Source of the DNA: Leifsonia aquatica H1aii
GTDB lineage: Bacteria > Actinomycetota > Actinomycetes > Actinomycetales > Microbacteriaceae
DNA: 64,000 nucleotides
Assembly (NCBI RefSeq): GCF_000633535.1
Contig: NZ_AYMR01000011.1
Coordinates: 248,001 to 312,000 of the forward strand
Reading direction: 5' to 3'
In this document: in pieces, positions 1 to 64,000 of the stretch
Position numbering within the stretch: position 1 is the first letter of the stretch
Layout: every line of letters begins with the position of its first letter
Notes under the pieces: generated by a model
Seen by the model: only the letters and a program-made list of their open reading frames with translations
Told to the model about the DNA's origin: nothing
The model's database searches: none
Translations under genes and position numbers: made by a program

Positions 1-296
1 TGGTTGCCCATGACCCACACGATCCGCGAGCCGAGACGCTCCGCCACCGGCTCCACCAGCTCCCGCAGCCGGGCGTACGCGCCGGGCTGTCCGCGGTCGG
101 CGAGATCGCCGGTGAAGACGATCGCGTCCGGCCTCCCGCCCGAGGACTCGACCTCGTCGAGCAGTGCGCGCAGGTGCGCTTCGCTGTCGACGGATCCATA
201 GAGCCGTTCCCCGCCTGCGAGCAGGTGGGTGTCGCTGATGTGCAGCAGGAAGTGGTCGGGCCGCGGGTACTCCGCGATTCGCGTCTTCACCCGCAC
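1..296 (-). CDS. metallophosphoesterase (calcineurin-like, CpdA/GpdQ type), 3' part missing at window edge
   Basis: Read on the minus strand, the frame gives an N-terminal segment ending in H-I-S-D-T-H-L-L, then F-T-G-D-L-A-D-R-G and, at the window edge, V-M-G-N-H. These are the first three metal-binding blocks (DxH, GDxxDxG, GNH) of class III cyclic-nucleotide phosphodiesterase-type metallophosphoesterases, which hydrolyse phosphodiesters with two bound metals. The remaining C-terminal half lies outside the window. A stop codon lies upstream in frame and the first usable starts are GTG at 296 and GTG at 290; neither has a strong ribosome binding site. A PHO-box-like direct repeat lies immediately upstream, which suggests phosphate-starvation control, although it is so close that the true start could be a few codons further in. 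The substrate cannot be told from sequence. Confidence 0.85.
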
Positions 297-307
297 AGTC
301 CACCACC

Positions 308-329
308 GCCGGCTGAACGGACCGTGAAC
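308..329 (-). promoter_or_regulatory. PHO box-like direct repeat upstream of metallophosphoesterase
   Basis: Read on the minus strand there are two adjacent 11-nt units, GTTCACGGTCC and GTTCAGCCGGC. The spacing and the GTTCA core match the direct-repeat PHO boxes bound by PhoP in actinobacteria. The first unit is nearly identical to that of the repeat upstream of the alkaline phosphatase in this window (positions 9890-9911). It lies 12 to 33 bases before the chosen start. Confidence 0.6.
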
Positions 330-427
330 GTGAGCGGCGTGGCGCCCGGAAGCCGGCGAGACCGTGGAACGCGATCTTCTTCATTTCAGGCTCTTCCACC
401 GGCCCGATCGCGGAGTTAGCATGCAGC

Positions 428-685
428 ATGAGCATCGTGGACAATGGCGGCAGGCCGGTCCGGGCGCGGCGGCGCTCCGAGGCGCATCACGAGGACTTCG
501 TCGCGGTGCCCTACCTGCGGCAGGGTCAGTCCATCTCCCTGATCCGATGGACGCGCGACGCGTCCGGCTGGACGTACACGACCCTGCTCGTCGAGTACCG
601 CTACCGCGACGACGCGGACTGGCACGTCGTCGCCGACGGCGAGAACACCCGGATGAGCCGCGACGTGTGGGCGATCTTCACCTGA
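428..685 (+). CDS. hypothetical protein, 85 aa
   Basis: A short soluble protein without signal peptide or membrane segment. It is rich in Arg, Asp and aromatic residues (several Trp and Tyr in the second half), suggesting a small beta-rich fold. I do not recognise the family. The ATG at 428 is the first start after the bidirectional gap shared with the metallophosphoesterase; no strong ribosome binding site is seen. The codon pattern (G/C in third positions) fits a real gene. Confidence 0.6.
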   Translation: MSIVDNGGRPVRARRRSEAHHEDFVAVPYLRQGQSISLIRWTRDASGWTYTTLLVEYRYRDDADWHVVADGENTRMSRDVWAIFT

Positions 686-760
686 CCGGATCTTGCCAAG
701 GCCGCCCTCACGGGCGTTGGATGCTTCGTGAGACCGGTGAACCGAACGAAGGGGCCAGCG

Positions 761-1066
761 ATGTCCGCCAGTGAGCTCGAGATGTCCAGCGTCCGGTACC
801 CCTACCGCGACCGCATCTACCACGTCGAGAAGAAGGCGCCCGGGGTGTGGGTGGTGCTGGACGACTCCCACGCCGAACTGGGCACCCTGGTGCGCGTGGC
901 CCCCGAGGGCGAAGAGCACGAGCCCGTCTTCGGGACCATTCCCCCCGGACAGACCGAGACCCTGCGCGAGGGATCGGATTGGCGCACGCTGGTCGGCTCG
1001 ATCATCAACGAGGTGCTCGACGCCGGCCCCGAACCCGGCGGCACCGGAAATCTCGGCGGCTCGTGA
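761..1066 (+). CDS. hypothetical protein, 101 aa
   Basis: A small soluble protein of unknown family. The start at 761 is chosen because an AAGGGG ribosome binding site sits eight bases before it; an upstream in-frame ATG at 728 lacks one. The middle segment (about residues 20-60) alternates hydrophobic and polar residues and contains a W-V-V-L-D-D-S stretch, consistent with a compact alpha/beta fold. It ends with a Gly-rich tail. It is followed 68 bases later by a small membrane-protein gene in the same direction. Confidence 0.65.
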   Translation: MSASELEMSSVRYPYRDRIYHVEKKAPGVWVVLDDSHAELGTLVRVAPEGEEHEPVFGTIPPGQTETLREGSDWRTLVGSIINEVLDAGPEPGGTGNLGGS

Positions 1067-1134
1067 TCGGACCCGCTGCGCGACCGGCCGCCAGGGTCAG
1101 CCCGCACGGAGCCGCGGCGAGTACGATACCCGGG

Positions 1135-1332
1135 ATGAATGCGGCGCTGCGCAGGACCCTCGGCTGGATCGCTGCCGTGCTGCTGAACGTGGGCGCGCTG
1201 CTGTTCGTCGTCGGCCTCATCGTGCCGCGCGCCGGAGGCGAGGTGTCGGTGCTCGCTCTGGGCATCGGGCTCTGCGTGGCCGGGCTCGCGGTCGGCGCGG
1301 GCTGGCTGTACGGCGGCCGCCGCGACGCCTGA
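1135..1332 (+). CDS. small membrane protein, 65 aa, two TM segments
   Basis: Two hydrophobic stretches (about residues 10-30 and 36-59) separated by a short R-A-G-G-E turn, ending in a positively charged R-R tail, predict a small hairpin inner-membrane protein. The ATG at 1135 follows a CCCGGG context rather than a clear Shine-Dalgarno. The family is not recognised. A strong hairpin lies about 55 bases after the stop. Confidence 0.6.
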   Translation: MNAALRRTLGWIAAVLLNVGALLFVVGLIVPRAGGEVSVLALGIGLCVAGLAVGAGWLYGGRRDA

Positions 1333-1386
1333 CGTCGCGCGCGGGCGACAGCGGCGGTCGCGCGGGCGATGGCACGCCACGGCGAG

Positions 1387-1418
1387 CGGCCCCGCCCGGG
1401 ATGACGAGGGCGGGGCCG
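1387..1418. terminator. bidirectional hairpin terminator between convergent genes
   Basis: Perfect 11-bp stem: CGGCCCCGCCC at 1387-1397 and its complement at 1408-1418, with a 10-nt loop. It lies between the small membrane-protein gene (plus, ending 1332) and a minus-strand gene ending at 1455, so it can serve both. Confidence 0.65.
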
Positions 1419-1454
1419 CGGCCGTGACCGGCCGTCGTGACCGGTGGTCTGTGC

Positions 1455-1799
1455 TCAGTCCGGCGGCTCCGTCCCCTTCACCAGGTCGGGATTCGAGGGC
1501 TGCTGGGCCGGGTCGAACTCGGCGGGCGGGGGCTCCGCGCCGTCGCCGCCCCGATCGGCACCGGCGGTCACGTCTTCGGCCCCTTCCGGGGTCACGCCGG
1601 TCTCACCGGCACCGCTGACATCGTCGGCCTCCCGTCTGGGCTCGGCCTGCTCCGCCGGCCCGGTCGTCTCGGCCGGTTCGGATGTGTCGGCCGTCTCGGA
1701 CGCCTGCGCGTCGTGGTCGCCGCCCTCGAAGCGTTCCGGCCGGTCCTCGGCAGGGACCCCCTCGCTGTCCGCATTCTGCAGGCCGCTCGTGTCGCTCAT
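1455..1799 (-). CDS. acidic low-complexity protein, 114 aa
   Basis: Composed almost entirely of Asp, Glu, Ala, Pro, Gly and Thr, with no hydrophobic segment, so it is probably intrinsically disordered. The start at 1799 has a strong GGAGGAG ribosome binding site eight bases upstream, which supports it being translated. It lies 24 bases downstream of another short acidic protein that also begins M-S-D, so the two are probably an operon of related disordered proteins. No function can be assigned. Confidence 0.6.
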   Translation of the reverse strand: MSDTSGLQNADSEGVPAEDRPERFEGGDHDAQASETADTSEPAETTGPAEQAEPRREADDVSGAGETGVTPEGAEDVTAGADRGGDGAEPPPAEFDPAQQPSNPDLVKGTEPPD

Positions 1800-1823
1800 G
1801 CGCTGCTCCTCCCGAGTCCCCCG

Positions 1824-2036
1824 CTAGGGGGCGCCCTCTTCGCTGTACGGCGTGACCGCGTCGTCCTCGCCCGCGTCGTCGACCCTGTCGGGGTCGAGGT
1901 CGCCGATGACGTCCTGGATCATGTTCTGATCGGCGGTCGGCTCGGCCGAACCCCCATCGTCTCCGTGGAGGTCGCCGGCCAGCCCGTTCGTGGGGTCGTG
2001 GCCGACCACCGGCTCCTGCTCCGTCGAATCGCTCAT
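1824..2036 (-). CDS. acidic low-complexity protein, 70 aa
   Basis: A short Asp/Glu-rich protein starting M-S-D-S-T, with a central segment rich in Asp and Gly and the sequence M-I-Q-D-V-I-G-D-L. The ATG at 2036 is preceded by a GGGGTC stretch. An upstream ATG at 2072 in the same frame would overlap the terminator hairpin of the beta-glucosidase gene and is less likely. It is the first gene of a two-gene unit with the next acidic protein. Confidence 0.55.
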   Translation of the reverse strand: MSDSTEQEPVVGHDPTNGLAGDLHGDDGGSAEPTADQNMIQDVIGDLDPDRVDDAGEDDAVTPYSEEGAP

Positions 2037-2052
2037 GACCCCACGAAACGCC

Positions 2053-2080
2053 GAACCCCCCTGCTCTCGCAAGGGGGTTC
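2053..2080 (-). terminator. hairpin terminator of the GH3 beta-glucosidase gene
   Basis: GAACCCCC (2053-2060) pairs with GGGGGTTC (2073-2080) around a 12-nt loop, 25 bases after the beta-glucosidase stop on the minus strand. A short T run (GTTTC) follows on that strand. Confidence 0.65.
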
Positions 2081-2104
2081 ACCGCACCGTCGGAGCGGCG
2101 TAGC

Positions 2105-4351
2105 TTAGGCGTTCGCCGCGGCGACCAACTGATCGAGCTGCTCGGGCGAGACGGCGTTGCCGGAGAAGCCGATCGCACGGATGAGCGGGATGCCCTCGGC
2201 CATGCGCCGCAGGCCCGGGTCGGCGAGCATGGCTCCCACGGCCGCATCGCCCGTCTGCGCGAGGGCGGCGCCGAGCACCTGGGCGCCGACCGGGTGGGAC
2301 AGCCACTCGCCGATCGTGGACTCGACGGACAACGGGACGGCCTTGCCGTCTCCGGACAGGGCGACCGTCACCGTGCCGCGCAGGTCGCGGGACGAGGCCC
2401 CGACCGAGACGACGTACTCGCCGCCCTCGACGATCCAGCCGGCGAGGTCGGTGTCGTAGTACGCGAGGTCGTCGGCGGGGATCTCGATGACGACGCTCGC
2501 GGTGGCGCCGGCCGCGACCGCGACGTTCGCGAAGCCTTTGAGCTCGCGCACCGGCCGGGTCACGGCGGACCCGGGGACGGACACGTAGACCTGCACGACC
2601 TCGCGGCCGTCGCGATCGCCGCTGTTGGTGACGTCGACGGCGACGCGGATGCCGCCGTCGGCCGTCGCCTCGACCGTGGGAGCGCCGAAGTCGAACGTCG
2701 TGTACGAGAGCCCGTGGCCGAACGGGAAGCTGACGGCCACCTCCCGCGCGTCGACGTCGCGATAGCCGACGAACAACCCCTCGCCGTAGCGCACGTGACC
2801 CTTCTCGCCGGGGAAGTTGATCGACGCCGCGGTGTCCCCGAGGTGCGCGATCACGGTCTCCGCCAGACGGCCGGACGGGTTCACGACGCCGAAGAGCACG
2901 TCGGCGACGGCCCCGCCGCCGGCCTGGCCGAGCAGCCAGCCCTCGACGATCGCGGGAACGCGCTCGGCCCAGCCGGAGACGCGCACGACACCGCCGTTGG
3001 AGAGCACGACGACGACCCGCGGGTTGGCGCTGAGCACGGCCTCGAGCAGCTCGGTCTGCGCCGCGGGCAGCTCGATGTGCTCGCGGTCGAAGCCCTCGGA
3101 CTCGTCCTCGCCGGGCAGCCCCAGGAACAGCAGCACGTCGTCGGCGGCGGTCGCGGCCGCCACGGCCTCCGCGGTGAGCGTCGCGGCGTCGCCGGCGCCG
3201 TCCAGCGCATAGCCGGCGGCGAAGGTCACCTCCGCGTCTCCGGCGAGCGCACGGAGCTCGTCGAGCGCGTTGTCGAGCCGGGTCGGGACGATCTGCGACG
3301 AGCCGGCACCCTGATAGCGCGGAGTGCGGGCGAACTCGCCCACGACGGCGATGCGTCGACCGGCACCGGCGGAGAGCGGCAGCACCCCGTCGTTCTTCAG
3401 CAGGACGATGCTGCGGCCGGCGACCTCGCGGGCGAGGGCGTGGTGCGCGTCCACGTCGTAGGAAGCGTCCGCATCGGCGTTGTCGACGGCCTTCTGCACG
3501 AGGTCGATGACACGCTGCGCGCCGGTGTCGAGCACGCCCTCGTCGAGCGATCCGTCGCGCACCGCCGCGACGAGCTGAGCGTCGGTCACGCCTCCGGACG
3601 ACGGCATCTCGAGATCGAGACCGGCGACCAGAGCGGAGACCCGGTCGTTGACGGCACCCCAGTCGGAGACGACGAGGCCCTCGAAGCCCCACTCGTCGCG
3701 CAGGACCTTCGTGAGCAGCCACGGGTCCTCGCTGGCGTAGACGCCGTTGATCCGGTTGTACGAGCACATGACGGTCCAAGGCTGGGCATCCTGGACGACG
3801 CGCTGGAAGCCGCGCAGGTAGATCTCGCGCAGCGGGCGCTCGTCGACGTCGGCGCTCACCCGCATCCGGTCGGTCTCCTGGTTGTTGGCCGCGAAGTGCT
3901 TGAGGGAGGCTCCGACGCCCTGCGACTGCAGGCCGCGGACGAGGGCCGCCCCCAGCCGGCCGCTGACGATCGGGTCCTCGGAGAGGTACTCGAAGTTGCG
4001 ACCGCAGAGCGGGGAGCGCTTGATGTTGATGCCCGGGCCGAGCAGCACCCCGACACCCTCGGCCTTCGCCTCCTCGCCGAGGGCGGCGCCGACCCGCGCG
4101 AGGAGGTCGGCATCCCACGTCGAGCCGAGCGCGACCGCCGGAGGGAAGCAGGTGGCGGGCACGCTGTCGCCGATGCCGAGGTGGTCGCCGCCCTGGCTCT
4201 GCTTGCGCACCCCGTGCGGGCCGTCGGTGAGGTAGATGGAGGGGATGCCGACGCGCTGCACGGCCTCGGTCTCCCAGAAGCTCGCGCCGGAGGTGATCGA
4301 CGCCTTCTCCTCGGTGGTCAGTTCGGATGCGCGGACGAGACGGTCGACCAT
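2105..4351 (-). CDS. glycoside hydrolase family 3 beta-glucosidase, 748 aa
   Basis: A cytoplasmic GH3 enzyme (no signal peptide) expected to release terminal beta-glucosyl or related residues from oligosaccharides. The N-terminal TIM-barrel domain carries the substrate-binding K151-H152 in S-L-K-H-F and the nucleophile D230 in V-V-S-D-W-G. The second alpha/beta domain spans about residues 300-510, and the C-terminal fibronectin-III-like domain is marked by F-P-F-G-H-G-L-S-Y near residue 560. Length is normal for the family. The ATG at 4351 has a strong AAGGAGA ribosome binding site. It stands alone with its own terminator; the 85-bp upstream gap is unusually AT-rich for this genome (TTAAAAC, GTTGTAAGG) and is the likely promoter. 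Confidence 0.92.
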   Translation of the reverse strand: MVDRLVRASELTTEEKASITSGASFWETEAVQRVGIPSIYLTDGPHGVRKQSQGGDHLGIGDSVPATCFPPAVALGSTWDADLLARVGAALGEEAKAEGVGVLLGPGINIKRSPLCGRNFEYLSEDPIVSGRLGAALVRGLQSQGVGASLKHFAANNQETDRMRVSADVDERPLREIYLRGFQRVVQDAQPWTVMCSYNRINGVYASEDPWLLTKVLRDEWGFEGLVVSDWGAVNDRVSALVAGLDLEMPSSGGVTDAQLVAAVRDGSLDEGVLDTGAQRVIDLVQKAVDNADADASYDVDAHHALAREVAGRSIVLLKNDGVLPLSAGAGRRIAVVGEFARTPRYQGAGSSQIVPTRLDNALDELRALAGDAEVTFAAGYALDGAGDAATLTAEAVAAATAADDVLLFLGLPGEDESEGFDREHIELPAAQTELLEAVLSANPRVVVVLSNGGVVRVSGWAERVPAIVEGWLLGQAGGGAVADVLFGVVNPSGRLAETVIAHLGDTAASINFPGEKGHVRYGEGLFVGYRDVDAREVAVSFPFGHGLSYTTFDFGAPTVEATADGGIRVAVDVTNSGDRDGREVVQVYVSVPGSAVTRPVRELKGFANVAVAAGATASVVIEIPADDLAYYDTDLAGWIVEGGEYVVSVGASSRDLRGTVTVALSGDGKAVPLSVESTIGEWLSHPVGAQVLGAALAQTGDAAVGAMLADPGLRRMAEGIPLIRAIGFSGNAVSPEQLDQLVAAANA

Positions 4352-4436
4352 GGTTCTCCTTCGATGCGGTCGGGCTGGTGGGCAATACCTTACAACACTC
4401 GGTTTTAACGGCGGGAGGGTTCCCAGGGAGTTCCCG

Positions 4437-7301
4437 TCAGATCCTCCGCGACAGGTCGCGCAGGGCGGTCATGTACTGGGCCGATGCGGGGTACCCGGGG
4501 TGCGTCGCCACCTTCACGAGATAGCGCGCCGGACCGAACTCGTCGGCGCCGCGATCGATGTCGTTGTCGTCGTACGAGTCGTCGGGGAAGCCGAGGTAGT
4601 CGGTGCGCCGCCAGAGGTTGATCCAGGCGATCTCGCCGTCCGGCTGCGTGAGCAGCTCCCGCAGGGTCGGCTCGGGCCCGTCGCCCGGCCGCTGCACCGG
4701 GGGCCGGGTCTGGTCCCGGTTGACCTGACGCAGCCACGGATCGGCGCTCCACAGCGACGGGCCGGCGCTCTTGCGCACCCCGAGCACGTCGCCCCCGAAC
4801 AGCTCGGGGAAGAACCGGCCGAAGAACGCCCGCAACTGCGTGCCGTAGGTCAGCAGGCCCACGTTGCGCAGGCCGTCCTTCGTGTCCGCTCCCAGGGTGA
4901 AGAGACAGGAGACGGCGAGGACGCCGCCGAGACTGTGCGCGCTCAGGACGACCTTGCGCCGCTGCGGGGTGCCGAGTGCGGCGAGCTCGTCGTCGGCCTT
5001 CTGCGCCTCGGTGCGCAGATCGCGCCCGTCGACGACCTTGCCCGCCATCAGATCGGTCTCCAGCCACGCCACGACCCGGCCGCGCAGCTCCGGGATGACC
5101 CGCTCGGCGTAGCACGGCGGACCGTACGGATGACCGGCCCGGGGGAGGAAGCACATCAGGTCCCACATCACACCGATCGGGCGTTCCTTGGTGGTGATGG
5201 CGTTCTCGGCGATGGTGACGATGGCCGTCACGGCGATCAGGCCGAGGGCAGGAAGGGCGAAGTCGAGCAGGGCGGTCGGGCGCCAGGTGTCGGGGAAGGA
5301 GACGGCGACGGCGCAGCCGACGGCGAGCAGACCGGCGAGCGCCCCGAGGATCGGTTCCCCGCGATGGAAGAGCCCGGCGAAACGGCGTGCATGCAGCATC
5401 CGCGTGGTCAGCTTGCCTGCGGAGGACGACACCGGCACGTGCCCGTCGCGATAGCGACGCAACGGTGCCCGCACCGGTCGGCCGCCCTCGGTGCGCGGCG
5501 TCGTGAATCGCGGCGTGGTGCGCATCCGGGCTGCGGCGACGGCCCCGACCAGCAGCAGGAGCAGCACGGCCAGGACGGGCACGGTGCTGCCGAAGTTGCG
5601 GTAGGCGCCCGGCGTCAGCAGGGCGGCGTCGCCGGGGGCGAGTGGGCAGACCGGGACGGCACCGGGCGAGCTGAGCCAGCATTGCGCGCCCAGCACGAGC
5701 AGCGTGGAGAGCAGCATCCCTCCACCGAGCGAGAGCAGCAAGACGACACCGGGACCGGTTCCGCTCCATCCCTCGTATCGGAGCACCTCCCGGCGACGGG
5801 TGCGCGACGGACCGAACGCGATGATCAGCGCGAGCGCGAGCAGAGCGAGGACGCACACCCCGTACGCGATGAGCGACGGCGGTTCCGGAGCCATCCCGCT
5901 CGGCGTCAGGATCACGGCGAAGGCGACGGCGAGCCCGGCCACCACGACCAGGACGATGCACGACACGGCGGGCAGCCACTCCTTCACCCGCGCGGCCGAG
6001 TCCGGCCATTCGGGAAGCCGCCTCCAGCCGAGGGCGGAGAGCGCGATCGCGAGCAGCACACCCGTCACGATCGCCGGCGAGACGACGAGTCCGAGGAACG
6101 GGACGCGGGCGTAGTTCAAGTGCTGGTCGGGCAGCGCGACGACCACGAACACGAACACGTAGACGACAGCGGCCCCCAGCAGCGTCCAGCCCGCCCACGA
6201 CTCGCGCCTGCGCAGGGTGCGCCGCACCCGGTTGCGGCGTGCAGCGGCCGAGAGCTGCGCCCCGGGTCGGGTCACGGTGTCGGTGTCGGCCATGACGCGG
6301 GCGATCGTGACCACCAGGCCGAGCGCCGCCACGACGACCGCGGCCGAGACCCACCAGCGGGCCAGCGGAGCGGGGTCCGTTCCCCAGCAGGCGGCCGGGA
6401 GGCGGCTGCTGCCGCCGGAGCAGGCGGCGAACACGTTGTCCCACCCCAGCAGCACCGTGACCAGGAAGAGGGAGCCGGCCAGGTGGAGCAGCTCGGAAGG
6501 GAGCTTCACCCGCGTCATGCCCCAGAAGCCTTCCGTCGCCAGCGGCGTGCGTCCGTTCGGCGCGGATGCCGACGCCCCACCCCGCTCCTCCGCGTGCCGC
6601 ATCTTGTCCACCGTCCCGAAGATCCCTGCCTCGTAGCGGGTGCGGGCGGTGTGCGAGACGACCAGCAGGACCACGACACCGAGGACCGGGACCAGCGACA
6701 GCATGGCCAGCCGGATGCCGCGGCGGTCGAAGTCGGGCAGGGCGAAGAAGTCGTTCAGCCAGCCCGGCATCGACGGGCAGGAGGCGGTGCCGGCGAGGCA
6801 CTGCGAGCCGATCAGGTCCAGGCTCACCGAGGCCAGCGCGCAGACGTAGAGCAGCGTCAGGCACAGGGCGAAGACACGCAGCGCGGCCGCACCCCGGCCC
6901 GCCTTCCACTCCCCGGCGACGGTCTGCCGGGGGATGCGCCGCGTCCAGTACGCGGTGTTGCACAGCCCGAACGGGAGGATGAGCAGCCAGGCGAGCTGCA
7001 CGAAGAACTGTCCGATGATCACGAGGGCTCCGCCGCCGTACCGGGCCATCAGCCCCCACGAGTACCCCTCGCGCCGGATCCGCGTCGGGGGATAGGCCGG
7101 GTCGGTGGGATCGACCGGATCGACCGTGGGGACGAAGAAGCCGCCGTACTCGTCGGCCTGGTCCGGGCGCACGTCGCCGACGGGGACGCCCAGCATCTCC
7201 GCGGGCGGTGTGTTCTTGATGCCGTGGATGCGCAGCTCGAGGATGTTCGGCTCCCGGGAGCCGTCACGACCCGCGCCGAACACCGTGGTGAACCAGCCCA
7301 T
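4437..7301 (-). CDS. large polytopic membrane protein with alpha/beta-hydrolase (lipase-like) motif, 954 aa
   Basis: About thirteen strongly hydrophobic segments between residues roughly 65 and 730 predict a multi-pass membrane protein. The soluble N-terminus has I-L-E-L-R-I-H-G-I-K-N-T, the opening strand and oxyanion region typical of lipase-like alpha/beta hydrolases. The C-terminal soluble part contains V-V-L-S-A-H-S-L-G-G-V-L, a nucleophile-elbow sequence (A-H-S-L-G), so the hydrolase fold appears to be split around a membrane domain. Substrate is unknown; a lipid is a reasonable guess. The start at 7301 is preferred over longer in-frame starts because GAGGT lies just upstream and the longer versions add a low-quality basic stretch. 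A convergent arrangement with the GH3 promoter region follows. Confidence 0.75.
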   Translation of the reverse strand: MGWFTTVFGAGRDGSREPNILELRIHGIKNTPPAEMLGVPVGDVRPDQADEYGGFFVPTVDPVDPTDPAYPPTRIRREGYSWGLMARYGGGALVIIGQFFVQLAWLLILPFGLCNTAYWTRRIPRQTVAGEWKAGRGAAALRVFALCLTLLYVCALASVSLDLIGSQCLAGTASCPSMPGWLNDFFALPDFDRRGIRLAMLSLVPVLGVVVLLVVSHTARTRYEAGIFGTVDKMRHAEERGGASASAPNGRTPLATEGFWGMTRVKLPSELLHLAGSLFLVTVLLGWDNVFAACSGGSSRLPAACWGTDPAPLARWWVSAAVVVAALGLVVTIARVMADTDTVTRPGAQLSAAARRNRVRRTLRRRESWAGWTLLGAAVVYVFVFVVVALPDQHLNYARVPFLGLVVSPAIVTGVLLAIALSALGWRRLPEWPDSAARVKEWLPAVSCIVLVVVAGLAVAFAVILTPSGMAPEPPSLIAYGVCVLALLALALIIAFGPSRTRRREVLRYEGWSGTGPGVVLLLSLGGGMLLSTLLVLGAQCWLSSPGAVPVCPLAPGDAALLTPGAYRNFGSTVPVLAVLLLLLVGAVAAARMRTTPRFTTPRTEGGRPVRAPLRRYRDGHVPVSSSAGKLTTRMLHARRFAGLFHRGEPILGALAGLLAVGCAVAVSFPDTWRPTALLDFALPALGLIAVTAIVTIAENAITTKERPIGVMWDLMCFLPRAGHPYGPPCYAERVIPELRGRVVAWLETDLMAGKVVDGRDLRTEAQKADDELAALGTPQRRKVVLSAHSLGGVLAVSCLFTLGADTKDGLRNVGLLTYGTQLRAFFGRFFPELFGGDVLGVRKSAGPSLWSADPWLRQVNRDQTRPPVQRPGDGPEPTLRELLTQPDGEIAWINLWRRTDYLGFPDDSYDDNDIDRGADEFGPARYLVKVATHPGYPASAQYMTALRDLSRRI

Positions 7302-7430
7302 GAGACCTCCCGCGCGACACCGCCGACGCGCGCAGGGTACCGCCGGGCGGGGGCCCGCGGCCAGCCTCCGCCGCCCGCGGGTTCGATCCCGCTCTACACG
7401 CGGAGGCTCGCGGGGCGTAGTGTCTGCTGC

Positions 7431-7670
7431 ATGAGCACCCCAGCAGAGCCGGCCGGCGAGTCGCGCGAGAACCTCGAGGGCAGCTACACCGAGGTCGACG
7501 GCGAGCAGCCCCACGAGCGCACCGTCCACGGTCAGTACACCGAGACCGAGGACAACCCCGGACCCGAGACCGACGTCGAGGGAACCTACACGGACGTCGA
7601 CGAGTCCGCGGACGCCCCGCAGGGCGAGTACACGGATTCCGACGAGCCGACGGAGTCCGACGCGCCGTAG
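7431..7670 (+). CDS. acidic repeat protein, 79 aa, four G-x-Y-T motifs
   Basis: The protein consists of four repeats built on the motif G-[SQTE]-Y-T-[ED]-x-[DE]: E-G-S-Y-T-E-V-D, H-G-Q-Y-T-E-T-E, E-G-T-Y-T-D-V-D and Q-G-E-Y-T-D-S-D, separated by acidic Pro/Asn-rich linkers. There are no hydrophobic segments and only a handful of basic residues. The ATG at 7431 is the only start consistent with the repeat frame. Divergent from the large membrane protein gene. No family is recognised; the regular spacing could indicate a peptide precursor, a metal/calcium-binding disordered protein or a phospho-target. Confidence 0.7.
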   Translation: MSTPAEPAGESRENLEGSYTEVDGEQPHERTVHGQYTETEDNPGPETDVEGTYTDVDESADAPQGEYTDSDEPTESDAP

Positions 7671-7697
7671 GCCTCGCGACGAACGCGGGGAGGCGGC

Positions 7698-7865
7698 CTA
7701 GCGGGTCGCCTTCTTGATCTTCTTGCGCGTCTTCTTCACGTTCGGGTCGTTCCAGAACGAGGTCACCGCGCTGACGATCTGCTCGTAGCGGTCACGGCCC
7801 GCTCGCGCGCCGAGCACGTAGGCCACGACGATCACGATCAGAACGAGGAAAGTCTTGAAGCGCAT
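7698..7865 (-). CDS. small membrane-anchored basic protein (YtxH-like), 55 aa
   Basis: One N-terminal membrane segment (about residues 3-19, L-V-L-I-V-I-V-V-A-Y-V-L) followed by G-A-R-A-G-R-D-R-Y and a Lys-rich tail ending K-K-I-K-K-A-T-R. The glycine-rich exit from the membrane and charged helix resemble YtxH-type small proteins. The ATG at 7865 has an excellent AGGAGGA ribosome binding site, which rules out the longer upstream start. Confidence 0.65.
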   Translation of the reverse strand: MRFKTFLVLIVIVVAYVLGARAGRDRYEQIVSAVTSFWNDPNVKKTRKKIKKATR

Positions 7866-7914
7866 CCGGTCCTCCTGAGTCCTTGGGGCCGACAGTATCC
7901 CCGGACACGACATC

Positions 7915-7943
7915 GCGCCACCCCGGACCGGCCGGGATGGCGC
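7915..7943 (-). terminator. hairpin terminator of the alkaline phosphatase gene
   Basis: Arms 7915-7926 (GCGCCACCCCGG) and 7932-7943 (CCGGGATGGCGC) pair over 12 positions; the single mismatch becomes a G-U wobble in the minus-strand RNA, which fits a terminator for the phosphatase gene ending at 7963. Confidence 0.6.
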
Positions 7944-7962
7944 GACGACGATCAGGCGGGCG

Positions 7963-9846
7963 TCAGGCGCGCGGGAGGTCGCGCAGGCGACGTCCGCGGC
8001 CGAACAGCAGGTAACCGGCGATCAGCAGGCCCAGCGCGATCACGAGGATCGGCGCGGCGACGGCACCGGTCGAGGCGAGAGCGCCGGCCGTCGAGCCGGC
8101 GGCCGTTCCCGTGCCGGCGCCCGATCCGCCCGCAGGCGGCAGTGTGCCGGAGGGCTGGCCGTCCGCGGTGACCTCGAAGGCGAGCACCACGGTCTTGCCG
8201 CTCTGCGCGCCGGTCACCGTGATGGTGTGCGCGCCCAGTTCGGCCGGCGCCACTGCGGCGAGGGTGGCCGCGCCCGCGATGACGTCGGTGCGCGGCAGGG
8301 CGACCGGGTCGGACTGCAGGACCCCGGTGACCTGACGGTCGCCCGCGAATCCCTTGAGCGCGATCGTCAGCGGGTCGCCCGGCTTCACGGTCGTGGCGGG
8401 CAGCGAGACGGCGGCGCCCGCACTCAGCGCGGCGTAGCTGCGCTCGAGCTTCAGTGCGCGCGCGATGGTGAAGAACGTGTCGGTCTGGTCGGTCAGCCCG
8501 ACGACGTCTGCGGCACCCGGGCCGTAGCCCGCGACCCGCAACTGCGAGCCGGTGTGCTGCTGCGAGCCGCCGGCCGCCGCGGTGCCGTAGGCGACCTTCA
8601 TCACCGTGCCGTCGACCGTGGTCAGTGCGGTGCTGAGCGTCGCGGGCGGCGTGCTGTCCACGATCTGGCTGGTGTGCGCGTGGTCAGCCGTGACGATGAC
8701 GAGGGTGTTGCCGTCCTTCTTCGCGAAGGCGAGGGCGGCCTGCACGGCCTCGTCGAGGTCGACGGTCTCGCCGATCTGGCCGCAGGCGTCCGCAGAGTGG
8801 TCGCGCTTGTCGATGCTTGCGCCCTCGACCTGCAGGAAGAACCCGGAGGAGGTCTTGGTGTCGAGCAGCGAGATCGCCTTGTTCGTCAGCGATGCGAGCG
8901 ACAGCTCGGGCGCGAGACGGTCGGCGTTGGGCTGGCAGGTGACCGGCGCCGCATCGGCGCCGCCGACGGTCGCCGTGGTGGCGGCGTACCGGGTCGGGAA
9001 GTTGCCGGGCGTGAAGAGGCCGAGGAGCGGCTTCTGCTGGTCGGCGGCGGTCACGGCGGCGAGGCCCGCGGCGTCGCCGACGACCTGGTAGCCGCGATCC
9101 TTCGCCTGGTCGACGAGCGTCTGGTCCTTCCAGGCACCTGCCTTGGCCTTCTGGCCGAAGGAGGTGGAGCCGCCGCCGAGGGTGACGTCGGCGCGCGCAT
9201 CGAGCAACTGCTCGCTGATCGAGCCGAGGCCGCCGGCCTCCAGCGCGTCCGTGCCGCAGCTGGCACTGTCCGGGCCGTAGCAGGAGCGGGCTCCGACGTG
9301 CGCGACCTGCACGGCCGGCGTCGCGTCCTGGATCTCTGCCGTGCTGACATTGCCGGTGCGCAGGCCGTTGGCGCGGGCGAGCTCGAGGAGGGTGGCCTGC
9401 GGCTTCCCGTCGATGTCGACGGAGACGGCGTTGTCGTAGGTCTTGGTGCCGGTCGCCCAGGCGGTGCCCGTGGCAGCCGAGTCGGGCACGTAGTCCGGCT
9501 TGCCCTTGTTGGGGCCGTCCTTGTACAGGGAGTACGTCGTGTACTGCCCCGTCAGCGGCAGCGCATCGATGCCGGGGAGCATGCCCGCGGCGCCGTACTG
9601 GTAGTTGCGGGCGACGGTGATCTCGCTGTCGCCCATCCCGTCGCCGATGAGCAGGATGACGTTCTTGGCCGGGCCGTTGACGATCGACTGGCGCAGCGCG
9701 GCGGTCGAGTCGTCGGGGTTGCGGGCGGCGCCGCCGTTGTCGGAGGTGGCGGCGAGCGCTGCGGTCGGGAGCAGCGCGGCCGCGAGCACGCCGCCGGCGG
9801 CGACGAGCACGGCCCCGGCGCGGAGCCGGGAACGGAACAGGGACAT
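7963..9846 (-). CDS. phoA: secreted, wall-anchored alkaline phosphatase, 627 aa
   Basis: An extracellular phosphomonoesterase of the PhoA superfamily. A signal peptide covers residues 1-33, ending A-L-A-A. The catalytic domain has the metal site I-G-D-G-M-G-D (from 67), the nucleophile S123 in D-S-A-A-T-G, and later metal ligands in D-K-R-D-H and T-A-D-H-A-H-T. After a C-terminal beta-sandwich-like domain comes a Gly/Thr-rich linker, L-A-S-T-G near residue 590, a membrane segment and a basic tail: a class E sortase-type (LAXTG) cell-wall anchor. The ATG at 9846 is right before the signal peptide. A direct-repeat PHO box lies 44-65 bases upstream, so induction by PhoP under phosphate limitation is likely. 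The sortase is not in this window. Confidence 0.92.
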
Positions 9847-9889
9847 GCGGGAGTCCTTTCGGTCGGTGAGGCCCGACCAGCCCAGCGGC

Positions 9890-9911
9890 CGCACGTGAAC
9901 CGGCCGTGAAC
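9890..9911 (-). promoter_or_regulatory. PHO box upstream of alkaline phosphatase
   Basis: On the minus strand: GTTCACGGCCG followed directly by GTTCACGTGCG, two 11-nt units with identical GTTCAC cores. This is the architecture of PhoP-binding PHO boxes in actinobacteria, and the gene it precedes encodes an alkaline phosphatase, the classic target. Confidence 0.75.
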
Positions 9912-9939
9912 ACCCGGAGGCCGTTATCTGAAAGGTCTC

Positions 9940-10560
9940 TCAGGCGGCCCTGTCGCGGCGCCGGAACGACTTCATCACCGCGGCGATCGGCCCCTGCAGG
10001 AACAGGAGGAACAGCCACCAGATGCCGATGTGCGGGAAGATCACGGCGAGGACCAGTGCGAGAAGCAGCAGGACGTCGGCGGACCATCCGCGTGACGCGT
10101 CCATCTCGTCCTTCGCATCGTCGCGCACGAGCTCCGGGGAGCGCCGGAGGATGATGGCGATGAACTGCATCGACACCGAGGCGAGCAGCATGTTGCCGAT
10201 GTACAGGGCGTAGACCGCGGACTGGCCGGACTGGCTCGCGGCGAGCACGTTCGTGGTGAACGGCATGACCACGATCGTCGCCAGCCAGACGAAGTTCAGC
10301 CAGATGATCCGGACGTCGTAGTTGACGACCCACTCGAAGATGCGGTGATGGGTGATCCAGAACCGTGCGATCACGAGGAACGAGACCCCGAAGGCGATCA
10401 GCTCCCAGAAGTTGTCGTGGAGCCAGGCTCCGATGTCCTTCGCCGCGGCATCCGCCTGGTCGACCAACGGCAGGATGAGCAGCGTGATCGCGATCGCGAC
10501 CGTCGCATCCGAGAAGTTGACGAGCCGATCCAGTCCGCGCTCGGTCCTCACCACTGCCAT
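9940..10560 (-). CDS. TMEM175-family (DUF1211) potassium channel, 206 aa
   Basis: The N-terminus carries the family hallmark: R-L-V-N-F-S-D-A-T-V-A-I-A-I-T-L-L, i.e. FSD followed by a hydrophobic helix with T, at residues about 8-24. Six hydrophobic segments follow, as in bacterial TMEM175 proteins, which form tetrameric leak channels for K+. The start at 10560 places the motif at the correct distance from the N-terminus; the upstream ribosome binding site is weak. It is tail-to-head with the response regulator gene (4-base gap) but is oriented the same way, so it may be the last gene of that operon. Confidence 0.85.
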   Translation of the reverse strand: MAVVRTERGLDRLVNFSDATVAIAITLLILPLVDQADAAAKDIGAWLHDNFWELIAFGVSFLVIARFWITHHRIFEWVVNYDVRIIWLNFVWLATIVVMPFTTNVLAASQSGQSAVYALYIGNMLLASVSMQFIAIILRRSPELVRDDAKDEMDASRGWSADVLLLLALVLAVIFPHIGIWWLFLLFLQGPIAAVMKSFRRRDRAA

Positions 10561-10564
10561 GGGC

Positions 10565-11203
10565 TCATTCTGGCGCGTCGGCGAGCAGTCCGAGCTCCAG
10601 GGCACGCCGCACGGCAGAGGTCCGATCGGAGGCGCCCAGCTTCTCGTACGCCCGGCTCAGATACGTCTTCACGGTCGCCTCGCCGATGAAGAGCTCCGCG
10701 CCGATCGCCGCGTTGGTGCGTCCGTCGGCGGCCAGGCGCAGCACCTTCACCTCCTGCGGCGAGAGCGCCGGAGCCGGCTGCCCGCCGCCGCGCAGCCTCC
10801 CCAGCAGGGCTGTCGCGGCCGAGGTCGCGAGCACCGTCTCGCCGGCCGCGGCGGCGCGGACGGAACGGGCCAGCTCGGTCGGGGCGATGTCTTTCAGCAG
10901 GTAGCCGCTCGCGCCCGCCTCGATCGCGCGCAGGATGTCCTGATCGGTCTCGTAGGTGGTGAGCACGACGACACGGGTGCCGGGATGCGACGCCGTGATC
11001 GTGCGGGTCGCCGCCACACCGTCGCCGCCGGGCATCCGCAGGTCCATGAGGACGAGGTCGGGGCGCAGCACGGACACGAGGTCGACCGCCTCCGGTCCGC
11101 TCGCGGCCTGCCCGACCACGTCGATGTCGTCGTAGCCGGTCAGCATGCCGCGGATGCCTTCGCGCACGACGGGGTGGTCGTCGGCCAGGACGATGCGGAT
11201 CAT
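10565..11203 (-). CDS. LuxR/NarL-type response regulator, 212 aa
   Basis: Receiver domain at residues 2-118 with the acidic pocket D8-D9, the phospho-acceptor D54 (V-L-M-D-L-R-M-P) and the switch T/K residues (V-L-T-T-Y, L-L-K-D), then a LuxR-type helix-turn-helix at about 148-205 (L-S-P-Q-E-V-K-V-L-R-L-A-A-D-G-R-T-N-A-A-I). Its ATG overlaps the stop of the upstream kinase gene (ATGA), so the two are translationally coupled and form a pair. Probably controls the adjacent exporter operon. Confidence 0.93.
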   Translation of the reverse strand: MIRIVLADDHPVVREGIRGMLTGYDDIDVVGQAASGPEAVDLVSVLRPDLVLMDLRMPGGDGVAATRTITASHPGTRVVVLTTYETDQDILRAIEAGASGYLLKDIAPTELARSVRAAAAGETVLATSAATALLGRLRGGGQPAPALSPQEVKVLRLAADGRTNAAIGAELFIGEATVKTYLSRAYEKLGASDRTSAVRRALELGLLADAPE

Positions 11204-12435
11204 GCGGGCTCCTCGGTGGTCGCGGGGGCGATGGCATCGGACCACGCATCGGCGGGCGGGGCGGGCAGCTCGACGGTGATCCCCGTGCCCGCGCCCGGTG
11301 CCGAGTCGACGGCGAACGTGCCGCCGGCCTCCCTGACACGGGCGGCCATCCCGTCCAGGCCGTAGCCGTCGTGGGGGGAGGCGGTGTCGAACCCGGTGCC
11401 GTCGTCGGTCACCCGCAGGCGCACGGCGATGGGCAGGTAGGCGACCTCGACGTCCACGGTGCGCGCGTCCGCGTGCTTGCGGACGTTCGAGAGCGACTCC
11501 TGCAGCACCCGGAGGGCCACGACGTCGACGGCGGGCGGGGCAGGACGGGCCGAGCCGTCCACGACGAATCCCGCGCCGACGCCGGCTTCCTCGGCGAAGC
11601 GCGCGACGACGCGCTCCAGCACCTCGGGCAGCGGTGAGCCGTTCAGCCGTCCGGGGGTCATGGCCGCGATGATGCGGCGGGACTCCTGGAGGTTCTCCTG
11701 CGCGGTCTCCGTCATCAGCTCCACATGACGGCGCGCGGCCGCCGGGTTCGCCTCCAGCTCGCCCTGCACGGCGTGGCCGAGGGTGACGATGCTGGTGAAG
11801 CCCTGCGCGAGGGTGTCGTGCATCTCGCGCGCGATCCGCTCGCGCTCGGCCGCCGCGCCCTGCTGCTCGGAGAGCTGGGCGATCTCGTGCTGCTGCTGCC
11901 GCAGCCGGTCGATGAGCCGCCCGCGCTCGGCGCTCTGCTTGCTGACGGCCGCGACGCGGTGACCGAAGAAGATCGAGAACGCGATGACGAGCAGCGTCAT
12001 CCCGGCGACATCGACGAGCGAGGCGGGCGTGATGTCGCCGATCGCCCACCGCACCACCACCCCGCCCGCGTTGACCAGCACGATCGCGCCGGCGGCGGGG
12101 AGCAGCGACAGCAGCAGGAAGAACTGCGGGGACAGCACGAACAGGGCGACATTCACCCAGTCGTTGAGCGAGAGCGCGATCAGGTAGCCGACGGCCGCGA
12201 CGACACAGTAGACGATCGACCGGGCCGAGTCGTCCGGGACGGATCCCCGTCGCACGAGCAGCCAGAACAGAGGCAGCAGCGCGAGCACGATCACCGCCGC
12301 CACGATCGACTTCGCGACGCCCGTGTACGGGTTGGCCAGGATGATCACGACGGTGGCGACGGTGGCCGCGGCGGAGTAGCCGAGCCAGGCCCGGAACTCG
12401 AGGAATTCGCTGTCGGTGCTGCGCTGCTGGTGCAC
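11200..12435 (-). CDS. sensor histidine kinase, HisKA_3 type, 411 aa
   Basis: Five to six membrane segments in residues 20-165 form the sensor part without a large extracellular loop; a coiled-coil linker (Q-Q-Q-H-E-I-A-Q-L) leads to the HisKA_3 dimerisation domain with phospho-acceptor H206 in A-R-E-M-H-D-T-L-A-Q-G, then an HATPase domain with N-box (L-S-N-V-R-K-H-A) and G boxes (D-D-G-T-G-F, G-Y-G-L-D-G-M). The GTG at 12435 is chosen because it lies two bases after the exporter stop and right before the first membrane segment. Second gene of the exporter-kinase-regulator operon. Confidence 0.9.
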   Translation of the reverse strand: MHQQRSTDSEFLEFRAWLGYSAAATVATVVIILANPYTGVAKSIVAAVIVLALLPLFWLLVRRGSVPDDSARSIVYCVVAAVGYLIALSLNDWVNVALFVLSPQFFLLLSLLPAAGAIVLVNAGGVVVRWAIGDITPASLVDVAGMTLLVIAFSIFFGHRVAAVSKQSAERGRLIDRLRQQQHEIAQLSEQQGAAAERERIAREMHDTLAQGFTSIVTLGHAVQGELEANPAAARRHVELMTETAQENLQESRRIIAAMTPGRLNGSPLPEVLERVVARFAEEAGVGAGFVVDGSARPAPPAVDVVALRVLQESLSNVRKHADARTVDVEVAYLPIAVRLRVTDDGTGFDTASPHDGYGLDGMAARVREAGGTFAVDSAPGAGTGITVELPAPPADAWSDAIAPATTEEPA

Positions 12436-12437
12436 GG

Positions 12438-14015
12438 TCAGACTGTAGTCGCCGGCACGGCCTCGGTGCGTGAGGCCTCGGCGACCGACGTGCGGCCGGC
12501 CGGGTAGAAGACCCCGATCACGGCGACGACGAGCATCGCGCCGGCCATCCCCCAGAACGCCCACTGCACCGCCCCGGCGTAGTCCGAGGCGACCGCGTGC
12601 ATGATCTGGTCGCGGACGGCCGTGGGCAGCGTCGCGAGCGAGCCGCCGTCGCCCGAGGCTCCGCTGATCCGGTCGACCGCGCTCTGGGCGTCCGCCGCTG
12701 TCCCGCCGATCTTCTCGAACGAGGTGGTGAGCAGATCGGTGAGCCGGGAGGTGACGATCGTCGTGAAGACGGCCAGGCCGAGGGCGCCGCCGAAGTTCTT
12801 CATGGTCTGCGAGATCGCGGTCACCTCGCCGTAGCTGGCGCCGATCGCCCGGTTGACGGCGTCGGTCGAGACCGCGGAGAACATCAGGCCGATGCCGGCT
12901 CCGGCGACGAGGATCGGCCAGGTCTGCTGGTTGAAGAACGCCTCGGCGTCGAAGTTCAGGTCCGTCGCCTTCAGCGCCAGCCAGGCGAACCCGACGGCGC
13001 CGACCAGGCCGCCGACGAGGACCACGCCGCGCGCGCCGTCTTTGTCGAACCGCACCGAGCCGATGCGGCTGGCGACGACGAAGCCGATGAAGAACTTGAG
13101 GAAGAGGACGCCGGTGAGACCGGCCGAGAGCCCGAGGGACACCTGGCCGTAGACGCTGAGGAAGAAGAAGGTCGCGATGAAGGCCACCGACGAGAACAGG
13201 GTGGCGAGGGTGGAGAGCGTGAACCCGCGGTCGCGGAAGGCCGCCAGCTGCACGAGCGGCTGTGCCGTGCGGCGCTGGAGCAGCACGAACACCACGAGGA
13301 GCGCGACGCCGGCGACGAGCGAGCCGATCACGGCCGCGTTCGCCCAGCCCCACGGACTCGCCTGCTGCAGGCCGAAGACGATGAGCCCCATCCCGGCGGC
13401 GACGACCAGCGCCCCGAACCAGTCGATGCGCTCGCGACGCGACGCCGACGGGCGGGCCGCGATGGCGACGATGACGAACGCGGCGATCGCGATCGGCACG
13501 TTCACCCAGAAGATGGCGCGCCACGTCCACTGCGTCAGGTAGCCGCCGGCGATCGGCCCGAGGGCGGTCATCGCACCCGTGATGGCGAAGAAGATCGCCA
13601 TGGCGCGGCCGCGGCTCTCGCGGGCGAAGCCCTCGACCACGATGCCGATCGCGGCGGGGAACATGATCGCGCCGCTGATGCCCTGGAGAGCGCGGGCGGC
13701 GACCAGCCACGGTTCCGCGAGGTCGCCGGTCGGTGCCAGGCCGCACAGCAGCGAAGTGACACCGAAGCCGGCGATGCCGATCAGGGCCATCCGCTTGTGG
13801 CCGACCACGTCGGCGATCCGGCCGCCGAGCAGGAAGAACGCCGCCGTGGTGAGCAGGTAGACGTTGACCGCCCACTGCATCCCGTCGTGGCTGAGCCCGA
13901 GGTTCTGCTGGATGGTGGGCGCGGAGAGGGCGACGATCGTCTGGTCGATCGTCGTCATCGAGACGGCGAGGATGAGGCCGGCGAGCGCCAGCCGCGACGA
14001 GGAGGAGGTCTTCAT
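12438..14015 (-). CDS. MFS transporter, DHA2 (14-TM, EmrB/QacA) family, 525 aa
   Basis: A proton-driven drug exporter. Fourteen hydrophobic segments, the family motif T-T-I-D-Q-T-I-V-A-L-S-A-P-T-I in TM1 (residues about 20-34), motif A (G-G-R-I-A-D-V-V-G-H-K-R) after TM2 and a long soluble loop near residue 420-475 that is typical of DHA2 proteins. The ATG at 14015 is preceded by a short non-coding stretch and matches the expected N-terminus. It heads an operon with a histidine kinase (gap 2 bases) and a LuxR-type regulator, suggesting the exporter is controlled by that two-component system. Confidence 0.9.
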   Translation of the reverse strand: MKTSSSSRLALAGLILAVSMTTIDQTIVALSAPTIQQNLGLSHDGMQWAVNVYLLTTAAFFLLGGRIADVVGHKRMALIGIAGFGVTSLLCGLAPTGDLAEPWLVAARALQGISGAIMFPAAIGIVVEGFARESRGRAMAIFFAITGAMTALGPIAGGYLTQWTWRAIFWVNVPIAIAAFVIVAIAARPSASRRERIDWFGALVVAAGMGLIVFGLQQASPWGWANAAVIGSLVAGVALLVVFVLLQRRTAQPLVQLAAFRDRGFTLSTLATLFSSVAFIATFFFLSVYGQVSLGLSAGLTGVLFLKFFIGFVVASRIGSVRFDKDGARGVVLVGGLVGAVGFAWLALKATDLNFDAEAFFNQQTWPILVAGAGIGLMFSAVSTDAVNRAIGASYGEVTAISQTMKNFGGALGLAVFTTIVTSRLTDLLTTSFEKIGGTAADAQSAVDRISGASGDGGSLATLPTAVRDQIMHAVASDYAGAVQWAFWGMAGAMLVVAVIGVFYPAGRTSVAEASRTEAVPATTV

Positions 14016-14107
14016 GCTCCCAGCCTCGCGATCGGCGGCCGCGCGCGGCACCGGCGCCCGGTGGTCACCCGTGTCCACCGATCGGTGGACACGGGCGACG
14101 GGCGCGG

Positions 14108-14692
14108 TCAGGACAGGGCGGCGACGAGCTCGTCGATGGTGACGACGGCGGCCTGCTGGTTGGGGTAGACCTTCTCGGTCAGGACCCGGTGGACGTCCGG
14201 GTCGCGGTCGAACGTGCCGTCGGAGAGCACGACGAGGCGGTAGTCCTTGTCCACAGCGTCGCGGGCGGTCGACAGCACGACACCGCTGGTGGAGATGCCC
14301 GCGAGGACGAGGGTGTCGATTCCCCGCGCCTGCAGCTGCTCGTGCAGGTCCGTCGTGCTGAAGGCGCCGTAGCGCGACTTGCGCACCACGATCTCCCCGT
14401 CGGCGGGTGCGATGCGCGGGTCGACCGACACGGCCGGGTGATCGGGGCCGATCTCGTGCACGCGTTCGGCGGCGGCGGCGAAGCGGGAGTGCGCCGGCAC
14501 GTGCGCGGCGTCCTCCTCCGAGAGGGCCACACGAACGTAGCCGATGGTGGCGCCGGAGGCACGAGCCGCCTCCCGCGCGCGCCGCAGTTCGGCGAGGAAG
14601 GCGTCGGCGTCGGGGAGGGAGGCGAGGATGGAGGGCTGCAGGTCCATGAGGAGCAGCGCGGTACGGGACGGGTCCAGGGCGAGATCGTTCAC
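14108..14692 (-). CDS. isochorismatase-fold protein lacking the catalytic cysteine, 194 aa
   Basis: Isochorismatase-like hydrolase fold: D17 in L-L-L-M-D-L-Q-P and K105 in V-V-R-K-S-R-Y-G-A-F are the first two members of the usual Asp-Lys-Cys triad. The position of the nucleophilic cysteine (normally A-G-x-x-T-N-x-C-V) reads A-G-I-S-T-S-G-V-V-L-S-T-A-R, with V138 in its place, so it cannot act as a cysteine hydrolase. This resembles isochorismatase-type enzymes, which do not need the cysteine, or a binding protein. The GTG at 14692 follows a GAGG about twelve bases upstream. It is divergent from the sugar ABC transporter operon, sharing its 115-bp regulatory gap. Confidence 0.75.
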   Translation of the reverse strand: MNDLALDPSRTALLLMDLQPSILASLPDADAFLAELRRAREAARASGATIGYVRVALSEEDAAHVPAHSRFAAAAERVHEIGPDHPAVSVDPRIAPADGEIVVRKSRYGAFSTTDLHEQLQARGIDTLVLAGISTSGVVLSTARDAVDKDYRLVVLSDGTFDRDPDVHRVLTEKVYPNQQAAVVTIDELVAALS

Positions 14693-14733
14693 ATATATAA
14701 ACTACCTCGTCTCGCTTGGAATCCGCGGAAGGC

Positions 14734-14762
14734 TTGCATCGCTTGGCTGCCTACTGTATACA
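14734..14762 (+). promoter_or_regulatory. sigma-70-type promoter of the sugar ABC transporter operon
   Basis: TTGCAT (14734-14739), a 17-base spacer, and TATACA (14757-14762). The -10 box lies inside the palindromic operator at 14754-14770, so a bound repressor would block RNA polymerase directly. The transporter start codon follows at 14808. Confidence 0.6.
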
Positions 14763-14770
14763 GAATACAG
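14754..14770. promoter_or_regulatory. GntR-family operator (copy 1)
   Basis: CTGTATACAGAATACAG: perfect 6-bp arms CTGTAT and ATACAG around 5 bases. An identical 17-mer occurs at 21679-21695 in front of the GH42 gene, next to the gntR gene. Operators of FCD-type GntR repressors are palindromes of this size. Confidence 0.8.
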
Positions 14771-14807
14771 ACCATCACAGCAGAGACTCTCAAGGAACGA
14801 GGTACTC

Positions 14808-16103
14808 ATGTCTCGCGTCGACTCAAAGGTGAGAAGGGCGCTGGCCATCACGGCGGCCGCCGCACTGGCCCTCAGCATGGCGGCGTGCTCCGGATCGGGC
14901 GGAGGCGGCACCAAGACCGTCGTCTGGTCCACCTGGGGCACCCCCGAGGAACTGACCAGGTACAAGGAATTCGACACCCAGTTCATGAAGCAGCACCCCG
15001 ACATCAAGGTCGTGCTCCAGCCGGTCGCCGACTACGGCGACTACCACACGAAGCTCCTCGCGCAGCTGGCCTCCGGCACCGCCCCCGACGTGTTCTACAT
15101 CGGCGACGACAAGATCGGCCAGTTCGTGAACTCCAAGGCGCTCATGCCACTGACGTCGCTCATGAACTCGTCGGCGAGCAAGACCAAGCCCGAGGACTTC
15201 GCGCAGGGCCTGTTCGGCGCCACGAAGAAGGGCGACGAGATCTACGCGGCGCCCAACGACTCCAACCCCGACGCCCTCTGGTACGACAAGGAGGCGCTGA
15301 AGAAGGCCGGCGTCACCGAGGACCCGGCGACGCTCGCCGCCGAGGGCAAGTGGACGACCGAGGCGTTCCTCGACATGAACGCCAAGCTCCACGACGCGGG
15401 CCTCACCGGCTCGATGTTCTGGAACTACTGGTCCACCCACTACAGCTGGATCTCCTCCCAGGGCGGCAAGGCGTTCGACGACTCCGGGAAGTTCGTCGCC
15501 AACACCGACCCGACCAGCGTGAAGGCGATGGACGTACTGGCCAAGAACTTCCAGGACGGCACCTTCGTCGTCGCCGACACCCTCCCGGAGGGCGCGGGCG
15601 CGGACAGCGTGTTCGTCACGCACAAGGCGGGCTTCTTCATCCAGGGCCGCTACACGATCGGCACGGTGAAGGCCGCGGGCGACCCCGAGAACTACGACGT
15701 GGCGCCCTGGCCGACCCCGAGCGGCAAGGCCGCGCCCACCGGCGTCGCGGTCAGCTACCTCGCCATCAACGCGAAGACCAAGAACACGGACGCCGCCTTC
15801 GAGTTCTGGACGAACTTCCTCTCGGCCCAGGGCCAGACCTTCCGGCTCAAGGGCGGCGGCAATGCCGTCCCGTCGATCTCGGGCGCCGACTCGGTGGTGC
15901 TGGACGGCTACCCCGCCCACGCCCAGACCCTGCTCGACATGCGCGACATCGGCTTCGAGGACAACGCCACCGAGGCGTCCGTCCCCGGCCTCTCGAGCGA
16001 CATCAGCGACAAGATGCTCGCGCTCTACCAGGGCAAGGCCTCCACCAAGGAGACCCTCGACGAGGTCGCGAAGATGATCGCCGACAAGACCGGCGGCAAG
16101 TGA
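14808..16103 (+). CDS. sugar ABC transporter substrate-binding lipoprotein, 431 aa
   Basis: Extracellular solute-binding protein of family 1. An N-terminal signal peptide ends in a lipobox (L-S-M-A-A-C, lipidated C27) followed by a Gly/Ser linker. The mature protein shows the two-domain periplasmic-binding fold with aromatic residues suited to stacking on sugars (W-N-Y-W-S-T-H-Y, residues about 200-210). The ATG at 14808 is preceded by AAGGA. It heads an operon with two permeases and a GH63-like hydrolase; no ATPase is encoded, so a shared MsiK-type ATPase is probably used. The operator upstream links it to the GH42/gcvP locus. Confidence 0.92.
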   Translation: MSRVDSKVRRALAITAAAALALSMAACSGSGGGGTKTVVWSTWGTPEELTRYKEFDTQFMKQHPDIKVVLQPVADYGDYHTKLLAQLASGTAPDVFYIGDDKIGQFVNSKALMPLTSLMNSSASKTKPEDFAQGLFGATKKGDEIYAAPNDSNPDALWYDKEALKKAGVTEDPATLAAEGKWTTEAFLDMNAKLHDAGLTGSMFWNYWSTHYSWISSQGGKAFDDSGKFVANTDPTSVKAMDVLAKNFQDGTFVVADTLPEGAGADSVFVTHKAGFFIQGRYTIGTVKAAGDPENYDVAPWPTPSGKAAPTGVAVSYLAINAKTKNTDAAFEFWTNFLSAQGQTFRLKGGGNAVPSISGADSVVLDGYPAHAQTLLDMRDIGFEDNATEASVPGLSSDISDKMLALYQGKASTKETLDEVAKMIADKTGGK

Positions 16104-16113
16104 GGCATCGAGC

Positions 16114-17079
16114 GTGAGCGCAGTCAGGGAAGCACTGGTCGCCCCCGAGGCCGACACCCCTCCCGCGACGCCGGGCGGGCTCCGCAAGGAGTCCGCCTGG
16201 CGGCGTCGCGACCGCCGGTGGGGCTACGTGTTCGTCGGGCCCCAGCTGTTCGGGATGGCCCTCTTCGTCGTCGTGCCGTTCATCGCGAGCCTCGTGCTGG
16301 CGTTCGCGCAGTGGGACGGCCTCAACGACCTCAGCTGGGTCGGCTTCGACAACTTCCGCACCGAGCTGAGCGACCCGCTGTTCGGTCGTTCGATCGTCAA
16401 CACCCTGCTCATCGCCCTCATCACCGTGCCGATCGGCCTCGCCCTGGCCGTGGTGCTGGCGGTCGCGCTGGAGAAGCTGAAGACACGCACGCTCTACCTC
16501 ATCCTGTTCTTCGCGCCCGTCGTCACCTCGTCGGTCGCCGTCGCGATGATCTGGCAGCAGCTGTTCCGCAAGGACGGCGTGCTCAGCGGGTTCATCGCGA
16601 ACGTGTTCCACATCGCCCCGCCGGACTGGCTCGGCGACCCGCACCTCGCGCTCATCGCCGTCTGCATCGTGACCATCTGGTCCTCCGTAGGCCTGAACGT
16701 GATCATCTTCCTGGCCGGTCTGCAGAACATCTCGCCGGCCGTGATCGAGGCGGCCCGGCTCGACGGCGCGGGCGCGATCACCCTGTTCTTCCGGGTGCGG
16801 CTGCCGCTGCTGTCGCCGATCATCTTCTTCTCGACGGTCATCGCGTTCATCAGCTCGCTGCAGACGTTCGACACCGTGTTCATCCTCACCGCGAACGCGG
16901 GACCGGACAACGCGACCCGCACGATCGTCTACCACATCTACGATCTGGGCTTCGGCAAGTTCCAGTTCGGCCCGGCCAGCGCCGCGTCGATCATCCTGCT
17001 GATCATCACCCTCGTGATCACGGGCATCCAGTTCGCCGCCCAGAAGAAGTTCGTCCACTACGAGGATGATGCCGCATGA
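16114..17079 (+). CDS. sugar ABC transporter permease, MalF/UgpA type, 321 aa
   Basis: Six membrane segments and the ATPase-contact EAA loop (E-A-A-R-L-D-G-A-G-A-I-T-L-F-F, residues about 211-225) identify a carbohydrate importer permease of the CUT1 type. It has a 36-residue cytoplasmic N-terminal tail. GTG at 16114, ten bases after the binding-protein stop; the end overlaps the next permease gene (ATGA), showing translational coupling. Confidence 0.93.
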   Translation: MSAVREALVAPEADTPPATPGGLRKESAWRRRDRRWGYVFVGPQLFGMALFVVVPFIASLVLAFAQWDGLNDLSWVGFDNFRTELSDPLFGRSIVNTLLIALITVPIGLALAVVLAVALEKLKTRTLYLILFFAPVVTSSVAVAMIWQQLFRKDGVLSGFIANVFHIAPPDWLGDPHLALIAVCIVTIWSSVGLNVIIFLAGLQNISPAVIEAARLDGAGAITLFFRVRLPLLSPIIFFSTVIAFISSLQTFDTVFILTANAGPDNATRTIVYHIYDLGFGKFQFGPASAASIILLIITLVITGIQFAAQKKFVHYEDDAA

Positions 17080-17969
17080 CCACCGCAACGGCCCCCGCCG
17101 AATCCCCCACCCGCATCGCGGACGCGCACCCGGGACGTGCGGCCTCCCGCACCCGCAAGGCGCTGCTGCACGTCGTCCTGCTGCTCGGCGGCCTCGCGAT
17201 GGTGTTCCCGTTCCTCTGGATGCTGCTCACCTCGTTCAAGTCGCTGCCGCAGCTGCTGAACGACCCGCTGAGCGTCTGGCCGCAGCCGTTCACGCTGCAG
17301 AACTACGCGGACGCCTGGAACGACGTGCCGTTCGGGCAGGCGTACTGGAACACCATCTACATCGCCGTGCTCGTGGTGGCCGGCACGCTCGTCACCGCCG
17401 CGATGGCCGGGTACGCGTTCGCGCGCATCCCGTTCCGGGGCAGCAAGGTGCTGTTCGTGCTGTTCCTCGCGACGCAGATGATCCCGATGCAGGTCACCCT
17501 GATCCCCTTCTACTTCCTGATGGCGAAGCTGGGATGGGTGGACTCGCACCTCGCCCTGATCGTGCCTGCGGCGCTGGCCAACCCCTTCGCCGTGTTCCTC
17601 ATGCGCCAGTTCGTGCTGTCGCTGCCGCGCGAGCTCGAGGAGGCCGCGCTCGTCGACGGCGCGGGTCGCTGGCGGATCTTCTGGAGCATCATCCTGCCGA
17701 ACCTGAAGCCGGGACTCGGCGCGCTGGCGATCATCGTGGCGCTGAGCACCTGGAACAACTTCCTGCTTCCGCTCGTCATCCTGAACTCGCAGGATCTGTT
17801 CACCGTGCCGCTGCTGCTGCAGAGCTTCCGCGGGCAGTTCGGCTCCATCAACTACGGGTTGATCATGGCGGCCTCGGCCATCGCGACCATCCCGATGCTC
17901 ATCGCGTTCGTGATCGGCCAGCGCCGGATCCTCAACTCGATGGCCGCGTCGGGGTTGGGCGGCCGATGA
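17076..17969 (+). CDS. sugar ABC transporter permease, MalG/AraQ type, 297 aa
   Basis: Second CUT1 permease: six membrane segments, the EAA loop E-E-A-A-L-V-D-G-A-G-R-W-R-I-F at about residues 187-201 and the terminal N-S-M-A-A-S-G-L-G-G. Start overlaps the previous stop by four bases and its own stop overlaps the next start, so importer and hydrolase are one translational unit. Confidence 0.93.
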   Translation: MTTATAPAESPTRIADAHPGRAASRTRKALLHVVLLLGGLAMVFPFLWMLLTSFKSLPQLLNDPLSVWPQPFTLQNYADAWNDVPFGQAYWNTIYIAVLVVAGTLVTAAMAGYAFARIPFRGSKVLFVLFLATQMIPMQVTLIPFYFLMAKLGWVDSHLALIVPAALANPFAVFLMRQFVLSLPRELEEAALVDGAGRWRIFWSIILPNLKPGLGALAIIVALSTWNNFLLPLVILNSQDLFTVPLLLQSFRGQFGSINYGLIMAASAIATIPMLIAFVIGQRRILNSMAASGLGGR

Positions 17970-19642
17970 GCCGCGCCGCCGCGACCGCCGCTCGGGTCTC
18001 GCCGTTCCTCGACCTCGAGTCGGCGCCGTTCACCTTCCCGGGCTCGCGCATCCTGGTGCAGCGGGCCGGCGACGGGGTGACGGTGCGGCTGGCCGAGTAC
18101 GAGCGTCGCCTCGACGATTGCGTGCTCGTGCGCACCGTGCGCGTGTTCGGGCCGGACGGAGGCGCGGCCGCGGTGAGCGCCGTGCACCCCGACCGCATCG
18201 AGTTCGGGGAGGCGGGCGTCACGCTGACCTTCGACGGCCCGGACGCCCTCAGCCTGGGCGGTGACGGCACGGTCGCCTGGTCGGCCGACCTCGACCTCGC
18301 CTTCGCGCCGGCCGTGCGGACGTCCTCCGCGGTGCGCATCGCCGTGGTTCCGGCCTCCGCCGAGCTCCGGCCGGGCGCGCGATTCACCGGGCAGGTCTCG
18401 GAGCATCCCGACGCCGACGGCCATCGACGGGCGCTCGACGAGACGGCACGCGTGTGGGATGCGTGGTTCGAGCGCACGCCCGTCGTGCGCGACGACCTGG
18501 CCGACATGACCGCCTTCTGCTGGTGGGTGCTCGGCGCCAACATCGTGTCGCTGCCCGGCCGCGGCGCACGCGCCGTGGTGCCGTCGAAGATCGGCTACGT
18601 CGGGCTGTGGCAGTGGGACGCCTATTTCATCGCCTCCGGCCTCCGCCACGGCGACCCCGAGCTCGCCCGCGAACAGCTGGAACTCGCCTTCGCCGTCCCG
18701 ACGGCCGACGGGCAGCTGCCGGACGTCGTCCACGACGAAGGCGTGCTCGCCTCCAGCGACGACCTCCCGCCCGGCGACCGCGAGAACCTGCGCCGCGCCG
18801 GCTCCGCCATCGCCGACCCGTCGGCGCCCATCCCCCTGACCAAGCCGCCGCTCGCCGCCTGGGCGCTGCGTCGGCTGGAGGGGTTCGTCGACGACCCGGC
18901 CTGGTTCGACGCCGCTTGGGCGACGGTCGCGCGCAGCCAGGACTGGTGGTTCGCGCACTCCGACCTCGACGGTGACGGGATGCCCGAGTACGGCCACCCC
19001 TATTCCTCCGGCCTCGACGACAGCCCTGTCTTCGACGCCGAGCTCCCGGTGGCCTCCCCCGATCTCGCGGCCTACCTGATCCTGCAGGACGACCTGCTGG
19101 CGACGCGCGCGCGGGTCGTCGGCGACGCCGCCGGCGCCTCCCGCCATGCCGCCCGCTCGGCGCGGACCCTGGAGCTGCTGGAGGGCATGTGGGACGAGTC
19201 GGCCGGGTTCTTCCGGTCGGCGGGCGCGGGGATGCCTGTCGGCGCGGAGGCGGTCGTCTCCCTGCTGCCCCTGCTCACCGGCCGGCTTCCGGGCCGCTAC
19301 GTCACCGGCATCCTCGCCGCGCTCGACGACCCCGACCGTTTCGCGACACCCTGGACCGTGCCCACCGTGGCGCGCCGCGATCCGTCATATTCCGATGAGC
19401 GCATGTGGCGCGGTCCGGTGTGGGTCAACGTCAATGCGCTGCTGGCCGACGGGCTCGCCGTGTCGGGGCAGGCCGAGCGTGCGCGTGACCTGATCGAGCA
19501 GACGCTGCGGCTCGTGATCCACGGCGGCGGCCCGCACGAGTACTTCAACCCGGCGACGGGTGAGAAGGCGCGCACGGCCACGACCGCGTTCGGGTGGTCG
19601 GCGGCGCTGTTCGTGGATCTCGCGGTGCAGGTGTCGCGGTAG
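17966..19642 (+). CDS. GH63-like (alpha/alpha)6-barrel glycoside hydrolase, 558 aa
   Basis: Residues 1-160 form a beta-rich N-terminal domain; residues about 165-555 are helical with signatures of the GH63/GH37 trehalase-like barrel: L-W-Q-W-D-A-Y-F (214-221), where the Asp is the expected general acid region, E-Y-G-H-P-Y-S-S-G-L-D-D-S-P, R-G-P-V-W-V-N-V-N near 490, and P-H-E-Y-F-N-P-A-T-G-E near the end, where the Glu is the expected base. Bacterial GH63 proteins include glucosyl- and mannosylglycerate hydrolases and alpha-glucosidases. No signal peptide, so it acts on the imported sugar. ATGA overlap with the permease gene. Exact substrate cannot be read. Confidence 0.8.
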   Translation: MSRAAATAARVSPFLDLESAPFTFPGSRILVQRAGDGVTVRLAEYERRLDDCVLVRTVRVFGPDGGAAAVSAVHPDRIEFGEAGVTLTFDGPDALSLGGDGTVAWSADLDLAFAPAVRTSSAVRIAVVPASAELRPGARFTGQVSEHPDADGHRRALDETARVWDAWFERTPVVRDDLADMTAFCWWVLGANIVSLPGRGARAVVPSKIGYVGLWQWDAYFIASGLRHGDPELAREQLELAFAVPTADGQLPDVVHDEGVLASSDDLPPGDRENLRRAGSAIADPSAPIPLTKPPLAAWALRRLEGFVDDPAWFDAAWATVARSQDWWFAHSDLDGDGMPEYGHPYSSGLDDSPVFDAELPVASPDLAAYLILQDDLLATRARVVGDAAGASRHAARSARTLELLEGMWDESAGFFRSAGAGMPVGAEAVVSLLPLLTGRLPGRYVTGILAALDDPDRFATPWTVPTVARRDPSYSDERMWRGPVWVNVNALLADGLAVSGQAERARDLIEQTLRLVIHGGGPHEYFNPATGEKARTATTAFGWSAALFVDLAVQVSR

Positions 19643-19673
19643 AGCCCCGGCTGTGGCAGTCTCGGAACCTGAC

Positions 19674-19713
19674 CACGATGGTCGGCTACGGAGCACGATG
19701 GTCGGCTATGGAG
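19674..19713 (+). repeat. tandem 20-bp repeat, two copies
   Basis: CACGATGGTCGGCTACGGAG at 19674-19693 is followed immediately by a copy differing by one base (C to T) at 19694-19713. It sits just before the small zinc-finger protein gene and each copy contains an ATG, so it duplicates possible start sites. Confidence 0.8.
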
Positions 19714-19725
19714 AAGGGGGACTCG

Positions 19726-19959
19726 ATGGGCGTCGCATTCCCGGAAGGCGCGGTCTCGGTCACGACCGCGGACGGCGACATCGTGATCCTGCGCATCTGC
19801 GACCTGTGCGGTGCGGCCGTCGTCGACGCCGCCGACACCGACCTCGCGTTCCACAAGCGCTGGCACCGGGCCACGGGATCGGGCAACTGGGTGGACCCGG
19901 CGACCGGCCGCCTCCACGGGCCCGGCAACGCGTTCGTTCCGGGAGGGTCGGCGGACTGA
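19726..19959 (+). CDS. small C2H2 zinc-finger-like protein, 77 aa
   Basis: Residues about 25-47 contain C-D-L-C, fourteen residues, then H-K-R-W-H: a C-x2-C-x14-H-x3-H pattern typical of a treble/C2H2-like zinc site. The N-terminal part is a short beta hairpin-like segment (V-T-T-A-D-G-D-I-V-I-L-R-I). The ATG at 19726 is favoured by AAGGGGG eight bases before it; ATG 19708 or 19678 in the same frame would extend into the tandem repeat. It lies 83 bases after the GH63-like gene, same strand. The protein could bind nucleic acid or a protein partner; function unknown. Confidence 0.65.
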   Translation: MGVAFPEGAVSVTTADGDIVILRICDLCGAAVVDAADTDLAFHKRWHRATGSGNWVDPATGRLHGPGNAFVPGGSAD

Positions 19960-20063
19960 CGCGTCGGTCGTCAGCGAGCCGCTCCTCCGCGGTCAGGTGA
20001 GCACACGGCGCGCTGCTCGGCGCTGTGTCGACCGGCAGCGTGCACCAGGCCGATCCCGCCCGA

Positions 20064-20849
20064 TCACGTCTCGAGGAACGCCGCGACCCGGTCGGGCCAC
20101 GTGTCCGCGTCCGTCGCGTGCTCGGCGACCACCAGCTGCGAGGCGGGCAACAACTCGTGCAGCCGCTCAGCGGTCGAGAGCGGGTGCCCTGGGTCGCCAG
20201 TCCAGGGAAGCAGCAGCACCGGCATCCGCAGGGCAGCGATGGCGGACGGCTCCGGCAGATCCGAGAGAGCTGCGCCGCGCAGTACGGTCGCTGCCGTCTC
20301 CGGTCGCAGCTGGGTCTGCAGCGCCGCCCCGCGTTCCTCCAGGACCGGCGGCAGCGGCATCGGCGACGACGCCATCCACTCGGCCAGCGCGTCCCAGCCC
20401 CGCTCCTCGATCATGTCTGCCATCTGCCGGTACGCGGCGGCCTGAACGGAACGCGTCCCCCACGCGGTCGGTGGCAGCGCGAGCACCAGCCGGCGGAACC
20501 GTTCGGGATGGCGCACGGCGGCGGTGAGGATGGTGCCCGTCCCCATGGAGACGCCGACGGCATCCACCGGATCGTCCGCACCGACGGCGTCGAGCAGGGC
20601 GAGCAGGTCGTCGGCCAGCGCAGGCCAGCGGTAGCGCTCCGGGTCATCCGAACCCGGGGATCCACCGTGGCCGGCCGCATCGTAGCGGACCAGTCGGTGA
20701 CCGACTGAGGCCAGACCGCGGACATCGAGGATCGCCAGGTCGGCGTCCCGGCCGGCAGTGAGACCGTGGGCCTGCACGACAGTGGGGCCGGTGCCGTCGA
20801 CCTCGTAGGCGAGGGTGGCACCGGGTCGGGTGAGGGTCTGGTCGGACAT
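20064..20849 (-). CDS. alpha/beta hydrolase, 261 aa
   Basis: A soluble alpha/beta-hydrolase-fold protein. The oxyanion motif H-G-L-T-A-G lies near residue 27, a conserved Y-D-A-A-G-H-G-G-S follows, the nucleophile elbow is G-V-S-M-G-T-G (Ser near residue 95), and the likely acid is in W-T-G-D-P-G-H near 215. The third triad member is probably the His in A-E-H-A-T-D near the C-terminus; the sequence there is unusual. The start at 20849 has GGAGG eight bases upstream; a longer start at 20873 is possible. It is tail-to-tail with the zinc-finger gene. Substrate unknown. Confidence 0.85.
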   Translation of the reverse strand: MSDQTLTRPGATLAYEVDGTGPTVVQAHGLTAGRDADLAILDVRGLASVGHRLVRYDAAGHGGSPGSDDPERYRWPALADDLLALLDAVGADDPVDAVGVSMGTGTILTAAVRHPERFRRLVLALPPTAWGTRSVQAAAYRQMADMIEERGWDALAEWMASSPMPLPPVLEERGAALQTQLRPETAATVLRGAALSDLPEPSAIAALRMPVLLLPWTGDPGHPLSTAERLHELLPASQLVVAEHATDADTWPDRVAAFLET

Positions 20850-20946
20850 GGCGGCCTCCCTGGTGTTCGGCATGCTGCGCCGGCAGCCGTGAGAGCGGTG
20901 CGATCGCCATGCTAACGGATGTCGAAGCGTCACCGATGAGTTGCCG

Positions 20947-21606
20947 CTACGCCAACCGCTCCCACTTGATCCCGGCATCGGCGAGCAGTCTGCGCATGCC
21001 GTTCGTCCAGTTCTCCGCCAGCGCCGCCTTGGCCGCGGGCACGTCACGCTCCATGAGGTGCCGAGCGATGATCGCGTGCTCGGCGGCGGAACGCTCTACG
21101 AGCACCTCTCCACCGACCAGCAGCGACTCGTAACGGTGGATGGCGCTGCGCACCTGGGAGATCTGCTCCAGGAGCTTGCGGTTGGGGCAGGCGCTCAGCA
21201 TGAGGTTGTGCCATTCGTCGTCCTTGCGGTTGACGACCGCGTGCTGGGCGACGTCGTCCGAGAAGTCGGCGGCGAGGGAGCCGAGGCGGGTGCCGAGGGC
21301 GGCGAGCTCGTCGAGCGGCGAGAGGTCGAGGGCGAGGCCCTCCAGTGTGACGATGATGGGGCAGAGCTCTTCGAACTCGCGCGCGCTCAGCGGCACGAAA
21401 CGGAAGCCCTTGCCGTTCTCGCTCTCGATCTGACCCTCGCTCTCGAGGGCGATCAGGGCCTCCCGCAGCGGCGTGCGGCTGACACCGAGCTCGGCGGCGA
21501 GCTGGACCTCGTTGATGCTCTCCCCCGGGCGGACGTCCCCCGCGCGCATGCGCGCGATGAGCTCCTCGCGCACCTGGGAACGCAGATTCTTGCGTTCGAT
21601 CGCCAT
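20947..21606 (-). CDS. GntR-family transcriptional regulator with FCD domain, 219 aa
   Basis: Winged helix-turn-helix at residues about 8-75 (L-A-A-E-L-G-V-S-R-T-P-L-R-E-A-L) and an all-helical FCD ligand-binding domain at 80-210, whose metal/ligand residues include D and H in D-D-E-W-H-N and H-A-I-I-A-R-H. Such repressors usually sense a small organic acid or sugar acid. The gene is divergent from the GH42 operon, and the palindromic operator lies in the shared gap, so it probably represses that operon and, through the identical site at 14754, the ABC transporter operon too. Confidence 0.93.
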   Translation of the reverse strand: MAIERKNLRSQVREELIARMRAGDVRPGESINEVQLAAELGVSRTPLREALIALESEGQIESENGKGFRFVPLSAREFEELCPIIVTLEGLALDLSPLDELAALGTRLGSLAADFSDDVAQHAVVNRKDDEWHNLMLSACPNRKLLEQISQVRSAIHRYESLLVGGEVLVERSAAEHAIIARHLMERDVPAAKAALAENWTNGMRRLLADAGIKWERLA

Positions 21607-21647
21607 GTGACCCCTCCCGGCCGGACCCGTGGTCGCCAGCTTAGGGG

Positions 21648-21676
21648 TTGACCCGTGGTGGCGATCGCCTTAGCGT
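21648..21676 (+). promoter_or_regulatory. putative promoter of the GH42-gcvP operon
   Basis: TTGACC (21648-21653), 17 bases, TAGCGT (21671-21676). The operator palindrome starts two bases after the -10 box, around the expected transcription start. Confidence 0.5.
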
Positions 21677-21678
21677 TG

Positions 21679-21695
21679 CTGTATACAGAATACAG
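21679..21695. promoter_or_regulatory. GntR-family operator (copy 2)
   Basis: CTGTATACAGAATACAG, identical over 17 bases to the site at 14754-14770. It lies in the divergent gap between gntR and the GH42 gene. Confidence 0.8.
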
Positions 21696-21739
21696 TCGAC
21701 ACGGAATCGACACAAGACGCGAAGCACCAGAGGAGACCG

Positions 21740-23776
21740 ATGACGATCCCCGCGCCCCGGAGCATCCGGCTCGACGCGCTCGCCTACGGCGGCGACTACA
21801 ACCCCGACCAGTGGCCAGAAGAGGTCTGGGCCGAGGACGCGCGCCTCATGGTCGAGGCGGGCGTGAACCTCGTGACCCTGCCGGTTTTCTCCTGGCCGCT
21901 GCTGGAGCCGACGCCGGGCGTCTGGGACTTCGCCGGCCTCGACCGCGTGATCGATCTGCTCTGGGCGCACGGCATCCGCATCGACCTGGCGACCGCGACG
22001 GCGACGCCGCCGGCCTGGCTGGTGCGCGAGCATCCCGAGGTGCTGCCGTGGAACGCGGACGGCCTGCGGCTCGAGTTCGGCTCGCGCCAGTCGTACTGCC
22101 CGAGCTCGCCGGTGTTCCGGGAGGCCGCGCTGCGGCTGACCCGGGCGCTGGCGGAGCGCTACGGCGCGCATCCCGCGCTCGCGCTCTGGCACGTCTCGAA
22201 CGAGTACGGCGACCACGTCTCGCGCTGCTGGTGCCCGGAGTCGGCCCGCCACTTCCGCCGCTGGCTGGAGGCGCGCTACGGAGACATCGCGGGCCTCAAC
22301 GAGGCGTGGGGCACGAGCTGCTGGGGCCAGAACTACCTGAGCTTCGACCAGATCGAACCGCCCCGGACGGCGACCGGGCCGATCAACCCGGCCGAGATCG
22401 TCGACTTCGAGCGGTTCTCGTCGGACGCGCTGCTGGAGCTGTTCCAGGCGGAGGTCGACGTGCTGCGGGAGGTCACCCCCGAGATCGCGGTGACAACCAA
22501 CTTCATGAGCCTGTTCCGCGAGCTGGACTACTGGCGGTTCGCCGACGCGGAGGACCTCGTCACCGACGACGCGTATCCCGACCCCGCCGACCCCCTCGCC
22601 CACGTCGGCGCCGCCCTCAACTACGGCCTGATGCGCAGCCTCAAGGACGGCCGCCCGTGGCTGCTGCTCGAGCAGGCCCCGAGCGCGGTCAGCTGGCGTG
22701 ACGTGAACGTGCCGAAAGCGCCCGGGCAGATGCGGCTCGGCAGCCTGCAGGCCGTCGCCCACGGCTCCGACGGCGTCATGTTCTTCCAGTGGCGGCAGGC
22801 GAAGTTCGGGCCGGAGAAGTTCCACTCCGCGATGCTCGGCCACCGCGGCGAGCGCAGCCGCAGCTTCCGGGAGACGAAGGCGTTCGGCGCGGAACTGAAG
22901 TGGCTGGAGCCGGTGCGCGGAACGCGCGTCTGCTCCGAGGTGGCGCTCGTCGCCGACTGGGACGCGTGGTGGGGACTGACGCAGCGCGAGTCGATGCCGT
23001 CGCAGCGCCTCGACTGGCTCACGGAGGCGCGGGCCTGGCACGCGGCCTCCTTCGCGCTCGGCCAGCCGGTGGACGTCGCCCGTGCCGCCGGGCCGTTCGG
23101 CGAGCACCGCGTGCTCCTCGTACCCAACCTCTACGCGGCCACCGAGGAGCAGGCGACGGCCCTGGAGGCGTTCGTCGCGACGGGCGGCCAGCTGGTCGTC
23201 GGGCCGTTCTCGGGCGTCGTCGACCACCGCGAACAGGTGCAGGCGGGAGGGGCGCCCGGTCCACTGCGCGCCCTGCTCGGCGTCGAGGTCGACGAGTGGT
23301 GGCCGCTGCCGGACGGCGGGCACCGCACGGTCGAGGTCGACGGCGTCGTCCACTCCACCCGGGTCTGGGGCGAGTGGATCGAGACCGCCGCGGGTACGGA
23401 GGTGCTCGGCCGCTTCGCCGACGGCGACCTCGCCGGGCTGCCCGCGGTCACCCGCCGCGCCCACGGCGCCGGGGCCGCCTGGTACCTCGCGGCCGGACTG
23501 GACGACGAGGGGATGCGCGCCGTGCTCTCCTCCGTCTTCGCCGCCGCCGGGCTGGCGACCCGCGAACCGGACACCGCCCTCGAGATCGTCACCCGCACCG
23601 ACGGGGAGACCGACTACACCTTCGTGCTCAACCACGGCCGGGACGCGCGCACCGCACCGCGCATCCCGGGTGGCACCGACCTGCTCACCGGCGCGGACGC
23701 CGGGGCGGGCCTGCCGCTCGACGCGTTCGGCGTCGCCGTGGTGGCGCATCCCGCGAACCGCCCTGCGACCAACTGA
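21740..23776 (+). CDS. GH42 beta-galactosidase, 678 aa
   Basis: Cytoplasmic family-42 enzyme that removes terminal beta-D-galactosyl (or alpha-L-arabinopyranosyl) residues. TIM barrel at residues 10-390 with general acid E155 (W-H-V-S-N-E-Y-G) and nucleophile E311 (W-L-L-L-E-Q-A-P-S), cysteines C120, C163 and C165 of the zinc cluster (a fourth is not in its usual place), then a trimerisation domain (about 395-600) and a small beta domain. Length is normal. ATG at 21740 with AGGAGA. First gene of an unusual operon with gcvPA, gcvPB, an AcoX-like gene and an SDR, spaced by 9 bases and overlaps. Confidence 0.93.
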   Translation: MTIPAPRSIRLDALAYGGDYNPDQWPEEVWAEDARLMVEAGVNLVTLPVFSWPLLEPTPGVWDFAGLDRVIDLLWAHGIRIDLATATATPPAWLVREHPEVLPWNADGLRLEFGSRQSYCPSSPVFREAALRLTRALAERYGAHPALALWHVSNEYGDHVSRCWCPESARHFRRWLEARYGDIAGLNEAWGTSCWGQNYLSFDQIEPPRTATGPINPAEIVDFERFSSDALLELFQAEVDVLREVTPEIAVTTNFMSLFRELDYWRFADAEDLVTDDAYPDPADPLAHVGAALNYGLMRSLKDGRPWLLLEQAPSAVSWRDVNVPKAPGQMRLGSLQAVAHGSDGVMFFQWRQAKFGPEKFHSAMLGHRGERSRSFRETKAFGAELKWLEPVRGTRVCSEVALVADWDAWWGLTQRESMPSQRLDWLTEARAWHAASFALGQPVDVARAAGPFGEHRVLLVPNLYAATEEQATALEAFVATGGQLVVGPFSGVVDHREQVQAGGAPGPLRALLGVEVDEWWPLPDGGHRTVEVDGVVHSTRVWGEWIETAAGTEVLGRFADGDLAGLPAVTRRAHGAGAAWYLAAGLDDEGMRAVLSSVFAAAGLATREPDTALEIVTRTDGETDYTFVLNHGRDARTAPRIPGGTDLLTGADAGAGLPLDAFGVAVVAHPANRPATN

Positions 23777-23785
23777 GAGGCAAGC

Positions 23786-25240
23786 ATGACCCACCCCTTC
23801 GTCCATCCCTACGTGCCGAACACGGCGCCCGCGTCGCGGCAGGCGATGCTCGACGCCGTCGGTGCGGCGAGCGTCGAGGAGTTCTATGCGGACGTCCCGG
23901 CCGATCTGCGGCTCGGCCGCGACCTCGACCTCCCGGAGCCGCTGATCGCCGAACAGGACCTGGTGCGCCACGTCGGCGGGCTGCTGCGGCGCAACCGCGC
24001 GGTCGATCCGGGCCGCCTCTTCCTGGGCGCCGGCACGTACAACCACACGGTGCCGGCCGTCGTCGACGAGGTCATCAACCGCAGTGAGTTCCTCACCGCC
24101 TACGCCGGCGAGCCGTACGAGGACCACGGGCGATTCCAGGCGCTGTTCGAGTACCAGTCGCTGATGGCGGAGCTGCTGAACCTCGACGTGGTCAACGTGC
24201 CCACCTATGACGGTTACCAGTCGGCGGCGACCGCGCTCGCGATGGCGACCCGCATCACCGGCCGCCGCGGCATCCTGCTGGTCAGCGACGCGCACCCCGA
24301 CAAGCTGAGCAAGGTGCGCGACTACGTGCAGCCGATCGCCGACCTGACGATCGTCCCGACCGTGGACGGCGTCGCCGACGTCGCCGCGGCCCGCGCGCTC
24401 ATCGGTGACGACACCGCCGCCGTGTGGGTCGAGACCCCGAGCTTCCACGGCGCCCTCGAGACGGCGGTCGCCGAGCTCGCCGACGCCGCCCACGCCGCCG
24501 GCGCCCTGCTGGTGGCCGGGACCGACCCGGTCGGGCTGGGCGTGCTCGCCTCCCCCGCCGACGCCGGCGCCGACATCGTGCACGGCGACATCCAGTCGCT
24601 CGGCCTCCACCCCTGGTACGGCGGCGCGCACGCCGGGTTCATCGCCGTGCGCGACGACACCCGCTTCGTCATGGAGATGCCGTCGCGCCTCTTCGGCCTG
24701 GCGTCGACGGACGTCCCCGGCGAGTACGGCTTCGGTGACGTCGCCTACGACCGCACCTCGTTCGCGCTGCGCGAGGAGGGGAAGGAGTGGGTCGGCACTG
24801 CCGCCGCGCTCTGGGGCATCGCCGCCGGCGTGCACCTGGCGCTGATGGGGCCGCAGGGCATGGCCGAGCTGGGCGAGACGCTCCTCGCCCGCACGGCCTA
24901 CGCCCGGCAGGCGCTCACCGCGCTCCCGAGAGTCCGCGACAGCGACGGTGCCGCGCACCTGCGCGAGTTCGTGCTCGACCTGAGCGGCGCCGCGCTGACG
25001 GCGCCGGAGGTCGTCGCCGCACTGCGCGCCGAGGGCTTCGAGCCCGGACTGGCGCTCGACGACGCACGCCTGCTGGTGTGCGTGACCGAGCAGAACACGC
25101 GCGCCGACATCGACGACCTCACGGCCGCGTTCGGGGCGGCGCTGACGGCGTCCGCCTCCACGACGAGCACCGCGTCCACGACGACCGCCGCATCCGCCAC
25201 CACCGCGTCCGCCACCACCGCCGAGGAGCACACCGCATGA
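23786..25240 (+). CDS. gcvPA: glycine dehydrogenase (decarboxylating) subunit 1-like protein, 484 aa
   Basis: N-terminal half of the split P-protein of the glycine cleavage system. Landmarks: P-Y-V-P-N-T near residue 9, F-L-G-A-G-T-Y-N-H-T-V-P near 86, E-F-L-T-A-Y near 105, G-R-F-Q-A-L-F-E-Y-Q near 118 and Y-G-G-A-H-A-G-F near 285. It has no PLP lysine of its own; it dimerises with subunit 2. Residues about 452-484 are a low-complexity Ala/Ser/Thr tail not present in typical GcvPA. No gcvT, gcvH or lpd gene is nearby, and the gene is inside a sugar-degradation operon, so the physiological substrate may not be glycine. Stop overlaps the start of gcvPB. Confidence 0.88.
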   Translation: MTHPFVHPYVPNTAPASRQAMLDAVGAASVEEFYADVPADLRLGRDLDLPEPLIAEQDLVRHVGGLLRRNRAVDPGRLFLGAGTYNHTVPAVVDEVINRSEFLTAYAGEPYEDHGRFQALFEYQSLMAELLNLDVVNVPTYDGYQSAATALAMATRITGRRGILLVSDAHPDKLSKVRDYVQPIADLTIVPTVDGVADVAAARALIGDDTAAVWVETPSFHGALETAVAELADAAHAAGALLVAGTDPVGLGVLASPADAGADIVHGDIQSLGLHPWYGGAHAGFIAVRDDTRFVMEMPSRLFGLASTDVPGEYGFGDVAYDRTSFALREEGKEWVGTAAALWGIAAGVHLALMGPQGMAELGETLLARTAYARQALTALPRVRDSDGAAHLREFVLDLSGAALTAPEVVAALRAEGFEPGLALDDARLLVCVTEQNTRADIDDLTAAFGAALTASASTTSTASTTTAASATTASATTAEEHTA

Positions 25241-26853
25241 GCCTCCCCATCGCCCCCAAGCCCGCCCTGCGCCGCTTCCACCAGGCGCGCTGGGACGAGC
25301 CGATCGTCTTCGAACTGCACACCCCCGGCGAGCGCGGCGTCCTGCCCTCGCAGGCGGAGCCCGAGGTACGGGAGGCCGTGGGCGATATCGTCTCGACCCT
25401 CCCGGCCTCCCTGCGCCGCAGCGCACCGCCCGCCCTCCCCGAGATCGGCCAGATGCGCGTGCTCAAGCACTATCTGCGTCTCAGCCAGGAGAACCTCGGC
25501 GCCGACCTCAACGTCGACGTGGGCCAGGGCACCTGCACGATGAAGTACGCGCCCAAGGTCAACGAGACGATCATCCGCACCCCCGACCTGACCGACCTGC
25601 ACCCCCTGCAGGACCAGGCGTCGGCGCAGGGCGTGCTCGAGATCGTCTGGCGCACCGAGCGGATGCTCGCCGAGATCTCGGGGATGAGCCGCGTCTCGCT
25701 GCAGACCAGCGGCGGCTCGGAGGCGATCTGGGCGAACATCTCGATGATCCGCGCCTACCACGCCTCCCGCGGCGAGGCCGAGCAGCGGGACGAGGTCATC
25801 ACGACGATCTTCTCGCACCCCTCCAACGCGGCGGCGGCGAAGATGGCCGGCTACAAGGTGATCACGATCTTCCCCGACGCCGACGGCTACCCCGACGTGG
25901 AGGCCCTGCGCGCGGCGATCTCGCCCCGCACGGCCGCGATCATGGTCACCAACCCGGAGGACACGGGCATCTACAACCCGCGCATCCGCGAGTGGGTCGA
26001 CCTGGCGCACTCGGTCGGCGCCCTCGCCTCCTACGATCAGGCGAACGCGAACGGCATCCTCGGCATCACGCGGGCACGCGACGCCGGGTTCGACGTGTGC
26101 CACTTCAACCTCCACAAGACGTTCGGCACCCCGCACGGCTGCGGCGGGCCGGGCTCCGGCGCGAATGCGGTGTCGGAGGCGCTCGTGCCGTTCCTGCCCG
26201 GCCCGGTGGTCGAGAAGGTCGGCGACCGGTACGTGCTCGACGGCGACCGGCCGCAGTCGATCGGGTCCGTCGCGCCGTTCTACGGCGTCATCCCGAACAT
26301 CGTGCGCACCTACGCGTGGATCCGCGCGCTCGGCGCCCCCGGCCTGCGCGCCGTGGCCGAGACCGCCGTGCTCAACAACAACTACCTGATGAAGCGCATC
26401 CTGGAGATCCCGGGTGCGAGCGCGCCGTACGCCACCGGCCGCCGCCGCATCGAGCAGGTGCGCTACTCGTGGCAGGAGCTGTTCGAAGAGACCGGCATCA
26501 GCTCCGAGGAGATCGGCATCCGCGCCGCCGACTTCGGGATGCACTACTGGACCAGCCACCACCCGTACGTCGTGCCCCAGCCCTTCACGCTCGAACCGAC
26601 CGAGTCGTACTCGATGGCCGAGCTCGACGAGTACGCGGCCGTGCTGGCCGAGGTGGCGCGGGAGGCCCGCGAGACCCCGGAGGTCGTGCGCACCGCCCCG
26701 CACAACCAGACCGTGCACCACACCCACCACGACGACCTCGACGACCCGGAGCGGTGGGCGGTCACCTGGCGGGCGTACCAGCGCAAGTACTTCGGCGCGG
26801 GGGACGCGAACGCTTCCGTCGACGCGGCGACCGACGAGGACGCCGCCGCGTGA
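25237..26853 (+). CDS. gcvPB: glycine dehydrogenase (decarboxylating) subunit 2-like protein, 538 aa
   Basis: C-terminal, PLP-carrying half of the split P-protein. The Schiff-base lysine is K294 in F-N-L-H-K-T-F-G-T-P-H-G, followed by the Gly-rich C-G-G-P-G-S-G loop; G-Q-G-T-C-T-M-K-Y-A-P-K and N-P-E-D-T-G-I-Y are further signatures. It decarboxylates an amino acid and passes the remaining aminomethyl group to a lipoyl carrier protein in the known system. The residue following the lysine motif (G-T-P-H-G-C) differs slightly from housekeeping GcvPB (S-T-P-H-G-G). The C-terminus has a His-rich segment (T-V-H-H-T-H-H-D-D) and an acidic tail. ATGA overlap with gcvPA. Confidence 0.88.
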   Translation: MSLPIAPKPALRRFHQARWDEPIVFELHTPGERGVLPSQAEPEVREAVGDIVSTLPASLRRSAPPALPEIGQMRVLKHYLRLSQENLGADLNVDVGQGTCTMKYAPKVNETIIRTPDLTDLHPLQDQASAQGVLEIVWRTERMLAEISGMSRVSLQTSGGSEAIWANISMIRAYHASRGEAEQRDEVITTIFSHPSNAAAAKMAGYKVITIFPDADGYPDVEALRAAISPRTAAIMVTNPEDTGIYNPRIREWVDLAHSVGALASYDQANANGILGITRARDAGFDVCHFNLHKTFGTPHGCGGPGSGANAVSEALVPFLPGPVVEKVGDRYVLDGDRPQSIGSVAPFYGVIPNIVRTYAWIRALGAPGLRAVAETAVLNNNYLMKRILEIPGASAPYATGRRRIEQVRYSWQELFEETGISSEEIGIRAADFGMHYWTSHHPYVVPQPFTLEPTESYSMAELDEYAAVLAEVAREARETPEVVRTAPHNQTVHHTHHDDLDDPERWAVTWRAYQRKYFGAGDANASVDAATDEDAAA

Positions 26854-28076
26854 CCATCGGGCTCGTCGTGAACCCGATCGCGGGGATCGGCGGGCCCGCG
26901 GGTCTGGCCGGAAGCGACGGCGTGGACGTACAGCGGGAGGCGCTGCGCCGTGGTGGACGCCCGCGGGCGTCCGTGCGGGCGCAGGAGGCGCTGGCCGTGC
27001 TCGCGGCGGCGCATCCCGGCGCCGAGGTGCTCACGGCCGCGGGGGCGATGGGCGAGGACGCGGTGCGTGCCGCGGGCCTGACCCCTCGAATCGTGTACGC
27101 GGGCACCGCTCGTGCGGCGAAGGGCACGTCGTTGCGGCCATTCGGCGCGGATGACGACCACGAGGCGCCCTTCGGCGGCGGCACGGGCTCCGTGACGTCC
27201 GGGGAGGACACCGCGCGTGCCGCGGCGGCCCTCGGCGCCGCCGGTGCGACCCTCGTGCTCTTCGCGGGCGGCGACGGCACGGCCCGGGATGTGGCGCGCG
27301 GCCTCCCCTCGGGCGCCCCCATGCTCGGCATCCCCGCCGGCGTCAAGATGTACTCCGGGTGCTTCGCGGTCGGGCCGGCTGCGGCCGGGGCGCTGGCCGC
27401 GTCCTGGACCGACCACCCCCTCCCCACCGCGGAGGCCGAGGTGCTCGACCTCGACGAGGAGACGCTGCGCGCGGGGCGGTCTGACCCGCGCCTGTTCGCC
27501 CTCGTCCCCATCCCCGTCGCGCCCGGCCGCACGCAGGCACGCAAAGCCTCGACGCCCGCGAGCGAGCGGGAGTCGGTGCACCGCGCCGCGGTGGGCGCGG
27601 TCGCCCGGATGGAGCCCGGCGTGCGCTACCTGCTCGGCCCGGGCGGCACCACCGTCGAGGTCGGCCGCGTGCTCGGCCTCGACACCACCCCGCTCGGCGT
27701 CGACGTCATCGAGGACGGCCGACTGCTCGCCCGCGACGTCACCGCCGACCAGGCCCTCGCCGCGATCGCCGGGCACCCCGCCCAGGCGGTCGTCACCGTG
27801 ATCGGCGGCCAGGGCTTCGTGCTCGGCCGCGGCAACCAGCAGCTCTCGCCCTGCGTGGTCGCGGCGCTCGGGCCGCATCCCCTGCTCGTGGTCGCCACGG
27901 AGCAGAAACTCATCGACCTCGCCGGCCGGCCCCTGCTGGTCGACACCGGCGACCCCGCGCTCGACGCGCGGCTGGCCGGCCACCTCACGGTGGTCACCGG
28001 GCCCGCCGCGGCGAGCATCTACCCTGTCAGTGCCGCCACCGCGGCCCCCATCGAAGGAGATCCCGAATGCGTCTAG
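26850..28076 (+). CDS. ATP-NAD kinase-like protein of the AcoX type, 408 aa
   Basis: Member of the NAD-kinase/AcoX group: I-G-L-V-V-N-P-I-A-G-I-G-G near the start, F-A-G-G-D-G-T-A-R-D-V at about residues 138-148 (the kinase GGDG nucleotide motif), and G-I-P-A-G-V-K-M-Y-S-G. AcoX-type proteins accompany acetoin dehydrogenase genes and are of uncertain activity. Here it is encoded between gcvPB and an SDR gene with overlaps at both ends (GTG start overlapping the gcvPB stop; 10-base overlap with the SDR gene), so it acts in the same pathway. A role in making NADP or in phosphorylating a metabolite is inference. Confidence 0.75.
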   Translation: MTIGLVVNPIAGIGGPAGLAGSDGVDVQREALRRGGRPRASVRAQEALAVLAAAHPGAEVLTAAGAMGEDAVRAAGLTPRIVYAGTARAAKGTSLRPFGADDDHEAPFGGGTGSVTSGEDTARAAAALGAAGATLVLFAGGDGTARDVARGLPSGAPMLGIPAGVKMYSGCFAVGPAAAGALAASWTDHPLPTAEAEVLDLDEETLRAGRSDPRLFALVPIPVAPGRTQARKASTPASERESVHRAAVGAVARMEPGVRYLLGPGGTTVEVGRVLGLDTTPLGVDVIEDGRLLARDVTADQALAAIAGHPAQAVVTVIGGQGFVLGRGNQQLSPCVVAALGPHPLLVVATEQKLIDLAGRPLLVDTGDPALDARLAGHLTVVTGPAAASIYPVSAATAAPIEGDPECV

Positions 28077-28825
28077 CCGGCAAGTCCGCCATCGTCACCG
28101 GAGGAGCGGGCGGCATCGGCCGTGCCACCTCCCTCGCCTTCGCCGCGGAGGGCGCCCGCGTCGCGGTCGTCGACCTGCAGCAGGAGGCCGCCGAGGCCGT
28201 CGCCGCCGAGATCCGTGCGGCCGGAGGCGAGGCGGTCGCGATCGCGGCCGACGTCTCCGCCGAAGCCGACGTGGAGCGCGCGGTCGCCACCGCGGTCGAG
28301 GCCTTCGGCGGCCTGGACATCGCGTTCAACAACGCGGGCATCATCCGCCGCACCACCGCGATCGACACGACCGTCGAGGAGTGGGACCGCGTCTTCGGCA
28401 TCAACGTGCGCGGCATCTTCCTCATGTGCAAGCACGTGGTGCCGGTCATGGCCGCGGCCGGGAAGGGCTCCATCATCAACACGGGCAGCGGCTGGGGCCT
28501 CAAGGGCGGCGGCCAGGCGATCTCCTACTGCGCGTCGAAGGGCGCCGTGGTCAACATGACCCGCGCCCTCGCGATCGACCACGGCCCCCAGGGCATCCGC
28601 GTCAACTCGGTCAACCCGGGCGACGTCAACACGGGGATGCTGCGCGACGAGGCCCGCCAGCTCGGCCAGGAGGCGGGCGCCTTCCTCGCAGAGGCCGCCG
28701 ACCGGCCGCTGCGCCGCATGGGCGAGCCGACCGAGATCGCGGCCGCCGTGGTGTGGCTCGCCAGCGACGAGTCGTCGTACGTCACCGGCTCCGCCCTCGT
28801 GGTCGACGGAGGAGGCATCGCCTAA
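28067..28825 (+). CDS. short-chain dehydrogenase/reductase, 252 aa
   Basis: Classical SDR: cofactor motif T-G-G-A-G-G-I-G (residues 10-17), acidic V-D-L after beta-2 favouring NAD(H), N-N-A-G near 89, catalytic Ser in N-T-G-S-G-W, Tyr and Lys in S-Y-C-A-S-K-G, and the family ending G-S-A-L-V-V-D-G-G-G. It probably oxidises a hydroxyl group of the sugar- or aglycone-derived intermediate handled by the operon. The ATG at 28067 has AAGGAGA inside the end of the preceding gene. Last gene of the operon; a very strong hairpin follows. Confidence 0.9.
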   Translation: MRLAGKSAIVTGGAGGIGRATSLAFAAEGARVAVVDLQQEAAEAVAAEIRAAGGEAVAIAADVSAEADVERAVATAVEAFGGLDIAFNNAGIIRRTTAIDTTVEEWDRVFGINVRGIFLMCKHVVPVMAAAGKGSIINTGSGWGLKGGGQAISYCASKGAVVNMTRALAIDHGPQGIRVNSVNPGDVNTGMLRDEARQLGQEAGAFLAEAADRPLRRMGEPTEIAAAVVWLASDESSYVTGSALVVDGGGIA

Positions 28826-28833
28826 CTGACGCT

Positions 28834-28898
28834 GAAACGTCACGACACGCCCTTTTCCGCCCTGAGACGGCGCGGAAAAGGGCGTGTCGCGTCGTTTC
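28834..28898 (+). terminator. very long hairpin after the GH42-gcvP-SDR operon
   Basis: A perfect 18-bp stem, CGACACGCCCTTTTCCGC at 28843-28860 with its complement at 28872-28889, is extended by an outer 6-bp pairing (GAAACG 28834-28839, CGTTTC 28893-28898). The size exceeds an ordinary terminator and the inner loop is 11 nt. It lies 9 bases after the SDR stop. Confidence 0.75.
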
Positions 28899-28920
28899 AC
28901 GGGCGCGGGAGGGGCGGGGC

Positions 28921-28929
28921 TGTGGATAA
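28921..28929 (-). other. perfect DnaA box
   Basis: TGTGGATAA on the plus strand is the exact complement of the DnaA-box consensus TTATCCACA. It is isolated, between the SDR operon terminator and csrA. Confidence 0.4.
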
Positions 28930-29012
28930 CCCGCGGGCGACACGTGCCGGGAATCCGAATTCGGCGAGCGGCAGACCCGCGACGCCGCCCGTGCAACCGA
29001 GCTCCGGAGGCG

Positions 29013-29249
29013 TCAGAGGCCGAGCGACTTCTTGATGAGCGCCTCGGGGTCGTCGGTTCCGGCGGCCTGCTCGGTGGCCTCCTGGTTGGCCTCGGTGACG
29101 GCCTTGACCACCTCGTCGCGCTGGATGCGGATGCCCCGGGGGGCGTCGATCCCGATGCGGATGCCGTCGCCGCGCGCGTCGAGGATCGTCACGACGATGT
29201 CGTCGCCGATGAGCACTCGCTCGCCCGGCTTGCGCGTCAGTACCAGCAT
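29013..29249 (-). CDS. csrA: carbon storage regulator CsrA, 78 aa
   Basis: Full CsrA fold from the first residue: M-L-V-L-T-R-K-P-G-E-R-V-L-I-G, then the second strand V-T-I-L and I-G-I-D-A-P-R-G-I-R-I-Q-R-D-E-V; the RNA-binding residues L4 and R46-like Arg near the helix are present. The C-terminus is about 15-20 residues longer than E. coli CsrA. It binds GGA-containing hairpins near ribosome binding sites. It ends the fliO...flhA group, and FliW, its known antagonist, is encoded at 62017-62400; the target is probably the fliC leader. Confidence 0.95.
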   Translation of the reverse strand: MLVLTRKPGERVLIGDDIVVTILDARGDGIRIGIDAPRGIRIQRDEVVKAVTEANQEATEQAAGTDDPEALIKKSLGL

Positions 29250-29281
29250 TGTTTCAGCCTAGCCGGGGCCGGACTCCGAGG

Positions 29282-29329
29282 GGTGAGTTGTTGCGGGTAT
29301 CCCCGCAGGAATACCCGCAACGACTCACC
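29282..29329 (-). terminator. long hairpin between the flhA-downstream gene and csrA
   Basis: GGTGAGT (29282-29288) and GTTGCGGGTAT (29290-29300) pair with ATACCCGCAAC (29311-29321) and ACTCACC (29323-29329), a stem of 18 bp with one internal mismatch and a 10-nt loop. On the minus strand it comes 24 bases after the previous gene and 33 bases before csrA. It may attenuate or process the transcript. The minus-strand loop contains a GGGGA stretch, so CsrA binding is conceivable but unproven. Confidence 0.55.
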
Positions 29330-29352
29330 ACTCGCGCACCGGAGGGAGCGGG

Positions 29353-30054
29353 TCAGGCGGGGGGAGCGTCGAGCCAGAGGACGGGGCGGCCGAGGCCGGC
29401 GAGGCCGTGCGGGCCGGCGGTGCGGCGGGCTCCGGTGGCGGCGACGCCGTCGACGGCGAGGACCGCGTCCACCTCTCCGACCCAGCGGCGGGTGTCCTCC
29501 AGGCGGCGGGAGACGTCGACGGCGACCCAGACCTGGTCGGGAGCGATGGCGGCGAGGTCCGCGGCGAGCGCGGGCACCCCGTCCACCGCGTCGAGCTCGA
29601 CGGGGGCGACGATCGCACAGCCGCGACGCACACCGTCGGCGCGGGCGGCCAGCGCGTCGCGACGATCGGCGACCGGGTGCACGTCGGCCTCCACCCCCTC
29701 GGCGAGGATGCGGGCGGCCTCGCGCGCATCGGCGCCCAGTCCGATGACCACGGTCAGGTCGCCCTTGCCCTCCAGACGCGCAGGCGGCGGCCCGGCGGGC
29801 ACCGGCTCGACCGGAACGGCGGCGCGCAGGGCAGCGTCGAGAGCGGCGGCCTCGGCGGCGGTCGGAGCGGAGGGATGTGCTCCGCCTCCGGCGGCCCCGG
29901 CCCCCGGCGTGGGCGCGACGGGCGGCAGGGGCGGATCGAGCGTCCGCACGAGGTCGTCGAGGATGGCCTGGAACGCGTGCGAGGACGTCGAGACGGCGGG
30001 CGTGACGTCGTCCGACTCGGGCCCGAGCCACTCAGGCCGCGATCGACTCGGCAC
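29353..30054 (-). CDS. unknown protein in the flhF position, 233 aa
   Basis: Starts inside the end of flhA (23-base overlap) and is therefore co-translated with the export genes. Residues 1-95 are Pro/Ala-rich and probably disordered; residues 96-233 look like a compact alpha/beta domain (L-T-V-V-I-G-L-G-A-D-A-R-E-A-A-R). In many bacteria flhF follows flhA, and the order of strands is reminiscent of the FlhF GTPase, but there is no P-loop (GxxGxGKTT), so it cannot bind GTP in that way. It may be a degenerate FlhF relative or an unrelated flagellar accessory protein. Confidence 0.6.
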   Translation of the reverse strand: MPSRSRPEWLGPESDDVTPAVSTSSHAFQAILDDLVRTLDPPLPPVAPTPGAGAAGGGAHPSAPTAAEAAALDAALRAAVPVEPVPAGPPPARLEGKGDLTVVIGLGADAREAARILAEGVEADVHPVADRRDALAARADGVRRGCAIVAPVELDAVDGVPALAADLAAIAPDQVWVAVDVSRRLEDTRRWVGEVDAVLAVDGVAATGARRTAGPHGLAGLGRPVLWLDAPPA

Positions 30055-32092
30055 CTCTCACCACCCCGACGGTCTCGATGTCCGCCCGCACGGCCGTGAC
30101 CTCCTGGTACGACAGCACCGCGAGCCCGCTCAGCTGCCCGGCGACCAGCCGCCGGATGGCCGGCCGCAGGGCGGGCGCGCACACCAGCACGGCCGAGACG
30201 CCGAGGTCGTCCAGCTGGCCGGCGGTCTGCTTGACCGAGGCCATCACGGCCTCCAGACGCGACGGGTCGAGGACGATCTGCGTCCCGGCCTCCGAGGGCC
30301 GCAGACCTTCCAGCATCGACTGCTCCAGACCCGGGTCGATCATGATGACGCGCAGCACGTCGCCGTCCAGATGCGGGGCGACGACCGCGGGCCCGAGGGC
30401 CGCCCGCGCCGCCTCGATCAGACCCTCGGGGTCGTTGGAGACCTTCGCCCGCAGCGCGAGCACCTCCAGGATGCGCGGGAGGTCGTTGATCGGCACCTGC
30501 TCCGCCAGCAGCCCCTGCAGCACGCGCTGCACTTCGGCGAGGGACAGGAGGGCCGGCACGAGCTCCTCCACCGCCGACGGGTTCACCTGCTTGACGCCCT
30601 CGGTGAGCTGACGCACGTCCTCCCGGGTGAGCAGTCGCCCGGCGTTCGCGGTGATGATGGACGACAGGTGCGTGATCAGCACGGAGACCCGGTCGATCAC
30701 CGTGGCGCCGCCGAGCTCGGCGCTGTGCCGCATCTCGCTCGGGATCCACTTGGCCGGCAGGCCGAAGACGGGTTCCACGGTCGGCGTTCCGGGCAGCGAG
30801 TCGAGTGCGTCGCCGAGCGCGAGCACGCGGCCGGAGGGCGCCTGCCCGCGACCGGCCTCCACCCCGGCGATCTTGATGACGTAGGTGGACGGCGGCAGCT
30901 CGGCCGAGTCGCGCGTGCGCACCGGCGGCACGATCACGCCCAGCTCCAGCGCGATCTTGCGCCGCAGAGCACGCACGCGGGCGAGCAGGTCGTCCGAGGC
31001 GCCGCTGACGATGTCGACGAGGTCGGGTGCGAGCGTGATCTCCAGGGCGTGGACCCGCATCTGGTCCATCAGATCGTCGGTGGTCTCCCCCGCCCCGGTG
31101 GCGGCGGCGACCGCCTTCTTCGCGGCCTCCACCTTCTTCTGCTCGGCCTGGCGGGTCTTGATGCGCTGGGCGGCCAGGATGAGGAACGCCCCGACCAGCA
31201 CGAACGGGATGGGCGGCATGCCCGGGATGAGCGCCATGACGATCGCCGCGCATCCCGCGATGGTCAGGGCGTTGCGCGACTGGCTCAGCTGTCCGCTCGC
31301 GGTGGTGCCGATATCGCTCTCGGCGTTCGAGCGGGTCACGATCATGCCGGTCGAGACGGCCATGAGCAGCGCCGGGATCTGGGTGACGAGGCCGTCGCCG
31401 ATGGTCAGCAGCGTGTAGGTGTTGACGGCGTCGCCGATCTCCATGCCGCGCTGGATCATGCCGATCGCGATGCCGCCGACCACGTTGATGATGATGATCA
31501 GGATGCCGGCGATCGCGTCGCCCTTGACGAACTTGCTCGCACCGTCCATCGCGCCGTAGAAGTCGGCCTCGGCCGAGACCTCGGCACGGCGCTGACGGGC
31601 CTGCTCCTCGGTGATGAGCCCGGCGTTGAGATCGGCGTCGATCGCCATCTGCTTACCCGGCATCGCGTCGAGGGTGAAGCGGGCGCCCACCTCGGCGACG
31701 CGCTCGGCGCCCTTCGTCACCACGATGAACTGGATGACCACGAGGATGAGGAACACGACCGCGCCGATGATGATCGACCCGCCGACCGCCACGTGCCCGA
31801 AGGCTTGGATGACCTGCCCGGCGAAGCCGTCCCCCAGCACGAGCCGGGTCGAGGCGACGTTGAGGCCGAGCCGGAACAGCGTCGCCACGAGCAGCAGCGA
31901 CGGGAACACGGAGAAGTCCAGCGGCTTCTTGGCGAACATCGTCGTCAGCAGGATGACCAGCGCGAGCATGATGTTCACGATGATCAGGGTGTCCAGCAGC
32001 CAGGCGGGCACGGGGACCACCAGCAGCATGATGATGCCGACGACGCCGATCGGGACGGCGACCTTCGCTCCCAGTCCGTTGCGCGACTTCAT
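30032..32092 (-). CDS. flhA: flagellar export gate protein FlhA, 686 aa
   Basis: Inner-membrane component of the flagellar type III secretion gate. Eight membrane segments in the first ~310 residues, the conserved FHIPEP-region relative (T-L-F-R-L-G-L-N-V-A-S-T-R-L and G-E-R-V-A-E-V-G-A-R-F-T-L-D-A-M-P-G-K-Q), and a large cytoplasmic domain that docks export chaperones. Length is normal. GTGA/ATGA-type overlap with flhB upstream; same operon as fliO-P-Q-R. Confidence 0.96.
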   Translation of the reverse strand: MKSRNGLGAKVAVPIGVVGIIMLLVVPVPAWLLDTLIIVNIMLALVILLTTMFAKKPLDFSVFPSLLLVATLFRLGLNVASTRLVLGDGFAGQVIQAFGHVAVGGSIIIGAVVFLILVVIQFIVVTKGAERVAEVGARFTLDAMPGKQMAIDADLNAGLITEEQARQRRAEVSAEADFYGAMDGASKFVKGDAIAGILIIIINVVGGIAIGMIQRGMEIGDAVNTYTLLTIGDGLVTQIPALLMAVSTGMIVTRSNAESDIGTTASGQLSQSRNALTIAGCAAIVMALIPGMPPIPFVLVGAFLILAAQRIKTRQAEQKKVEAAKKAVAAATGAGETTDDLMDQMRVHALEITLAPDLVDIVSGASDDLLARVRALRRKIALELGVIVPPVRTRDSAELPPSTYVIKIAGVEAGRGQAPSGRVLALGDALDSLPGTPTVEPVFGLPAKWIPSEMRHSAELGGATVIDRVSVLITHLSSIITANAGRLLTREDVRQLTEGVKQVNPSAVEELVPALLSLAEVQRVLQGLLAEQVPINDLPRILEVLALRAKVSNDPEGLIEAARAALGPAVVAPHLDGDVLRVIMIDPGLEQSMLEGLRPSEAGTQIVLDPSRLEAVMASVKQTAGQLDDLGVSAVLVCAPALRPAIRRLVAGQLSGLAVLSYQEVTAVRADIETVGVVRGAESIAA

Positions 32093-33183
32093 GTGAGCCC
32101 TCCTAGTGGGGTGGGGGTCATCGTGTGGATGCCGGTGGCCGCACCGCGCGATTTCAGCGACAGGACGAACGCGAGCACGCGCGCCACCGAGTTGTACAGC
32201 TCGACCGGGATCTCGTCGCCCAGCGCGCAGCCGGCGTGCAGCGCCCGGGCGAGCGGGATGTCCTTGACGATGGGCACCCGCTCCTCCTCCGCCTTCTCGC
32301 GGATGCGCTGGGCGATGACGCCCGACCCCTTCGCGACGACGCGCGGGGCCGACTTGCCCGGCTCGTACTTCAGGGCGATCGCGATGTGGGTCGGGTTCAC
32401 GAGCACGACGTCGGAGCCGCCGATGGCCGAAATCATCCGGTTGCGACTCATCGCGAGCTGCCGGGCCCGCCGCTGCGAGCGGATCAGCGGGTCGCCGTCG
32501 GAGTTCTTGTTCTCATCCCTGACCTCGCGCTTGGTCATGCGCGTCTGCTTGCGGTTGCGGCGCATCACCACGAGCACGTCGAGCGCCGCGAGCACGAGGC
32601 CCGCCCCGATGGCGGCCTGCAGCAGGCCGCCCGCGCCCGCCGCTGCGGCCTCCAGGAGGGAGGAGAGCGAGAGGCTTCCGGCCATCAGCAGCACCGGCAT
32701 CAGCCCCTGCACGACGAGGTAGAGGCCGATGCCGACGACGGCCGACTTGAGCAGCGTCTTCGCCCCCTCCCACAGCGCGCGCATCCCGAACACCCGGCCG
32801 ACGCCCTTGATGATGTCGAACTGCTCGTACTTGCCCTCGAGCTTCTTGAGGTGCACCCCGCCCTGGGCCGCCGCCGCGCCGATGATCGCGATGGCGCCCA
32901 CGGCGAGCAGCGCGCCGATCGTCGGCAGGATGCTGGCCAGCCCCGCGCCGAGGGCGGCGACCGCCTTCGCCGGGTCGGGGGACTCGATCACCGAGCGCAC
33001 CGTGAACATCTGATCGACAGCGGCGTTCGTGCCGAGCTGGATGGTGAAGGGCAGCATGAGGGCGGCCGCGCCGACGCCGATCCATGCTGTGAGATCCTGC
33101 GACTTGCCGAGGCGTCCCTTCTCGCGGGCTTCCTTCATCCGCTTCTCGGTCGCCTGCTCGGTGCGTTCCTGGGCGTCGCTCAC
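32089..33183 (-). CDS. flhB: flagellar export switch protein FlhB, 364 aa
   Basis: Substrate-specificity switch of the flagellar export apparatus. Four membrane segments and the self-cleavage motif N263-P264-T-H in L-V-N-P-T-H-I-A-I-A-L. The basic N-terminus (E-R-T-E-Q-A-T-E-K-R) is also typical. Start overlaps the fliR stop; stop overlaps flhA start. Confidence 0.96.
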   Translation of the reverse strand: MSDAQERTEQATEKRMKEAREKGRLGKSQDLTAWIGVGAAALMLPFTIQLGTNAAVDQMFTVRSVIESPDPAKAVAALGAGLASILPTIGALLAVGAIAIIGAAAAQGGVHLKKLEGKYEQFDIIKGVGRVFGMRALWEGAKTLLKSAVVGIGLYLVVQGLMPVLLMAGSLSLSSLLEAAAAGAGGLLQAAIGAGLVLAALDVLVVMRRNRKQTRMTKREVRDENKNSDGDPLIRSQRRARQLAMSRNRMISAIGGSDVVLVNPTHIAIALKYEPGKSAPRVVAKGSGVIAQRIREKAEEERVPIVKDIPLARALHAGCALGDEIPVELYNSVARVLAFVLSLKSRGAATGIHTMTPTPLGGLT

Positions 33184-33941
33184 CGCGTCACCCCCAGGAT
33201 GGTCTTGACCGCCGAATCGGTGAGCCCGGAGACCACGCCGGGGAGCGCGACGACCACGATCCCCGCGAGCACGACCGTCAACATGATCTTGAGCGGGAAG
33301 CCGAGGGCGAACGCGTTGAGGGCCGGAGCGACCCTGGTCAGGAGGCCGAGGCCGACATCGGCGAGGAACAGCACCACGATCAGCGGCCCGGCGATCTGGA
33401 TCGCGGCGATGAACATCTGCGTGAGCCCGGTGACCATCTCCTTCGCCGGGTCGGTCAGGTCGAAGCCGCCCGCGAGCGGGATGGCGTCGAACGTGCGCAC
33501 CAGACCGCCGATGATCAGCTGGTATCCGCCGGTGGCGAAGAGGAGGGCCAGCGCGGTCAGCTGGAACAGCCGGGTGAACTGCGCGCCGTTGATCATCGAC
33601 TGGGGGTCGAACGCCTGGGCCAGCTGGAACCCGCCGAACAGGTCGATGAAGCTGCCGGCCGACTGGATCGCCGAGAACACCAGGAAGACCAGGAAACCGA
33701 GCGTCGCCCCCACCGCCAGCTCGCGCACCATGTCGAGCAGGAACGCCCCGGTGTCACCCGACTGGTAACCCGCCCCGACCCGCGGCGCGACCGCGATCGC
33801 CAGTCCGATCGCCAGCATCCCCTTCACCTGCGCCGGGAAGCCGTTGTACGAGAACGGCGGGGCGATCACCAGGAACGCCACCATGCGCAACGAGGCCAGC
33901 GCCACCGCCTCGATCGTCGCCAGATCGATCGGGATGTACAT
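33180..33941 (-). CDS. fliR: flagellar biosynthesis protein FliR, 253 aa
   Basis: Core export-gate subunit with six hydrophobic segments and family sequences R-M-V-A-F-L-V-I-A-P-P-F and G-F-P-A-Q-V-K near the N-terminus. The start at 33941 overlaps the fliQ stop by four bases (ATGA); a longer in-frame version from 34016 would overlap fliQ heavily and is rejected. Confidence 0.95.
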   Translation of the reverse strand: MYIPIDLATIEAVALASLRMVAFLVIAPPFSYNGFPAQVKGMLAIGLAIAVAPRVGAGYQSGDTGAFLLDMVRELAVGATLGFLVFLVFSAIQSAGSFIDLFGGFQLAQAFDPQSMINGAQFTRLFQLTALALLFATGGYQLIIGGLVRTFDAIPLAGGFDLTDPAKEMVTGLTQMFIAAIQIAGPLIVVLFLADVGLGLLTRVAPALNAFALGFPLKIMLTVVLAGIVVVALPGVVSGLTDSAVKTILGVTR

Positions 33942-34216
33942 CAGCCACCGCCGAGCAGGGACGGGATCTTCTCGAAGAGCACGTGGGTGAAGCTGATCAG
34001 CTCCGCGATCATCCACTGGCCGCAGATCAGCAGGGCGATGCCGACGGCCGCCGCCTTGGGCACGAACGAGAGCGTGACCTCCTGGATCTGCGTGATCGAC
34101 TGGATCAGCGAGATCGCGAAGCCCACGACGAGGGCCGTCACCACGATGGGCGCGGCGAGCTTCGCCGTGACCAGGAGGCCCTGCATGGCGATGTCGAGCA
34201 CGGCGTTGGCGTTCAT
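33941..34216 (-). CDS. fliQ: flagellar biosynthesis protein FliQ, 91 aa
   Basis: Two-helix export-gate subunit; I-S-L-I-Q-S-I-T-Q-I-Q-E-V-T-L-S-F-V-P-K is the family signature between the helices. Start at 34216 overlaps the fliP stop (ATGA). Confidence 0.95.
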   Translation of the reverse strand: MNANAVLDIAMQGLLVTAKLAAPIVVTALVVGFAISLIQSITQIQEVTLSFVPKAAAVGIALLICGQWMIAELISFTHVLFEKIPSLLGGG

Positions 34217-35094
34217 CAGCCGCCCCGATAGCTCGTGATCAGGCTCGTGACGATGAGGCCCCACCCGTCGACGAGCACGAACAGCAGGATCTTGAACGGC
34301 AGCGAGATCATCACCGGCGGGAGCATCATCATGCCCATCGACATCAGTGCCGCGGAGACCACCATGTCGATCACGAGGAACGGCACGAAGATCACGAAGC
34401 CGATGATGAACGCCGCCCGCAACTCGGAGATCATGAACGCGGGGATGAGGGTCAGCAACGGCACCGAGGCCGCGTTCTCCGGGTTGGGCCGGCCCGCCGC
34501 GCGGGTCATCAGCGCGATGTCCTCTTCACGGGTGTGCGCCGCCATGAAGCCGCGTAGCGGCACCTCCGCCGCGTGGAGGGCGCCGGTGAAGTCGATGTGC
34601 CCGTTCAGGTAGGGCTGCACGGCGAGGTTGTTGATGTCGACCAGCACCGGGCTCATGATGAACAGGCTGAGGAACAGGGACAGCCCGGCGAGCACCTGGT
34701 TCGGCGGGATCGACGGCAGGGCGAGGGCGTTGCGGGTGATCGCCAGGACCACGAAGATCTTCGTGAACGACGACATCATCAGCAGCAGCGCCGGAGCGAC
34801 CGACAGGACGGTGATGCCGAGCAGCGTCAGGATCGCGGCACTCGGAGTGCCGTTCGGACCGTTGATGTCGACGGTGATCCCGCCGGTTCCGCCCGGACCG
34901 GCGGGGCCGTTCGGCGTCGGCACCGGGGTCGGCTCGGCGTGGGCGGTCGCGGCGGTGAGCAGCAGGAACGCGGCCGCGATCAGGGCGACGAGGACGATGG
35001 CGACCAGGAGGCGCGGGAGGCGCGACGGCGTTCGGATCGCCTCACCGGGCACGGGACGCGGGCGCAGGGCGCGCGCGTCGGAGGCGGCCGTCAC
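34216..35094 (-). CDS. fliP: flagellar biosynthesis protein FliP, 292 aa
   Basis: Export-gate pore subunit. An N-terminal segment of about 30 cytoplasmic residues precedes a cleavable signal (L-L-V-A-I-V-L-V-A-L-I-A-A-A-F, ending A-H-A-E near residue 58), a Pro/Gly-rich linker and the conserved FliP domain with S-S-F-T-K-I-F-V-V-L-A-I-T-R-N-A-L and P-F-K-I-L-L-F-V-L-V-D-G-W. The GTG at 35094 overlaps the fliO stop; it is the first start after fliO. Confidence 0.94.
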   Translation of the reverse strand: MTAASDARALRPRPVPGEAIRTPSRLPRLLVAIVLVALIAAAFLLLTAATAHAEPTPVPTPNGPAGPGGTGGITVDINGPNGTPSAAILTLLGITVLSVAPALLLMMSSFTKIFVVLAITRNALALPSIPPNQVLAGLSLFLSLFIMSPVLVDINNLAVQPYLNGHIDFTGALHAAEVPLRGFMAAHTREEDIALMTRAAGRPNPENAASVPLLTLIPAFMISELRAAFIIGFVIFVPFLVIDMVVSAALMSMGMMMLPPVMISLPFKILLFVLVDGWGLIVTSLITSYRGG

Positions 35095-35651
35095 TTCTTG
35101 GGCCGCACCGCCGAACTCGCCTGCCGCCATGTTGCCGGGGACAGGATCGAGCCTTTGAGTGCCTCGTCGAAGAGCGAGGCGCGTCCCTGCGCCGTGAGGA
35201 AGTCGGCATCCTGCCTGGTGTCCGTGCTGCTGGTGGTGCTGGTACTGCTGTTGGAGCTGGAGTTGCTGGTGGAGCCGGTGCTGCTGTTGCTGCCGGCGCT
35301 GGTCGTGGCCGCAGCGGTCTCCTGCGCGATCTCGCCCGGGGCGGGGAGGTCCTTGGCGAACGTCTTGCGCACCGCCTTGAGCGGGCGGACGTCCGCGTCG
35401 TGCGGTCGCTCCCCCGTGTGCAGCACGCTGACCTGTCGCTCGGTGACGCCGAGGACGAACCGGTTGCCGTCCACGTCCACCACGACGACGGAGGCCTTCG
35501 GCCCGACGCCCTGACGGCCCACCACGTTCACGGCGTTGGTCCGCCGAGCGGCACCGCGGCCCTTCGTCACTCGCCGCTGCACGTACCAGAGCACCAGCAC
35601 GATGACGGCCAGCACGACGAGCACGCGCAATGCGATGAACACGGTCTCCAC
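35091..35651 (-). CDS. fliO: flagellar biosynthesis protein FliO, 186 aa
   Basis: One N-terminal membrane segment (residues 5-24) followed by the FliO domain (V-V-V-V-D-V-D-G-N-R-F-V-L-G-V-T) that helps assemble the FliP ring. A Ser/Thr/Asn stretch at residues about 123-148 and a tail are extra. GTG start at 35651. First gene of fliO-P-Q-R-flhB-flhA, driven by the sigma-28-type promoter at 35708-35735. Confidence 0.85.
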   Translation of the reverse strand: METVFIALRVLVVLAVIVLVLWYVQRRVTKGRGAARRTNAVNVVGRQGVGPKASVVVVDVDGNRFVLGVTERQVSVLHTGERPHDADVRPLKAVRKTFAKDLPAPGEIAQETAAATTSAGSNSSTGSTSNSSSNSSTSTTSSTDTRQDADFLTAQGRASLFDEALKGSILSPATWRQASSAVRPKK

Positions 35652-35707
35652 GGCCTACTCCTGCGCGTCGTTCGACAGGGAGGGGCGGCGGAGGGTCACG
35701 CAGCGCA

Positions 35708-35735
35708 CTATCGGCCGCCCTCCCCCACCCGTTAG
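35708..35735 (-). promoter_or_regulatory. sigma-28 (FliA)-type promoter of the fliO operon
   Basis: On the minus strand CTAACG (35735-35730), 14 bases, GCCGATAG (35715-35708). Matches five other sites in this window; FliO start lies 57 bases downstream. Confidence 0.85.
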
Positions 35736-35761
35736 GCACCTCCCTTTCCCCCTCCGCGATC

Positions 35762-35808
35762 TGGACCAAATGTCGCGAATGGGGCGCCGCAAGGTCACAT
35801 TTGGTCCA
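35762..35808. repeat. 12-bp inverted repeat with 23-nt loop
   Basis: TGGACCAAATGT (35762-35773) and ACATTTGGTCCA (35797-35808) are perfect complements. The arms are AT-richer than the surroundings. It lies between the fliO promoter and the FGE-like gene and could be an operator or part of a leader hairpin for the latter. Confidence 0.55.
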
Positions 35809-35854
35809 AATCTCCCGGGCGTCATGCGGCGGGCGGGCGTGGGAGGCTGGCGGG

Positions 35855-36604
35855 GTGAGCGGAACGGACATCGAGATGGCGCGGATCGCGGGCGGCACCG
35901 TGCAGTTGCACGACGCGCGCCGCAAGCGCCGGTGGAGCGTGGAGTTCGAGCCGTTCGAGATCGGCGTGTTCGCGGTGACGCAGGAGCAGGCGGCGGAGCT
36001 GATCGGACTGCCGTCGTCGCACCCGCGGCGACCGGTCACCGGCGTCAGCTGGCTGCGGGCCGTGCGGTTCTGCAACGCCGCGTCGGAGTGGGAGGGGCTC
36101 GACCCCGCGTACGCCTTCGACGGCGAGGACGTGACCTGGCACGTGGATGCGGACGGCTTCCGGCTGCCGACCGAGGCGGAGTGGGAGTTCGCCTCCCGCG
36201 CCGGCTCCACCGGGGCCCACTACGGGCCGCTGACGGAGGTCGCGTGGACCAGCGCCGACGGCCTCACGGCGCCCGCGGACGTGGGTGGCCGGCTCCCGAA
36301 CCTGAACGGCCTCTTCGACACCCTCGGCAACACGTGGGAGTGGTGCTGGGACCTCCTCGACCCGGCGCGGTACGACGACTACCGGGTGTTCCGCGGCGGC
36401 GGCTTCGCCGACGACGCCTGGAGCGCGCGGGCGTCCACCCGCCGCGGCGGCCCGCCGCGTTCGACCCACGAGGACGTCGGCTTCCGGGTCGCCCGCGGCG
36501 GATTCGACGCGCAGGACGCCGCCCAGGGCTGGTCGCTCGCCGCCGACCGCGAGCGCGCCGACGTCAGCGGCCCCCTCCCACCCGGCTGGACCCCGCGCCG
36601 CTGA
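35855..36604 (+). CDS. formylglycine-generating-enzyme (SUMF1) domain protein, 249 aa
   Basis: FGE-sulfatase fold: G-F-R-L-P-T-E-A-E-W-E-F-A-S-R-A-G near residues 105-121, G-N-T-W-E-W-C-W near 157, V-F-R-G-G-G-F near 177 and G-F-R-V-A-R at the end. The paired active-site cysteines of aerobic FGE are not visible, so it is more likely a lectin-like or other oxidoreductase member of the family than a sulfatase activator. GTG at 35855 with GGGAGG upstream; a later ATG at 35876 is possible. It is transcribed against the flagellar operons on both sides, looking like an inserted gene. Confidence 0.8.
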   Translation: MSGTDIEMARIAGGTVQLHDARRKRRWSVEFEPFEIGVFAVTQEQAAELIGLPSSHPRRPVTGVSWLRAVRFCNAASEWEGLDPAYAFDGEDVTWHVDADGFRLPTEAEWEFASRAGSTGAHYGPLTEVAWTSADGLTAPADVGGRLPNLNGLFDTLGNTWEWCWDLLDPARYDDYRVFRGGGFADDAWSARASTRRGGPPRSTHEDVGFRVARGGFDAQDAAQGWSLAADRERADVSGPLPPGWTPRR

Positions 36605-36608
36605 CCCG

Positions 36609-36627
36609 CGCCGCCATCGAGGCGGCG
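36609..36627 (+). terminator. short hairpin after the FGE-like gene
   Basis: CGCCGCC (36609-36615), 5-nt loop, GGCGGCG (36621-36627), six bases after the stop. Confidence 0.45.
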
Positions 36628-36700
36628 AATCATGCGCCGTCTCGATGCTTTTCGTGCGATTATTCGCCGTCTCGGCGGCGGACGGCTCGGCGGTGGACGG

Positions 36701-37420
36701 CTAGTCGAGCTCTTCGGCGGTGTCGAGGATCTTGGTGATGCGCACGGCGTAGTCCTGGTCGACCACGACGATCTCGCCGTGGGCGATCAGGCGGCCGTTG
36801 AGCAGCACGTCGGCGGGCGACCCGGCCGACCGGTCGAGCTCGATGACGGCTCCCGGCTCCATGGCGAGGACGTCGCGGACGGCCATGCGGGTGCGGCCGA
36901 TCTCGACCGTGAGCGCCATTTCGACGTTGCTGATGCGGGCGAGCTTGCCCGCGATGGCGGCCGAACCGAGCGAACGCTCCGCCAGCGGCTCGCGGCCGCG
37001 GATCGCGAACCAGCCCGCGACGCCGGTCGCGCCGTTCAGGGCGAAGACCGTCGTGGCGGGGTCCGCGAAGAACTCCTCGGCCTCGTCCACCCGCGCATCG
37101 TCCAGCACACCGGCGCCGAGGGTGTCGCTGGCGGACTCGAGCGCGGGCTGGAGCACATCCTGCAGCGCGACGACGGGCGAACCGTCCGCGCCGTCGTCGA
37201 CGAGGGCGGGGGCCTCCAGCAGCACGATCGCGAGGTCGGCGGAATACGCGCCGACGAAGCTCGCGACGACCGCGGTGCCGACCTGCCCGGCGAAGGCGCC
37301 GGAGGTCTCCAGCAACGGGCTGAGCGGCGCGCCGGTGGGCAGCACGCCCGCGAGCGCCTGAGCGGCCGTCTGGGCCTGCGCGAGGGAGAGAGCGGCGCCG
37401 GTAGCGGTGGCCATGTTCAT
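36701..37420 (-). CDS. fliN: flagellar switch protein FliN, 239 aa
   Basis: C-terminal SpoA domain (about residues 160-235) with V-E-I-G-R-T-R-M-A-V-R-D-V-L, G-A-V-I-E-L-D-R-S-A-G and the Y-A-V-R-I-T-K end, as in FliN of the C-ring. An N-terminal extension of about 150 residues resembles the CheC-like part of FliY-type proteins but is Ala-rich and without clear phosphatase motifs. It lies 4 bases after fliM, same strand. Confidence 0.9.
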   Translation of the reverse strand: MNMATATGAALSLAQAQTAAQALAGVLPTGAPLSPLLETSGAFAGQVGTAVVASFVGAYSADLAIVLLEAPALVDDGADGSPVVALQDVLQPALESASDTLGAGVLDDARVDEAEEFFADPATTVFALNGATGVAGWFAIRGREPLAERSLGSAAIAGKLARISNVEMALTVEIGRTRMAVRDVLAMEPGAVIELDRSAGSPADVLLNGRLIAHGEIVVVDQDYAVRITKILDTAEELD

Positions 37421-37424
37421 CGGT

Positions 37425-38303
37425 TCAGTCCTCTGTCTTCACGATCACGCAGGCCAGCCGGGAGCCGCTGGAGCCCAGCGCTGCACCGGCCACGGGGTGT
37501 CCCCCCACGGCGAGATCGAACGGTCGGTGGTGCGGATGCGGGAGGGGCAGCAGGTCGCCGACCGCCAGCCCGAGCACGACGCTCGGCTTCACGCTGGCCG
37601 GCGCGAGCCTCAGGGAGACGTCGACGGGCACGCGGGCGAGCTGCGCGTCCACCAGCTCGCGGGCGTTCTCGGCGCTGTGCGTCGGATTGGTCTCGCCGAG
37701 CTGCGGGAGCAGCACGACCGCCGGCAGCGCGACGGTGGCCTCGGCGAGGCTCTCGCCGACGCGCAGCTCGAAGGCGGCGACGATCATCAGTTCCGCGGTC
37801 GCGGCCGCCTGCGCGAACTGCGAGTTGTACTGGATGGCGTCCACGGCGATCGGCGTGGCGAGCAGGGAGCCGAGGGAGTAGCGGAGGTCTTCGAGCGCGT
37901 CATCCATCAGGCGGCGCACGAGCGCGTGCTCGATCTGCGTGAAGGTGCGCTCGTTCGCGACGGGGACGCCGGTGCCGCCCAGCATCGCGTTCACCCAGGA
38001 GAGCGCCGCCACGGTGGGGAACTGGATGACGCCCTTCGGGGCAACCCCGTCGAGTTCGCACAGCACCATCGCCGTCGTGGCCGGCAGCGCCGCCGCGTAC
38101 TCGTCGTACGTCTGCATCTGCACGGACATGCACGTCACCTGGCTGAGCACGCGCACCTTGGCCGTCAGCTGGGTCGCCCACTGCCGGGCGAAGGTCTCGA
38201 AGGCCAGCTCCAGCACCCGCGAGTGCTCGCGCGCCAGCGTGGTCGGCCGCCGGAAGTCGTACACCGGCGCCTCGGGCGCGAGCGGAGCGGGCAGGGAGGT
38301 CAC
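37425..38303 (-). CDS. fliM: flagellar motor switch protein FliM, 292 aa
   Basis: Middle and C-terminal FliM domains are clear (A-R-E-H-S-R-V-L-E-L-A-F-E-T-F-A-R near residue 25, G-G-x-G motif L-G-G-T-G-V near 113, SpoA domain near the end). The N-terminal CheY-binding E-I-D-x-L motif is missing. The GTG at 38303 is chosen because the sigma-28 promoter at 38312-38339 lies right upstream; a longer GTG at 38351 would be before the promoter. The leader is then extremely short. Confidence 0.88.
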   Translation of the reverse strand: MTSLPAPLAPEAPVYDFRRPTTLAREHSRVLELAFETFARQWATQLTAKVRVLSQVTCMSVQMQTYDEYAAALPATTAMVLCELDGVAPKGVIQFPTVAALSWVNAMLGGTGVPVANERTFTQIEHALVRRLMDDALEDLRYSLGSLLATPIAVDAIQYNSQFAQAAATAELMIVAAFELRVGESLAEATVALPAVVLLPQLGETNPTHSAENARELVDAQLARVPVDVSLRLAPASVKPSVVLGLAVGDLLPLPHPHHRPFDLAVGGHPVAGAALGSSGSRLACVIVKTED

Positions 38304-38311
38304 GAGAGGCT

Positions 38312-38339
38312 CTATCGGCAGGCGCGGCGGGCGCGTTAG
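38312..38339 (-). promoter_or_regulatory. sigma-28-type promoter of fliM-fliN
   Basis: Minus strand CTAACG (38339-38334), 14 bases, GCCGATAG (38319-38312). It is arranged back to back with the flbD promoter 26 bases away. Confidence 0.85.
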
Positions 38340-38365
38340 GCGGCGGTGCACATCCTGTGCCCCCT

Positions 38366-38393
38366 CTAACGCAGACCGCCCCTGCGCCGATAG
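38366..38393 (+). promoter_or_regulatory. sigma-28-type promoter of flbD-motA-motB
   Basis: CTAACG (38366-38371), 14 bases, GCCGATAG (38386-38393), followed 46 bases later by the flbD start. Confidence 0.87.
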
Positions 38394-38439
38394 TGCCCCT
38401 GTGACGGCTCACCCGGAGCCGAGACCAGGATTCGCGCCC

Positions 38440-38721
38440 ATGATCGTCGTCACCCGATTGAACGACAGCCAGTTCGCGGTCAACCCGGATCTGATCGAGC
38501 GCATCCACGCCAGTCCCGACACGACGCTCGTGATGGTGGACGGTGCCAAGTTCATCGTCACGGAGTCGATGGCCGAGGTCATCGAGAAGATCGCCGCATA
38601 CCGGGCCCGCGTGATCGCGCTGGCCCACGACCTGCCGGCCGCCGGCCCCCGTCCGGTGCCCGCCCCCGCGGACCAGCAGGAAGGCCTGCGCGCCGTCCCC
38701 CTGCACGCACGGAAGAAGTAG
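38440..38721 (+). CDS. flbD: flagellar FlbD family protein, 93 aa
   Basis: The first 65 residues match the small FlbD family found next to motA in Gram-positives: M-I-V-V-T-R-L-N, F-A-V-N-P-D-L-I-E-R-I, T-P/T-L-V-M-V-D-G and V-x-E-S-M-A-E-V-I-E-K-I. A Pro-rich tail of about 30 residues is added. ATG at 38440; a GTG at 38401 in frame is possible but lies right at the expected transcription start. Precedes motA by 15 bases. Confidence 0.88.
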   Translation: MIVVTRLNDSQFAVNPDLIERIHASPDTTLVMVDGAKFIVTESMAEVIEKIAAYRARVIALAHDLPAAGPRPVPAPADQQEGLRAVPLHARKK

Positions 38722-38736
38722 CGAGGAACACCCCCC

Positions 38737-39561
38737 ATGGATCCGGCAACCATCATCGGCATCGTCCTGGCGTTCGGCTCCGTCGTCGCGATGGTGACAC
38801 TGGAGGGCGGGCACCTGACCGCACTCCTGCTGCCCGCCCCGATGGTGCTGGTGTTCGGGGCGACGATCGCCGTCGGCATCGCCAGCGGCACGATCAAGGA
38901 CTTCCTCATCGCGGTCAAGGCGCTGCCCAGCGCGTTCCGCGGCAAGATCGACCCGCCGCAGCAGGTCATCGACGAGGTGGTACGGCTGGCCGAGACCGCC
39001 CGCTCCAACGGCCTGCTCGCGATGGAGCAGGAGGCCGAGGGCGTCACCGACCCCTTCCTCAAGCGCGCCCTGCAGAACATCGCGGACGGCACGGACGGCG
39101 ACGAGCTGCGCATCCTGCTCGAGGACGAGATCGCGACCCGGTCCAAGCAGAGCCGCATCGCGGCCAAGTTCTTCTCCTCGATGGGCGGCTACGCGCCGAC
39201 CATCGGCATCATCGGCACCGTCGTGTCGCTGACCCATGTGCTCGAGAACCTCGACGACCCCGGCCACCTCGGCCCGATGATCGCGAGCGCCTTCGTCGCG
39301 ACCCTGTGGGGCCTCCTGTCGGCGAACTTCCTCTGGCTGCCGATCGGCGCCCGGCTGCGCCGGCTCTCCGAGCTCGACGTCGAGCGCATGAACCTGCTGA
39401 TGGAGGGCGTGCTCGCGGTGCAGTCCGGCAGCCAGCCCCGCCTGCTCGGCGAGCGCCTGCGCGCGATGGTCCCCGGCGGCGACTCCGCGAAGGGCGGCGG
39501 CAAGGCGACCGAGAAGGCGGCTAAGGCCGCGGCCAAGGCTCCCGCAGAAGAAGCGGCCTGA
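38737..39561 (+). CDS. motA: flagellar motor stator protein MotA, 274 aa
   Basis: Four membrane segments: two near the N-terminus (I-I-G-I-V-L-A-F-G-S-V-V-A-M-V) and two after the cytoplasmic torque loop (A-P-T-I-G-I-I-G-T-V-V-S-L-T, containing the proline important for ion flow). Charged loop residues contact FliG. The C-terminal tail is Lys/Ala-rich. ATG 38737; motB follows after one base. Confidence 0.95.
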   Translation: MDPATIIGIVLAFGSVVAMVTLEGGHLTALLLPAPMVLVFGATIAVGIASGTIKDFLIAVKALPSAFRGKIDPPQQVIDEVVRLAETARSNGLLAMEQEAEGVTDPFLKRALQNIADGTDGDELRILLEDEIATRSKQSRIAAKFFSSMGGYAPTIGIIGTVVSLTHVLENLDDPGHLGPMIASAFVATLWGLLSANFLWLPIGARLRRLSELDVERMNLLMEGVLAVQSGSQPRLLGERLRAMVPGGDSAKGGGKATEKAAKAAAKAPAEEAA

Positions 39562-39562
39562 C

Positions 39563-40390
39563 GTGTCCGCCCGTCGCCGGCGCAAGCACGAGGAGCCGGA
39601 GGAGCACGAGAACGAAGAACGCTGGATGGCGTCGTACATGGACATGGTCACCGTGCTCATGTGCATGTTCATCGTGCTGTTCGCCATGTCCACGGTCGAC
39701 CAGAAGAAGTTCGAGGCGCTGAAGAACTCCCTCGCCACCGGCTTCGGGCAGGTGAAGACCGAGAAGATCGACACGGCGAGCGGTGTCGTCGTCCCGCCCG
39801 CGCAGGTCGACCAGAAGGGCGACACGACCGACCTCCAGCTCGCTCAGCAGGAGGCCCAGAACCTCGAGCGCATCCGCGACGCCATCCAGGCCGCACTCAC
39901 CCGCGACGGGCTGCAGGACGCGGTGCAGATGAAGATCGACGCCCGTGGCCTGACGATCGGCCTGGTCGGCAGTTCCACGTTCTTCGACTCGAACCACGCC
40001 GAGTTGAGCGCCACCGCGGTGCGCGTCCTCGACGACATCGGCCCGGTCATCGCCCCGGAGGTCTACCAGGTTTCGGTCGAGGGCCACGCCGACGTACGCC
40101 AGCCGGGCGCGCCGTACCCGACCAACTGGGAGCTCTCGGCGGGCCGCGCCACGAGCGTGCTGCGGCACCTGGTGGAGTCGGACGGCTTCCCCGCCGAGCG
40201 CATCGCCGCCATCAGCTTCGGCTCAGCCCGGCCGATGGCGACCGCGACCGGGACCTCCGATCAAGACCTCGCCCTCAACCGCCGCGTGGACGTGGTGGTG
40301 CTGTCGTCGCAGCCGGACCGCATCCGGGAGCTCATCCCCCAGGCGATGCAGAGCGGCACGACCCCCGCAGGGGCGACCACCGGCGGCTGA
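39563..40390 (+). CDS. motB: flagellar motor stator protein MotB, 275 aa
   Basis: Charged N-terminus, one membrane segment with the essential proton-carrying aspartate D27 (W-M-A-S-Y-M-D-M-V-T-V), plug region, and an OmpA-like peptidoglycan-binding domain (V-E-G-H-A-D, N-W-E-L-S-A-G-R-A near residues 173-196). GTG start. The residues near D27 do not settle whether H+ or Na+ is used. No fliL gene follows. Confidence 0.95.
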   Translation: MSARRRRKHEEPEEHENEERWMASYMDMVTVLMCMFIVLFAMSTVDQKKFEALKNSLATGFGQVKTEKIDTASGVVVPPAQVDQKGDTTDLQLAQQEAQNLERIRDAIQAALTRDGLQDAVQMKIDARGLTIGLVGSSTFFDSNHAELSATAVRVLDDIGPVIAPEVYQVSVEGHADVRQPGAPYPTNWELSAGRATSVLRHLVESDGFPAERIAAISFGSARPMATATGTSDQDLALNRRVDVVVLSSQPDRIRELIPQAMQSGTTPAGATTGG

Positions 40391-40418
40391 TGCGGCGCCT
40401 GCCTGTGGGCGTCCGCCC

Positions 40419-41168
40419 TCACCGCAACGGCGCCGGGCGGACCCGCACCGGCGCGAGCCAGGCGGCGACGATGACCGCGGTGATGGCGCCCGCGCACATG
40501 ATGGCGGCCAGCACGACGACCTGGAACCGGCCTGCCTCCAGCGGCGACACTCCCCCGAAGATCGCGCCGACGAAGGCGCCGGGCAGCGTCACCAGTCCCG
40601 TGGTCTTGGTCTGGTCGACCGAGGGGATGAGCGCCGAGTAGACCGCGGTCCGTGCCTGGTGGATGGTCGACTCCCTGGGCGTCGCGCCGAGGGCGAGCCA
40701 GCCCTCCACCTCGTCCCAGTGGTCGTCGACGGCCTCGGTGAACCGGCGGCCCGAGAGGGTCGCGATGCTCATGGAGTTGCCGATCACGATGCCGCCGATG
40801 GCCAGGGCGTAGCGGGCGCTCAGCTCGATGGCGCCGGTCGCGAAGACCACGACCGCGGTGACGCCGACACCGATCGCCATGGCGGACGCCATCATCGCCG
40901 CGTGGCCGGTGCTCCAGCCCACCCGCCGCGTGGCCGTCATGGCCGCCACTGCGAACATGACGAGCAGGGCGAGCGACACCCAGAGCGCGCTGGTGATGAC
41001 CCCGGACAGGACCACGCTGATCACCGCGAGCTGCGCAGCGCCCCGCACGATGGCGAGCACCGGAGCCCAGCGGTGCGGGACGCGGTACACGGCCAGCACC
41101 GCCGTCGCGATGAGCGCCAGCACGGCGACTCCGAGCAGCGTGGGGGCGAGCTCGCGGACGATCGGCAC
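40419..41168 (-). CDS. FetB/YbbM-type ABC transporter permease (UPF0014), 249 aa
   Basis: Seven predicted membrane segments and the family sequences G-N-S-M-S-I-A (near residue 127), L-A-L-G-A-T-P-R-E-S and L-P-G-A-F-V-G-A-I-F-G-G-V-S-P. The E. coli FetB relative works with the ATPase FetA in iron export/oxidative stress. No ATPase gene is adjacent here. Convergent with motB, with only 28 bases between. Confidence 0.85.
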   Translation of the reverse strand: MPIVRELAPTLLGVAVLALIATAVLAVYRVPHRWAPVLAIVRGAAQLAVISVVLSGVITSALWVSLALLVMFAVAAMTATRRVGWSTGHAAMMASAMAIGVGVTAVVVFATGAIELSARYALAIGGIVIGNSMSIATLSGRRFTEAVDDHWDEVEGWLALGATPRESTIHQARTAVYSALIPSVDQTKTTGLVTLPGAFVGAIFGGVSPLEAGRFQVVVLAAIMCAGAITAVIVAAWLAPVRVRPAPLR

Positions 41169-41309
41169 GGGGAGAGCCTATTCTCCGCGCCTCCTCGAGG
41201 CCGGGATGACATTTCCCGACCGCCGGCCTACCGCGCGTGTTAGGGCGCGCGAAACACTGGGAATCCGGGCCTGGAGGCCGTGCACGCCGGCGATCTCTGC
41301 CATTGTCGA

Positions 41310-41425
41310 AGGGCGAAGGGGAGTAGCTCAGCATCCGGCTCCGGGTGCGCGGCACGTCGACATACTGGCTCGCGAAGACGCGGCCCGGCGTGCCTCCCGA
41401 TCATCGGGCGAGCGAGACCTTCGGT
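41310..41425 (+). ncRNA. yybP-ykoY manganese riboswitch
   Basis: The 5' part has AAGGGGAGTAGCT (41316-41328), the hallmark of this class, followed by a variable hairpin, GTCGACATACTGGC (41356-41369), a C/G-rich arm and AGCGAGACCT (41411-41420), which pairs back. These are the conserved metal-binding loops L1 and L3 segments of Mn2+ sensors. A small hairpin GGTCAT/ATGACC (41423-41443) follows and may be the expression platform acting on the ribosome binding site of the exchanger gene 50 bases further. Confidence 0.85.
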
Positions 41426-41492
41426 CATCAGCACACGATGACCGGGCCCCTCACGTCGTACCTGCCCGGTCGTCACGATCGGAAGGCAGACC

Positions 41493-42785
41493 ATGGACAC
41501 GCGGACGACCGGCAGCGCCCGGCGCTTGGTGATCCCCCTCGGAATCGTCGCCCTGGTGGCGGCGCAAGGCGTGGCGCTGCGGCTGAGCGGCGCGGAACCG
41601 GCGCCGCTCGTCGGCATCCTGATGTTCGGTGTCGCGATCGTGGCCGCCGCGTTCGCGCTCGCCTGGGCCGGCGAGGCCGCCGAGGTGGACATCTCGGGCG
41701 GCCTCGCCGTCGGCCTCCTCGCGATCATCGCGATCCTCCCGGAGTACGCGATCGACCTCTACTTCGCGTTCACCGCGGGAAGCGACCCGAGCCAGGCGCA
41801 GTACGCGGCGGCCAACATGACCGGTTCGAACCGGTTGCTGCTCGGATTCGGCTGGCCGTTCATCCTCCTGGTGGCGTTCCTGGTCTATCGGTCGGCTCGG
41901 GCGCGCCGCCGTCCCGTGGATCCGGATGTCAGTCGCCGGCCGTTCGCCGTGCGTCTTCCCGGTGACAACCGGGTCGAGCTCGGGCTGCTGATGATCGCGT
42001 CGGTGCTGACCCTGGCCATCCCGCTCACCGGTCAGATCCACGTGCTGCTCGGTGTCGTGCTGCTCGCCCTCTTCGTCTACTACCTGTGGAAGATGTCACG
42101 GGGCGAGAGCGAGGAGCCCGAGCTCGTCGGCGTCCCCGCGGCGATCGGCGGCCTGCCGACGGTCGCGCGCCGGGCGACCGTGATCGGCATCTTCGTGCTC
42201 GCGGCCGTCGTGATCCTCCTGCTCGCCGAGCCCTTCGCCCACAGTCTCATCGCGGGCGGCCGCGCCGCGGGGATCGACGACTTCCTCCTGGTGCAGTGGC
42301 TCGCGCCGCTCGCCTCCGAGGCGCCGGAATTCGTCATCGCGATCATCTTCGCGATGCGCGGCAAAGCGGCGATGGGGGTGGGCATCCTGCTCGCGAGCAA
42401 GGTCAACCAGTGGACGGCCCTGGTGGGGACGCTGCCGATCGCCCACGCGCTGGGCGGCGGCGGATGGGCGCTGCCGATGGACGGGCGCCAGGTCGAGGAG
42501 TTTGTCCTCACCGCGACGCAGACGCTGCTCGGCGTGGCCATGCTGCTGACCCTGCGCTTCTCGGGCCGCTGGGCGACGGCGCTGTTCGTGCTCTTCGCCG
42601 CCACCTTCGTCTTCACCGGGACCGAGGCCCGCTGGGTCGTCTCGGGCGTCTACGCCGCGCTCGCGGTCGTCCTGTTCGCGATCCGCTGGCGCACCCTGTG
42701 GCCCACGCTTCGTGCACCGTTCGTCACGGCCGTCGACGATGAGCTGCCCGAAGGCCGTCCCGTCCCAGTGGCCGCACGGGAATGA
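41493..42785 (+). CDS. CaCA-type cation exchanger, probable Mn2+ exporter, 430 aa
   Basis: Sodium/calcium-exchanger superfamily: about eleven membrane segments with two inverted alpha repeats, alpha-1 around A-I-L-P-E-Y-A-I-D-L-Y and M-T-G-S-N-R-L-L (residues 78-115) and alpha-2 around S-E-A-P-E-F-V-I-A-I and A-S-K-V-N-Q-W-T (269-310); the acidic and Asn/Ser residues form the ion site. The Mn2+ riboswitch upstream strongly suggests manganese (or Ca2+/Mn2+) efflux. ATG at 41493 with GGAAGG. A strong terminator follows. Confidence 0.85.
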   Translation: MDTRTTGSARRLVIPLGIVALVAAQGVALRLSGAEPAPLVGILMFGVAIVAAAFALAWAGEAAEVDISGGLAVGLLAIIAILPEYAIDLYFAFTAGSDPSQAQYAAANMTGSNRLLLGFGWPFILLVAFLVYRSARARRRPVDPDVSRRPFAVRLPGDNRVELGLLMIASVLTLAIPLTGQIHVLLGVVLLALFVYYLWKMSRGESEEPELVGVPAAIGGLPTVARRATVIGIFVLAAVVILLLAEPFAHSLIAGGRAAGIDDFLLVQWLAPLASEAPEFVIAIIFAMRGKAAMGVGILLASKVNQWTALVGTLPIAHALGGGGWALPMDGRQVEEFVLTATQTLLGVAMLLTLRFSGRWATALFVLFAATFVFTGTEARWVVSGVYAALAVVLFAIRWRTLWPTLRAPFVTAVDDELPEGRPVPVAARE

Positions 42786-42790
42786 AGGCG

Positions 42791-42834
42791 GGGGCCGCGT
42801 GTCCGACAACCCCCCGGTCCAGACACGCGGCCCC
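42791..42834 (+). terminator. terminator of the cation exchanger gene
   Basis: Perfect 13-bp stem GGGGCCGCGTGTC (42791-42803) with its complement at 42822-42834. Confidence 0.75.
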
Positions 42835-42928
42835 TCGCGGCATCCCGGAGGAATTGAGCCGAATGCCATCCCGGGAGCGTGCGGGCCACCCCGCTGGGGC
42901 GCCCTTATGAGGGAAATGTGCGTCGTCC

Positions 42929-42960
42929 CGGATTCGTCTCACACTTTTTTCGGATTCGTC
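42929..42960. repeat. 10-bp direct repeat around a T-tract
   Basis: CGGATTCGTC occurs at 42929-42938 and 42951-42960 with TTTTTT between. It lies in the gap between the exchanger and the minus-strand metal-sensor gene; function unknown, possibly part of a termination region. Confidence 0.4.
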
Positions 42961-42979
42961 GTCCGGCGGGCCTCCGCCC

Positions 42980-43324
42980 TCACGCGCAGCCGCACTCGTC
43001 CCCGTCGCAGCAGCCCGGCTCGACGTAGAGGACGACGCGCAGGAGCTCGTCCAGCGCGGGCGCCAGGTGGCCGTCGGCGAGGCGGTACCACATGCGGCGC
43101 CCGTCCGGCATCGCCTCGACGAGCCCGCAGCCGCGGAGGCAGGCGAGCTGGTTGGACATGACCTGCCGCGAGACGCCCAGCGCCTCGGCCAGGTCGGACG
43201 GGAAGGCCGGGGCCTCGCGGAGGGCGAGCAGGATCCCGACGCGGGTCGGGTCCGAGAGGGCGTGCCCGAAGCGGGCGAGGGCTGCGGTGTGGGTGACCGT
43301 CGCCGCGGGCGTCGTGAGGGTCAT
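42980..43324 (-). CDS. ArsR/SmtB-family metal sensor, CmtR-like, 114 aa
   Basis: A winged-helix repressor with D-P-T-R-V-G-I-L-L-A-L near residue 25 and recognition region V-S-R-Q-V-M-S-N-Q-L-A-C-L-R-G-C-G-L-V. The C62-x3-C66 pair in the recognition helix plus a C-terminal cluster C105, C106, C111, C113 match the Cd/Pb sensor CmtR of mycobacteria (two cysteines in the helix and one near the C-terminus). It should release DNA upon binding soft metals. No metal pump is adjacent. Divergent from the P-loop kinase gene, 86 bases apart. Confidence 0.85.
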   Translation of the reverse strand: MTLTTPAATVTHTAALARFGHALSDPTRVGILLALREAPAFPSDLAEALGVSRQVMSNQLACLRGCGLVEAMPDGRRMWYRLADGHLAPALDELLRVVLYVEPGCCDGDECGCA

Positions 43325-43410
43325 GAGTCGAGAGTACAGCCGATGCTGAATCCACGGTGGACGCGCGCGGTCGGCGCGGACGGTCTCGGCGCACGCGATA
43401 GCGTCGCAGC

Positions 43411-43950
43411 ATGGCGGACTGGGCTGTGATCATCAATGGAATGCCGGGGTCGGGCAAGACCACGCTCGCGCGTCCCCTCGGCGAGGCGCTCGGGCTGGCC
43501 GTCGTCTCCAAGGACGCGGTGAAGGAGGCGCTGGCCGATGCGGTGCCCGGTCTGCCGACCCAGCGTCTCGGTGCGATCGCCTCGGACGCCATGTGGTCGT
43601 TGGCCGGTCTGATCGAGGGTCCCGTCATCGTCGAGTCCTTCTGGGCCTCGGGACGGGACGACCGCTACTTCGACCTCGGACGAGCGGCGGCAGGGATCCG
43701 GAACGGGGTGGAGCTCTGGTGCGAGGCCCCCGAAGCCACGGTCCGTGAACGTTTCCTCACCCGGCCACGGCACCACGCCCACGCCGACGCCGGGCGCCTC
43801 GAGGAGTGGACCGACTTTCTCCGCACGGCGCGCCCGATCTCGGGATTCCCGGTGCTCCGCGTGCCCACCGAGCGGGAGGTCGACATCCCTAGGCTCGCGG
43901 TGCAGATCCGTGCGGCTCTGCGCGATAGCGCCTCCGGCGAGCGGCCCTGA
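43411..43950 (+). CDS. P-loop NTPase/kinase-like protein, 179 aa
   Basis: Walker A motif N-G-M-P-G-S-G-K-T-T (residues 9-18) near the N-terminus and a small alpha/beta domain typical of AAA_33/zeta-toxin- or chloramphenicol-phosphotransferase-like kinases. D35 in S-K-D-A-V-K-E-A-L and the Arg-rich F-L-T-R-P-R-H-H lid (near residue 120) suggest a phosphotransferase for a small molecule. No partner gene (such as an antitoxin) is adjacent. Confidence 0.75.
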   Translation: MADWAVIINGMPGSGKTTLARPLGEALGLAVVSKDAVKEALADAVPGLPTQRLGAIASDAMWSLAGLIEGPVIVESFWASGRDDRYFDLGRAAAGIRNGVELWCEAPEATVRERFLTRPRHHAHADAGRLEEWTDFLRTARPISGFPVLRVPTEREVDIPRLAVQIRAALRDSASGERP

Positions 43951-43956
43951 ACCGGA

Positions 43957-43990
43957 CGGTGCGCCCCTCCCGGTCGGGATGAGCGCACCG
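43957..43990. terminator. bidirectional terminator, kinase gene and flgE operon
   Basis: CGGTGCGC (43957-43964) pairs with GCGCACCG (43983-43990), between convergent genes. Confidence 0.6.
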
Positions 43991-44016
43991 TCGTGGATGT
44001 CGCAGCGGTCGAACCG

Positions 44017-45186
44017 CTAGCGCTTCAGGTTGGTCAGCTCCTGGAGCACCTCGTCGGAGGTGGTGATGATGCGGGCGTTCGCCTGGAAGCCGCGCTGGGC
44101 GACGATCAGGTTGGTGAACTCCTGCGACAGGTCGACGTTCGACATCTCGAGGGAGCCGCCCTGGATGTTGCCGAGGCCGTCCTCGCCGGGGCCGCCGAGC
44201 TGGGCGGCGCCCGAGTTGACCGTGGCGCGGTAGGTGGAGCCGCCGGCCTTCTCGAGACCGCCCGGGTTGACGAATGTCGCCAGCGCGATCCGGGCGACGG
44301 CCTGCTTGTCGCCGTTGGAGAACAGGCCGATGATCGTGCCGTCCTTCGAGAGGGTGAACGACTCGAGCGTGCCGGCGGCACGGCCGTTCTGGTCCTTGAA
44401 GGCGACGGTCGAGAGGCCGGAGTAGCCCGAGACGGTGCTCAGGTTGACGTTGACGCCGCCGACGGTGAGCGCGCCTCCGGTCGCGAGCACGCCGTTGTTG
44501 AACGTGATCGCACCGGTCGCCGTGTTGGCACCGTCGGAGCCGGAGACGTCCCATCCCGTGGCCGACTTGGTGAAGGTGAGCGTCAGCTTGCGTTCGGTGC
44601 CGTTGGCGTCGTAGACCGAGATGTCGCGCACGAGCTGAGCGCCGACGGCGGCGTCGGAGGGGAGGTTGCCGTTGACATTCGCCGAGGTACTGGCCGAGGC
44701 CGGGGTCACGGCCTTCAGCGGGATGGTGATGTCCGTCATCGCCCCGCCCTGCTGGATGACGCCGTTGACGGCGTTCCAGCCCTGCAGGATCGCGCCGCCG
44801 GGGCCGACCAGTCGGCCGAGGGCGTCGGGGTCGAAGGAGCCGGCGCGGGTGTAGACCGTCTCGCCACCGACGTTGGTGACGAAGAAGCCGTCGCCGTTGA
44901 TCATCATGTCGGTCGAGCGGCCGGTGGCCTGCGCCGCGCCCTGGGTGAAGTTGGTCGAGATGCCGGCCACGAGCACGCCGAGGCCGATCTGCGCCGGGTT
45001 GGTGCCGCCGGTCTGGCCCTGCGGACCGCCCGCGCCCTGGACGAGCTGCGAGAGGGTGTCCTGGAACTGGACGGCCGACGACTTGAAGGCGGTGGTGTTG
45101 ACGTTGGCGATGTTGTTGCCCGTGACGTCGAGCATGGTCTGGTGGGACCGGAGGCCGGAGATTCCGGAGTAGAGAGAGCGGAGCAT
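44017..45186 (-). CDS. flgE: flagellar hook protein FlgE, 389 aa
   Basis: N-terminal rod/hook motif M-L-R-S-L-Y-S-G-I-S-G-L and N-N-I-A-N-V-N-T-T-A-F-K, and the matching C-terminal helix (E-M-S-N-V-D-L-S-Q-E-F, Q-R-G-F-Q-A-N-A-R-I). The central domain is variable. It is the last gene of the flgB operon, 37 bases after flgD, and is followed by a terminator. No separate flgF/flgG distal-rod gene is in the window. Confidence 0.95.
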   Translation of the reverse strand: MLRSLYSGISGLRSHQTMLDVTGNNIANVNTTAFKSSAVQFQDTLSQLVQGAGGPQGQTGGTNPAQIGLGVLVAGISTNFTQGAAQATGRSTDMMINGDGFFVTNVGGETVYTRAGSFDPDALGRLVGPGGAILQGWNAVNGVIQQGGAMTDITIPLKAVTPASASTSANVNGNLPSDAAVGAQLVRDISVYDANGTERKLTLTFTKSATGWDVSGSDGANTATGAITFNNGVLATGGALTVGGVNVNLSTVSGYSGLSTVAFKDQNGRAAGTLESFTLSKDGTIIGLFSNGDKQAVARIALATFVNPGGLEKAGGSTYRATVNSGAAQLGGPGEDGLGNIQGGSLEMSNVDLSQEFTNLIVAQRGFQANARIITTSDEVLQELTNLKR

Positions 45187-45223
45187 GGCGCTGCCTTTCT
45201 GTGGATGCTGCGGGGCGGAGGTG

Positions 45224-45685
45224 TCAGGAGGCGGTGGTCGGGTCCGTCGGGGTCGACGGAGGTGTCGGGGTGACCACGCCCAGAATCGCGTCGAGGTTGA
45301 TCTTCGCGTCGCCGACGGTGACGATCGGGACCGCCCCCGCGTAGGAGACAGAGCTGGCGACGCCGGTCTGGGTGTCGCCGTTCTTGTCCAGGTAGCTGAC
45401 GGTGTGGCCGATGAGCTGGGCGGCAGCCGAGCGCATCTGCAGGGCGAAGCCCTCCTGGCTGGTGGTGTCCAGGTTGGTGAGCTTCTCCATCATGGCCAGC
45501 TGGGTGGTCTGCGAGATCATCTGGTTGGTGTCCATCGGCGAGCTCGGGTCCTGGTTGCGCAGCTGGGTGACCAGCAGTTGCATGAAGGCCTCACTGTCGA
45601 GGGTCTGCTTGGGCGTACGCGTGGGCTGGGTGGTGTAGATCCCGTTCTTGGCGGTGCTGTCGGTTCCGGTGACGGCGTCGACCAC
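45224..45685 (-). CDS. flgD: flagellar hook-capping protein FlgD, 153 aa
   Basis: The N-terminal export/capping part is clear: F-M-Q-L-L-V-T-Q-L-R-N-Q-D-P and P-M-D-T-N-Q-M-I-S-Q-T-T-Q-L-A. The C-terminal part is short compared with E. coli FlgD (about 230 aa), lacking most of the Ig-like domain. Confidence 0.92.
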   Translation of the reverse strand: MVDAVTGTDSTAKNGIYTTQPTRTPKQTLDSEAFMQLLVTQLRNQDPSSPMDTNQMISQTTQLAMMEKLTNLDTTSQEGFALQMRSAAAQLIGHTVSYLDKNGDTQTGVASSVSYAGAVPIVTVGDAKINLDAILGVVTPTPPSTPTDPTTAS

Positions 45686-45719
45686 GGTGGCTCCCTTCTT
45701 GGTGCTGAGTCGGTCGTCG

Positions 45720-47303
45720 TCAGACGATCAGGTCGATGGAATGGGCGAGGCCGTCCGCCGGAGCGGGTGCCGCGCCCGCGGCGGACAGGTGCTCTCCGAG
45801 CGACGCGGCGCGCGAACGTCCCCCGGCCTCGGGCGGCGCAGAGAGGCGGCCGTCGGGACCGCCGTGCTGCGCGGACCCGTGCTGCGGCGAGCCCTGCTGG
45901 GACGACGGCTGGTTCTGCGATGAGAGGTCGAGCGTGCCGCTCAGCCCGGCGCCGCTCAGGTCGCGTCGCAGGTCCGGCAGGATCGCGCGGAGCGCGTCGC
46001 GTCCGGCGTCCGTCGGGGCGAAGAGCTCGACCCGCACCCCGTCACCGCCGACGTGCGCGCGTACCGTGACGGGTCCGAGGGTGTCGGGAGTGACGTGCAC
46101 CGTCATGACGTGTTCGCCCGCGCCGGCGGCGGCGAGCGTGAACACGGGGCGGGCGAGTTGCGTGCCGAGCGTCGGCGCGTGGTGCGGCGCCGTCACGGAC
46201 GCCGCCGTCGCAGCGGCGGGTGGTGCGAGCGGCTGCGGCGCGGCCGGCGCGGAGGCGGACATCGGCGCGGGAGCGGAGGCGGCCGGTGCGGGTGCCTGCT
46301 GATCCGCCCGGCGCGCTGTTTCGGGACCGGCCGGGCGGGCGGGTTCCACGGTCACCGGTGCGGCGCCGGCCTCTGTCCGGCCCGCGCCGGTGGCCGCGAC
46401 GTGTGCTGCAGGGGCGGAGCCGTCCGCCCGGGCAGCAGACGACGGCGCGGGGTCGACGGGCACGGGGACGGCGGACGCTGTCGGGCCGGTGGTGCGTGGC
46501 GTCGCGGTGGCGGCAGGGTCTCCCTCCGTGCGTGCCACGGCCGGAGCGGAGGCCGACGCGTCCGCAGAACGTGTAGGAGCGGCTGCCGCGGTGCTCGGCG
46601 GCGCCACGGGTACGTCCTCCGCGGCAGCGGGCGCGGTCGCTCCTGCCGCGGCGGGCGTGCCTCGCCGACCCTGCTCCGCGGCCGCGGCAGCGAGTCGGCC
46701 CGTGGTGGGGTCGGGGGTCGTGGCGGCAGCGATGGCCGTCGCCGAGGCAGGGAGCGCCGCGTCCGCCTGCGCGCCGGCGGTCGTGACGGCGGTCGCCGGG
46801 AAGGCTTCCCCGGCGGTGTCCCGCGTCGCAGATCCTACGGCGCCGGCCGGAGTGCCGGTCGGAGCCGCGGGCAGCGCGAGGGGAGGAGCGACGGTCGCGG
46901 CGGCGGAGGGGTCGGCGGTGGCGCCGCCTGAGGGAGCGCTCGGCGTCGTCGTGGCGTCCGTCCCGGGTGCATCGGCGGACCTGGTCGTGGCGTCCGTCCC
47001 ACTCGGTGCCGTCGCGGCCTCCGGTCCGGACCCACCCACTGCCTTCCGCGCCGGGCTCGCCGAGTGGTCCGCGTGGCGCCCGGTGCGGGCGTCCCGCCGG
47101 TCACGGGCATCCCGCTGGTCACGGGTGTCCGAGGTCTCCCGGCCGTCGCGCGCCGGTCCCGGCCGGGAGGCGCGCTCCGCGGCCGCACCGTCGAGGAGCG
47201 CCGCGAAGGCATCCCCGCCCGACGCACGCGCCCCCGTGCTCTTCGACGCGGGCGCAGCGGGCGCCGCCGCCGTGGGCGCGCCTCCGACCGCCGCGGGGCT
47301 CAT
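45720..47303 (-). CDS. fliK: hook-length control protein FliK, 527 aa
   Basis: Residues 1-370 are an Ala/Pro/Thr-rich disordered ruler region; residues about 380-470 contain the conserved FliK C-terminal core (L-A-R-P-V-F-T-L, M-T-V-H-V-T-P-D-T-L-G-P-V-T-V-R and V-E-L-F-A-P-T-D-A-G-R-D-A-L-R), which interacts with FlhB. The start at 47303 (ATG) overlaps the end of the peptidoglycan hydrolase gene by four bases. Confidence 0.88.
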   Translation of the reverse strand: MSPAAVGGAPTAAAPAAPASKSTGARASGGDAFAALLDGAAAERASRPGPARDGRETSDTRDQRDARDRRDARTGRHADHSASPARKAVGGSGPEAATAPSGTDATTRSADAPGTDATTTPSAPSGGATADPSAAATVAPPLALPAAPTGTPAGAVGSATRDTAGEAFPATAVTTAGAQADAALPASATAIAAATTPDPTTGRLAAAAAEQGRRGTPAAAGATAPAAAEDVPVAPPSTAAAAPTRSADASASAPAVARTEGDPAATATPRTTGPTASAVPVPVDPAPSSAARADGSAPAAHVAATGAGRTEAGAAPVTVEPARPAGPETARRADQQAPAPAASAPAPMSASAPAAPQPLAPPAAATAASVTAPHHAPTLGTQLARPVFTLAAAGAGEHVMTVHVTPDTLGPVTVRAHVGGDGVRVELFAPTDAGRDALRAILPDLRRDLSGAGLSGTLDLSSQNQPSSQQGSPQHGSAQHGGPDGRLSAPPEAGGRSRAASLGEHLSAAGAAPAPADGLAHSIDLIV

Positions 47304-47983
47304 CGCGAGCTCCCCTGCAGCATGGACGAGAAGAGCGAACGCAGGGCGTCCGACTGGGCCGTCGAGAGCGCCGTCCCGGACAACGCCGACGTCGGCGCGG
47401 CAGAGACCGCCGCCGAGGAGGTCGCGGCGGAGGCCTGCGGCACCACCCGGCGGATGGTCACGATGTCCGAATCGGTGAGCCAGTTGTTCACGAGACTGAC
47501 GTTGCGTCCCTCGCTCGGCGCATGGATCACCTTGCCGTCGCCGGCGTAGATGACGATGTGCTCGCCGCCGTTGCACACGATGATGTCCCCCGGCTGCGCC
47601 TGCGCCAGCGACGGGACCTCGGTGCCGACGGTGGACTGGCCCGAGACGAGCCGCGGCACGTCGATGCCGAGGTCCTTGAACACGCGCTGCACAAGGCCCG
47701 AGCAGTCGAGACCCGAAGCGCTCGTGCCGCCGAAGACGTAGGGCACGCCGAGGTACTTCTTCGCGTCCGCGACGACGTCGGCGCCCGTCACTCCCCCGCT
47801 CGAGGCGGGGGCATCGGTGGTGCCGCCGAGTGCCTGCGTGAGGGCGGTGGCGAAGTCGGTCGTGCCGGTCGACGACGAGGCGGCGGAGGCGGAGGCGGCC
47901 TTGCCGGTCGTCGTCACGCTGTCGAGCTGCACGATCGCCGCCTGGATCTGCGCGATCCGGCCGATCGCATCCGTCACGGTCAT
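47300..47983 (-). CDS. NlpC/P60 peptidoglycan hydrolase of the flagellar operon, 227 aa
   Basis: Catalytic domain at residues 65-165 with C94 (G-L-D-C-S-G-L-V-Q), H142 (G-E-H-I-V-I-Y-A-G) and H154 (V-I-H-A-P-S-E-G): a papain-like endopeptidase that cuts peptide stems. It has no signal peptide; given its location between fliJ and fliK it is probably exported by the flagellar apparatus and opens the wall for rod passage, replacing FlgJ muramidase. The N-terminal 60 residues could be the export/rod-binding part. Confidence 0.88.
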   Translation of the reverse strand: MTVTDAIGRIAQIQAAIVQLDSVTTTGKAASASAASSSTGTTDFATALTQALGGTTDAPASSGGVTGADVVADAKKYLGVPYVFGGTSASGLDCSGLVQRVFKDLGIDVPRLVSGQSTVGTEVPSLAQAQPGDIIVCNGGEHIVIYAGDGKVIHAPSEGRNVSLVNNWLTDSDIVTIRRVVPQASAATSSAAVSAAPTSALSGTALSTAQSDALRSLFSSMLQGSSR

Positions 47984-48426
47984 GCCCCGCTCCTCCGTCC
48001 GTCCGTCGACCGGTCGCGCTGCCACGCCCCGGTCGCGATCTCGTCGATGGCCGCCTGCTCGGCCCCGAGGTCGCTCGCGGCGAGCTCGGACGCGTGGCGC
48101 GCCTCCAGTTTCTCCAGCCCGACGGCGCGCTTCTTCGCCTCCGTGAAGGCCTCCTGCGCCTGCTCGGCCTCGGCGTCGGCGTGCGCCGCGAGGGCCGTCA
48201 GGTCGGCGAGCATGCTCCGGGAGGAGGCGCGGGCCGCGGCGAGCGCGAACAGCGTGCTCGCGTCGGTCGCCTCGACCGGCACGGCATGCAGGGCCGCGAT
48301 GGCGCGCACCTGCCGCTCCCCCACGTCGCGCTTCAGCGCGTTCGCTGCGGCGAGATCGCTCGCCGCGTGGTCCTTCTCGATCTGCCGCAGCCGCAGCAGG
48401 CCGGCCAGGGGGAACGTGCGTGCCAT
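47980..48426 (-). CDS. fliJ: flagellar export chaperone FliJ, 148 aa
   Basis: Almost entirely alpha-helical, Ala/Glu/Arg-rich, starting F-P-L-A-G-L-L-R-L-R-Q-I-E-K, the usual FliJ beginning. It follows fliI directly (one base overlap) and is predicted to form the coiled coil that activates the export ATPase. The sequence itself is poorly conserved; location carries much of the call. Confidence 0.82.
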   Translation of the reverse strand: MARTFPLAGLLRLRQIEKDHAASDLAAANALKRDVGERQVRAIAALHAVPVEATDASTLFALAAARASSRSMLADLTALAAHADAEAEQAQEAFTEAKKRAVGLEKLEARHASELAASDLGAEQAAIDEIATGAWQRDRSTDGRRSGA

Positions 48427-49739
48427 CAGACCCCTCCCATCGTCGCGACGAGCGCGCCCAGGCGCGCCCACGATTCCGCCGAGGGCGCCGGCTCGCCGAT
48501 GCTCTGGCGCAGGAACGCGTTGATCGCGTCCTCGTGGGCGACGGCGGCGTCCACCCGCGGGTTCGTGCCCGGTTTGTAGGCGCCGACGTCGAGCAGGTCC
48601 TGTGCCGCCACTTTCGCCGCGAGGGTGGCGCGCAGCGCGGTGGCCGCCGCCCGCTGCTCCGGCGAGGTCACCCGGGTCGCGAGACGCGAGACGGAGCCGA
48701 GCACGTCCACCGAGGGGAAGTGACCGACGACCGAGAGCCGCCGGTCGAGCACGACGTGACCGTCCAGGATGCTGCGGGCCGCGTCGGCGATCGGCTCGTT
48801 GTGGTCGTCGCCGTCGACCAGCACGGTGTAGAGACCGGTGATCGAACCGCGCTCTCCGGTTCCGGCGCGCTCCAGCAGCTGGGCCAGCAGGGAGAAGGTC
48901 GAGGGCGGATAGCCGCGCGTCGCCGGGGGCTCGCCGGCCGAGAGGCCGATCTCCCGCTGGGCCATCGCCACGCGGGTCAGCGAGTCCATCATGAGCACGA
49001 CGTCGGCACCCTGGTCGCGGAACGACTCGGCGATGCGGGTCGCGGCGAACGCTGCGCGCAGCCGCATGACCGCCGGTTCGTCCGACGTGGCGACCACCAC
49101 GATCGAGCGGGCGAGGCCGGCCGCGCCCAGATCGTCCTCCAGGAACTCGCGCACTTCGCGACCGCGCTCCCCCACCAGCGCGATGACCGAGATGTCGGCC
49201 TCCGTGCCGCGCGCGATCATCGACAGCAACGACGACTTGCCGACGCCCGAACCGGCGAAGAGGCCGAGGCGCTGACCGCGTCCGGCGCTGACCATCGTGT
49301 CGAGCACGCGCACGCCGAGCCCGAGGGGCGTCAGGATGCGCGCTCGGCGCATGGCATCGGGCGCGCGGTTGTCGAGCGGCACGAAGCCGTCCGGTTCGAT
49401 CGGCCCCCTGCCGTCGATCGGACGGCCGAGCGCGTCGATCACCCGGCCGAGCATCCCTCGGCCGGTGGGGACGAGCAATGGGGTGCGGACGGCCCGGACG
49501 GGGGCGCCGGCGGCGACGCCGGTCAGGCGGCCGTACGGCATCACGCGCACCGCGTCGGCGGTCGTCGCGACCACCTCCGCGTGGACGCCGGGAGCGTCGC
49601 CGATCGTCACCAGATCACCGATCGCCGCCGGGACGCCCTCGACCTCGGCTCCGAGGCCGACGACGGCCTTCACCCGGCCGACGCGCTCCGGTGCGGCCTC
49701 CCGCACGGCGTCGTCCCAGCGGGGCAGGGTCGCGGTCAT
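48426..49739 (-). CDS. fliI: flagellar export ATPase FliI, 437 aa
   Basis: F1-like hexameric ATPase energising export: Walker A L-F-A-G-S-G-V-G-K-S-S (160-170), Walker B V-V-L-M-M-D-S-L-T-R near 245, and R-G-Y-P-P-S-T-F family motif near 271. ATG 49739 is chosen over a longer upstream frame that runs into fliH. Confidence 0.96.
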   Translation of the reverse strand: MTATLPRWDDAVREAAPERVGRVKAVVGLGAEVEGVPAAIGDLVTIGDAPGVHAEVVATTADAVRVMPYGRLTGVAAGAPVRAVRTPLLVPTGRGMLGRVIDALGRPIDGRGPIEPDGFVPLDNRAPDAMRRARILTPLGLGVRVLDTMVSAGRGQRLGLFAGSGVGKSSLLSMIARGTEADISVIALVGERGREVREFLEDDLGAAGLARSIVVVATSDEPAVMRLRAAFAATRIAESFRDQGADVVLMMDSLTRVAMAQREIGLSAGEPPATRGYPPSTFSLLAQLLERAGTGERGSITGLYTVLVDGDDHNEPIADAARSILDGHVVLDRRLSVVGHFPSVDVLGSVSRLATRVTSPEQRAAATALRATLAAKVAAQDLLDVGAYKPGTNPRVDAAVAHEDAINAFLRQSIGEPAPSAESWARLGALVATMGGV

Positions 49740-50347
49740 GAGAGGGCCTCCCTGGCCCGCGCGAGCGCGGTCGCGACCCGGGCGTCGAGCCACCCGGTCG
49801 GTAGCTCGCCGATCGCGTCGCCGGGCGCGAGGGCCGGGTCGGGCAGGAGGCGCACGGTCGGCCGGTCCGCTCCCGCTTCCGCATCCGCCTCCGCCAGCAG
49901 CGCCAGGTCCTCCGGGTTCAACCGCACCGTCGCGACGGCCCCGGCCGTCTCGCCCGCGAGCGCACGCGCGACGGCCGCACGCGCGGCCGCGACCCGATCG
50001 CCGAGCACATCGCCGACCACGGCCGAGGCAAGTTCGAAAGCAGCCTCGACCAGCACGTCCTCGACCTCGGTCAGCACCGGGACGGTGGCCTCGCGGAGCT
50101 CGACCGCAGCGGAGCGCAGGGCGTGAGCCAGCACCGCGATGCGTGCGGCGGTCCGCTCCTCCTGCTCGAGGCGGGCGTCCTCGGCCGCCGCCAGCCAGGC
50201 CGCCTGCTCCTCGGCCGCCGCACGGCGGCCGTCCGCGAAGCCGGTCGCGTACCCGCGGGAGCGCGCCGCGGCGAGCGCGGCCTGCTCCTGCACGGTCTCC
50301 GTCAGCACCGGGATCGCGAGAGGAGCGAAGGCGGTGTCATTCGACAT
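49736..50347 (-). CDS. fliH: flagellar assembly protein FliH, 203 aa
   Basis: Helical N-terminus with repeated small/charged heptads (A-R-S-R-G-Y-A-T-G-F-A-D-G-R-R-A-A) and a C-terminal domain L-N-P-E-D-L-A-L-L like the FliH/E-subunit stator. Start at 50347 overlaps the fliG end by 11 bases; end overlaps fliI. Confidence 0.85.
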   Translation of the reverse strand: MSNDTAFAPLAIPVLTETVQEQAALAAARSRGYATGFADGRRAAAEEQAAWLAAAEDARLEQEERTAARIAVLAHALRSAAVELREATVPVLTEVEDVLVEAAFELASAVVGDVLGDRVAAARAAVARALAGETAGAVATVRLNPEDLALLAEADAEAGADRPTVRLLPDPALAPGDAIGELPTGWLDARVATALARAREALS

Positions 50348-51356
50348 ACGCGTCCTCGTCTCCACGCTGGACGGTGATCACGCCGGTGGCCTCCAGGTCG
50401 CGGATCGCCCGCACGATCGCCGCACGGGCGTCCTCCACCTGCGACAGCCGCACCGGGCCGAGCATGCGGACCTCGTCCGCGAGCACCTCCCGGTTGCGCT
50501 CGGACAGGTTGGCCGTGATGGTCTCCTCGACCGCCGAGGGGGCGCCCTTCATCGCGACCGCGAGGATCGCGACGTCCACTCCGCGCAGCACCTGCTGCAC
50601 GTCGCGCGCCTCCAGGCGCACGATGTCCTCGAAGGTGAGCATGCGCGAGCGCACCTCCTCGGCGAGCTCCGGATCGCGCAGCTCCAGCGATTCCAGGAGC
50701 GCCTTCTCGGTGCTGGCGTCAGCCCGGTTGATGATGTCGACGAGCGGCTGCACCCCTCCGACGGCATCGCTCGCGGTACGCGCGGCGACGACGGCGCTCG
50801 CCCGCTGCTTCAGCGTGTCGGCGACCACGCGCACGGCATCGGGGCTGGGCGATCCCATGGTGGCGATCGAATGCGCGACCTCGGTCCTGGCCGCGTCGTC
50901 GAGCCCGCTCAACACCCGCGAGGCCTGGTCGGCACGCAGATGCGCCAGCACGAGGGCGCTGGTCTGCGGCAGCTCCCCCGCCAGCAGCATCTGCACCTGG
51001 CCGGGCTCCACGGCGTCGAGGAACTCGAACTGCTTGCCCGCCATGTTCGAGGCGACGCGGTTCATCACACCGGTCGCGCGTTCGGCGCCGAAGGACGCCT
51101 CCAGCAGCCCGACCGCGATGTCGCGGCCGCCGCGGGTCGAGACCGCTCCGCGGGTCGCCAGGTCGTGGAACTCGGTCATCGCCTTCTCGGCGACCCCTGG
51201 ATCCACCCGGCGCAGCCGCAGGATCTCCGCGGTGATCTCGTCGGCCTCCTCGTCGGAGAACTGCTTCATGACCTGGGCGGCGCGCTGCTGATCCATGTTC
51301 ATCAGCACGACGGCGACCTTCTGGGGGCCGGTGAGCGGCGTCTTGGCGTCGGTCAT
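50337..51356 (-). CDS. fliG: flagellar motor switch protein FliG, 339 aa
   Basis: N-terminal MS-ring-binding, middle and C-terminal torque domains all recognisable; the latter has M-L-T-F-E-D-I-V-R-L-E-A-R-D-V-Q-Q-V-L-R and M-G-x-G/E-T-I-T-A-N-L-S-E-R-N-R. Charged residues that meet MotA are retained. Four-base overlap with fliF. Confidence 0.96.
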   Translation of the reverse strand: MTDAKTPLTGPQKVAVVLMNMDQQRAAQVMKQFSDEEADEITAEILRLRRVDPGVAEKAMTEFHDLATRGAVSTRGGRDIAVGLLEASFGAERATGVMNRVASNMAGKQFEFLDAVEPGQVQMLLAGELPQTSALVLAHLRADQASRVLSGLDDAARTEVAHSIATMGSPSPDAVRVVADTLKQRASAVVAARTASDAVGGVQPLVDIINRADASTEKALLESLELRDPELAEEVRSRMLTFEDIVRLEARDVQQVLRGVDVAILAVAMKGAPSAVEETITANLSERNREVLADEVRMLGPVRLSQVEDARAAIVRAIRDLEATGVITVQRGDEDAYVE

Positions 51357-52939
51357 ACGCCCGCCCGATCATCCATGAGGCTGCGCAGGTACTCCGCGGT
51401 CTTCTGCGGGTCGCGCTCGGCGAGGGCCTCGATCTCGGAGCGGCGGCGCTCGGCCTCCAGCTCGGGGCTGTCCGGGTCCGGCGCGTCCAGCTGCATCGGC
51501 ACGGTGGGCGGCGCCTGCTCCAGCGGGATGGGGAACGGCGACGCCTCGAACGCCACCGACTCCTCCTCCAGCTCGCTCTGCTCCGCGGCGCGGCGTCGGC
51601 CGCGGCGCACCAGGGCGACGACGACGATCAGGGCGGCCACGATGGCCGCGGCGATGATGGACGTGCGGATGATGCCCGTCAGCTGGTCGGCCGCGGCGGC
51701 ATCCTTCGCTTCCTGCAGCGCCTTCGCGGCCTCGGTCGCGCCCGCCTTGCTGAAGGGCACCATCACCACACTGACGGAGTCGCCGCGCGTGGTGTCGATG
51801 CCGGCCGCGGCGTTGACCAGGTTGCGGACCTCGTTCTGGCTCACGCTGCCGACCGCATCGGAGTTGAGCGCGACCGAGACCGTCTGGCGCTTGATCGCAC
51901 CGGCGGGGATGGTGCGCTGCTCGGTGACCTTGTCGACCGCGTTGTCCTTGGTGGCGGACTCGGAGTTGAAGGTGCCGTTCCCGTTTGTACCGTTCGGGAC
52001 GGCGATGTTGTCGGGTCCGAGCACGCCGGCGGCGGTCCCGCCCGATCCGGTGTAGGTCTCCTTCTGCGTCGTCTCGCTGAGCGACGGCGCATTGGTCGGC
52101 GACGTGTACGACTCCTCGGTGCGCTGCGCGGACTCCTTGCTGACGTCGGCCGCGACGGCCACCGTGGCGTTGCCCGGGCCGACGACCTTGTCGAGCATGT
52201 CCTGCACCGCGCTCTTCACGCGGGCCTCGTAGTCGCCCGCCTGCTTGTCCGCTCCCCCGACGGCGCCCGTGCCGACGGCGCTGAGCACCGTGCCGTTCGC
52301 GTCGACGACGGCGACATCGGTCGGCTGCATGCCGGTCACCGCGGCGCTGGTCAGGTGGACGATCGCCTGCACCTGGTCCTGGCTCAGCGTGACGCCGTTC
52401 TGCGTCTCGACGAACACGGACGCGGTCGGGTCCTTCTTCTCGGAGACGAACACCGTCTCTTCCGGGATCGCCAGCCGCACCGACGCGGTCTTCACGCCCT
52501 TCATCGCCGAGATGGTGTTGGCGAGCTCGCCCTCCATCGCCCGCTTGTAGGTAACCGACTGCTGGAACTCCGACGAGGTGACACCCATCTTGTCCAGGAG
52601 CGAGTAGCCGCCGGTGGTCGACGACGGCAGCCCGGCGGAGGCCGCCTTCAGCCGCTCGTCGTAGACGCTCTGCTGCGGCACGAGGATGGTCGAGCCGCCG
52701 TCGGTCAGCTGGTACTGCACGCCGTCGGTGCGCAGCTGGTCCACGATCGCCGAGGCGTCGGACGACTGCAGGCCCGAGAACAGCGGGGTGTACGAGGGCT
52801 GGGACGCCCACATCGCGATGCCGGTGATCCCCAGGGCCAGGACGGCCACGCCGAGAATTGCGATGACCCGCTGGGCCAGCGAGAATCCGCGGATCGAGTC
52901 ACCGATCCGCCGGAAGAAGCCGGCGACCTGCTGAGGCAT
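51353..52939 (-). CDS. fliF: flagellar MS-ring protein FliF, 528 aa
   Basis: Two membrane segments (residues about 21-43 and 425-445) flank the periplasm-side ring-building domains (Y-T-P-L-F-S-G-L, Y-K-R-A-M-E-G-E-L-A-N-T-I, V-R-L-A-I-P-E-E). The acidic cytoplasmic tail binds FliG. Adjacent to fliE with one base overlap. Confidence 0.95.
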   Translation of the reverse strand: MPQQVAGFFRRIGDSIRGFSLAQRVIAILGVAVLALGITGIAMWASQPSYTPLFSGLQSSDASAIVDQLRTDGVQYQLTDGGSTILVPQQSVYDERLKAASAGLPSSTTGGYSLLDKMGVTSSEFQQSVTYKRAMEGELANTISAMKGVKTASVRLAIPEETVFVSEKKDPTASVFVETQNGVTLSQDQVQAIVHLTSAAVTGMQPTDVAVVDANGTVLSAVGTGAVGGADKQAGDYEARVKSAVQDMLDKVVGPGNATVAVAADVSKESAQRTEESYTSPTNAPSLSETTQKETYTGSGGTAAGVLGPDNIAVPNGTNGNGTFNSESATKDNAVDKVTEQRTIPAGAIKRQTVSVALNSDAVGSVSQNEVRNLVNAAAGIDTTRGDSVSVVMVPFSKAGATEAAKALQEAKDAAAADQLTGIIRTSIIAAAIVAALIVVVALVRRGRRRAAEQSELEEESVAFEASPFPIPLEQAPPTVPMQLDAPDPDSPELEAERRRSEIEALAERDPQKTAEYLRSLMDDRAGV

Positions 52940-53262
52940 CAGGCCTGCATCCGCATGATCTCGTTGAACGCATCGACGGCCTTGTTGCGCACGCCGGCGA
53001 CGAGTTCGAGGGTCACCTGGGCGCGGGTGGAGGCGAGGGTGGCGTCATGGATGTCGTCGAGGTTGCCGGTCACGGCCTGGATCGCCAGCTTGTCGCTCGT
53101 GCCCTGCAGCTGCTGGAGGTTGTCGATGGCACCGCTGAGGGCGTTCCCGAAGGCCGCTCCCCCGGTCCCGGTCGTGCCGGCGGCGGCTTGCGCCGAGGTG
53201 GTGGCGTCGATCGAGCCGAGGCCGGAGACGGCGCCGATTCCGTTGATGGGGGTCGGGGGCAT
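52939..53262 (-). CDS. fliE: flagellar hook-basal body protein FliE, 107 aa
   Basis: Short helical protein ending with the FliE motif (D-I-H-D-A-T-L-A-S-T-R-A-Q-V-T-L-E-L-V-A-G-V-R-N-K and A-F-N-E-I-M-R-M-Q) that joins MS ring and rod. One-base overlaps at both ends. Confidence 0.93.
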   Translation of the reverse strand: MPPTPINGIGAVSGLGSIDATTSAQAAAGTTGTGGAAFGNALSGAIDNLQQLQGTSDKLAIQAVTGNLDDIHDATLASTRAQVTLELVAGVRNKAVDAFNEIMRMQA

Positions 53263-53654
53263 CAGTTCTTTCCGATCTGCAGAGCGGCCTGGTAGGTCTC
53301 CTTGGCACGGTCGACCACGGCGGCGTTCGCCTGATATCCGCGCTGGGCCATGATGAGCGCGCCCATCTGCTCGGAGAGGTCGATGTCGGGGTACCTGACG
53401 TATCCCTCGGCGTCGGCGACGGGGTTGTCGGGCTCGTAGACCATGCGGCCTTCAGCACTGCCGTACGCGGCACCGGCCACGTACGCGCCCGAGACGCCCT
53501 GCCCCTCCTGGGCCACCACGTAGCGTGCCTGGAATGCCGCTCCATCGGTCGGCTTGGCCGTGTTGATGTTGGCCAGGTTGTCCGAGACGGCGTCCAGCCA
53601 CTTGCGGTGCAGGGTGAGACCCGTGCCCGCGATCCCGATCGCGTCGAATGTCAT
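53262..53654 (-). CDS. flgC: flagellar rod protein FlgC, 130 aa
   Basis: Typical proximal-rod ends: G-I-A-G-T-G-L-T-L-H-R-K-W-L-D-A-V-S-D-N-L-A-N-I-N and Y-P-D-I-D-L-S-E-Q-M, Q-R-G-Y-Q-A-N-A-A-V. Follows flgB by 14 bases. Confidence 0.95.
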   Translation of the reverse strand: MTFDAIGIAGTGLTLHRKWLDAVSDNLANINTAKPTDGAAFQARYVVAQEGQGVSGAYVAGAAYGSAEGRMVYEPDNPVADAEGYVRYPDIDLSEQMGALIMAQRGYQANAAVVDRAKETYQAALQIGKN

Positions 53655-53668
53655 CGCCGGTGCTCCTG

Positions 53669-54010
53669 TCAGTTCGTCCGCAGGGCGGAACGGATCGCCG
53701 TGAACGTGCCGCCGGCCGCCTGCGAGGCGAACTGGAACCGCAACACGGTGTCCACATTGGAGAGGGTCTCGGTATCGAGGTTCACGTTGTTGCCGTCGAG
53801 ACGGGTCGGCTCGAGAGAACGCGCCGTGGTCGCGGTGGTATGACCGTCATGGTCCGCGACAGAACGCGCGAGGGCGTCTTCGAACGACACGCGCTCGGCC
53901 GTGTAGCCGGGCGTGTTGACATTGGCGATGTTGTTGGCGATCGCCCGCTGACGCGCGGCGAGGCCGTCGAGGGCGCTCGCGAGGGCGGCACTGGTCACGG
54001 ATTCGAGCAC
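53669..54010 (-). CDS. flgB: flagellar rod protein FlgB, 113 aa
   Basis: Rod motif A-L-D-G-L-A-A-R-Q-R-A-I-A-N-N-I-A-N-V-N-T-P-G-Y near residue 10-33 and a C-terminal helix. GTG at 54010 preceded by GGAG; the GTG at 54040 is an alternative. First gene of a 12-gene operon (flgB, flgC, fliE, fliF, fliG, fliH, fliI, fliJ, NlpC/P60, fliK, flgD, flgE), controlled by the sigma-28-type promoter at 54082-54109. Confidence 0.92.
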   Translation of the reverse strand: MLESVTSAALASALDGLAARQRAIANNIANVNTPGYTAERVSFEDALARSVADHDGHTTATTARSLEPTRLDGNNVNLDTETLSNVDTVLRFQFASQAAGGTFTAIRSALRTN

Positions 54011-54081
54011 AACGGCACTCCATCGAGGTCTGGTCGGCACATCCGTGGCCTGGTCGTCGAGCGATCCGTGCTCAGCGTGCT

Positions 54082-54109
54082 CTATCGGCCGGTCTCAGCG
54101 GCCCGTTAG
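54082..54109 (-). promoter_or_regulatory. sigma-28-type promoter of the flgB operon
   Basis: Minus strand CTAACG (54109-54104), 14 bases, GCCGATAG (54089-54082), 72 bases before the flgB start. Confidence 0.85.
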
Positions 54110-54113
54110 CAAT

Positions 54114-54393
54114 GTGTCCACGACTTCCCCACACCCTGAGGATCGACGTGTGGAAAGTGTGGATTTCCGACCCCGAAAAGAGGTATACCCACAGAGTCAT
54201 CCACAGCTCCACCGGGGGTGTGAATTACAGCACTGTTGTTTCGAAGAGGTGTTCGATCAGCTAGATCTTTGAGCATTTTTGCTGATCAAGCTGCATTTCA
54301 GTTTCCTGAGTGCCCTGAGCGTCCACACATCCCGCGCGTGTCCTCCACACTTTTCGCACCTCCATCCACCAGTTCTCCCCAGAGTTATCCACA
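54114..54393. other. cluster of nine DnaA-box-like 9-mers with AT-rich core
   Basis: Nine 9-mers with the core TCCACA or close: GTGTCCACG (54114), TTCCCCACA (54125), CTTTCCACA on minus (54149-54157), AAATCCACA on minus (54158-54166), ATACCCACA (54185), TCATCCACA (54197), GCGTCCACA (54319), TCCTCCACA (54341) and the perfect TTATCCACA (54385-54393). Between the two groups lies a 90-bp stretch (54221-54310) of 41% GC by hand count, far below the ~70% around it. This is the organisation of a replication origin (boxes plus unwinding element) or a DnaA titration/reactivation site; no dnaA or dnaN gene is near. Confidence 0.55.
54255..54287. repeat. 7-bp inverted repeat in the AT-rich core
   Basis: GATCAGC (54255-54261) and GCTGATC (54281-54287), separated by 19 bases with a TTTTT run, inside the AT-rich part of the DnaA-box cluster. 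Confidence 0.5.
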
Positions 54394-54434
54394 GGTGGAG
54401 AAGTCGCGCCGGGCGCGTCGCGGTGGAATCACCC

Positions 54435-54455
54435 GTTCACCCCCGCGCGGTGAAC
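54435..54455. promoter_or_regulatory. GTTCACC-N7-GGTGAAC inverted repeat
   Basis: Perfect 7-bp arms at 54435-54441 and 54449-54455. A further CTGAAC lies at 54461-54466, exactly 11 bases after the GTGAAC core, so the site also imitates a PHO-type direct repeat. Its gene target is unclear: it is about 440 bases before flgB. Confidence 0.4.
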
Positions 54456-54531
54456 GCCCCCTGAACGCGCGATGGCCGGCTCTGACACGCCCGGGATGCG
54501 TCCGACGCCGCCCGGAGGGCACTAGGACCGA

Positions 54532-54547
54532 CTGCTCATCTGAGCAG
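54532..54547 (-). terminator. small hairpin after the fliD-fliS-chaperone operon
   Basis: CTGCTCA (54532-54538) and TGAGCAG (54541-54547) with a 2-nt centre, 16 bases downstream of the stop at 54563 on the minus strand. Confidence 0.4.
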
Positions 54548-54562
54548 ATGCCGTCGTTCTGA

Positions 54563-54946
54563 TCAGCCGAGCAGGTCGAAGTAGACCGGTCGCGGACCCT
54601 GCTCGGTGCGCGGCACCGCCTTCACCGCGGCGAGGTGGCGGGCCGTCGTCTGACGGACGTCTTCGAGGTAGCGGATCGTGTGCGCCTGCGCCTCCAGGAG
54701 CCTCGTCGCGCGGTCGTGCAGCTCAGGCGGGATCGGCCCGAGCGCGATCGGCGGTCGCCACGGCACGGGTTCCTCCTGGGCGAGCGCACCGTGGAGATCG
54801 TTCTCCATCCGCTCCAGGGCCGCGGTCCACGGGCCGAGGACGTCAGGCGTGAGGACATCGGGCCCGAAGACATCGGGCGCCGTCGCGTCGGGCGCGGGAG
54901 GCTGCGGCCCGTCGCCCTGAGAAGCGGGCAGCTCCTCAGGCGACAC
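54563..54946 (-). CDS. putative flagellar chaperone (FliT/FlgN-like position), 127 aa
   Basis: Residues 1-40 are Pro/Asp-rich with repeated D-V-[FL]-[GT]-P elements; residues about 55-115 form a likely helical hairpin (L-E-R-M-E-N-D-L-H-G-A-L and R-A-T-R-L-L-E-A-Q-A-H-T-I-R-Y-L-E-D-V). It is encoded right after fliS, the place of FliT in other bacteria. The GTG at 54946 overlaps the fliS stop by 11 bases and has GGAG upstream; longer in-frame versions overlap fliS heavily. Function by position only. Confidence 0.6.
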   Translation of the reverse strand: MSPEELPASQGDGPQPPAPDATAPDVFGPDVLTPDVLGPWTAALERMENDLHGALAQEEPVPWRPPIALGPIPPELHDRATRLLEAQAHTIRYLEDVRQTTARHLAAVKAVPRTEQGPRPVYFDLLG

Positions 54947-55364
54947 CGAGGTCGCTCCCCGTCGCACCGGCGCCTGTCGCCGGGATGGCCGCGGCGGCCT
55001 CGTGCCAGGCCTGGCGGAGCGGTTCGACGAGCTCGATCGCCTCGCGCACCTTGGTGGCATCGCGCTCCACCGTCACGTCGACGATCAGCTCGGCCAGATA
55101 CGTGTAGAGCTGGAGGAGTCCGTCGGCGCCGTTCCACAGGTCGACGCGGAGACTCGAGGCCAGTTCGGCGACGATCTGATCGGCGTGCCGCAGGTTCTCC
55201 CAGGCGATCGGCCAGTTGTCGACGGTCAATGCCGTCTCGGCCCGGGTCAGGTCGAGCACCAGTCTGTCGTAGAGCATGGTCAGGAGGCGGGCGGGGCTCG
55301 CCGAGAGCACGCTGTCCCTGTTGTACGCGGAGAGCTTCGCTGCTGCGGAGTTCAGGACGGTCAT
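54936..55364 (-). CDS. fliS: flagellin chaperone FliS, 142 aa
   Basis: Four-helix FliS bundle: K-L-S-A-Y-N-R-D-S-V-L-S-A-S-P-A-R-L-L-T-M-L-Y-D-R-L near the start and Y-T-Y-L-A-E-L-I. It binds flagellin C-termini and carries them to FlhA. ATG at 55364 overlaps the fliD stop. Confidence 0.93.
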   Translation of the reverse strand: MTVLNSAAAKLSAYNRDSVLSASPARLLTMLYDRLVLDLTRAETALTVDNWPIAWENLRHADQIVAELASSLRVDLWNGADGLLQLYTYLAELIVDVTVERDATKVREAIELVEPLRQAWHEAAAAIPATGAGATGSDLGVA

Positions 55365-56746
55365 GACGAGCTCGACGAGAGGGAGGACAGCTGGCCGGAC
55401 AGCCAGTTGGACTGCGATTGCAGCTTCTGCAGCTGCACCTCGAGGTTCGCGTAGGTCTTCTCGAGGCTGGTGCGTCGATCGGCGAGACGTGTGTCCCAGT
55501 CGTCGATCTGGGTACTGAGGCTCTTCACGGTCGACTGCTCGCCCGTGATCTTGGTGGTGATCGAGCCGTCGTACTTGTCGCTGGCCGCCTTCGCCACATC
55601 GGCGACCCGCTGGGCGAGGGCGGCGACCGCGGCCTTGGTCTTCTCGGGATCCTTGACGAGGGCGGCGGAGAACTTCTCCGCGTCGAAGGTCAGGTTCCCG
55701 TCGCTCGTGATCGAGATCCCGTAGGCCGAGGGGGAGATGCCGTCGATCGGCGCGGAAGCGGCGTCGAGCAGCTTCTGGTTCGCGTCCCGGACCGTCGAGT
55801 CGCCGGTGAAGGTGCCCGCGGTGACGACGGTGCCGCCTGCGCTGTTGGTGGTCGTGCTGACGGCCTGCTTGGTCGCGATGTAGGCGAAGATGTCGTTCAG
55901 GCTGGTGACCAGGGCGTTCGCGACATCGGAGACGGCCTTGTCGTCCCGGGCGATGCTCAGCGTGACGGGCGTGGTCGAGGCCGCGCTCACCGTCACGGTG
56001 ACGCCCGGCAGCACGTCGGCGAAGGTGTTGGTGGACGATGTGACCGACTGCGCGGCGCCCGTGCCGCTCCACAGGGTGATCTGCGCGTCCTGGGCCTGGC
56101 GCACCTGGGCCGCACCCGGCTCGCTGAGCAGGTTGGTCGCCGTGCCGGCGCCGACGTCGGCGGTGGAGCCGCGGTAGGCGGTGAACGTCCCCTCGGCGCC
56201 ACTCTTGGTGGAGCTGAGCTGCAGACGGTAGACCTTCTCGCCGGTGGCGGGGTCGAGTCCGGCCGCGACCTGGGTGGCGGTGACGCCGACCCCGGCCTTG
56301 TTGATCGCCGCGGCGACATCCGCCAGCGACGAGCTGGCCGCCGTGACCTGCTTCATCGTGCCGTCGGCGGCGACGAACGTGAGCACGGGCGGCTGGTCCG
56401 GCCACTGGGTGAGCGGACCGGTGACCGTCACCTGCGACTGCGCGAGCTTGTCCACCGTGAAGTCGATGGTTCCGTCGACGGCACCGGGACCGGCCGTCGC
56501 GGTGACCGCGGTGGAGCTGGAGGTGGCGGTGTGCAGGTCGCTCGTGGCCGGCTTGGCCGTCTTCGCGGCGAGCTCGGCGAGGGCCGACACCTTGGTGTTC
56601 AGGCCCTGCATCGCCGTGATGTAGGTGGTGGAGCTGGTGACCTTGTTCTTCAGCAGCGTCTGCGGAACGGCCTCCGCCTGCATGAGCTGGTTGATCAGAT
56701 CAGTGGTCTTCAGACCGCTGATGAGACCGTCGATGGCCAATCCCAT
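55361..56746 (-). CDS. fliD: flagellar filament cap protein FliD, 461 aa
   Basis: N-terminal FliD domain (I-D-G-L-I-S-G-L-K-T-T-D-L-I-N-Q-L-M-Q-A-E) and C-terminal coiled-coil domain (W-D-T-R-L-A-D-R-R-T-S-L-E-K-T-Y-A-N-L-E). The middle D2/D3 part is Thr/Ala/Val-rich. No sigma-28 motif is seen in the leader, so it may be transcribed by readthrough of fliC, despite a hairpin between them. Confidence 0.94.
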   Translation of the reverse strand: MGLAIDGLISGLKTTDLINQLMQAEAVPQTLLKNKVTSSTTYITAMQGLNTKVSALAELAAKTAKPATSDLHTATSSSTAVTATAGPGAVDGTIDFTVDKLAQSQVTVTGPLTQWPDQPPVLTFVAADGTMKQVTAASSSLADVAAAINKAGVGVTATQVAAGLDPATGEKVYRLQLSSTKSGAEGTFTAYRGSTADVGAGTATNLLSEPGAAQVRQAQDAQITLWSGTGAAQSVTSSTNTFADVLPGVTVTVSAASTTPVTLSIARDDKAVSDVANALVTSLNDIFAYIATKQAVSTTTNSAGGTVVTAGTFTGDSTVRDANQKLLDAASAPIDGISPSAYGISITSDGNLTFDAEKFSAALVKDPEKTKAAVAALAQRVADVAKAASDKYDGSITTKITGEQSTVKSLSTQIDDWDTRLADRRTSLEKTYANLEVQLQKLQSQSNWLSGQLSSLSSSSS

Positions 56747-56834
56747 CGGTGCTCCCTCCCTGTGGGTGGTGGTGGCTGGTGCTGCTGCGCTGCTAGTGCT
56801 GCTGGTGGTGCTGGTCGTTCAGGTGGTGCGGAGC

Positions 56835-56875
56835 GGTGGCCGGGATGCGCTTTGGGGCGACACATCCCGGCCACC
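56835..56875 (-). terminator. hairpin terminator after fliC
   Basis: Perfect 13-bp stem, GGTGGCCGGGATG (56835-56847) with CATCCCGGCCACC (56863-56875), between fliC and fliD on the minus strand. Confidence 0.7.
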
Positions 56876-56956
56876 GTTCACTGCGGCTCGTTCGCTGGGG
56901 TCAGCGGATGAGCGGATCAGGTGCAGAACGCGGCTGGCGACCGCGCCCGGACCGGA

Positions 56957-57790
56957 CTAGCGGAGCAGCTGCAGAACGCCCTGACCGGACTGGTTGGCCT
57001 GGGCGAGCATCGCGGTGCCGGCCTGCGACAGGATGTTGGAGCGGGTGTACTTCACCATCTCCTCCGCCATGTCCGTGTCGGTGATGCGCGACGACGCAGC
57101 CGACAGGTTCTCCTTGGAGACGTTGAGGCTGCGGATGGTGCTCTCGAAGCGGTTCTGCACGGCACCGAGGCTCGCACGCGCGGTCGACACGTTCTTGATC
57201 TGCGTGTCCAGAGCCGTGATCGACGTCAGGGCGTTGGCCGCCGAGTCGAACGTCAGGGTACCGACCGCCGTGGCGACGGTGGCGACGTTGGCGCCGGACA
57301 GGTCGACCGCGATCTGGTCGTTGGCCGCGACATCGCCGGCGCCGACCTGGAAGGTCAGCGAGGCGTTGGAGCCGTCGAGCAGCTTGATGCCGTTGAAGTT
57401 GGCGCTGCCCGAGATGCGGGTGAGCTCGCTGGTCAGCTGGTCGACCTCGGTCTTGATGGCGGCGCGCGAGTCGGCGTTGTTCGAGTCGCTGCCGGCCTGG
57501 ACGGCCAGGTCGCGCACGCGCTGCAGGATCGAGTGGACTTCGGTCAGCTGGCCTTCAGCGGTCTGCACGACGCTGATGCCGTCCTGAGCGTTGCGGGCGG
57601 CGACGGTGAGACCGCCGACCTGCGACTTCAGGCCCTGCGAGATGGCCAGGCCCGCCGCGTCGTCCGCCGCACGGTTGATGCGGAGGCCGCTGGACAGCTT
57701 CTCGAGCGACTTCGAGAGGTCGCTCTGCGTGTTGTTCAGGTTGCGGTAGGCGTTGTTGGCCGCGATGTTGGTGTTGATCTGCATACCCAT
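56957..57790 (-). CDS. fliC: flagellin FliC, 277 aa
   Basis: Conserved D0/D1 ends (I-N-T-N-I-A-A-N-N-A-Y-R-N-L; L-S-S-G-L-R-I-N-R-A-A-D-D-A-A-G; S-R-I-T-D-T-D-M-A-E-E-M; A-N-Q-S-G-Q-G-V-L-Q-L-L-R) with a very short variable middle, so a minimal flagellin of ~28 kDa. ATG 57790 with GGAGG. Its leader contains two CsrA-type motifs and a sigma-28 promoter at 57852-57879. FliW and CsrA genes are in the same island. Confidence 0.96.
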   Translation of the reverse strand: MGMQINTNIAANNAYRNLNNTQSDLSKSLEKLSSGLRINRAADDAAGLAISQGLKSQVGGLTVAARNAQDGISVVQTAEGQLTEVHSILQRVRDLAVQAGSDSNNADSRAAIKTEVDQLTSELTRISGSANFNGIKLLDGSNASLTFQVGAGDVAANDQIAVDLSGANVATVATAVGTLTFDSAANALTSITALDTQIKNVSTARASLGAVQNRFESTIRSLNVSKENLSAASSRITDTDMAEEMVKYTRSNILSQAGTAMLAQANQSGQGVLQLLR

Positions 57791-57799
57791 GATGTTTCC

Positions 57800-57836
57800 T
57801 CCATGATCTGGGCTGGATGTTTCGCGGTCCGTCCAT
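57800..57836 (-). promoter_or_regulatory. two ANGGA motifs (candidate CsrA sites) in the fliC leader
   Basis: On the minus strand ATGGA occurs at 57836-57832 (in ATGGACGGACC) and at 57804-57800 (in ATGGAGGAAAC), the second overlapping the ribosome binding site. Two GGA sites, one at the Shine-Dalgarno, is the arrangement used by CsrA on flagellin leaders. Confidence 0.5.
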
Positions 57837-57851
57837 GGCCCGCATCCCCCT

Positions 57852-57879
57852 CTATCGACCGCCCGCCCGCTCCCGTTAG
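57852..57879 (-). promoter_or_regulatory. sigma-28-type promoter of fliC
   Basis: Minus strand CTAACG (57879-57874), 14 bases, GTCGATAG (57859-57852), 62 bases before the fliC start. Confidence 0.83.
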
Positions 57880-57927
57880 GCACCCGCCGCATTCGGCGAG
57901 GCGGCGAGAAGTGCACGCGGAAACGGC

Positions 57928-57952
57928 GAGACGGCGGACGATCCGCCGTCTC
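57928..57952 (-). terminator. hairpin terminator of fliA
   Basis: Arms GAGACGGCGGA (57928-57938) and TCCGCCGTCTC (57942-57952), 11-bp perfect stem, just after the fliA stop at 57963. Confidence 0.7.
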
Positions 57953-57962
57953 GGTTCAGCGC

Positions 57963-58787
57963 TCAGGACGCGCGGACGGAGGTGGGGGAGGTGGGGGAGA
58001 GCGGCGCCGGGTGCGCGCCCATGTGGGCGACCGCGTGCTGGGCCAGGCGGGCCAGGTAGGCGCTGCGCCGGGCCTGGGAGGTCTTGGCCTCGATGACCTC
58101 GGGATCGCCCTCGTCGGCGTAGTGGGTCGCCATGCCCTCGCGCATCAGACGGATGGCCTCGGAGCGCTGCTGCGAGACGGCGGAGTGGGTGATGCCCAGC
58201 TCCTCGGCGATCTCGGTGACAGTGCGGTCGTCGAAGTAGATGGCCTCGACGATGGAGCGCATCCGGTCGGGGAGTGCGGCGACCGCGGCGCGCACGTAGG
58301 CGGTGCGCTCGCCGGTCATCAGCGATTCCTCGGGCCCGACGGTGTCGGAGATGAGCAACGGCTCGACCGTCTCGTCGAGCGCGGTCACGGTGCGTGCGGC
58401 GTCGGCGAGCCCGGCGGCCGCGGTCTGGCGGTCCACCCCGAGTGCGTCGGCGATCTCATCGACCGTGGGAGTGCGGCCGAGTGCGGCCGTGAGGCTCTCG
58501 CGCACCGCGACCGTCTCCTTGATGCGCTTGCGCGCGGAACGGGTCGCCCAGTCGCTCGCCCGGAGCTCGTCGGCGAGGGCGCCGAGGATGCGCGTGCGGG
58601 CGTAGGCCCCGAACGGGACGCCGGTGGACGCGTCGTACGCGTCGGCGGCCGTCACCAGCGCCAGGGAGCCGGCCGAGGCCAGGTCGTCCCGGGACAGGTG
58701 CGTGGCGCGCGCGACCAGGTCGGAGACCAGGTACCCCACCAGTGGCAGGTTCTCTACGACGAGCGCGTTTCGTTCGTTGCGGTTCAC
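57963..58787 (-). CDS. fliA: flagellar sigma factor FliA/WhiG family (sigma-28), 274 aa
   Basis: Region 2 (residues 8-80, S-A-G-S-L-A-L-V-T-A-A-D-A-Y-D and F-G-A-Y-A-R-T-R-I-L-G-A-L-A-D-E-L-R), region 3 (V-D-E-I-A-D-A-L-G-V) and region 4 (L-P-D-R-M-R-S-I-V-E-A-I-Y-F, T-E-I-A-E-E-L-G-I-T-H-S-A-V-S-Q) are intact. The D-E-L-R-A-S-D-W-A-T-R-S-A-R-K stretch is diagnostic for sigma-28. A ~50-residue tail is extra. Likely reader of the CTAACG-N14-GCCGATAG promoters. No flgM anti-sigma gene is in the window. Confidence 0.92.
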   Translation of the reverse strand: MNRNERNALVVENLPLVGYLVSDLVARATHLSRDDLASAGSLALVTAADAYDASTGVPFGAYARTRILGALADELRASDWATRSARKRIKETVAVRESLTAALGRTPTVDEIADALGVDRQTAAAGLADAARTVTALDETVEPLLISDTVGPEESLMTGERTAYVRAAVAALPDRMRSIVEAIYFDDRTVTEIAEELGITHSAVSQQRSEAIRLMREGMATHYADEGDPEVIEAKTSQARRSAYLARLAQHAVAHMGAHPAPLSPTSPTSVRAS

Positions 58788-59092
58788 GCTGTGCGACCCC
58801 TCTTCATCGGACGGGTACCACGAATCCGGCCCTCCAGGATCGGGCGGAACGGGTACTCGGGCGGTGCTTGTGATGCTCGGGCTGGGTCGGGTGCCGAGCG
58901 GGTGCTAGGGGTCTTTCGTGTTCACGGTAACAACGTCGGGGTGCTCCGGTCTCGCCTCGGATGCCCCCACTACAGGGCAGACAGCACCCCCAAAAATGGG
59001 AACACCGACATCCACGTGTACGACCTGTGGGACTGATAAGGGAAAGCTGTGGATCAAGGGTCGGCACTGAGGGTATTCGCAGCTCTGCGCCC

Positions 59093-59120
59093 CTAACATC
59101 GAGCCCACCGGTGCCGATTG
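59093..59120 (+). promoter_or_regulatory. sigma-28-type promoter of flgN-flgK-flgL-fliW
   Basis: CTAACA (59093-59098), 14 bases, GCCGATTG (59113-59120); slightly weaker than the other five copies. The flgN start is 90 bases downstream. Confidence 0.75.
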
Positions 59121-59209
59121 TCCCTTGTGTCGACGGGCAGACCGTCCGTCGTCCCGATACCCGAGGGGACCGCGTGCGCACAACGACTCACGAGGAAGTC
59201 AGGAGCGAC

Positions 59210-59701
59210 ATGGCCGCGAGCGAACTGTCCGCGCAGCTCTGGAAGGAGCGCGAGCTCCTGGAGCTGCTGCTGTTCAAGCTGGAGGAGGAGCAGCTGCTGC
59301 TCGTCGCCGGCAAGTCGCGCTGGATCTCCCACGCCACCCGTGAAGTCGAGCAGGTCATGGAGCGGATGCGAGTCGTCGGCCTGACCCGCACCGTCGAGGT
59401 CGCCGAGGTGGCCGAGGCCTGGGGCCTCGCAGCCGACGCGACCCTGCGCGAGCTCGCGACGGCCGCTCCCGACGGCATCTGGTCCGACATCTTCGGCTCG
59501 CACCTGGCGGCCATGACCGAGCTGACCGGGCAGATCGCCGAGGTGCGCGACATCAACGAGCGCCTGCTGCGGGAGGCCGCACGCTCCACCCAGGAGACGC
59601 TGAGCGGGCTGTCGGCCGGCGGCGACCCTGGGCTGTACGGCGCCGCGGGCGAGAGCCGGGCCGGCGACGTCGGCGCACGATTCTTCGACACGGAGGCGTA
59701 G
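59210..59701 (+). CDS. flgN: flagellar chaperone FlgN, 163 aa
   Basis: Long helical protein with L-W-K-E-R-E-L-L-E-L-L-L-F-K-L-E-E-E-Q-L at the start, a hallmark of FlgN (export chaperone for FlgK and FlgL), which follow immediately. ATG at 59210 has AGGAG; an in-frame GTG at 59174 lies upstream. Terminal Gly-rich tail. Confidence 0.85.
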   Translation: MAASELSAQLWKERELLELLLFKLEEEQLLLVAGKSRWISHATREVEQVMERMRVVGLTRTVEVAEVAEAWGLAADATLRELATAAPDGIWSDIFGSHLAAMTELTGQIAEVRDINERLLREAARSTQETLSGLSAGGDPGLYGAAGESRAGDVGARFFDTEA

Positions 59702-59707
59702 ACAGGG

Positions 59708-61132
59708 ATGAGCACCTTCAGCGGGCTGAACACCGCATACACGGGCCTGGTCGCCGCCAAGGCCGGGCTCGACGTCGTCGGGCAGAACCTGGTCAACGCG
59801 AACACCGCCGGCTACACCCGTCAGCGCGTGACGACCTCCGCCGTCCCTCCCCTGAACACGAATCGGCTCTTCAGCGGGGGAGTGCAGCCGGGGCAGGGCG
59901 TGTTCGTCGGTGGAGTCCAGCGTCTGGACGACGCCGCGCTCAGCCTCCGTGTGCGCACAACGGCAGCCGTCTCCGGCTACTCCGGCACCCGCGCCCAGGC
60001 ATTGGCGACGCTCGAGTCGTCGCTGAACGAACCGGGCACGAACGGCATCTCCGCGCAGCTGCAGAAGGTCTGGTCGGCCTGGGGCGACGTCTCCAACCAG
60101 GCGGGGGAGCAGGCGCCCGCGGGCGTGCTGCTCGGCCAGGCCGGCAGCCTGGTGACGCAGATCTCCCAGGGCTATCAGGCGGTGGACGACCAGTGGACCG
60201 CGCTGCGCACCCAGACGGGCGGGATGGTCGACGACCTCAACTCCGCGGCGAACGCGGTCGCCGAGCTGAACGGCCGCATCCGCTCCGCGCTCTCCTCCGG
60301 GGCCTCTGCGAACGAGCTGCTGGACCAGCGTGACGCGCTCACCACGAAGATCGCCGCCTTGGCAGGTGGCGTCGTGCGGGCGAACCAGGACGGCACCGTC
60401 GACGTGCTGATCGGAGGCAACCCGCTGGTGCAGGGCACCTCCGCCAATGCGGTGACGCTCGCCGGCGCCCAGCGGATGAGCGACGCGGCCGGCGCCGCGC
60501 CGCGTCTCGAGTGGGCCTACCGCCCCGGCGCCGCGATCGCCCTGGAGGGCGGCTCGATCGCCGGCGCGATCTCGACGCTCGCCCCCGCGGACGCCTCGGG
60601 CACCGGCGGCGTCCTCGCCGAGGCGGCGGCCGGCTACAACAGCTTCGCGGTGACGATCGCCCAGCGGGTGAACGACATCCACCGCACCGGCGCGACGGGT
60701 TCCGGCGCCACCGGGCTCGACTTCTTCGCCATCGACGCGAGCAAGCCGGCGGCACTCGGCCTCTCGGTCGTGCCCACGAGCGTGTCGCAGATCGCCACCG
60801 GCACCCCGGGGGCGGGCGGCAGCGACGGCAGCATCGCCGACGCGATCGCCAAGCTCGGCACGGGTACGAACGCCGTCGACAAGCAGTGGTCGTCGTTCGT
60901 GGTGCGCATCGGCGTCGCGAGCAAGGTGGCCCAGCAGCAGGGTGACCTCGCCGAACTCTCGGCGAGTTCGGCGACGAGCGCCCTGCTCTCCAACTCCTCC
61001 GTCGACCTCGACGAGGAGAACATGAACATGCTCGCGTTCCAGCACGCCTACCAGGGTGCTGCGCGTGTGATGACGGCTGTGGACGAGGCACTCGATGTGC
61101 TCATCAACCACACCGGACTGGTCGGGAGGTAA
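59708..61132 (+). CDS. flgK: hook-filament junction protein FlgK, 474 aa
   Basis: N-terminal F-S-G-L-N-T-A-Y-T-G-L and G-Q-N-L-V-N-A-N-T-A-G-Y-T-R-Q, C-terminal S-V-D-L-D-E-E-N-M-N-M-L-A-F-Q-H-A-Y, as in HAP1. ATG 59708, six bases after flgN. Confidence 0.95.
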   Translation: MSTFSGLNTAYTGLVAAKAGLDVVGQNLVNANTAGYTRQRVTTSAVPPLNTNRLFSGGVQPGQGVFVGGVQRLDDAALSLRVRTTAAVSGYSGTRAQALATLESSLNEPGTNGISAQLQKVWSAWGDVSNQAGEQAPAGVLLGQAGSLVTQISQGYQAVDDQWTALRTQTGGMVDDLNSAANAVAELNGRIRSALSSGASANELLDQRDALTTKIAALAGGVVRANQDGTVDVLIGGNPLVQGTSANAVTLAGAQRMSDAAGAAPRLEWAYRPGAAIALEGGSIAGAISTLAPADASGTGGVLAEAAAGYNSFAVTIAQRVNDIHRTGATGSGATGLDFFAIDASKPAALGLSVVPTSVSQIATGTPGAGGSDGSIADAIAKLGTGTNAVDKQWSSFVVRIGVASKVAQQQGDLAELSASSATSALLSNSSVDLDEENMNMLAFQHAYQGAARVMTAVDEALDVLINHTGLVGR

Positions 61133-61135
61133 TCC

Positions 61136-62020
61136 GTGTTCACCCGTGTGACGAACGCCACGCAGACGCTCAACGCGCAGCGCAACCTGCAGCTCAGCCT
61201 GCAGCGCCAGACGCAGCTCTACGACCAGGCGACGAGCCGCAAGCAGATCACCAAGCCGTCGGACGACCCCACGGCCACGGCGAGTGCGCTCGGTGTGCGG
61301 GCCGACCAGGCCGCGACGGCGCAGTACAAGCGCAACCTCGACAACGGCGACGCCTGGCTCACCACCGCCGACTCCACGCTGAGCTCGGTGGAGGATGTCA
61401 TGCGGCGCGTGCGGGACCTCACGGTCTCCGGCGCGAACGACGGCTCCCTCTCGCCCGAGGCGAAGGAGGCGATCGCCACGGAGATCGACGGGCTGAAGAA
61501 GTCGCTTCTCTCCCTGGCGAACACGACCTACCTGGGCCGCACCGTCTTCGCCGGCAACTCGGACGCGGGGGTGGCCTTCCAGCCTGACTACTCCTTCACC
61601 GGAGCCGCGGGAAGTACAGTGGAGCGCAGGATCGGACTGGACACGACGGTGCGGGTGGATGCCGACGGCGCCGCGGTCTTCGGGACCGGCACCGGCTCGG
61701 TGTTCGCCCTGCTGGACAACATCTCGAACGATCTGCGGACGGGGGTCAACGTGGGTCCCCGTCTCGGCGAGATCGACGACAGGACGAAGGCGATCGTGGG
61801 AGAGCACGCGGAGATCGGTGGGCGGCAGACGCGCATCGACAAGGCGAAGGACCTGCTGGCCATCGGCGCGAACGCGCTCGAGGCGCAGCGTTCCTCCCTC
61901 GAGGACGTCGACCTGAGCAAGGTGCTGCTCGACCTGAAGACGCAGGACGTCAACTACCAGACCGCCCTCGCCGTGACCGCCCGCGTGCTGCAGCCGACCT
62001 TGATGGACTTCCTCCGATGA
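61136..62020 (+). CDS. flgL: hook-filament junction protein FlgL, 294 aa
   Basis: Flagellin-like D0/D1 ends (Q-T-L-N-A-Q-R-N-L-Q-L-S-L, S-R-K-Q-I-T-K-P-S-D-D-P; V-D-L-S-K-V-L-L-D-L). GTG at 61136, three bases after flgK. Confidence 0.94.
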   Translation: MFTRVTNATQTLNAQRNLQLSLQRQTQLYDQATSRKQITKPSDDPTATASALGVRADQAATAQYKRNLDNGDAWLTTADSTLSSVEDVMRRVRDLTVSGANDGSLSPEAKEAIATEIDGLKKSLLSLANTTYLGRTVFAGNSDAGVAFQPDYSFTGAAGSTVERRIGLDTTVRVDADGAAVFGTGTGSVFALLDNISNDLRTGVNVGPRLGEIDDRTKAIVGEHAEIGGRQTRIDKAKDLLAIGANALEAQRSSLEDVDLSKVLLDLKTQDVNYQTALAVTARVLQPTLMDFLR

Positions 62021-62400
62021 CCACTCTGCGTTTCGTCTCGCCGCCGCCCGGCCTCGAGCCGCTCACCGCATTCGAGCTGACAGCTGTCGAGGGAGCGGTC
62101 GGCCTGTACACGCTGGCCTCGCTCGAGCGTCCGGAGATCCGCCTCTACACGCTCGACGCCGAACGGCACCTGCCCGGCTACTCGCCCGAACTTCCGGACG
62201 ATCGGGCGGCCGAGCTCGGGATCGACTCCGCCGATCAGGCACAATTGCTGGTCGTCGTGACGCCGTCGCAGCAGGGGAGCACCGTCAACCTGCTCGCGCC
62301 CGTCGTGGTGAACCGCGGGTCGGGCGACGCGCTCCAGCTGGTGCTCGACGACGACGCGTTCCCGGTGCGCGCCGAACTCGCCGCACTCGCGGGAGCCTGA
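62017..62400 (+). CDS. fliW: flagellar assembly factor FliW, 127 aa
   Basis: FliW family: F-V-S-P-P-P-G-L-E-P-L-T-A-F near the start, L-L-V-V-V-T-P and N-L-L-A-P-V-V-V-N near 80-100. FliW binds CsrA and flagellin in turn, relieving translation repression of flagellin. ATGA overlap with flgL; csrA is 33 kb away at 29013-29249. Confidence 0.9.
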   Translation: MTTLRFVSPPPGLEPLTAFELTAVEGAVGLYTLASLERPEIRLYTLDAERHLPGYSPELPDDRAAELGIDSADQAQLLVVVTPSQQGSTVNLLAPVVVNRGSGDALQLVLDDDAFPVRAELAALAGA

Positions 62401-62407
62401 GGCACTC

Positions 62408-63679
62408 CTACTTCGCGGCCGTTTTCGCCGGGCAGGGTGCCGCCTTCGTCATGGCGTCGACCGCCTGAGCCTCCGACCACGGCAACCCCGCCACCGTCTT
62501 CGTCCCCTTCTGCACGGCGGGGACCTTGGACACGATGGAGGCGAACCGCTCGGCGAGGGCCTGCGCGAATCCCGCGCCGGGCGTGGAGTTGTTGAGGGCG
62601 ACGACCACCGTGAGCCCGGACGACGGATCGGTGTACATCGCCGACAGATAGCCCGGGATCGCCCCGCTGCTGCCACGCAGCGGCCCGACGAGTTGCACCC
62701 CCAACCCTTGCTTCTGCCAGGAGGCGCCGCTGGTCACGCCCGTCATCTGCGCATCGGCCGTCGCGCCGTCCAGCAGCGACCCTTCGGCGAGCGCCTGGCT
62801 GAACGACTTGAGGTCGCCCAGGGTCGAGACCACACCGCCGGCGGTCCAGCCCATCGACGGGGAGAGCCGGGAGACGTCGCGGACCGGCTCGCAGACCACC
62901 GCGCCCGCGCCGTCCACGCCGGCCGCGTAGCCGGCCGGGTGCGGGCCGGGGACGGTGAGCGAGGATGCCGCCGGCAGGATGCTGGCGTCCATCCCGAGCG
63001 GACCGAAGAGATGCTCCTGGTACAGGTCGGACCATTCCCTACCCGTCGCGTTGCGCACCGCCATCCCGACGAGAACGGCGTTCGTTCGGGCATCCCCGTA
63101 CTTCTCGCCGGGCTTGCCGGCCCGCGGCGCGGAGATCCCCTCGCTCGCGAGTTCGAGCGGCGGCCACTGCCTGGTCGGGTTCATCAGCATCCGACTGCTC
63201 AGCTGAGGGGAGTAGTCGCCGAAGCCGGACGTCTGCTGGCAGAGCTCGCGCATCGTCACGCCGTCGACGCCGACGAGTCCCGGCACCCAGGCGGTGACCG
63301 GATCGTCCAGGCCGAGGGTGCCGTCGTCCACCAGGTCGAGGAGCACCGTGCATGTCATCGGAACGGTGTTCTGACCGATCCGGAACGCCATGTCAGCGGT
63401 GACCGGCGTGGACCCTCCGCGCGTCGTCGTCCCCGTCGCCGCGGTCCAGCTGCCCGCCCACGGCGCCCAGACGCCCGCGAATCCGGCGGACGCGTCGGCG
63501 AGCGTCATCGCATCGGTGAGTGCGCCCTGCAGGCGCTTCTGCACGTCGGCCGAGAACACGCCAGGACGCTGGCTCGGCAGATCCGACGACGGCGACGTGG
63601 TGCACCCCGTCACGGCGAGCATCAGGATCCCCGCCGCGGCCGCGGTCACGGCCCGTCCGATCCGGCCCGCTCCTCGCAT
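62408..63679 (-). CDS. serine-hydrolase/beta-lactamase-fold lipoprotein, catalytically inactive, 423 aa
   Basis: A signal peptide with lipobox ending at C26 (L-A-V-T-G-C) anchors it outside the membrane. The fold is that of class C beta-lactamase/DD-peptidase-type proteins, with the expected helix starting F-R-I-G, but the S-x-x-K site reads Q103-N-T-V106, the Y-x-N motif reads Y-G-D, and the third K/H-T-G motif reads G-S-S-G. Thus all three active-site elements are altered. L-G-L-D-D-P-V-T-A-W-V-P-G and Q-Q-T-S-G-F-G-D-Y support the family. Probably a peptidoglycan- or ligand-binding pseudoenzyme. Convergent with fliW, 7 bases apart. Confidence 0.75.
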   Translation of the reverse strand: MRGAGRIGRAVTAAAAGILMLAVTGCTTSPSSDLPSQRPGVFSADVQKRLQGALTDAMTLADASAGFAGVWAPWAGSWTAATGTTTRGGSTPVTADMAFRIGQNTVPMTCTVLLDLVDDGTLGLDDPVTAWVPGLVGVDGVTMRELCQQTSGFGDYSPQLSSRMLMNPTRQWPPLELASEGISAPRAGKPGEKYGDARTNAVLVGMAVRNATGREWSDLYQEHLFGPLGMDASILPAASSLTVPGPHPAGYAAGVDGAGAVVCEPVRDVSRLSPSMGWTAGGVVSTLGDLKSFSQALAEGSLLDGATADAQMTGVTSGASWQKQGLGVQLVGPLRGSSGAIPGYLSAMYTDPSSGLTVVVALNNSTPGAGFAQALAERFASIVSKVPAVQKGTKTVAGLPWSEAQAVDAMTKAAPCPAKTAAK

Positions 63680-63835
63680 GCATTCCCCCGCCGTCGTGGT
63701 CCTCGTCCCCTGGATTGTAGCCCCGGCCCGGAAACGGGCGAAGGACCGATCGGCGGCTCCGCCAATCCATTCGAGCGGCTGTCCCGAAGACCCAGTGAGG
63801 CGCGCATCCGTGCGCCGTCCAAGGAGGAACGAACA

Positions 63836-64000
63836 ATGCGCACATCACCGAATCGACTCGTCGCCACCATCTTCGGCGCCGTCTACCTGCTCGTCGGCCT
63901 GCTCGGCTTCGCCTTCACAGGCGGCGTCGGCTTCGTCGCCACGCAGGGCGGCCTGCTCCTCGGCATCTTCGAGGTCAACCCGCTGCACAACATCGCCCAC
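63836..64000 (+). CDS. DUF4383-family membrane protein, 3' part outside window
   Basis: The first 55 codons encode M-R-T-S-P-N-R-L-V-A and a membrane segment (I-F-G-A-V-Y-L-L-V-G-L-L-G-F), then G-I-F-E-V-N-P-L-H-N-I-A-H, the signature of DUF4383 four-helix membrane proteins. AAGGAGG ribosome binding site upstream of the ATG at 63836. Confidence 0.8.
   Translation, partial: MRTSPNRLVATIFGAVYLLVGLLGFAFTGGVGFVATQGGLLLGIFEVNPLHNIAH

Follow-up and report, generated by a model that had tools for sequence, protein, structure and literature searches.

The locus considered here raises the question of why a cluster of DnaA-box-like sites lies among the flagellar genes of Leifsonia aquatica H1aii. The window, that is, the whole 64-kb stretch of DNA that was analysed, belongs to contig C11 of a genome of 4.58 Mb in 76 contigs, and the cluster occupies the region between flgB (53669-54040, minus strand) and a small gene (54563-55060). 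A first-pass annotation had likened it to a bacterial origin or a DnaA-titrating site, and had added that it could couple DnaA activity to flagellar gene expression.

Composition and conservation of the cluster

Between 54125 and 54402 there are 10 DnaA-box-like 9-mers with at most two mismatches, lying in both orientations, where nine had been counted before; 9 of them fall in the best 280-bp window. The perfect DnaA box TTATCCACA was confirmed at 54385-54393, and TCATCCACA, which has a single mismatch, at 54197-54205; this genome's copy of the element holds only these two boxes of such quality. Within the 64-kb window, the best 280-bp window more than 500 bases from the cluster contains only 2 such sites, and 1000 dinucleotide-preserving shuffles of 54114-54402 gave a mean of 0.8 sites and a maximum of 4, never 10. 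That is to say, the density of DnaA boxes in the cluster is not explained by chance, and several boxes beyond chance lie here in non-coding DNA outside oriC. Moreover, the sites surround the most AT-rich 90 bp of the window, which start at 54218 and have 41.1% GC compared with 71.2% for the whole window, in agreement with the earlier reading of 41% in DNA of about 70%; when ninety-base windows were taken in steps of 10 bases, a single one among 6391 had GC as low as this.

In the whole genome, TTATCCACA occurs 17 times compared with 3 for the reversed control, and sites with at most one mismatch occur 153 times compared with 108. The DnaA of this genome carries the motif GRDHTTV in domain IV, and its gene is located on contig C34, in line with the earlier remark that dnaA is not adjacent. 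Plasmid and phage records gave no match to the cluster region. Elsewhere in the same genome, a 70-bp segment immediately ahead of a radC-like gene, on its upstream side, contains three DnaA boxes (L004:1440-1509, corresponding to G000:C6:117801-117870).

With a 301-base query, the element was found in all 28 Leifsonia genomes searched, this one included, and blastn with the same query found it in none of nine genomes from other genera of the family. The 28 copies align over 223 columns with gaps in two columns only, one of which is terminal. The parts of the element and its neighbours are as follows.

53669-54040, minus strand: flgB, flagellar rod protein (Pfam Flg_bb_rod), a neighbour only
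54083-54108, minus strand: promoter of flgB, which we take to be sigma-28-like, outside the element (TAA-N16-GCCGATA; pattern in 19 of 28 loci)
54184-54405, plus strand: genus-wide conserved DNA element, its core named cl1 (28/28 same-genus genomes align, 63 invariant columns)
54185-54193, plus strand: weak DnaA-box-like site ATACCCACA, its CACA part mostly conserved
54197-54205, plus strand: left DnaA box TCATCCACA, with ATCCACA invariant in 28/28
54218-54307, no strand: most AT-rich 90 bp of the window (41.1% GC), a middle part fixed in length and variable in sequence among relatives
54219-54236, plus strand: conserved motif GTGAATTACA-N4-TGT, containing the weak minus-strand box TAATTCACA
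54239-54256, plus strand: conserved palindrome TTTCGAA-N6-TTCGA, SOS-box-like, with GAAC-N4-GTTC in only 1/28 copies
54282-54288, plus strand: CTGATCA, with first C, first G and second C invariant
54333-54349, plus strand: near-invariant CGCGCGTGTCCTCCACA, containing the box TCCTCCACA at 54341 (TCCTCCACA in 28/28)
54362-54370, plus strand: box-like site CCATCCACC with three mismatches, TCC-C invariant
54373-54381, plus strand: DnaA-box-like site TTCTCCCCA
54385-54393, plus strand: perfect DnaA box TTATCCACA, with GTTATCCACA in 28/28
54394-54402, minus strand: DnaA-box-like site TTCTCCACC, facing the perfect box
54563-55060, minus strand: small gene at the fliT position, without Pfam match, a neighbour only (presumably fliT, by position only)

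The invariant or near-invariant parts are ATCCACA, parts of GTGAATTACA together with TGT, parts of TTTCGAA-N6-TTCGA, CG-GCGT-TCCTCCACA, TCC-C and GTTATCCACA. The core, which extends from the left box to where the perfect box ends, measures 195 bp in 19 genomes and 194 bp in 9 (n = 28), and its middle is mostly not conserved in sequence though its length is fixed. The spacers on the two sides range from 212 to 297 (to the FlgB landmark, n = 23) and from 20 to 192 (to the stop of the next gene, n = 22). A fixed length over a variable sequence is what a protein complex of set geometry would demand. The sites at 54125, 54149 and 54158, left of 54184, lie outside the genus-wide core, and the match to the 301-base query extends left of 54185 only in G021, G015, G010 and the genome under study; the conserved unit is therefore smaller than the cluster first described, whose origin-like make-up, denser than the background of the window and with boxes conserved across the 28 genomes, was otherwise borne out. 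Within this scope, both conditions that the first-pass annotation had named as refuting its reading turned out in favour of the cluster.

A pattern scan of the named species genomes returned 12 loci, 10 in Leifsonia and the others in Nocardioides and Microbacterium barkeri; outside Leifsonia, no match that was both strong and full-length was seen. An RNA gene was also considered and is unlikely, since Rfam gave a single snoRNA match at chance level, outside the element, and folding of the alignment predicted 4 pairs, none with a two-sided change, so that an RNA structure is unsupported.

Position near dnaA and the question of the origin

In all 23 genomes that have the element and dnaA on one contig, the element lies upstream of dnaA and on its strand, at a distance of 48.8 to 126.9 kb (median 60.2 kb); in the other 5 genomes, the one under study included, dnaA is on another contig than the element. 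The element is thus conserved both in sequence (28/28) and in place near oriC (23/23 at -49 to -127 kb). Several extra matches to the Bac_DnaA domain were noticed in G017, G022, G145 and other genomes, some in 3-4 copies of equal score, which we take to be IstB-like transposon ATPases.

The 320-360 kb around dnaA were analysed in seven genomes (G010, G013, G017, G022, G023, G025 and G027). Plain GC skew around dnaA is too weak to place the origin in these genomes. A change-point model was fitted to third codon positions; it ignores overdispersion, so its costs in log units are too sharp, and with this proviso a switch placed at the element is worse by 73 (G022) and 31 (G017) log units in the only two genomes with strong strand bias, where the switch falls at +2 kb and +4 kb of the dnaA domain, respectively, with 5% bootstrap bounds at -92 kb and -76 kb. 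The other five genomes do not discriminate; their equally over-sharp costs at the element and at dnaA are 2.3 and 3.9 (G025, where the model slightly prefers the element), 3.6 and 1.9 (G023), 5.2 and 0.9 (G027), 7.3 and 5.3 (G010), and 14.2 and 8.7 (G013). That is to say, of the check proposed with the origin reading, dnaA could be located, GC skew did not serve, and the third-position model was informative in two genomes of seven, in neither of which does the strand composition switch at the element. In both genomes whose bias is strong, the switch is found at dnaA-dnaN, which makes it unlikely that the element is the main origin.

That the element is a chromosomal origin, whether the main one or a second or backup one, in which the AT-rich middle would serve for unwinding, is accordingly a most improbable reading. 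DnaA boxes lie on either side of an AT-rich stretch (the 90 bp of lowest GC in the window), the spacing is rigid as in an orisome, and plain AT-skew windows switch sign near -60 kb in G025, G023 and G027, which gene orientation may explain. These points are opposed by the switch at the dnaA domain in G022 and G017, by the DnaA-box cluster that dnaA-dnaN itself has, and by the AT-rich part, which is not conserved in sequence. In addition, it is stated in a passage of PMC4285127 that unwinding elements never occur in the midst of a box cluster, which, as far as that passage goes, argues mildly against the AT-rich middle being one.

Related clusters around dnaA

Boxes with at most one mismatch cluster at recurring places around dnaA in the seven Leifsonia regions and in two other regions. 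In the seven, these places are cl1, cl2 at about -17 to -21 kb, a cluster at -0.6 kb, one at +1.1 kb (dnaA-dnaN) and cl5 at +15 to +18 kb; under this one-mismatch clustering rule cl1 does not emerge in G025, and some smaller pairs were seen at other places. The neighbours of cl2 in G022 are the gene of ribosomal protein L9 (rplI) and dnaB, and those of cl5 are a rhomboid gene and crgA. The region of G033, from another genus, has clusters at -19, -0.6, +1.1 and +13 kb, and no cl1-like cluster out to about -140 kb. G028 has its clusters at -4.0, -0.6 and +1.1 kb; one perfect box stands singly at -17.7 kb and another at -90.5 kb. The cl5 place has no cluster out to +41 kb, and over about 139-141 kb upstream of dnaA there is no cl1-like cluster, the perfect box at -90.5 kb standing alone. 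As no such distant cluster was seen over this range in G033 or G028, its function is either specific to the genus or carried out elsewhere in relatives.

Each half of cl1 was made into a profile and searched for in the nine regions. The right-half profile matches cl2 in 7/7 Leifsonia regions and in G033 (E 2e-4 to 2e-10), with only positions 84-134 of its 142 covered in G017 and G022; it also matches dnaA-dnaN weakly in G033 (E 3.5e-4) and G028 (0.011). The left-half profile matches cl5, again in 7/7 Leifsonia regions and G033 (E 4e-4 to 0.03), and cl5 has a motif similar to GTGAATTACA-N4-TGT of the element. In G017 and G022, the only two of the seven regions to show it, an extra cluster of six to seven boxes lies beside cl1, 0.3 kb away in G017 (at -49.3 kb of dnaA) and 1.4 kb away in G022 (at -128.5 kb), and resembles a second copy of the right half.

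When the whole element was used as a profile, 141 of the 299 genomes of the family gave a match. All 6 Leifsonia genomes did so strongly (E 1e-40 to 1e-49), and the matches in the remaining 135, out of 293 other family genomes, are far weaker (E 2e-9 and up). Outside the family, 8 of 197 genomes in a phylum-wide sample were matched. Among the matches listed, 65 in the family, from 51 genomes (4 of them Leifsonia), were placed relative to dnaA; this placement leaves aside 8 genomes with dnaA at the start of a contig of uncertain length (G084, G097, G138, G155, G185, G214, G271 and G305), the second match of G246, the C38 match of the genome under study, and genomes whose dnaA was not located. 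Of these 65 listed matches, 38 fall at cl2, on the opposite strand and between -16 and -43 kb, and a further 5 share this strand at greater distances. At dnaA-dnaN there are 8, and cl5 accounts for 5 (+13 to +17 kb); 6 lie at other places and the remaining 3 are not on the contig of dnaA. Thus 56 of the 62 listed matches on the contig of dnaA occupy recurring positions. A nearly full-length weak profile match was also seen in another genus 241 kb downstream of dnaA (G212:C5:284249-284459).

In summary, cl2 (rplI-dnaB) and cl5 (rhomboid-crgA) of the Microbacteriaceae are like the right and the left half of cl1, respectively, but their scores are far weaker, cl5 lies on the other side of dnaA, and cl2 lies mostly nearer to dnaA and on the opposite strand. 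The idea that the element is a composite of two modules kept apart in other genera was considered and is opposed by G080, G085, G093, G126, G164, G236, G310 and G342, eight genomes of other genera in which the cl2 match spans nearly the whole profile. Because of these nearly full-length matches, cl1 may be a copy of the whole of cl2 rather than two joined modules. The profile match to cl2 passes through CTGATCA in most genomes. The shared spacing and the extra motifs argue for common descent of the clusters, which is not proven, since part of each weak score comes from the DnaA boxes themselves.

The rhomboid-crgA gap (L129 of G022, and the corresponding place in six other Leifsonia regions, +15 to +18 kb of dnaA) has some 95 bp of strongly conserved sequence, in which DnaA boxes, TTATTAACA repeats and AATTACA-N5-TGTAA are found. 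In the Microbacteriaceae, DnaA boxes also form a conserved cluster in the rplI-dnaB gap (L128 of G022, at -17 kb). This cluster lies upstream of dnaB, the helicase gene, and may control it.

Possible function of the element

As to the flagellar genes, the sigma-28-like site reported upstream of flgB was found again, between the cluster and flgB. From this site, which lies between the element and flgB in 19/28 loci, and from the flgB coding sequence being close to the element in 23/28, one could suppose that DnaA controls the flgB operon here and so links motility to replication. Very little credence is given to this reading, for the spacing to flgB varies by 85 bp compared with 1 bp for the core, and the element is carried by five genomes in which the flagellar setting is lost, broken or rearranged. 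Genes flhA and fliF were sought in six genomes. Neither was found in G014 and G022; in G017 flhA is in two short pieces and fliF has one stop codon, about 640 kb along the contig, and the element is at 2,536 kb; G019 and G027 have both genes, but flgB is not adjacent to the element, which lies at the flhA end of the flagellar genes, beside a UPF0014-like gene and csrA (Pfam: G019 only). In G014 it lies between a UPF0014 gene (84% identical to 40419-41168) and a beta-lactamase-fold gene (71%, 62408-63679), which in the window are 21 kb apart with the flagellar genes between them, and near it only a few residues like the end of the next gene remain. Since the element is kept in G014 and G022 without flhA and fliF, flagellar coupling is not its general function, and the coupling suggested earlier is not upheld. 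It more likely helps to time chromosome copying than swimming. The locus also illustrates how a regulatory element can lie within a gene cluster seemingly unrelated to it.

The reading preferred here, which is judged reasonably probable, is that of a DnaA-box element close to the origin which, in the manner of datA-type clusters, titrates or remodels DnaA; among the roles proposed earlier, DnaA titration appears to fit best. DnaA is predicted to bind the perfect box TTATCCACA, the invariant TCCTCCACA and the ATCCACA sites, and would then fill the weaker boxes cooperatively, so that a nucleoprotein complex of fixed geometry over about 195 bp would result. Located 49-127 kb from oriC (dnaA-dnaN), the element is copied soon after initiation; its doubling would remove free or active DnaA from the pool and damp re-initiation, a mode of action like that of datA or of the DnaA-box clusters of Streptomyces and B. 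subtilis. Binding, cooperative assembly and the effect on initiation are all deduced from sequence, and the extra conserved motifs suggest that more than titration may be encoded.

The conserved sites might bind another protein, for example a LexA-type or other repressor, the resemblance to DnaA boxes being secondary. The LexA box consensus is TCGAAC-N4-GTTCGA, and a LexA (SOS) box was considered for the palindrome, whose own copy is TCGAAGAGGTGTTCGA (54241-54256) and whose form is conserved across the 28 genomes, and was set aside, GAAC-N4-GTTC occurring in 1/28 copies, that of G006 only. The conserved TTTCGAA-N6-TTCGA speaks for such a protein, as do 11 distinct TCGAA-N6-TTCGA sites in this genome compared with 1 in the reversed control, one of them beside what is presumably an imuA-like gene; the reading is still quite improbable, given that GTTATCCACA and ATCCACA, which match the DnaA box, are invariant in 28/28, and that the GAAC-N4-GTTC form is so rare. 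Known clusters repress initiation in tests, and an activating role of the DARS kind would look the same here. A DARS-like site (ADP-DnaA to ATP-DnaA) or a datA-like site (faster ATP hydrolysis) instead of plain titration is an unlikely reading, yet one with some support: boxes of both orientations are present, and the set spacing, together with the conserved motifs that are not DnaA boxes, recalls the helper-protein sites described for datA and DARS2 in parts of PMC5742627.

Returning to the titrating or remodelling element, a bolder version can be put forward only tentatively, as a speculation with a small chance of being right. It holds that Leifsonia would have an added DnaA hub, a fixed-length orisome-like complex made of the rplI-dnaB and rhomboid-crgA modules, with a second protein, serving as a DnaA reset (DARS- or datA-like) or a backup origin; if true, this would be a new class of replication control element for Actinobacteria. 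To our knowledge, once-per-cycle control of initiation in Actinobacteria is little studied beyond the best-studied models. Literature searches for DnaA boxes in Microbacteriaceae returned nothing, those for the Leifsonia replication origin with DnaA returned genome papers only, and those for DnaA boxes with rplI and dnaB returned an archaeal review only. The family-wide elements stand at recurring places relative to dnaA, and their alignments predict which bases are essential, that the length is constrained and where co-factors may bind, which opens the datA/DARS question to direct tests in Microbacteriaceae.

In the features tested, cl1 fits the known kind of cluster; what sets it apart is that its length is fixed, that it has extra motifs and that it resembles other clusters. 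A DnaA-box cluster of Streptomyces coelicolor, also an actinobacterium, was reportedly described by Smulczyk-Krawczyszyn et al. in 2006. According to excerpts of PMC4585315 and PMC5742627, the cluster near oriC in this species represses untimely initiation. The high-affinity box of Streptomyces is given in a passage of PMC4285127 as TTGTCCACA, compared with TTATCCACA here; extra motifs and a length fixed across the genus distinguish the Leifsonia element. In B. subtilis, of another phylum, clusters also lie outside oriC. Loss of all six DnaA-box clusters (DBCs) leads to early initiation according to part of PMC5295017, and they are said in part of PMC5010248 only to titrate DnaA, with their position mattering. 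The parallel is tempered by a remark in the same part of PMC5295017 that clusters with a significant role have not been found there, and, unlike these DBCs, the Leifsonia clusters partly resemble each other. For E. coli, it is reported in sections of PMC5010248 and PMC5742627 that the distance of datA and DARS to oriC is conserved and matters; datA, like cl1, consists of DnaA boxes clustered in non-coding DNA, and its relative distance from oriC is conserved (PMC5010248, same section); it needs an IHF site and promotes hydrolysis of DnaA-ATP (PMC5742627, same section). DARS1 and DARS2 share with cl1 the non-coding location, fixed spacing, at least three boxes, two orientations and a conserved chromosomal position, as far as those sections describe them (PMC5010248, PMC5742627). 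The DARS feature proper is a three-box core, with box I opposite to II and III, at set spacing and with release of ADP; here both orientations are seen.
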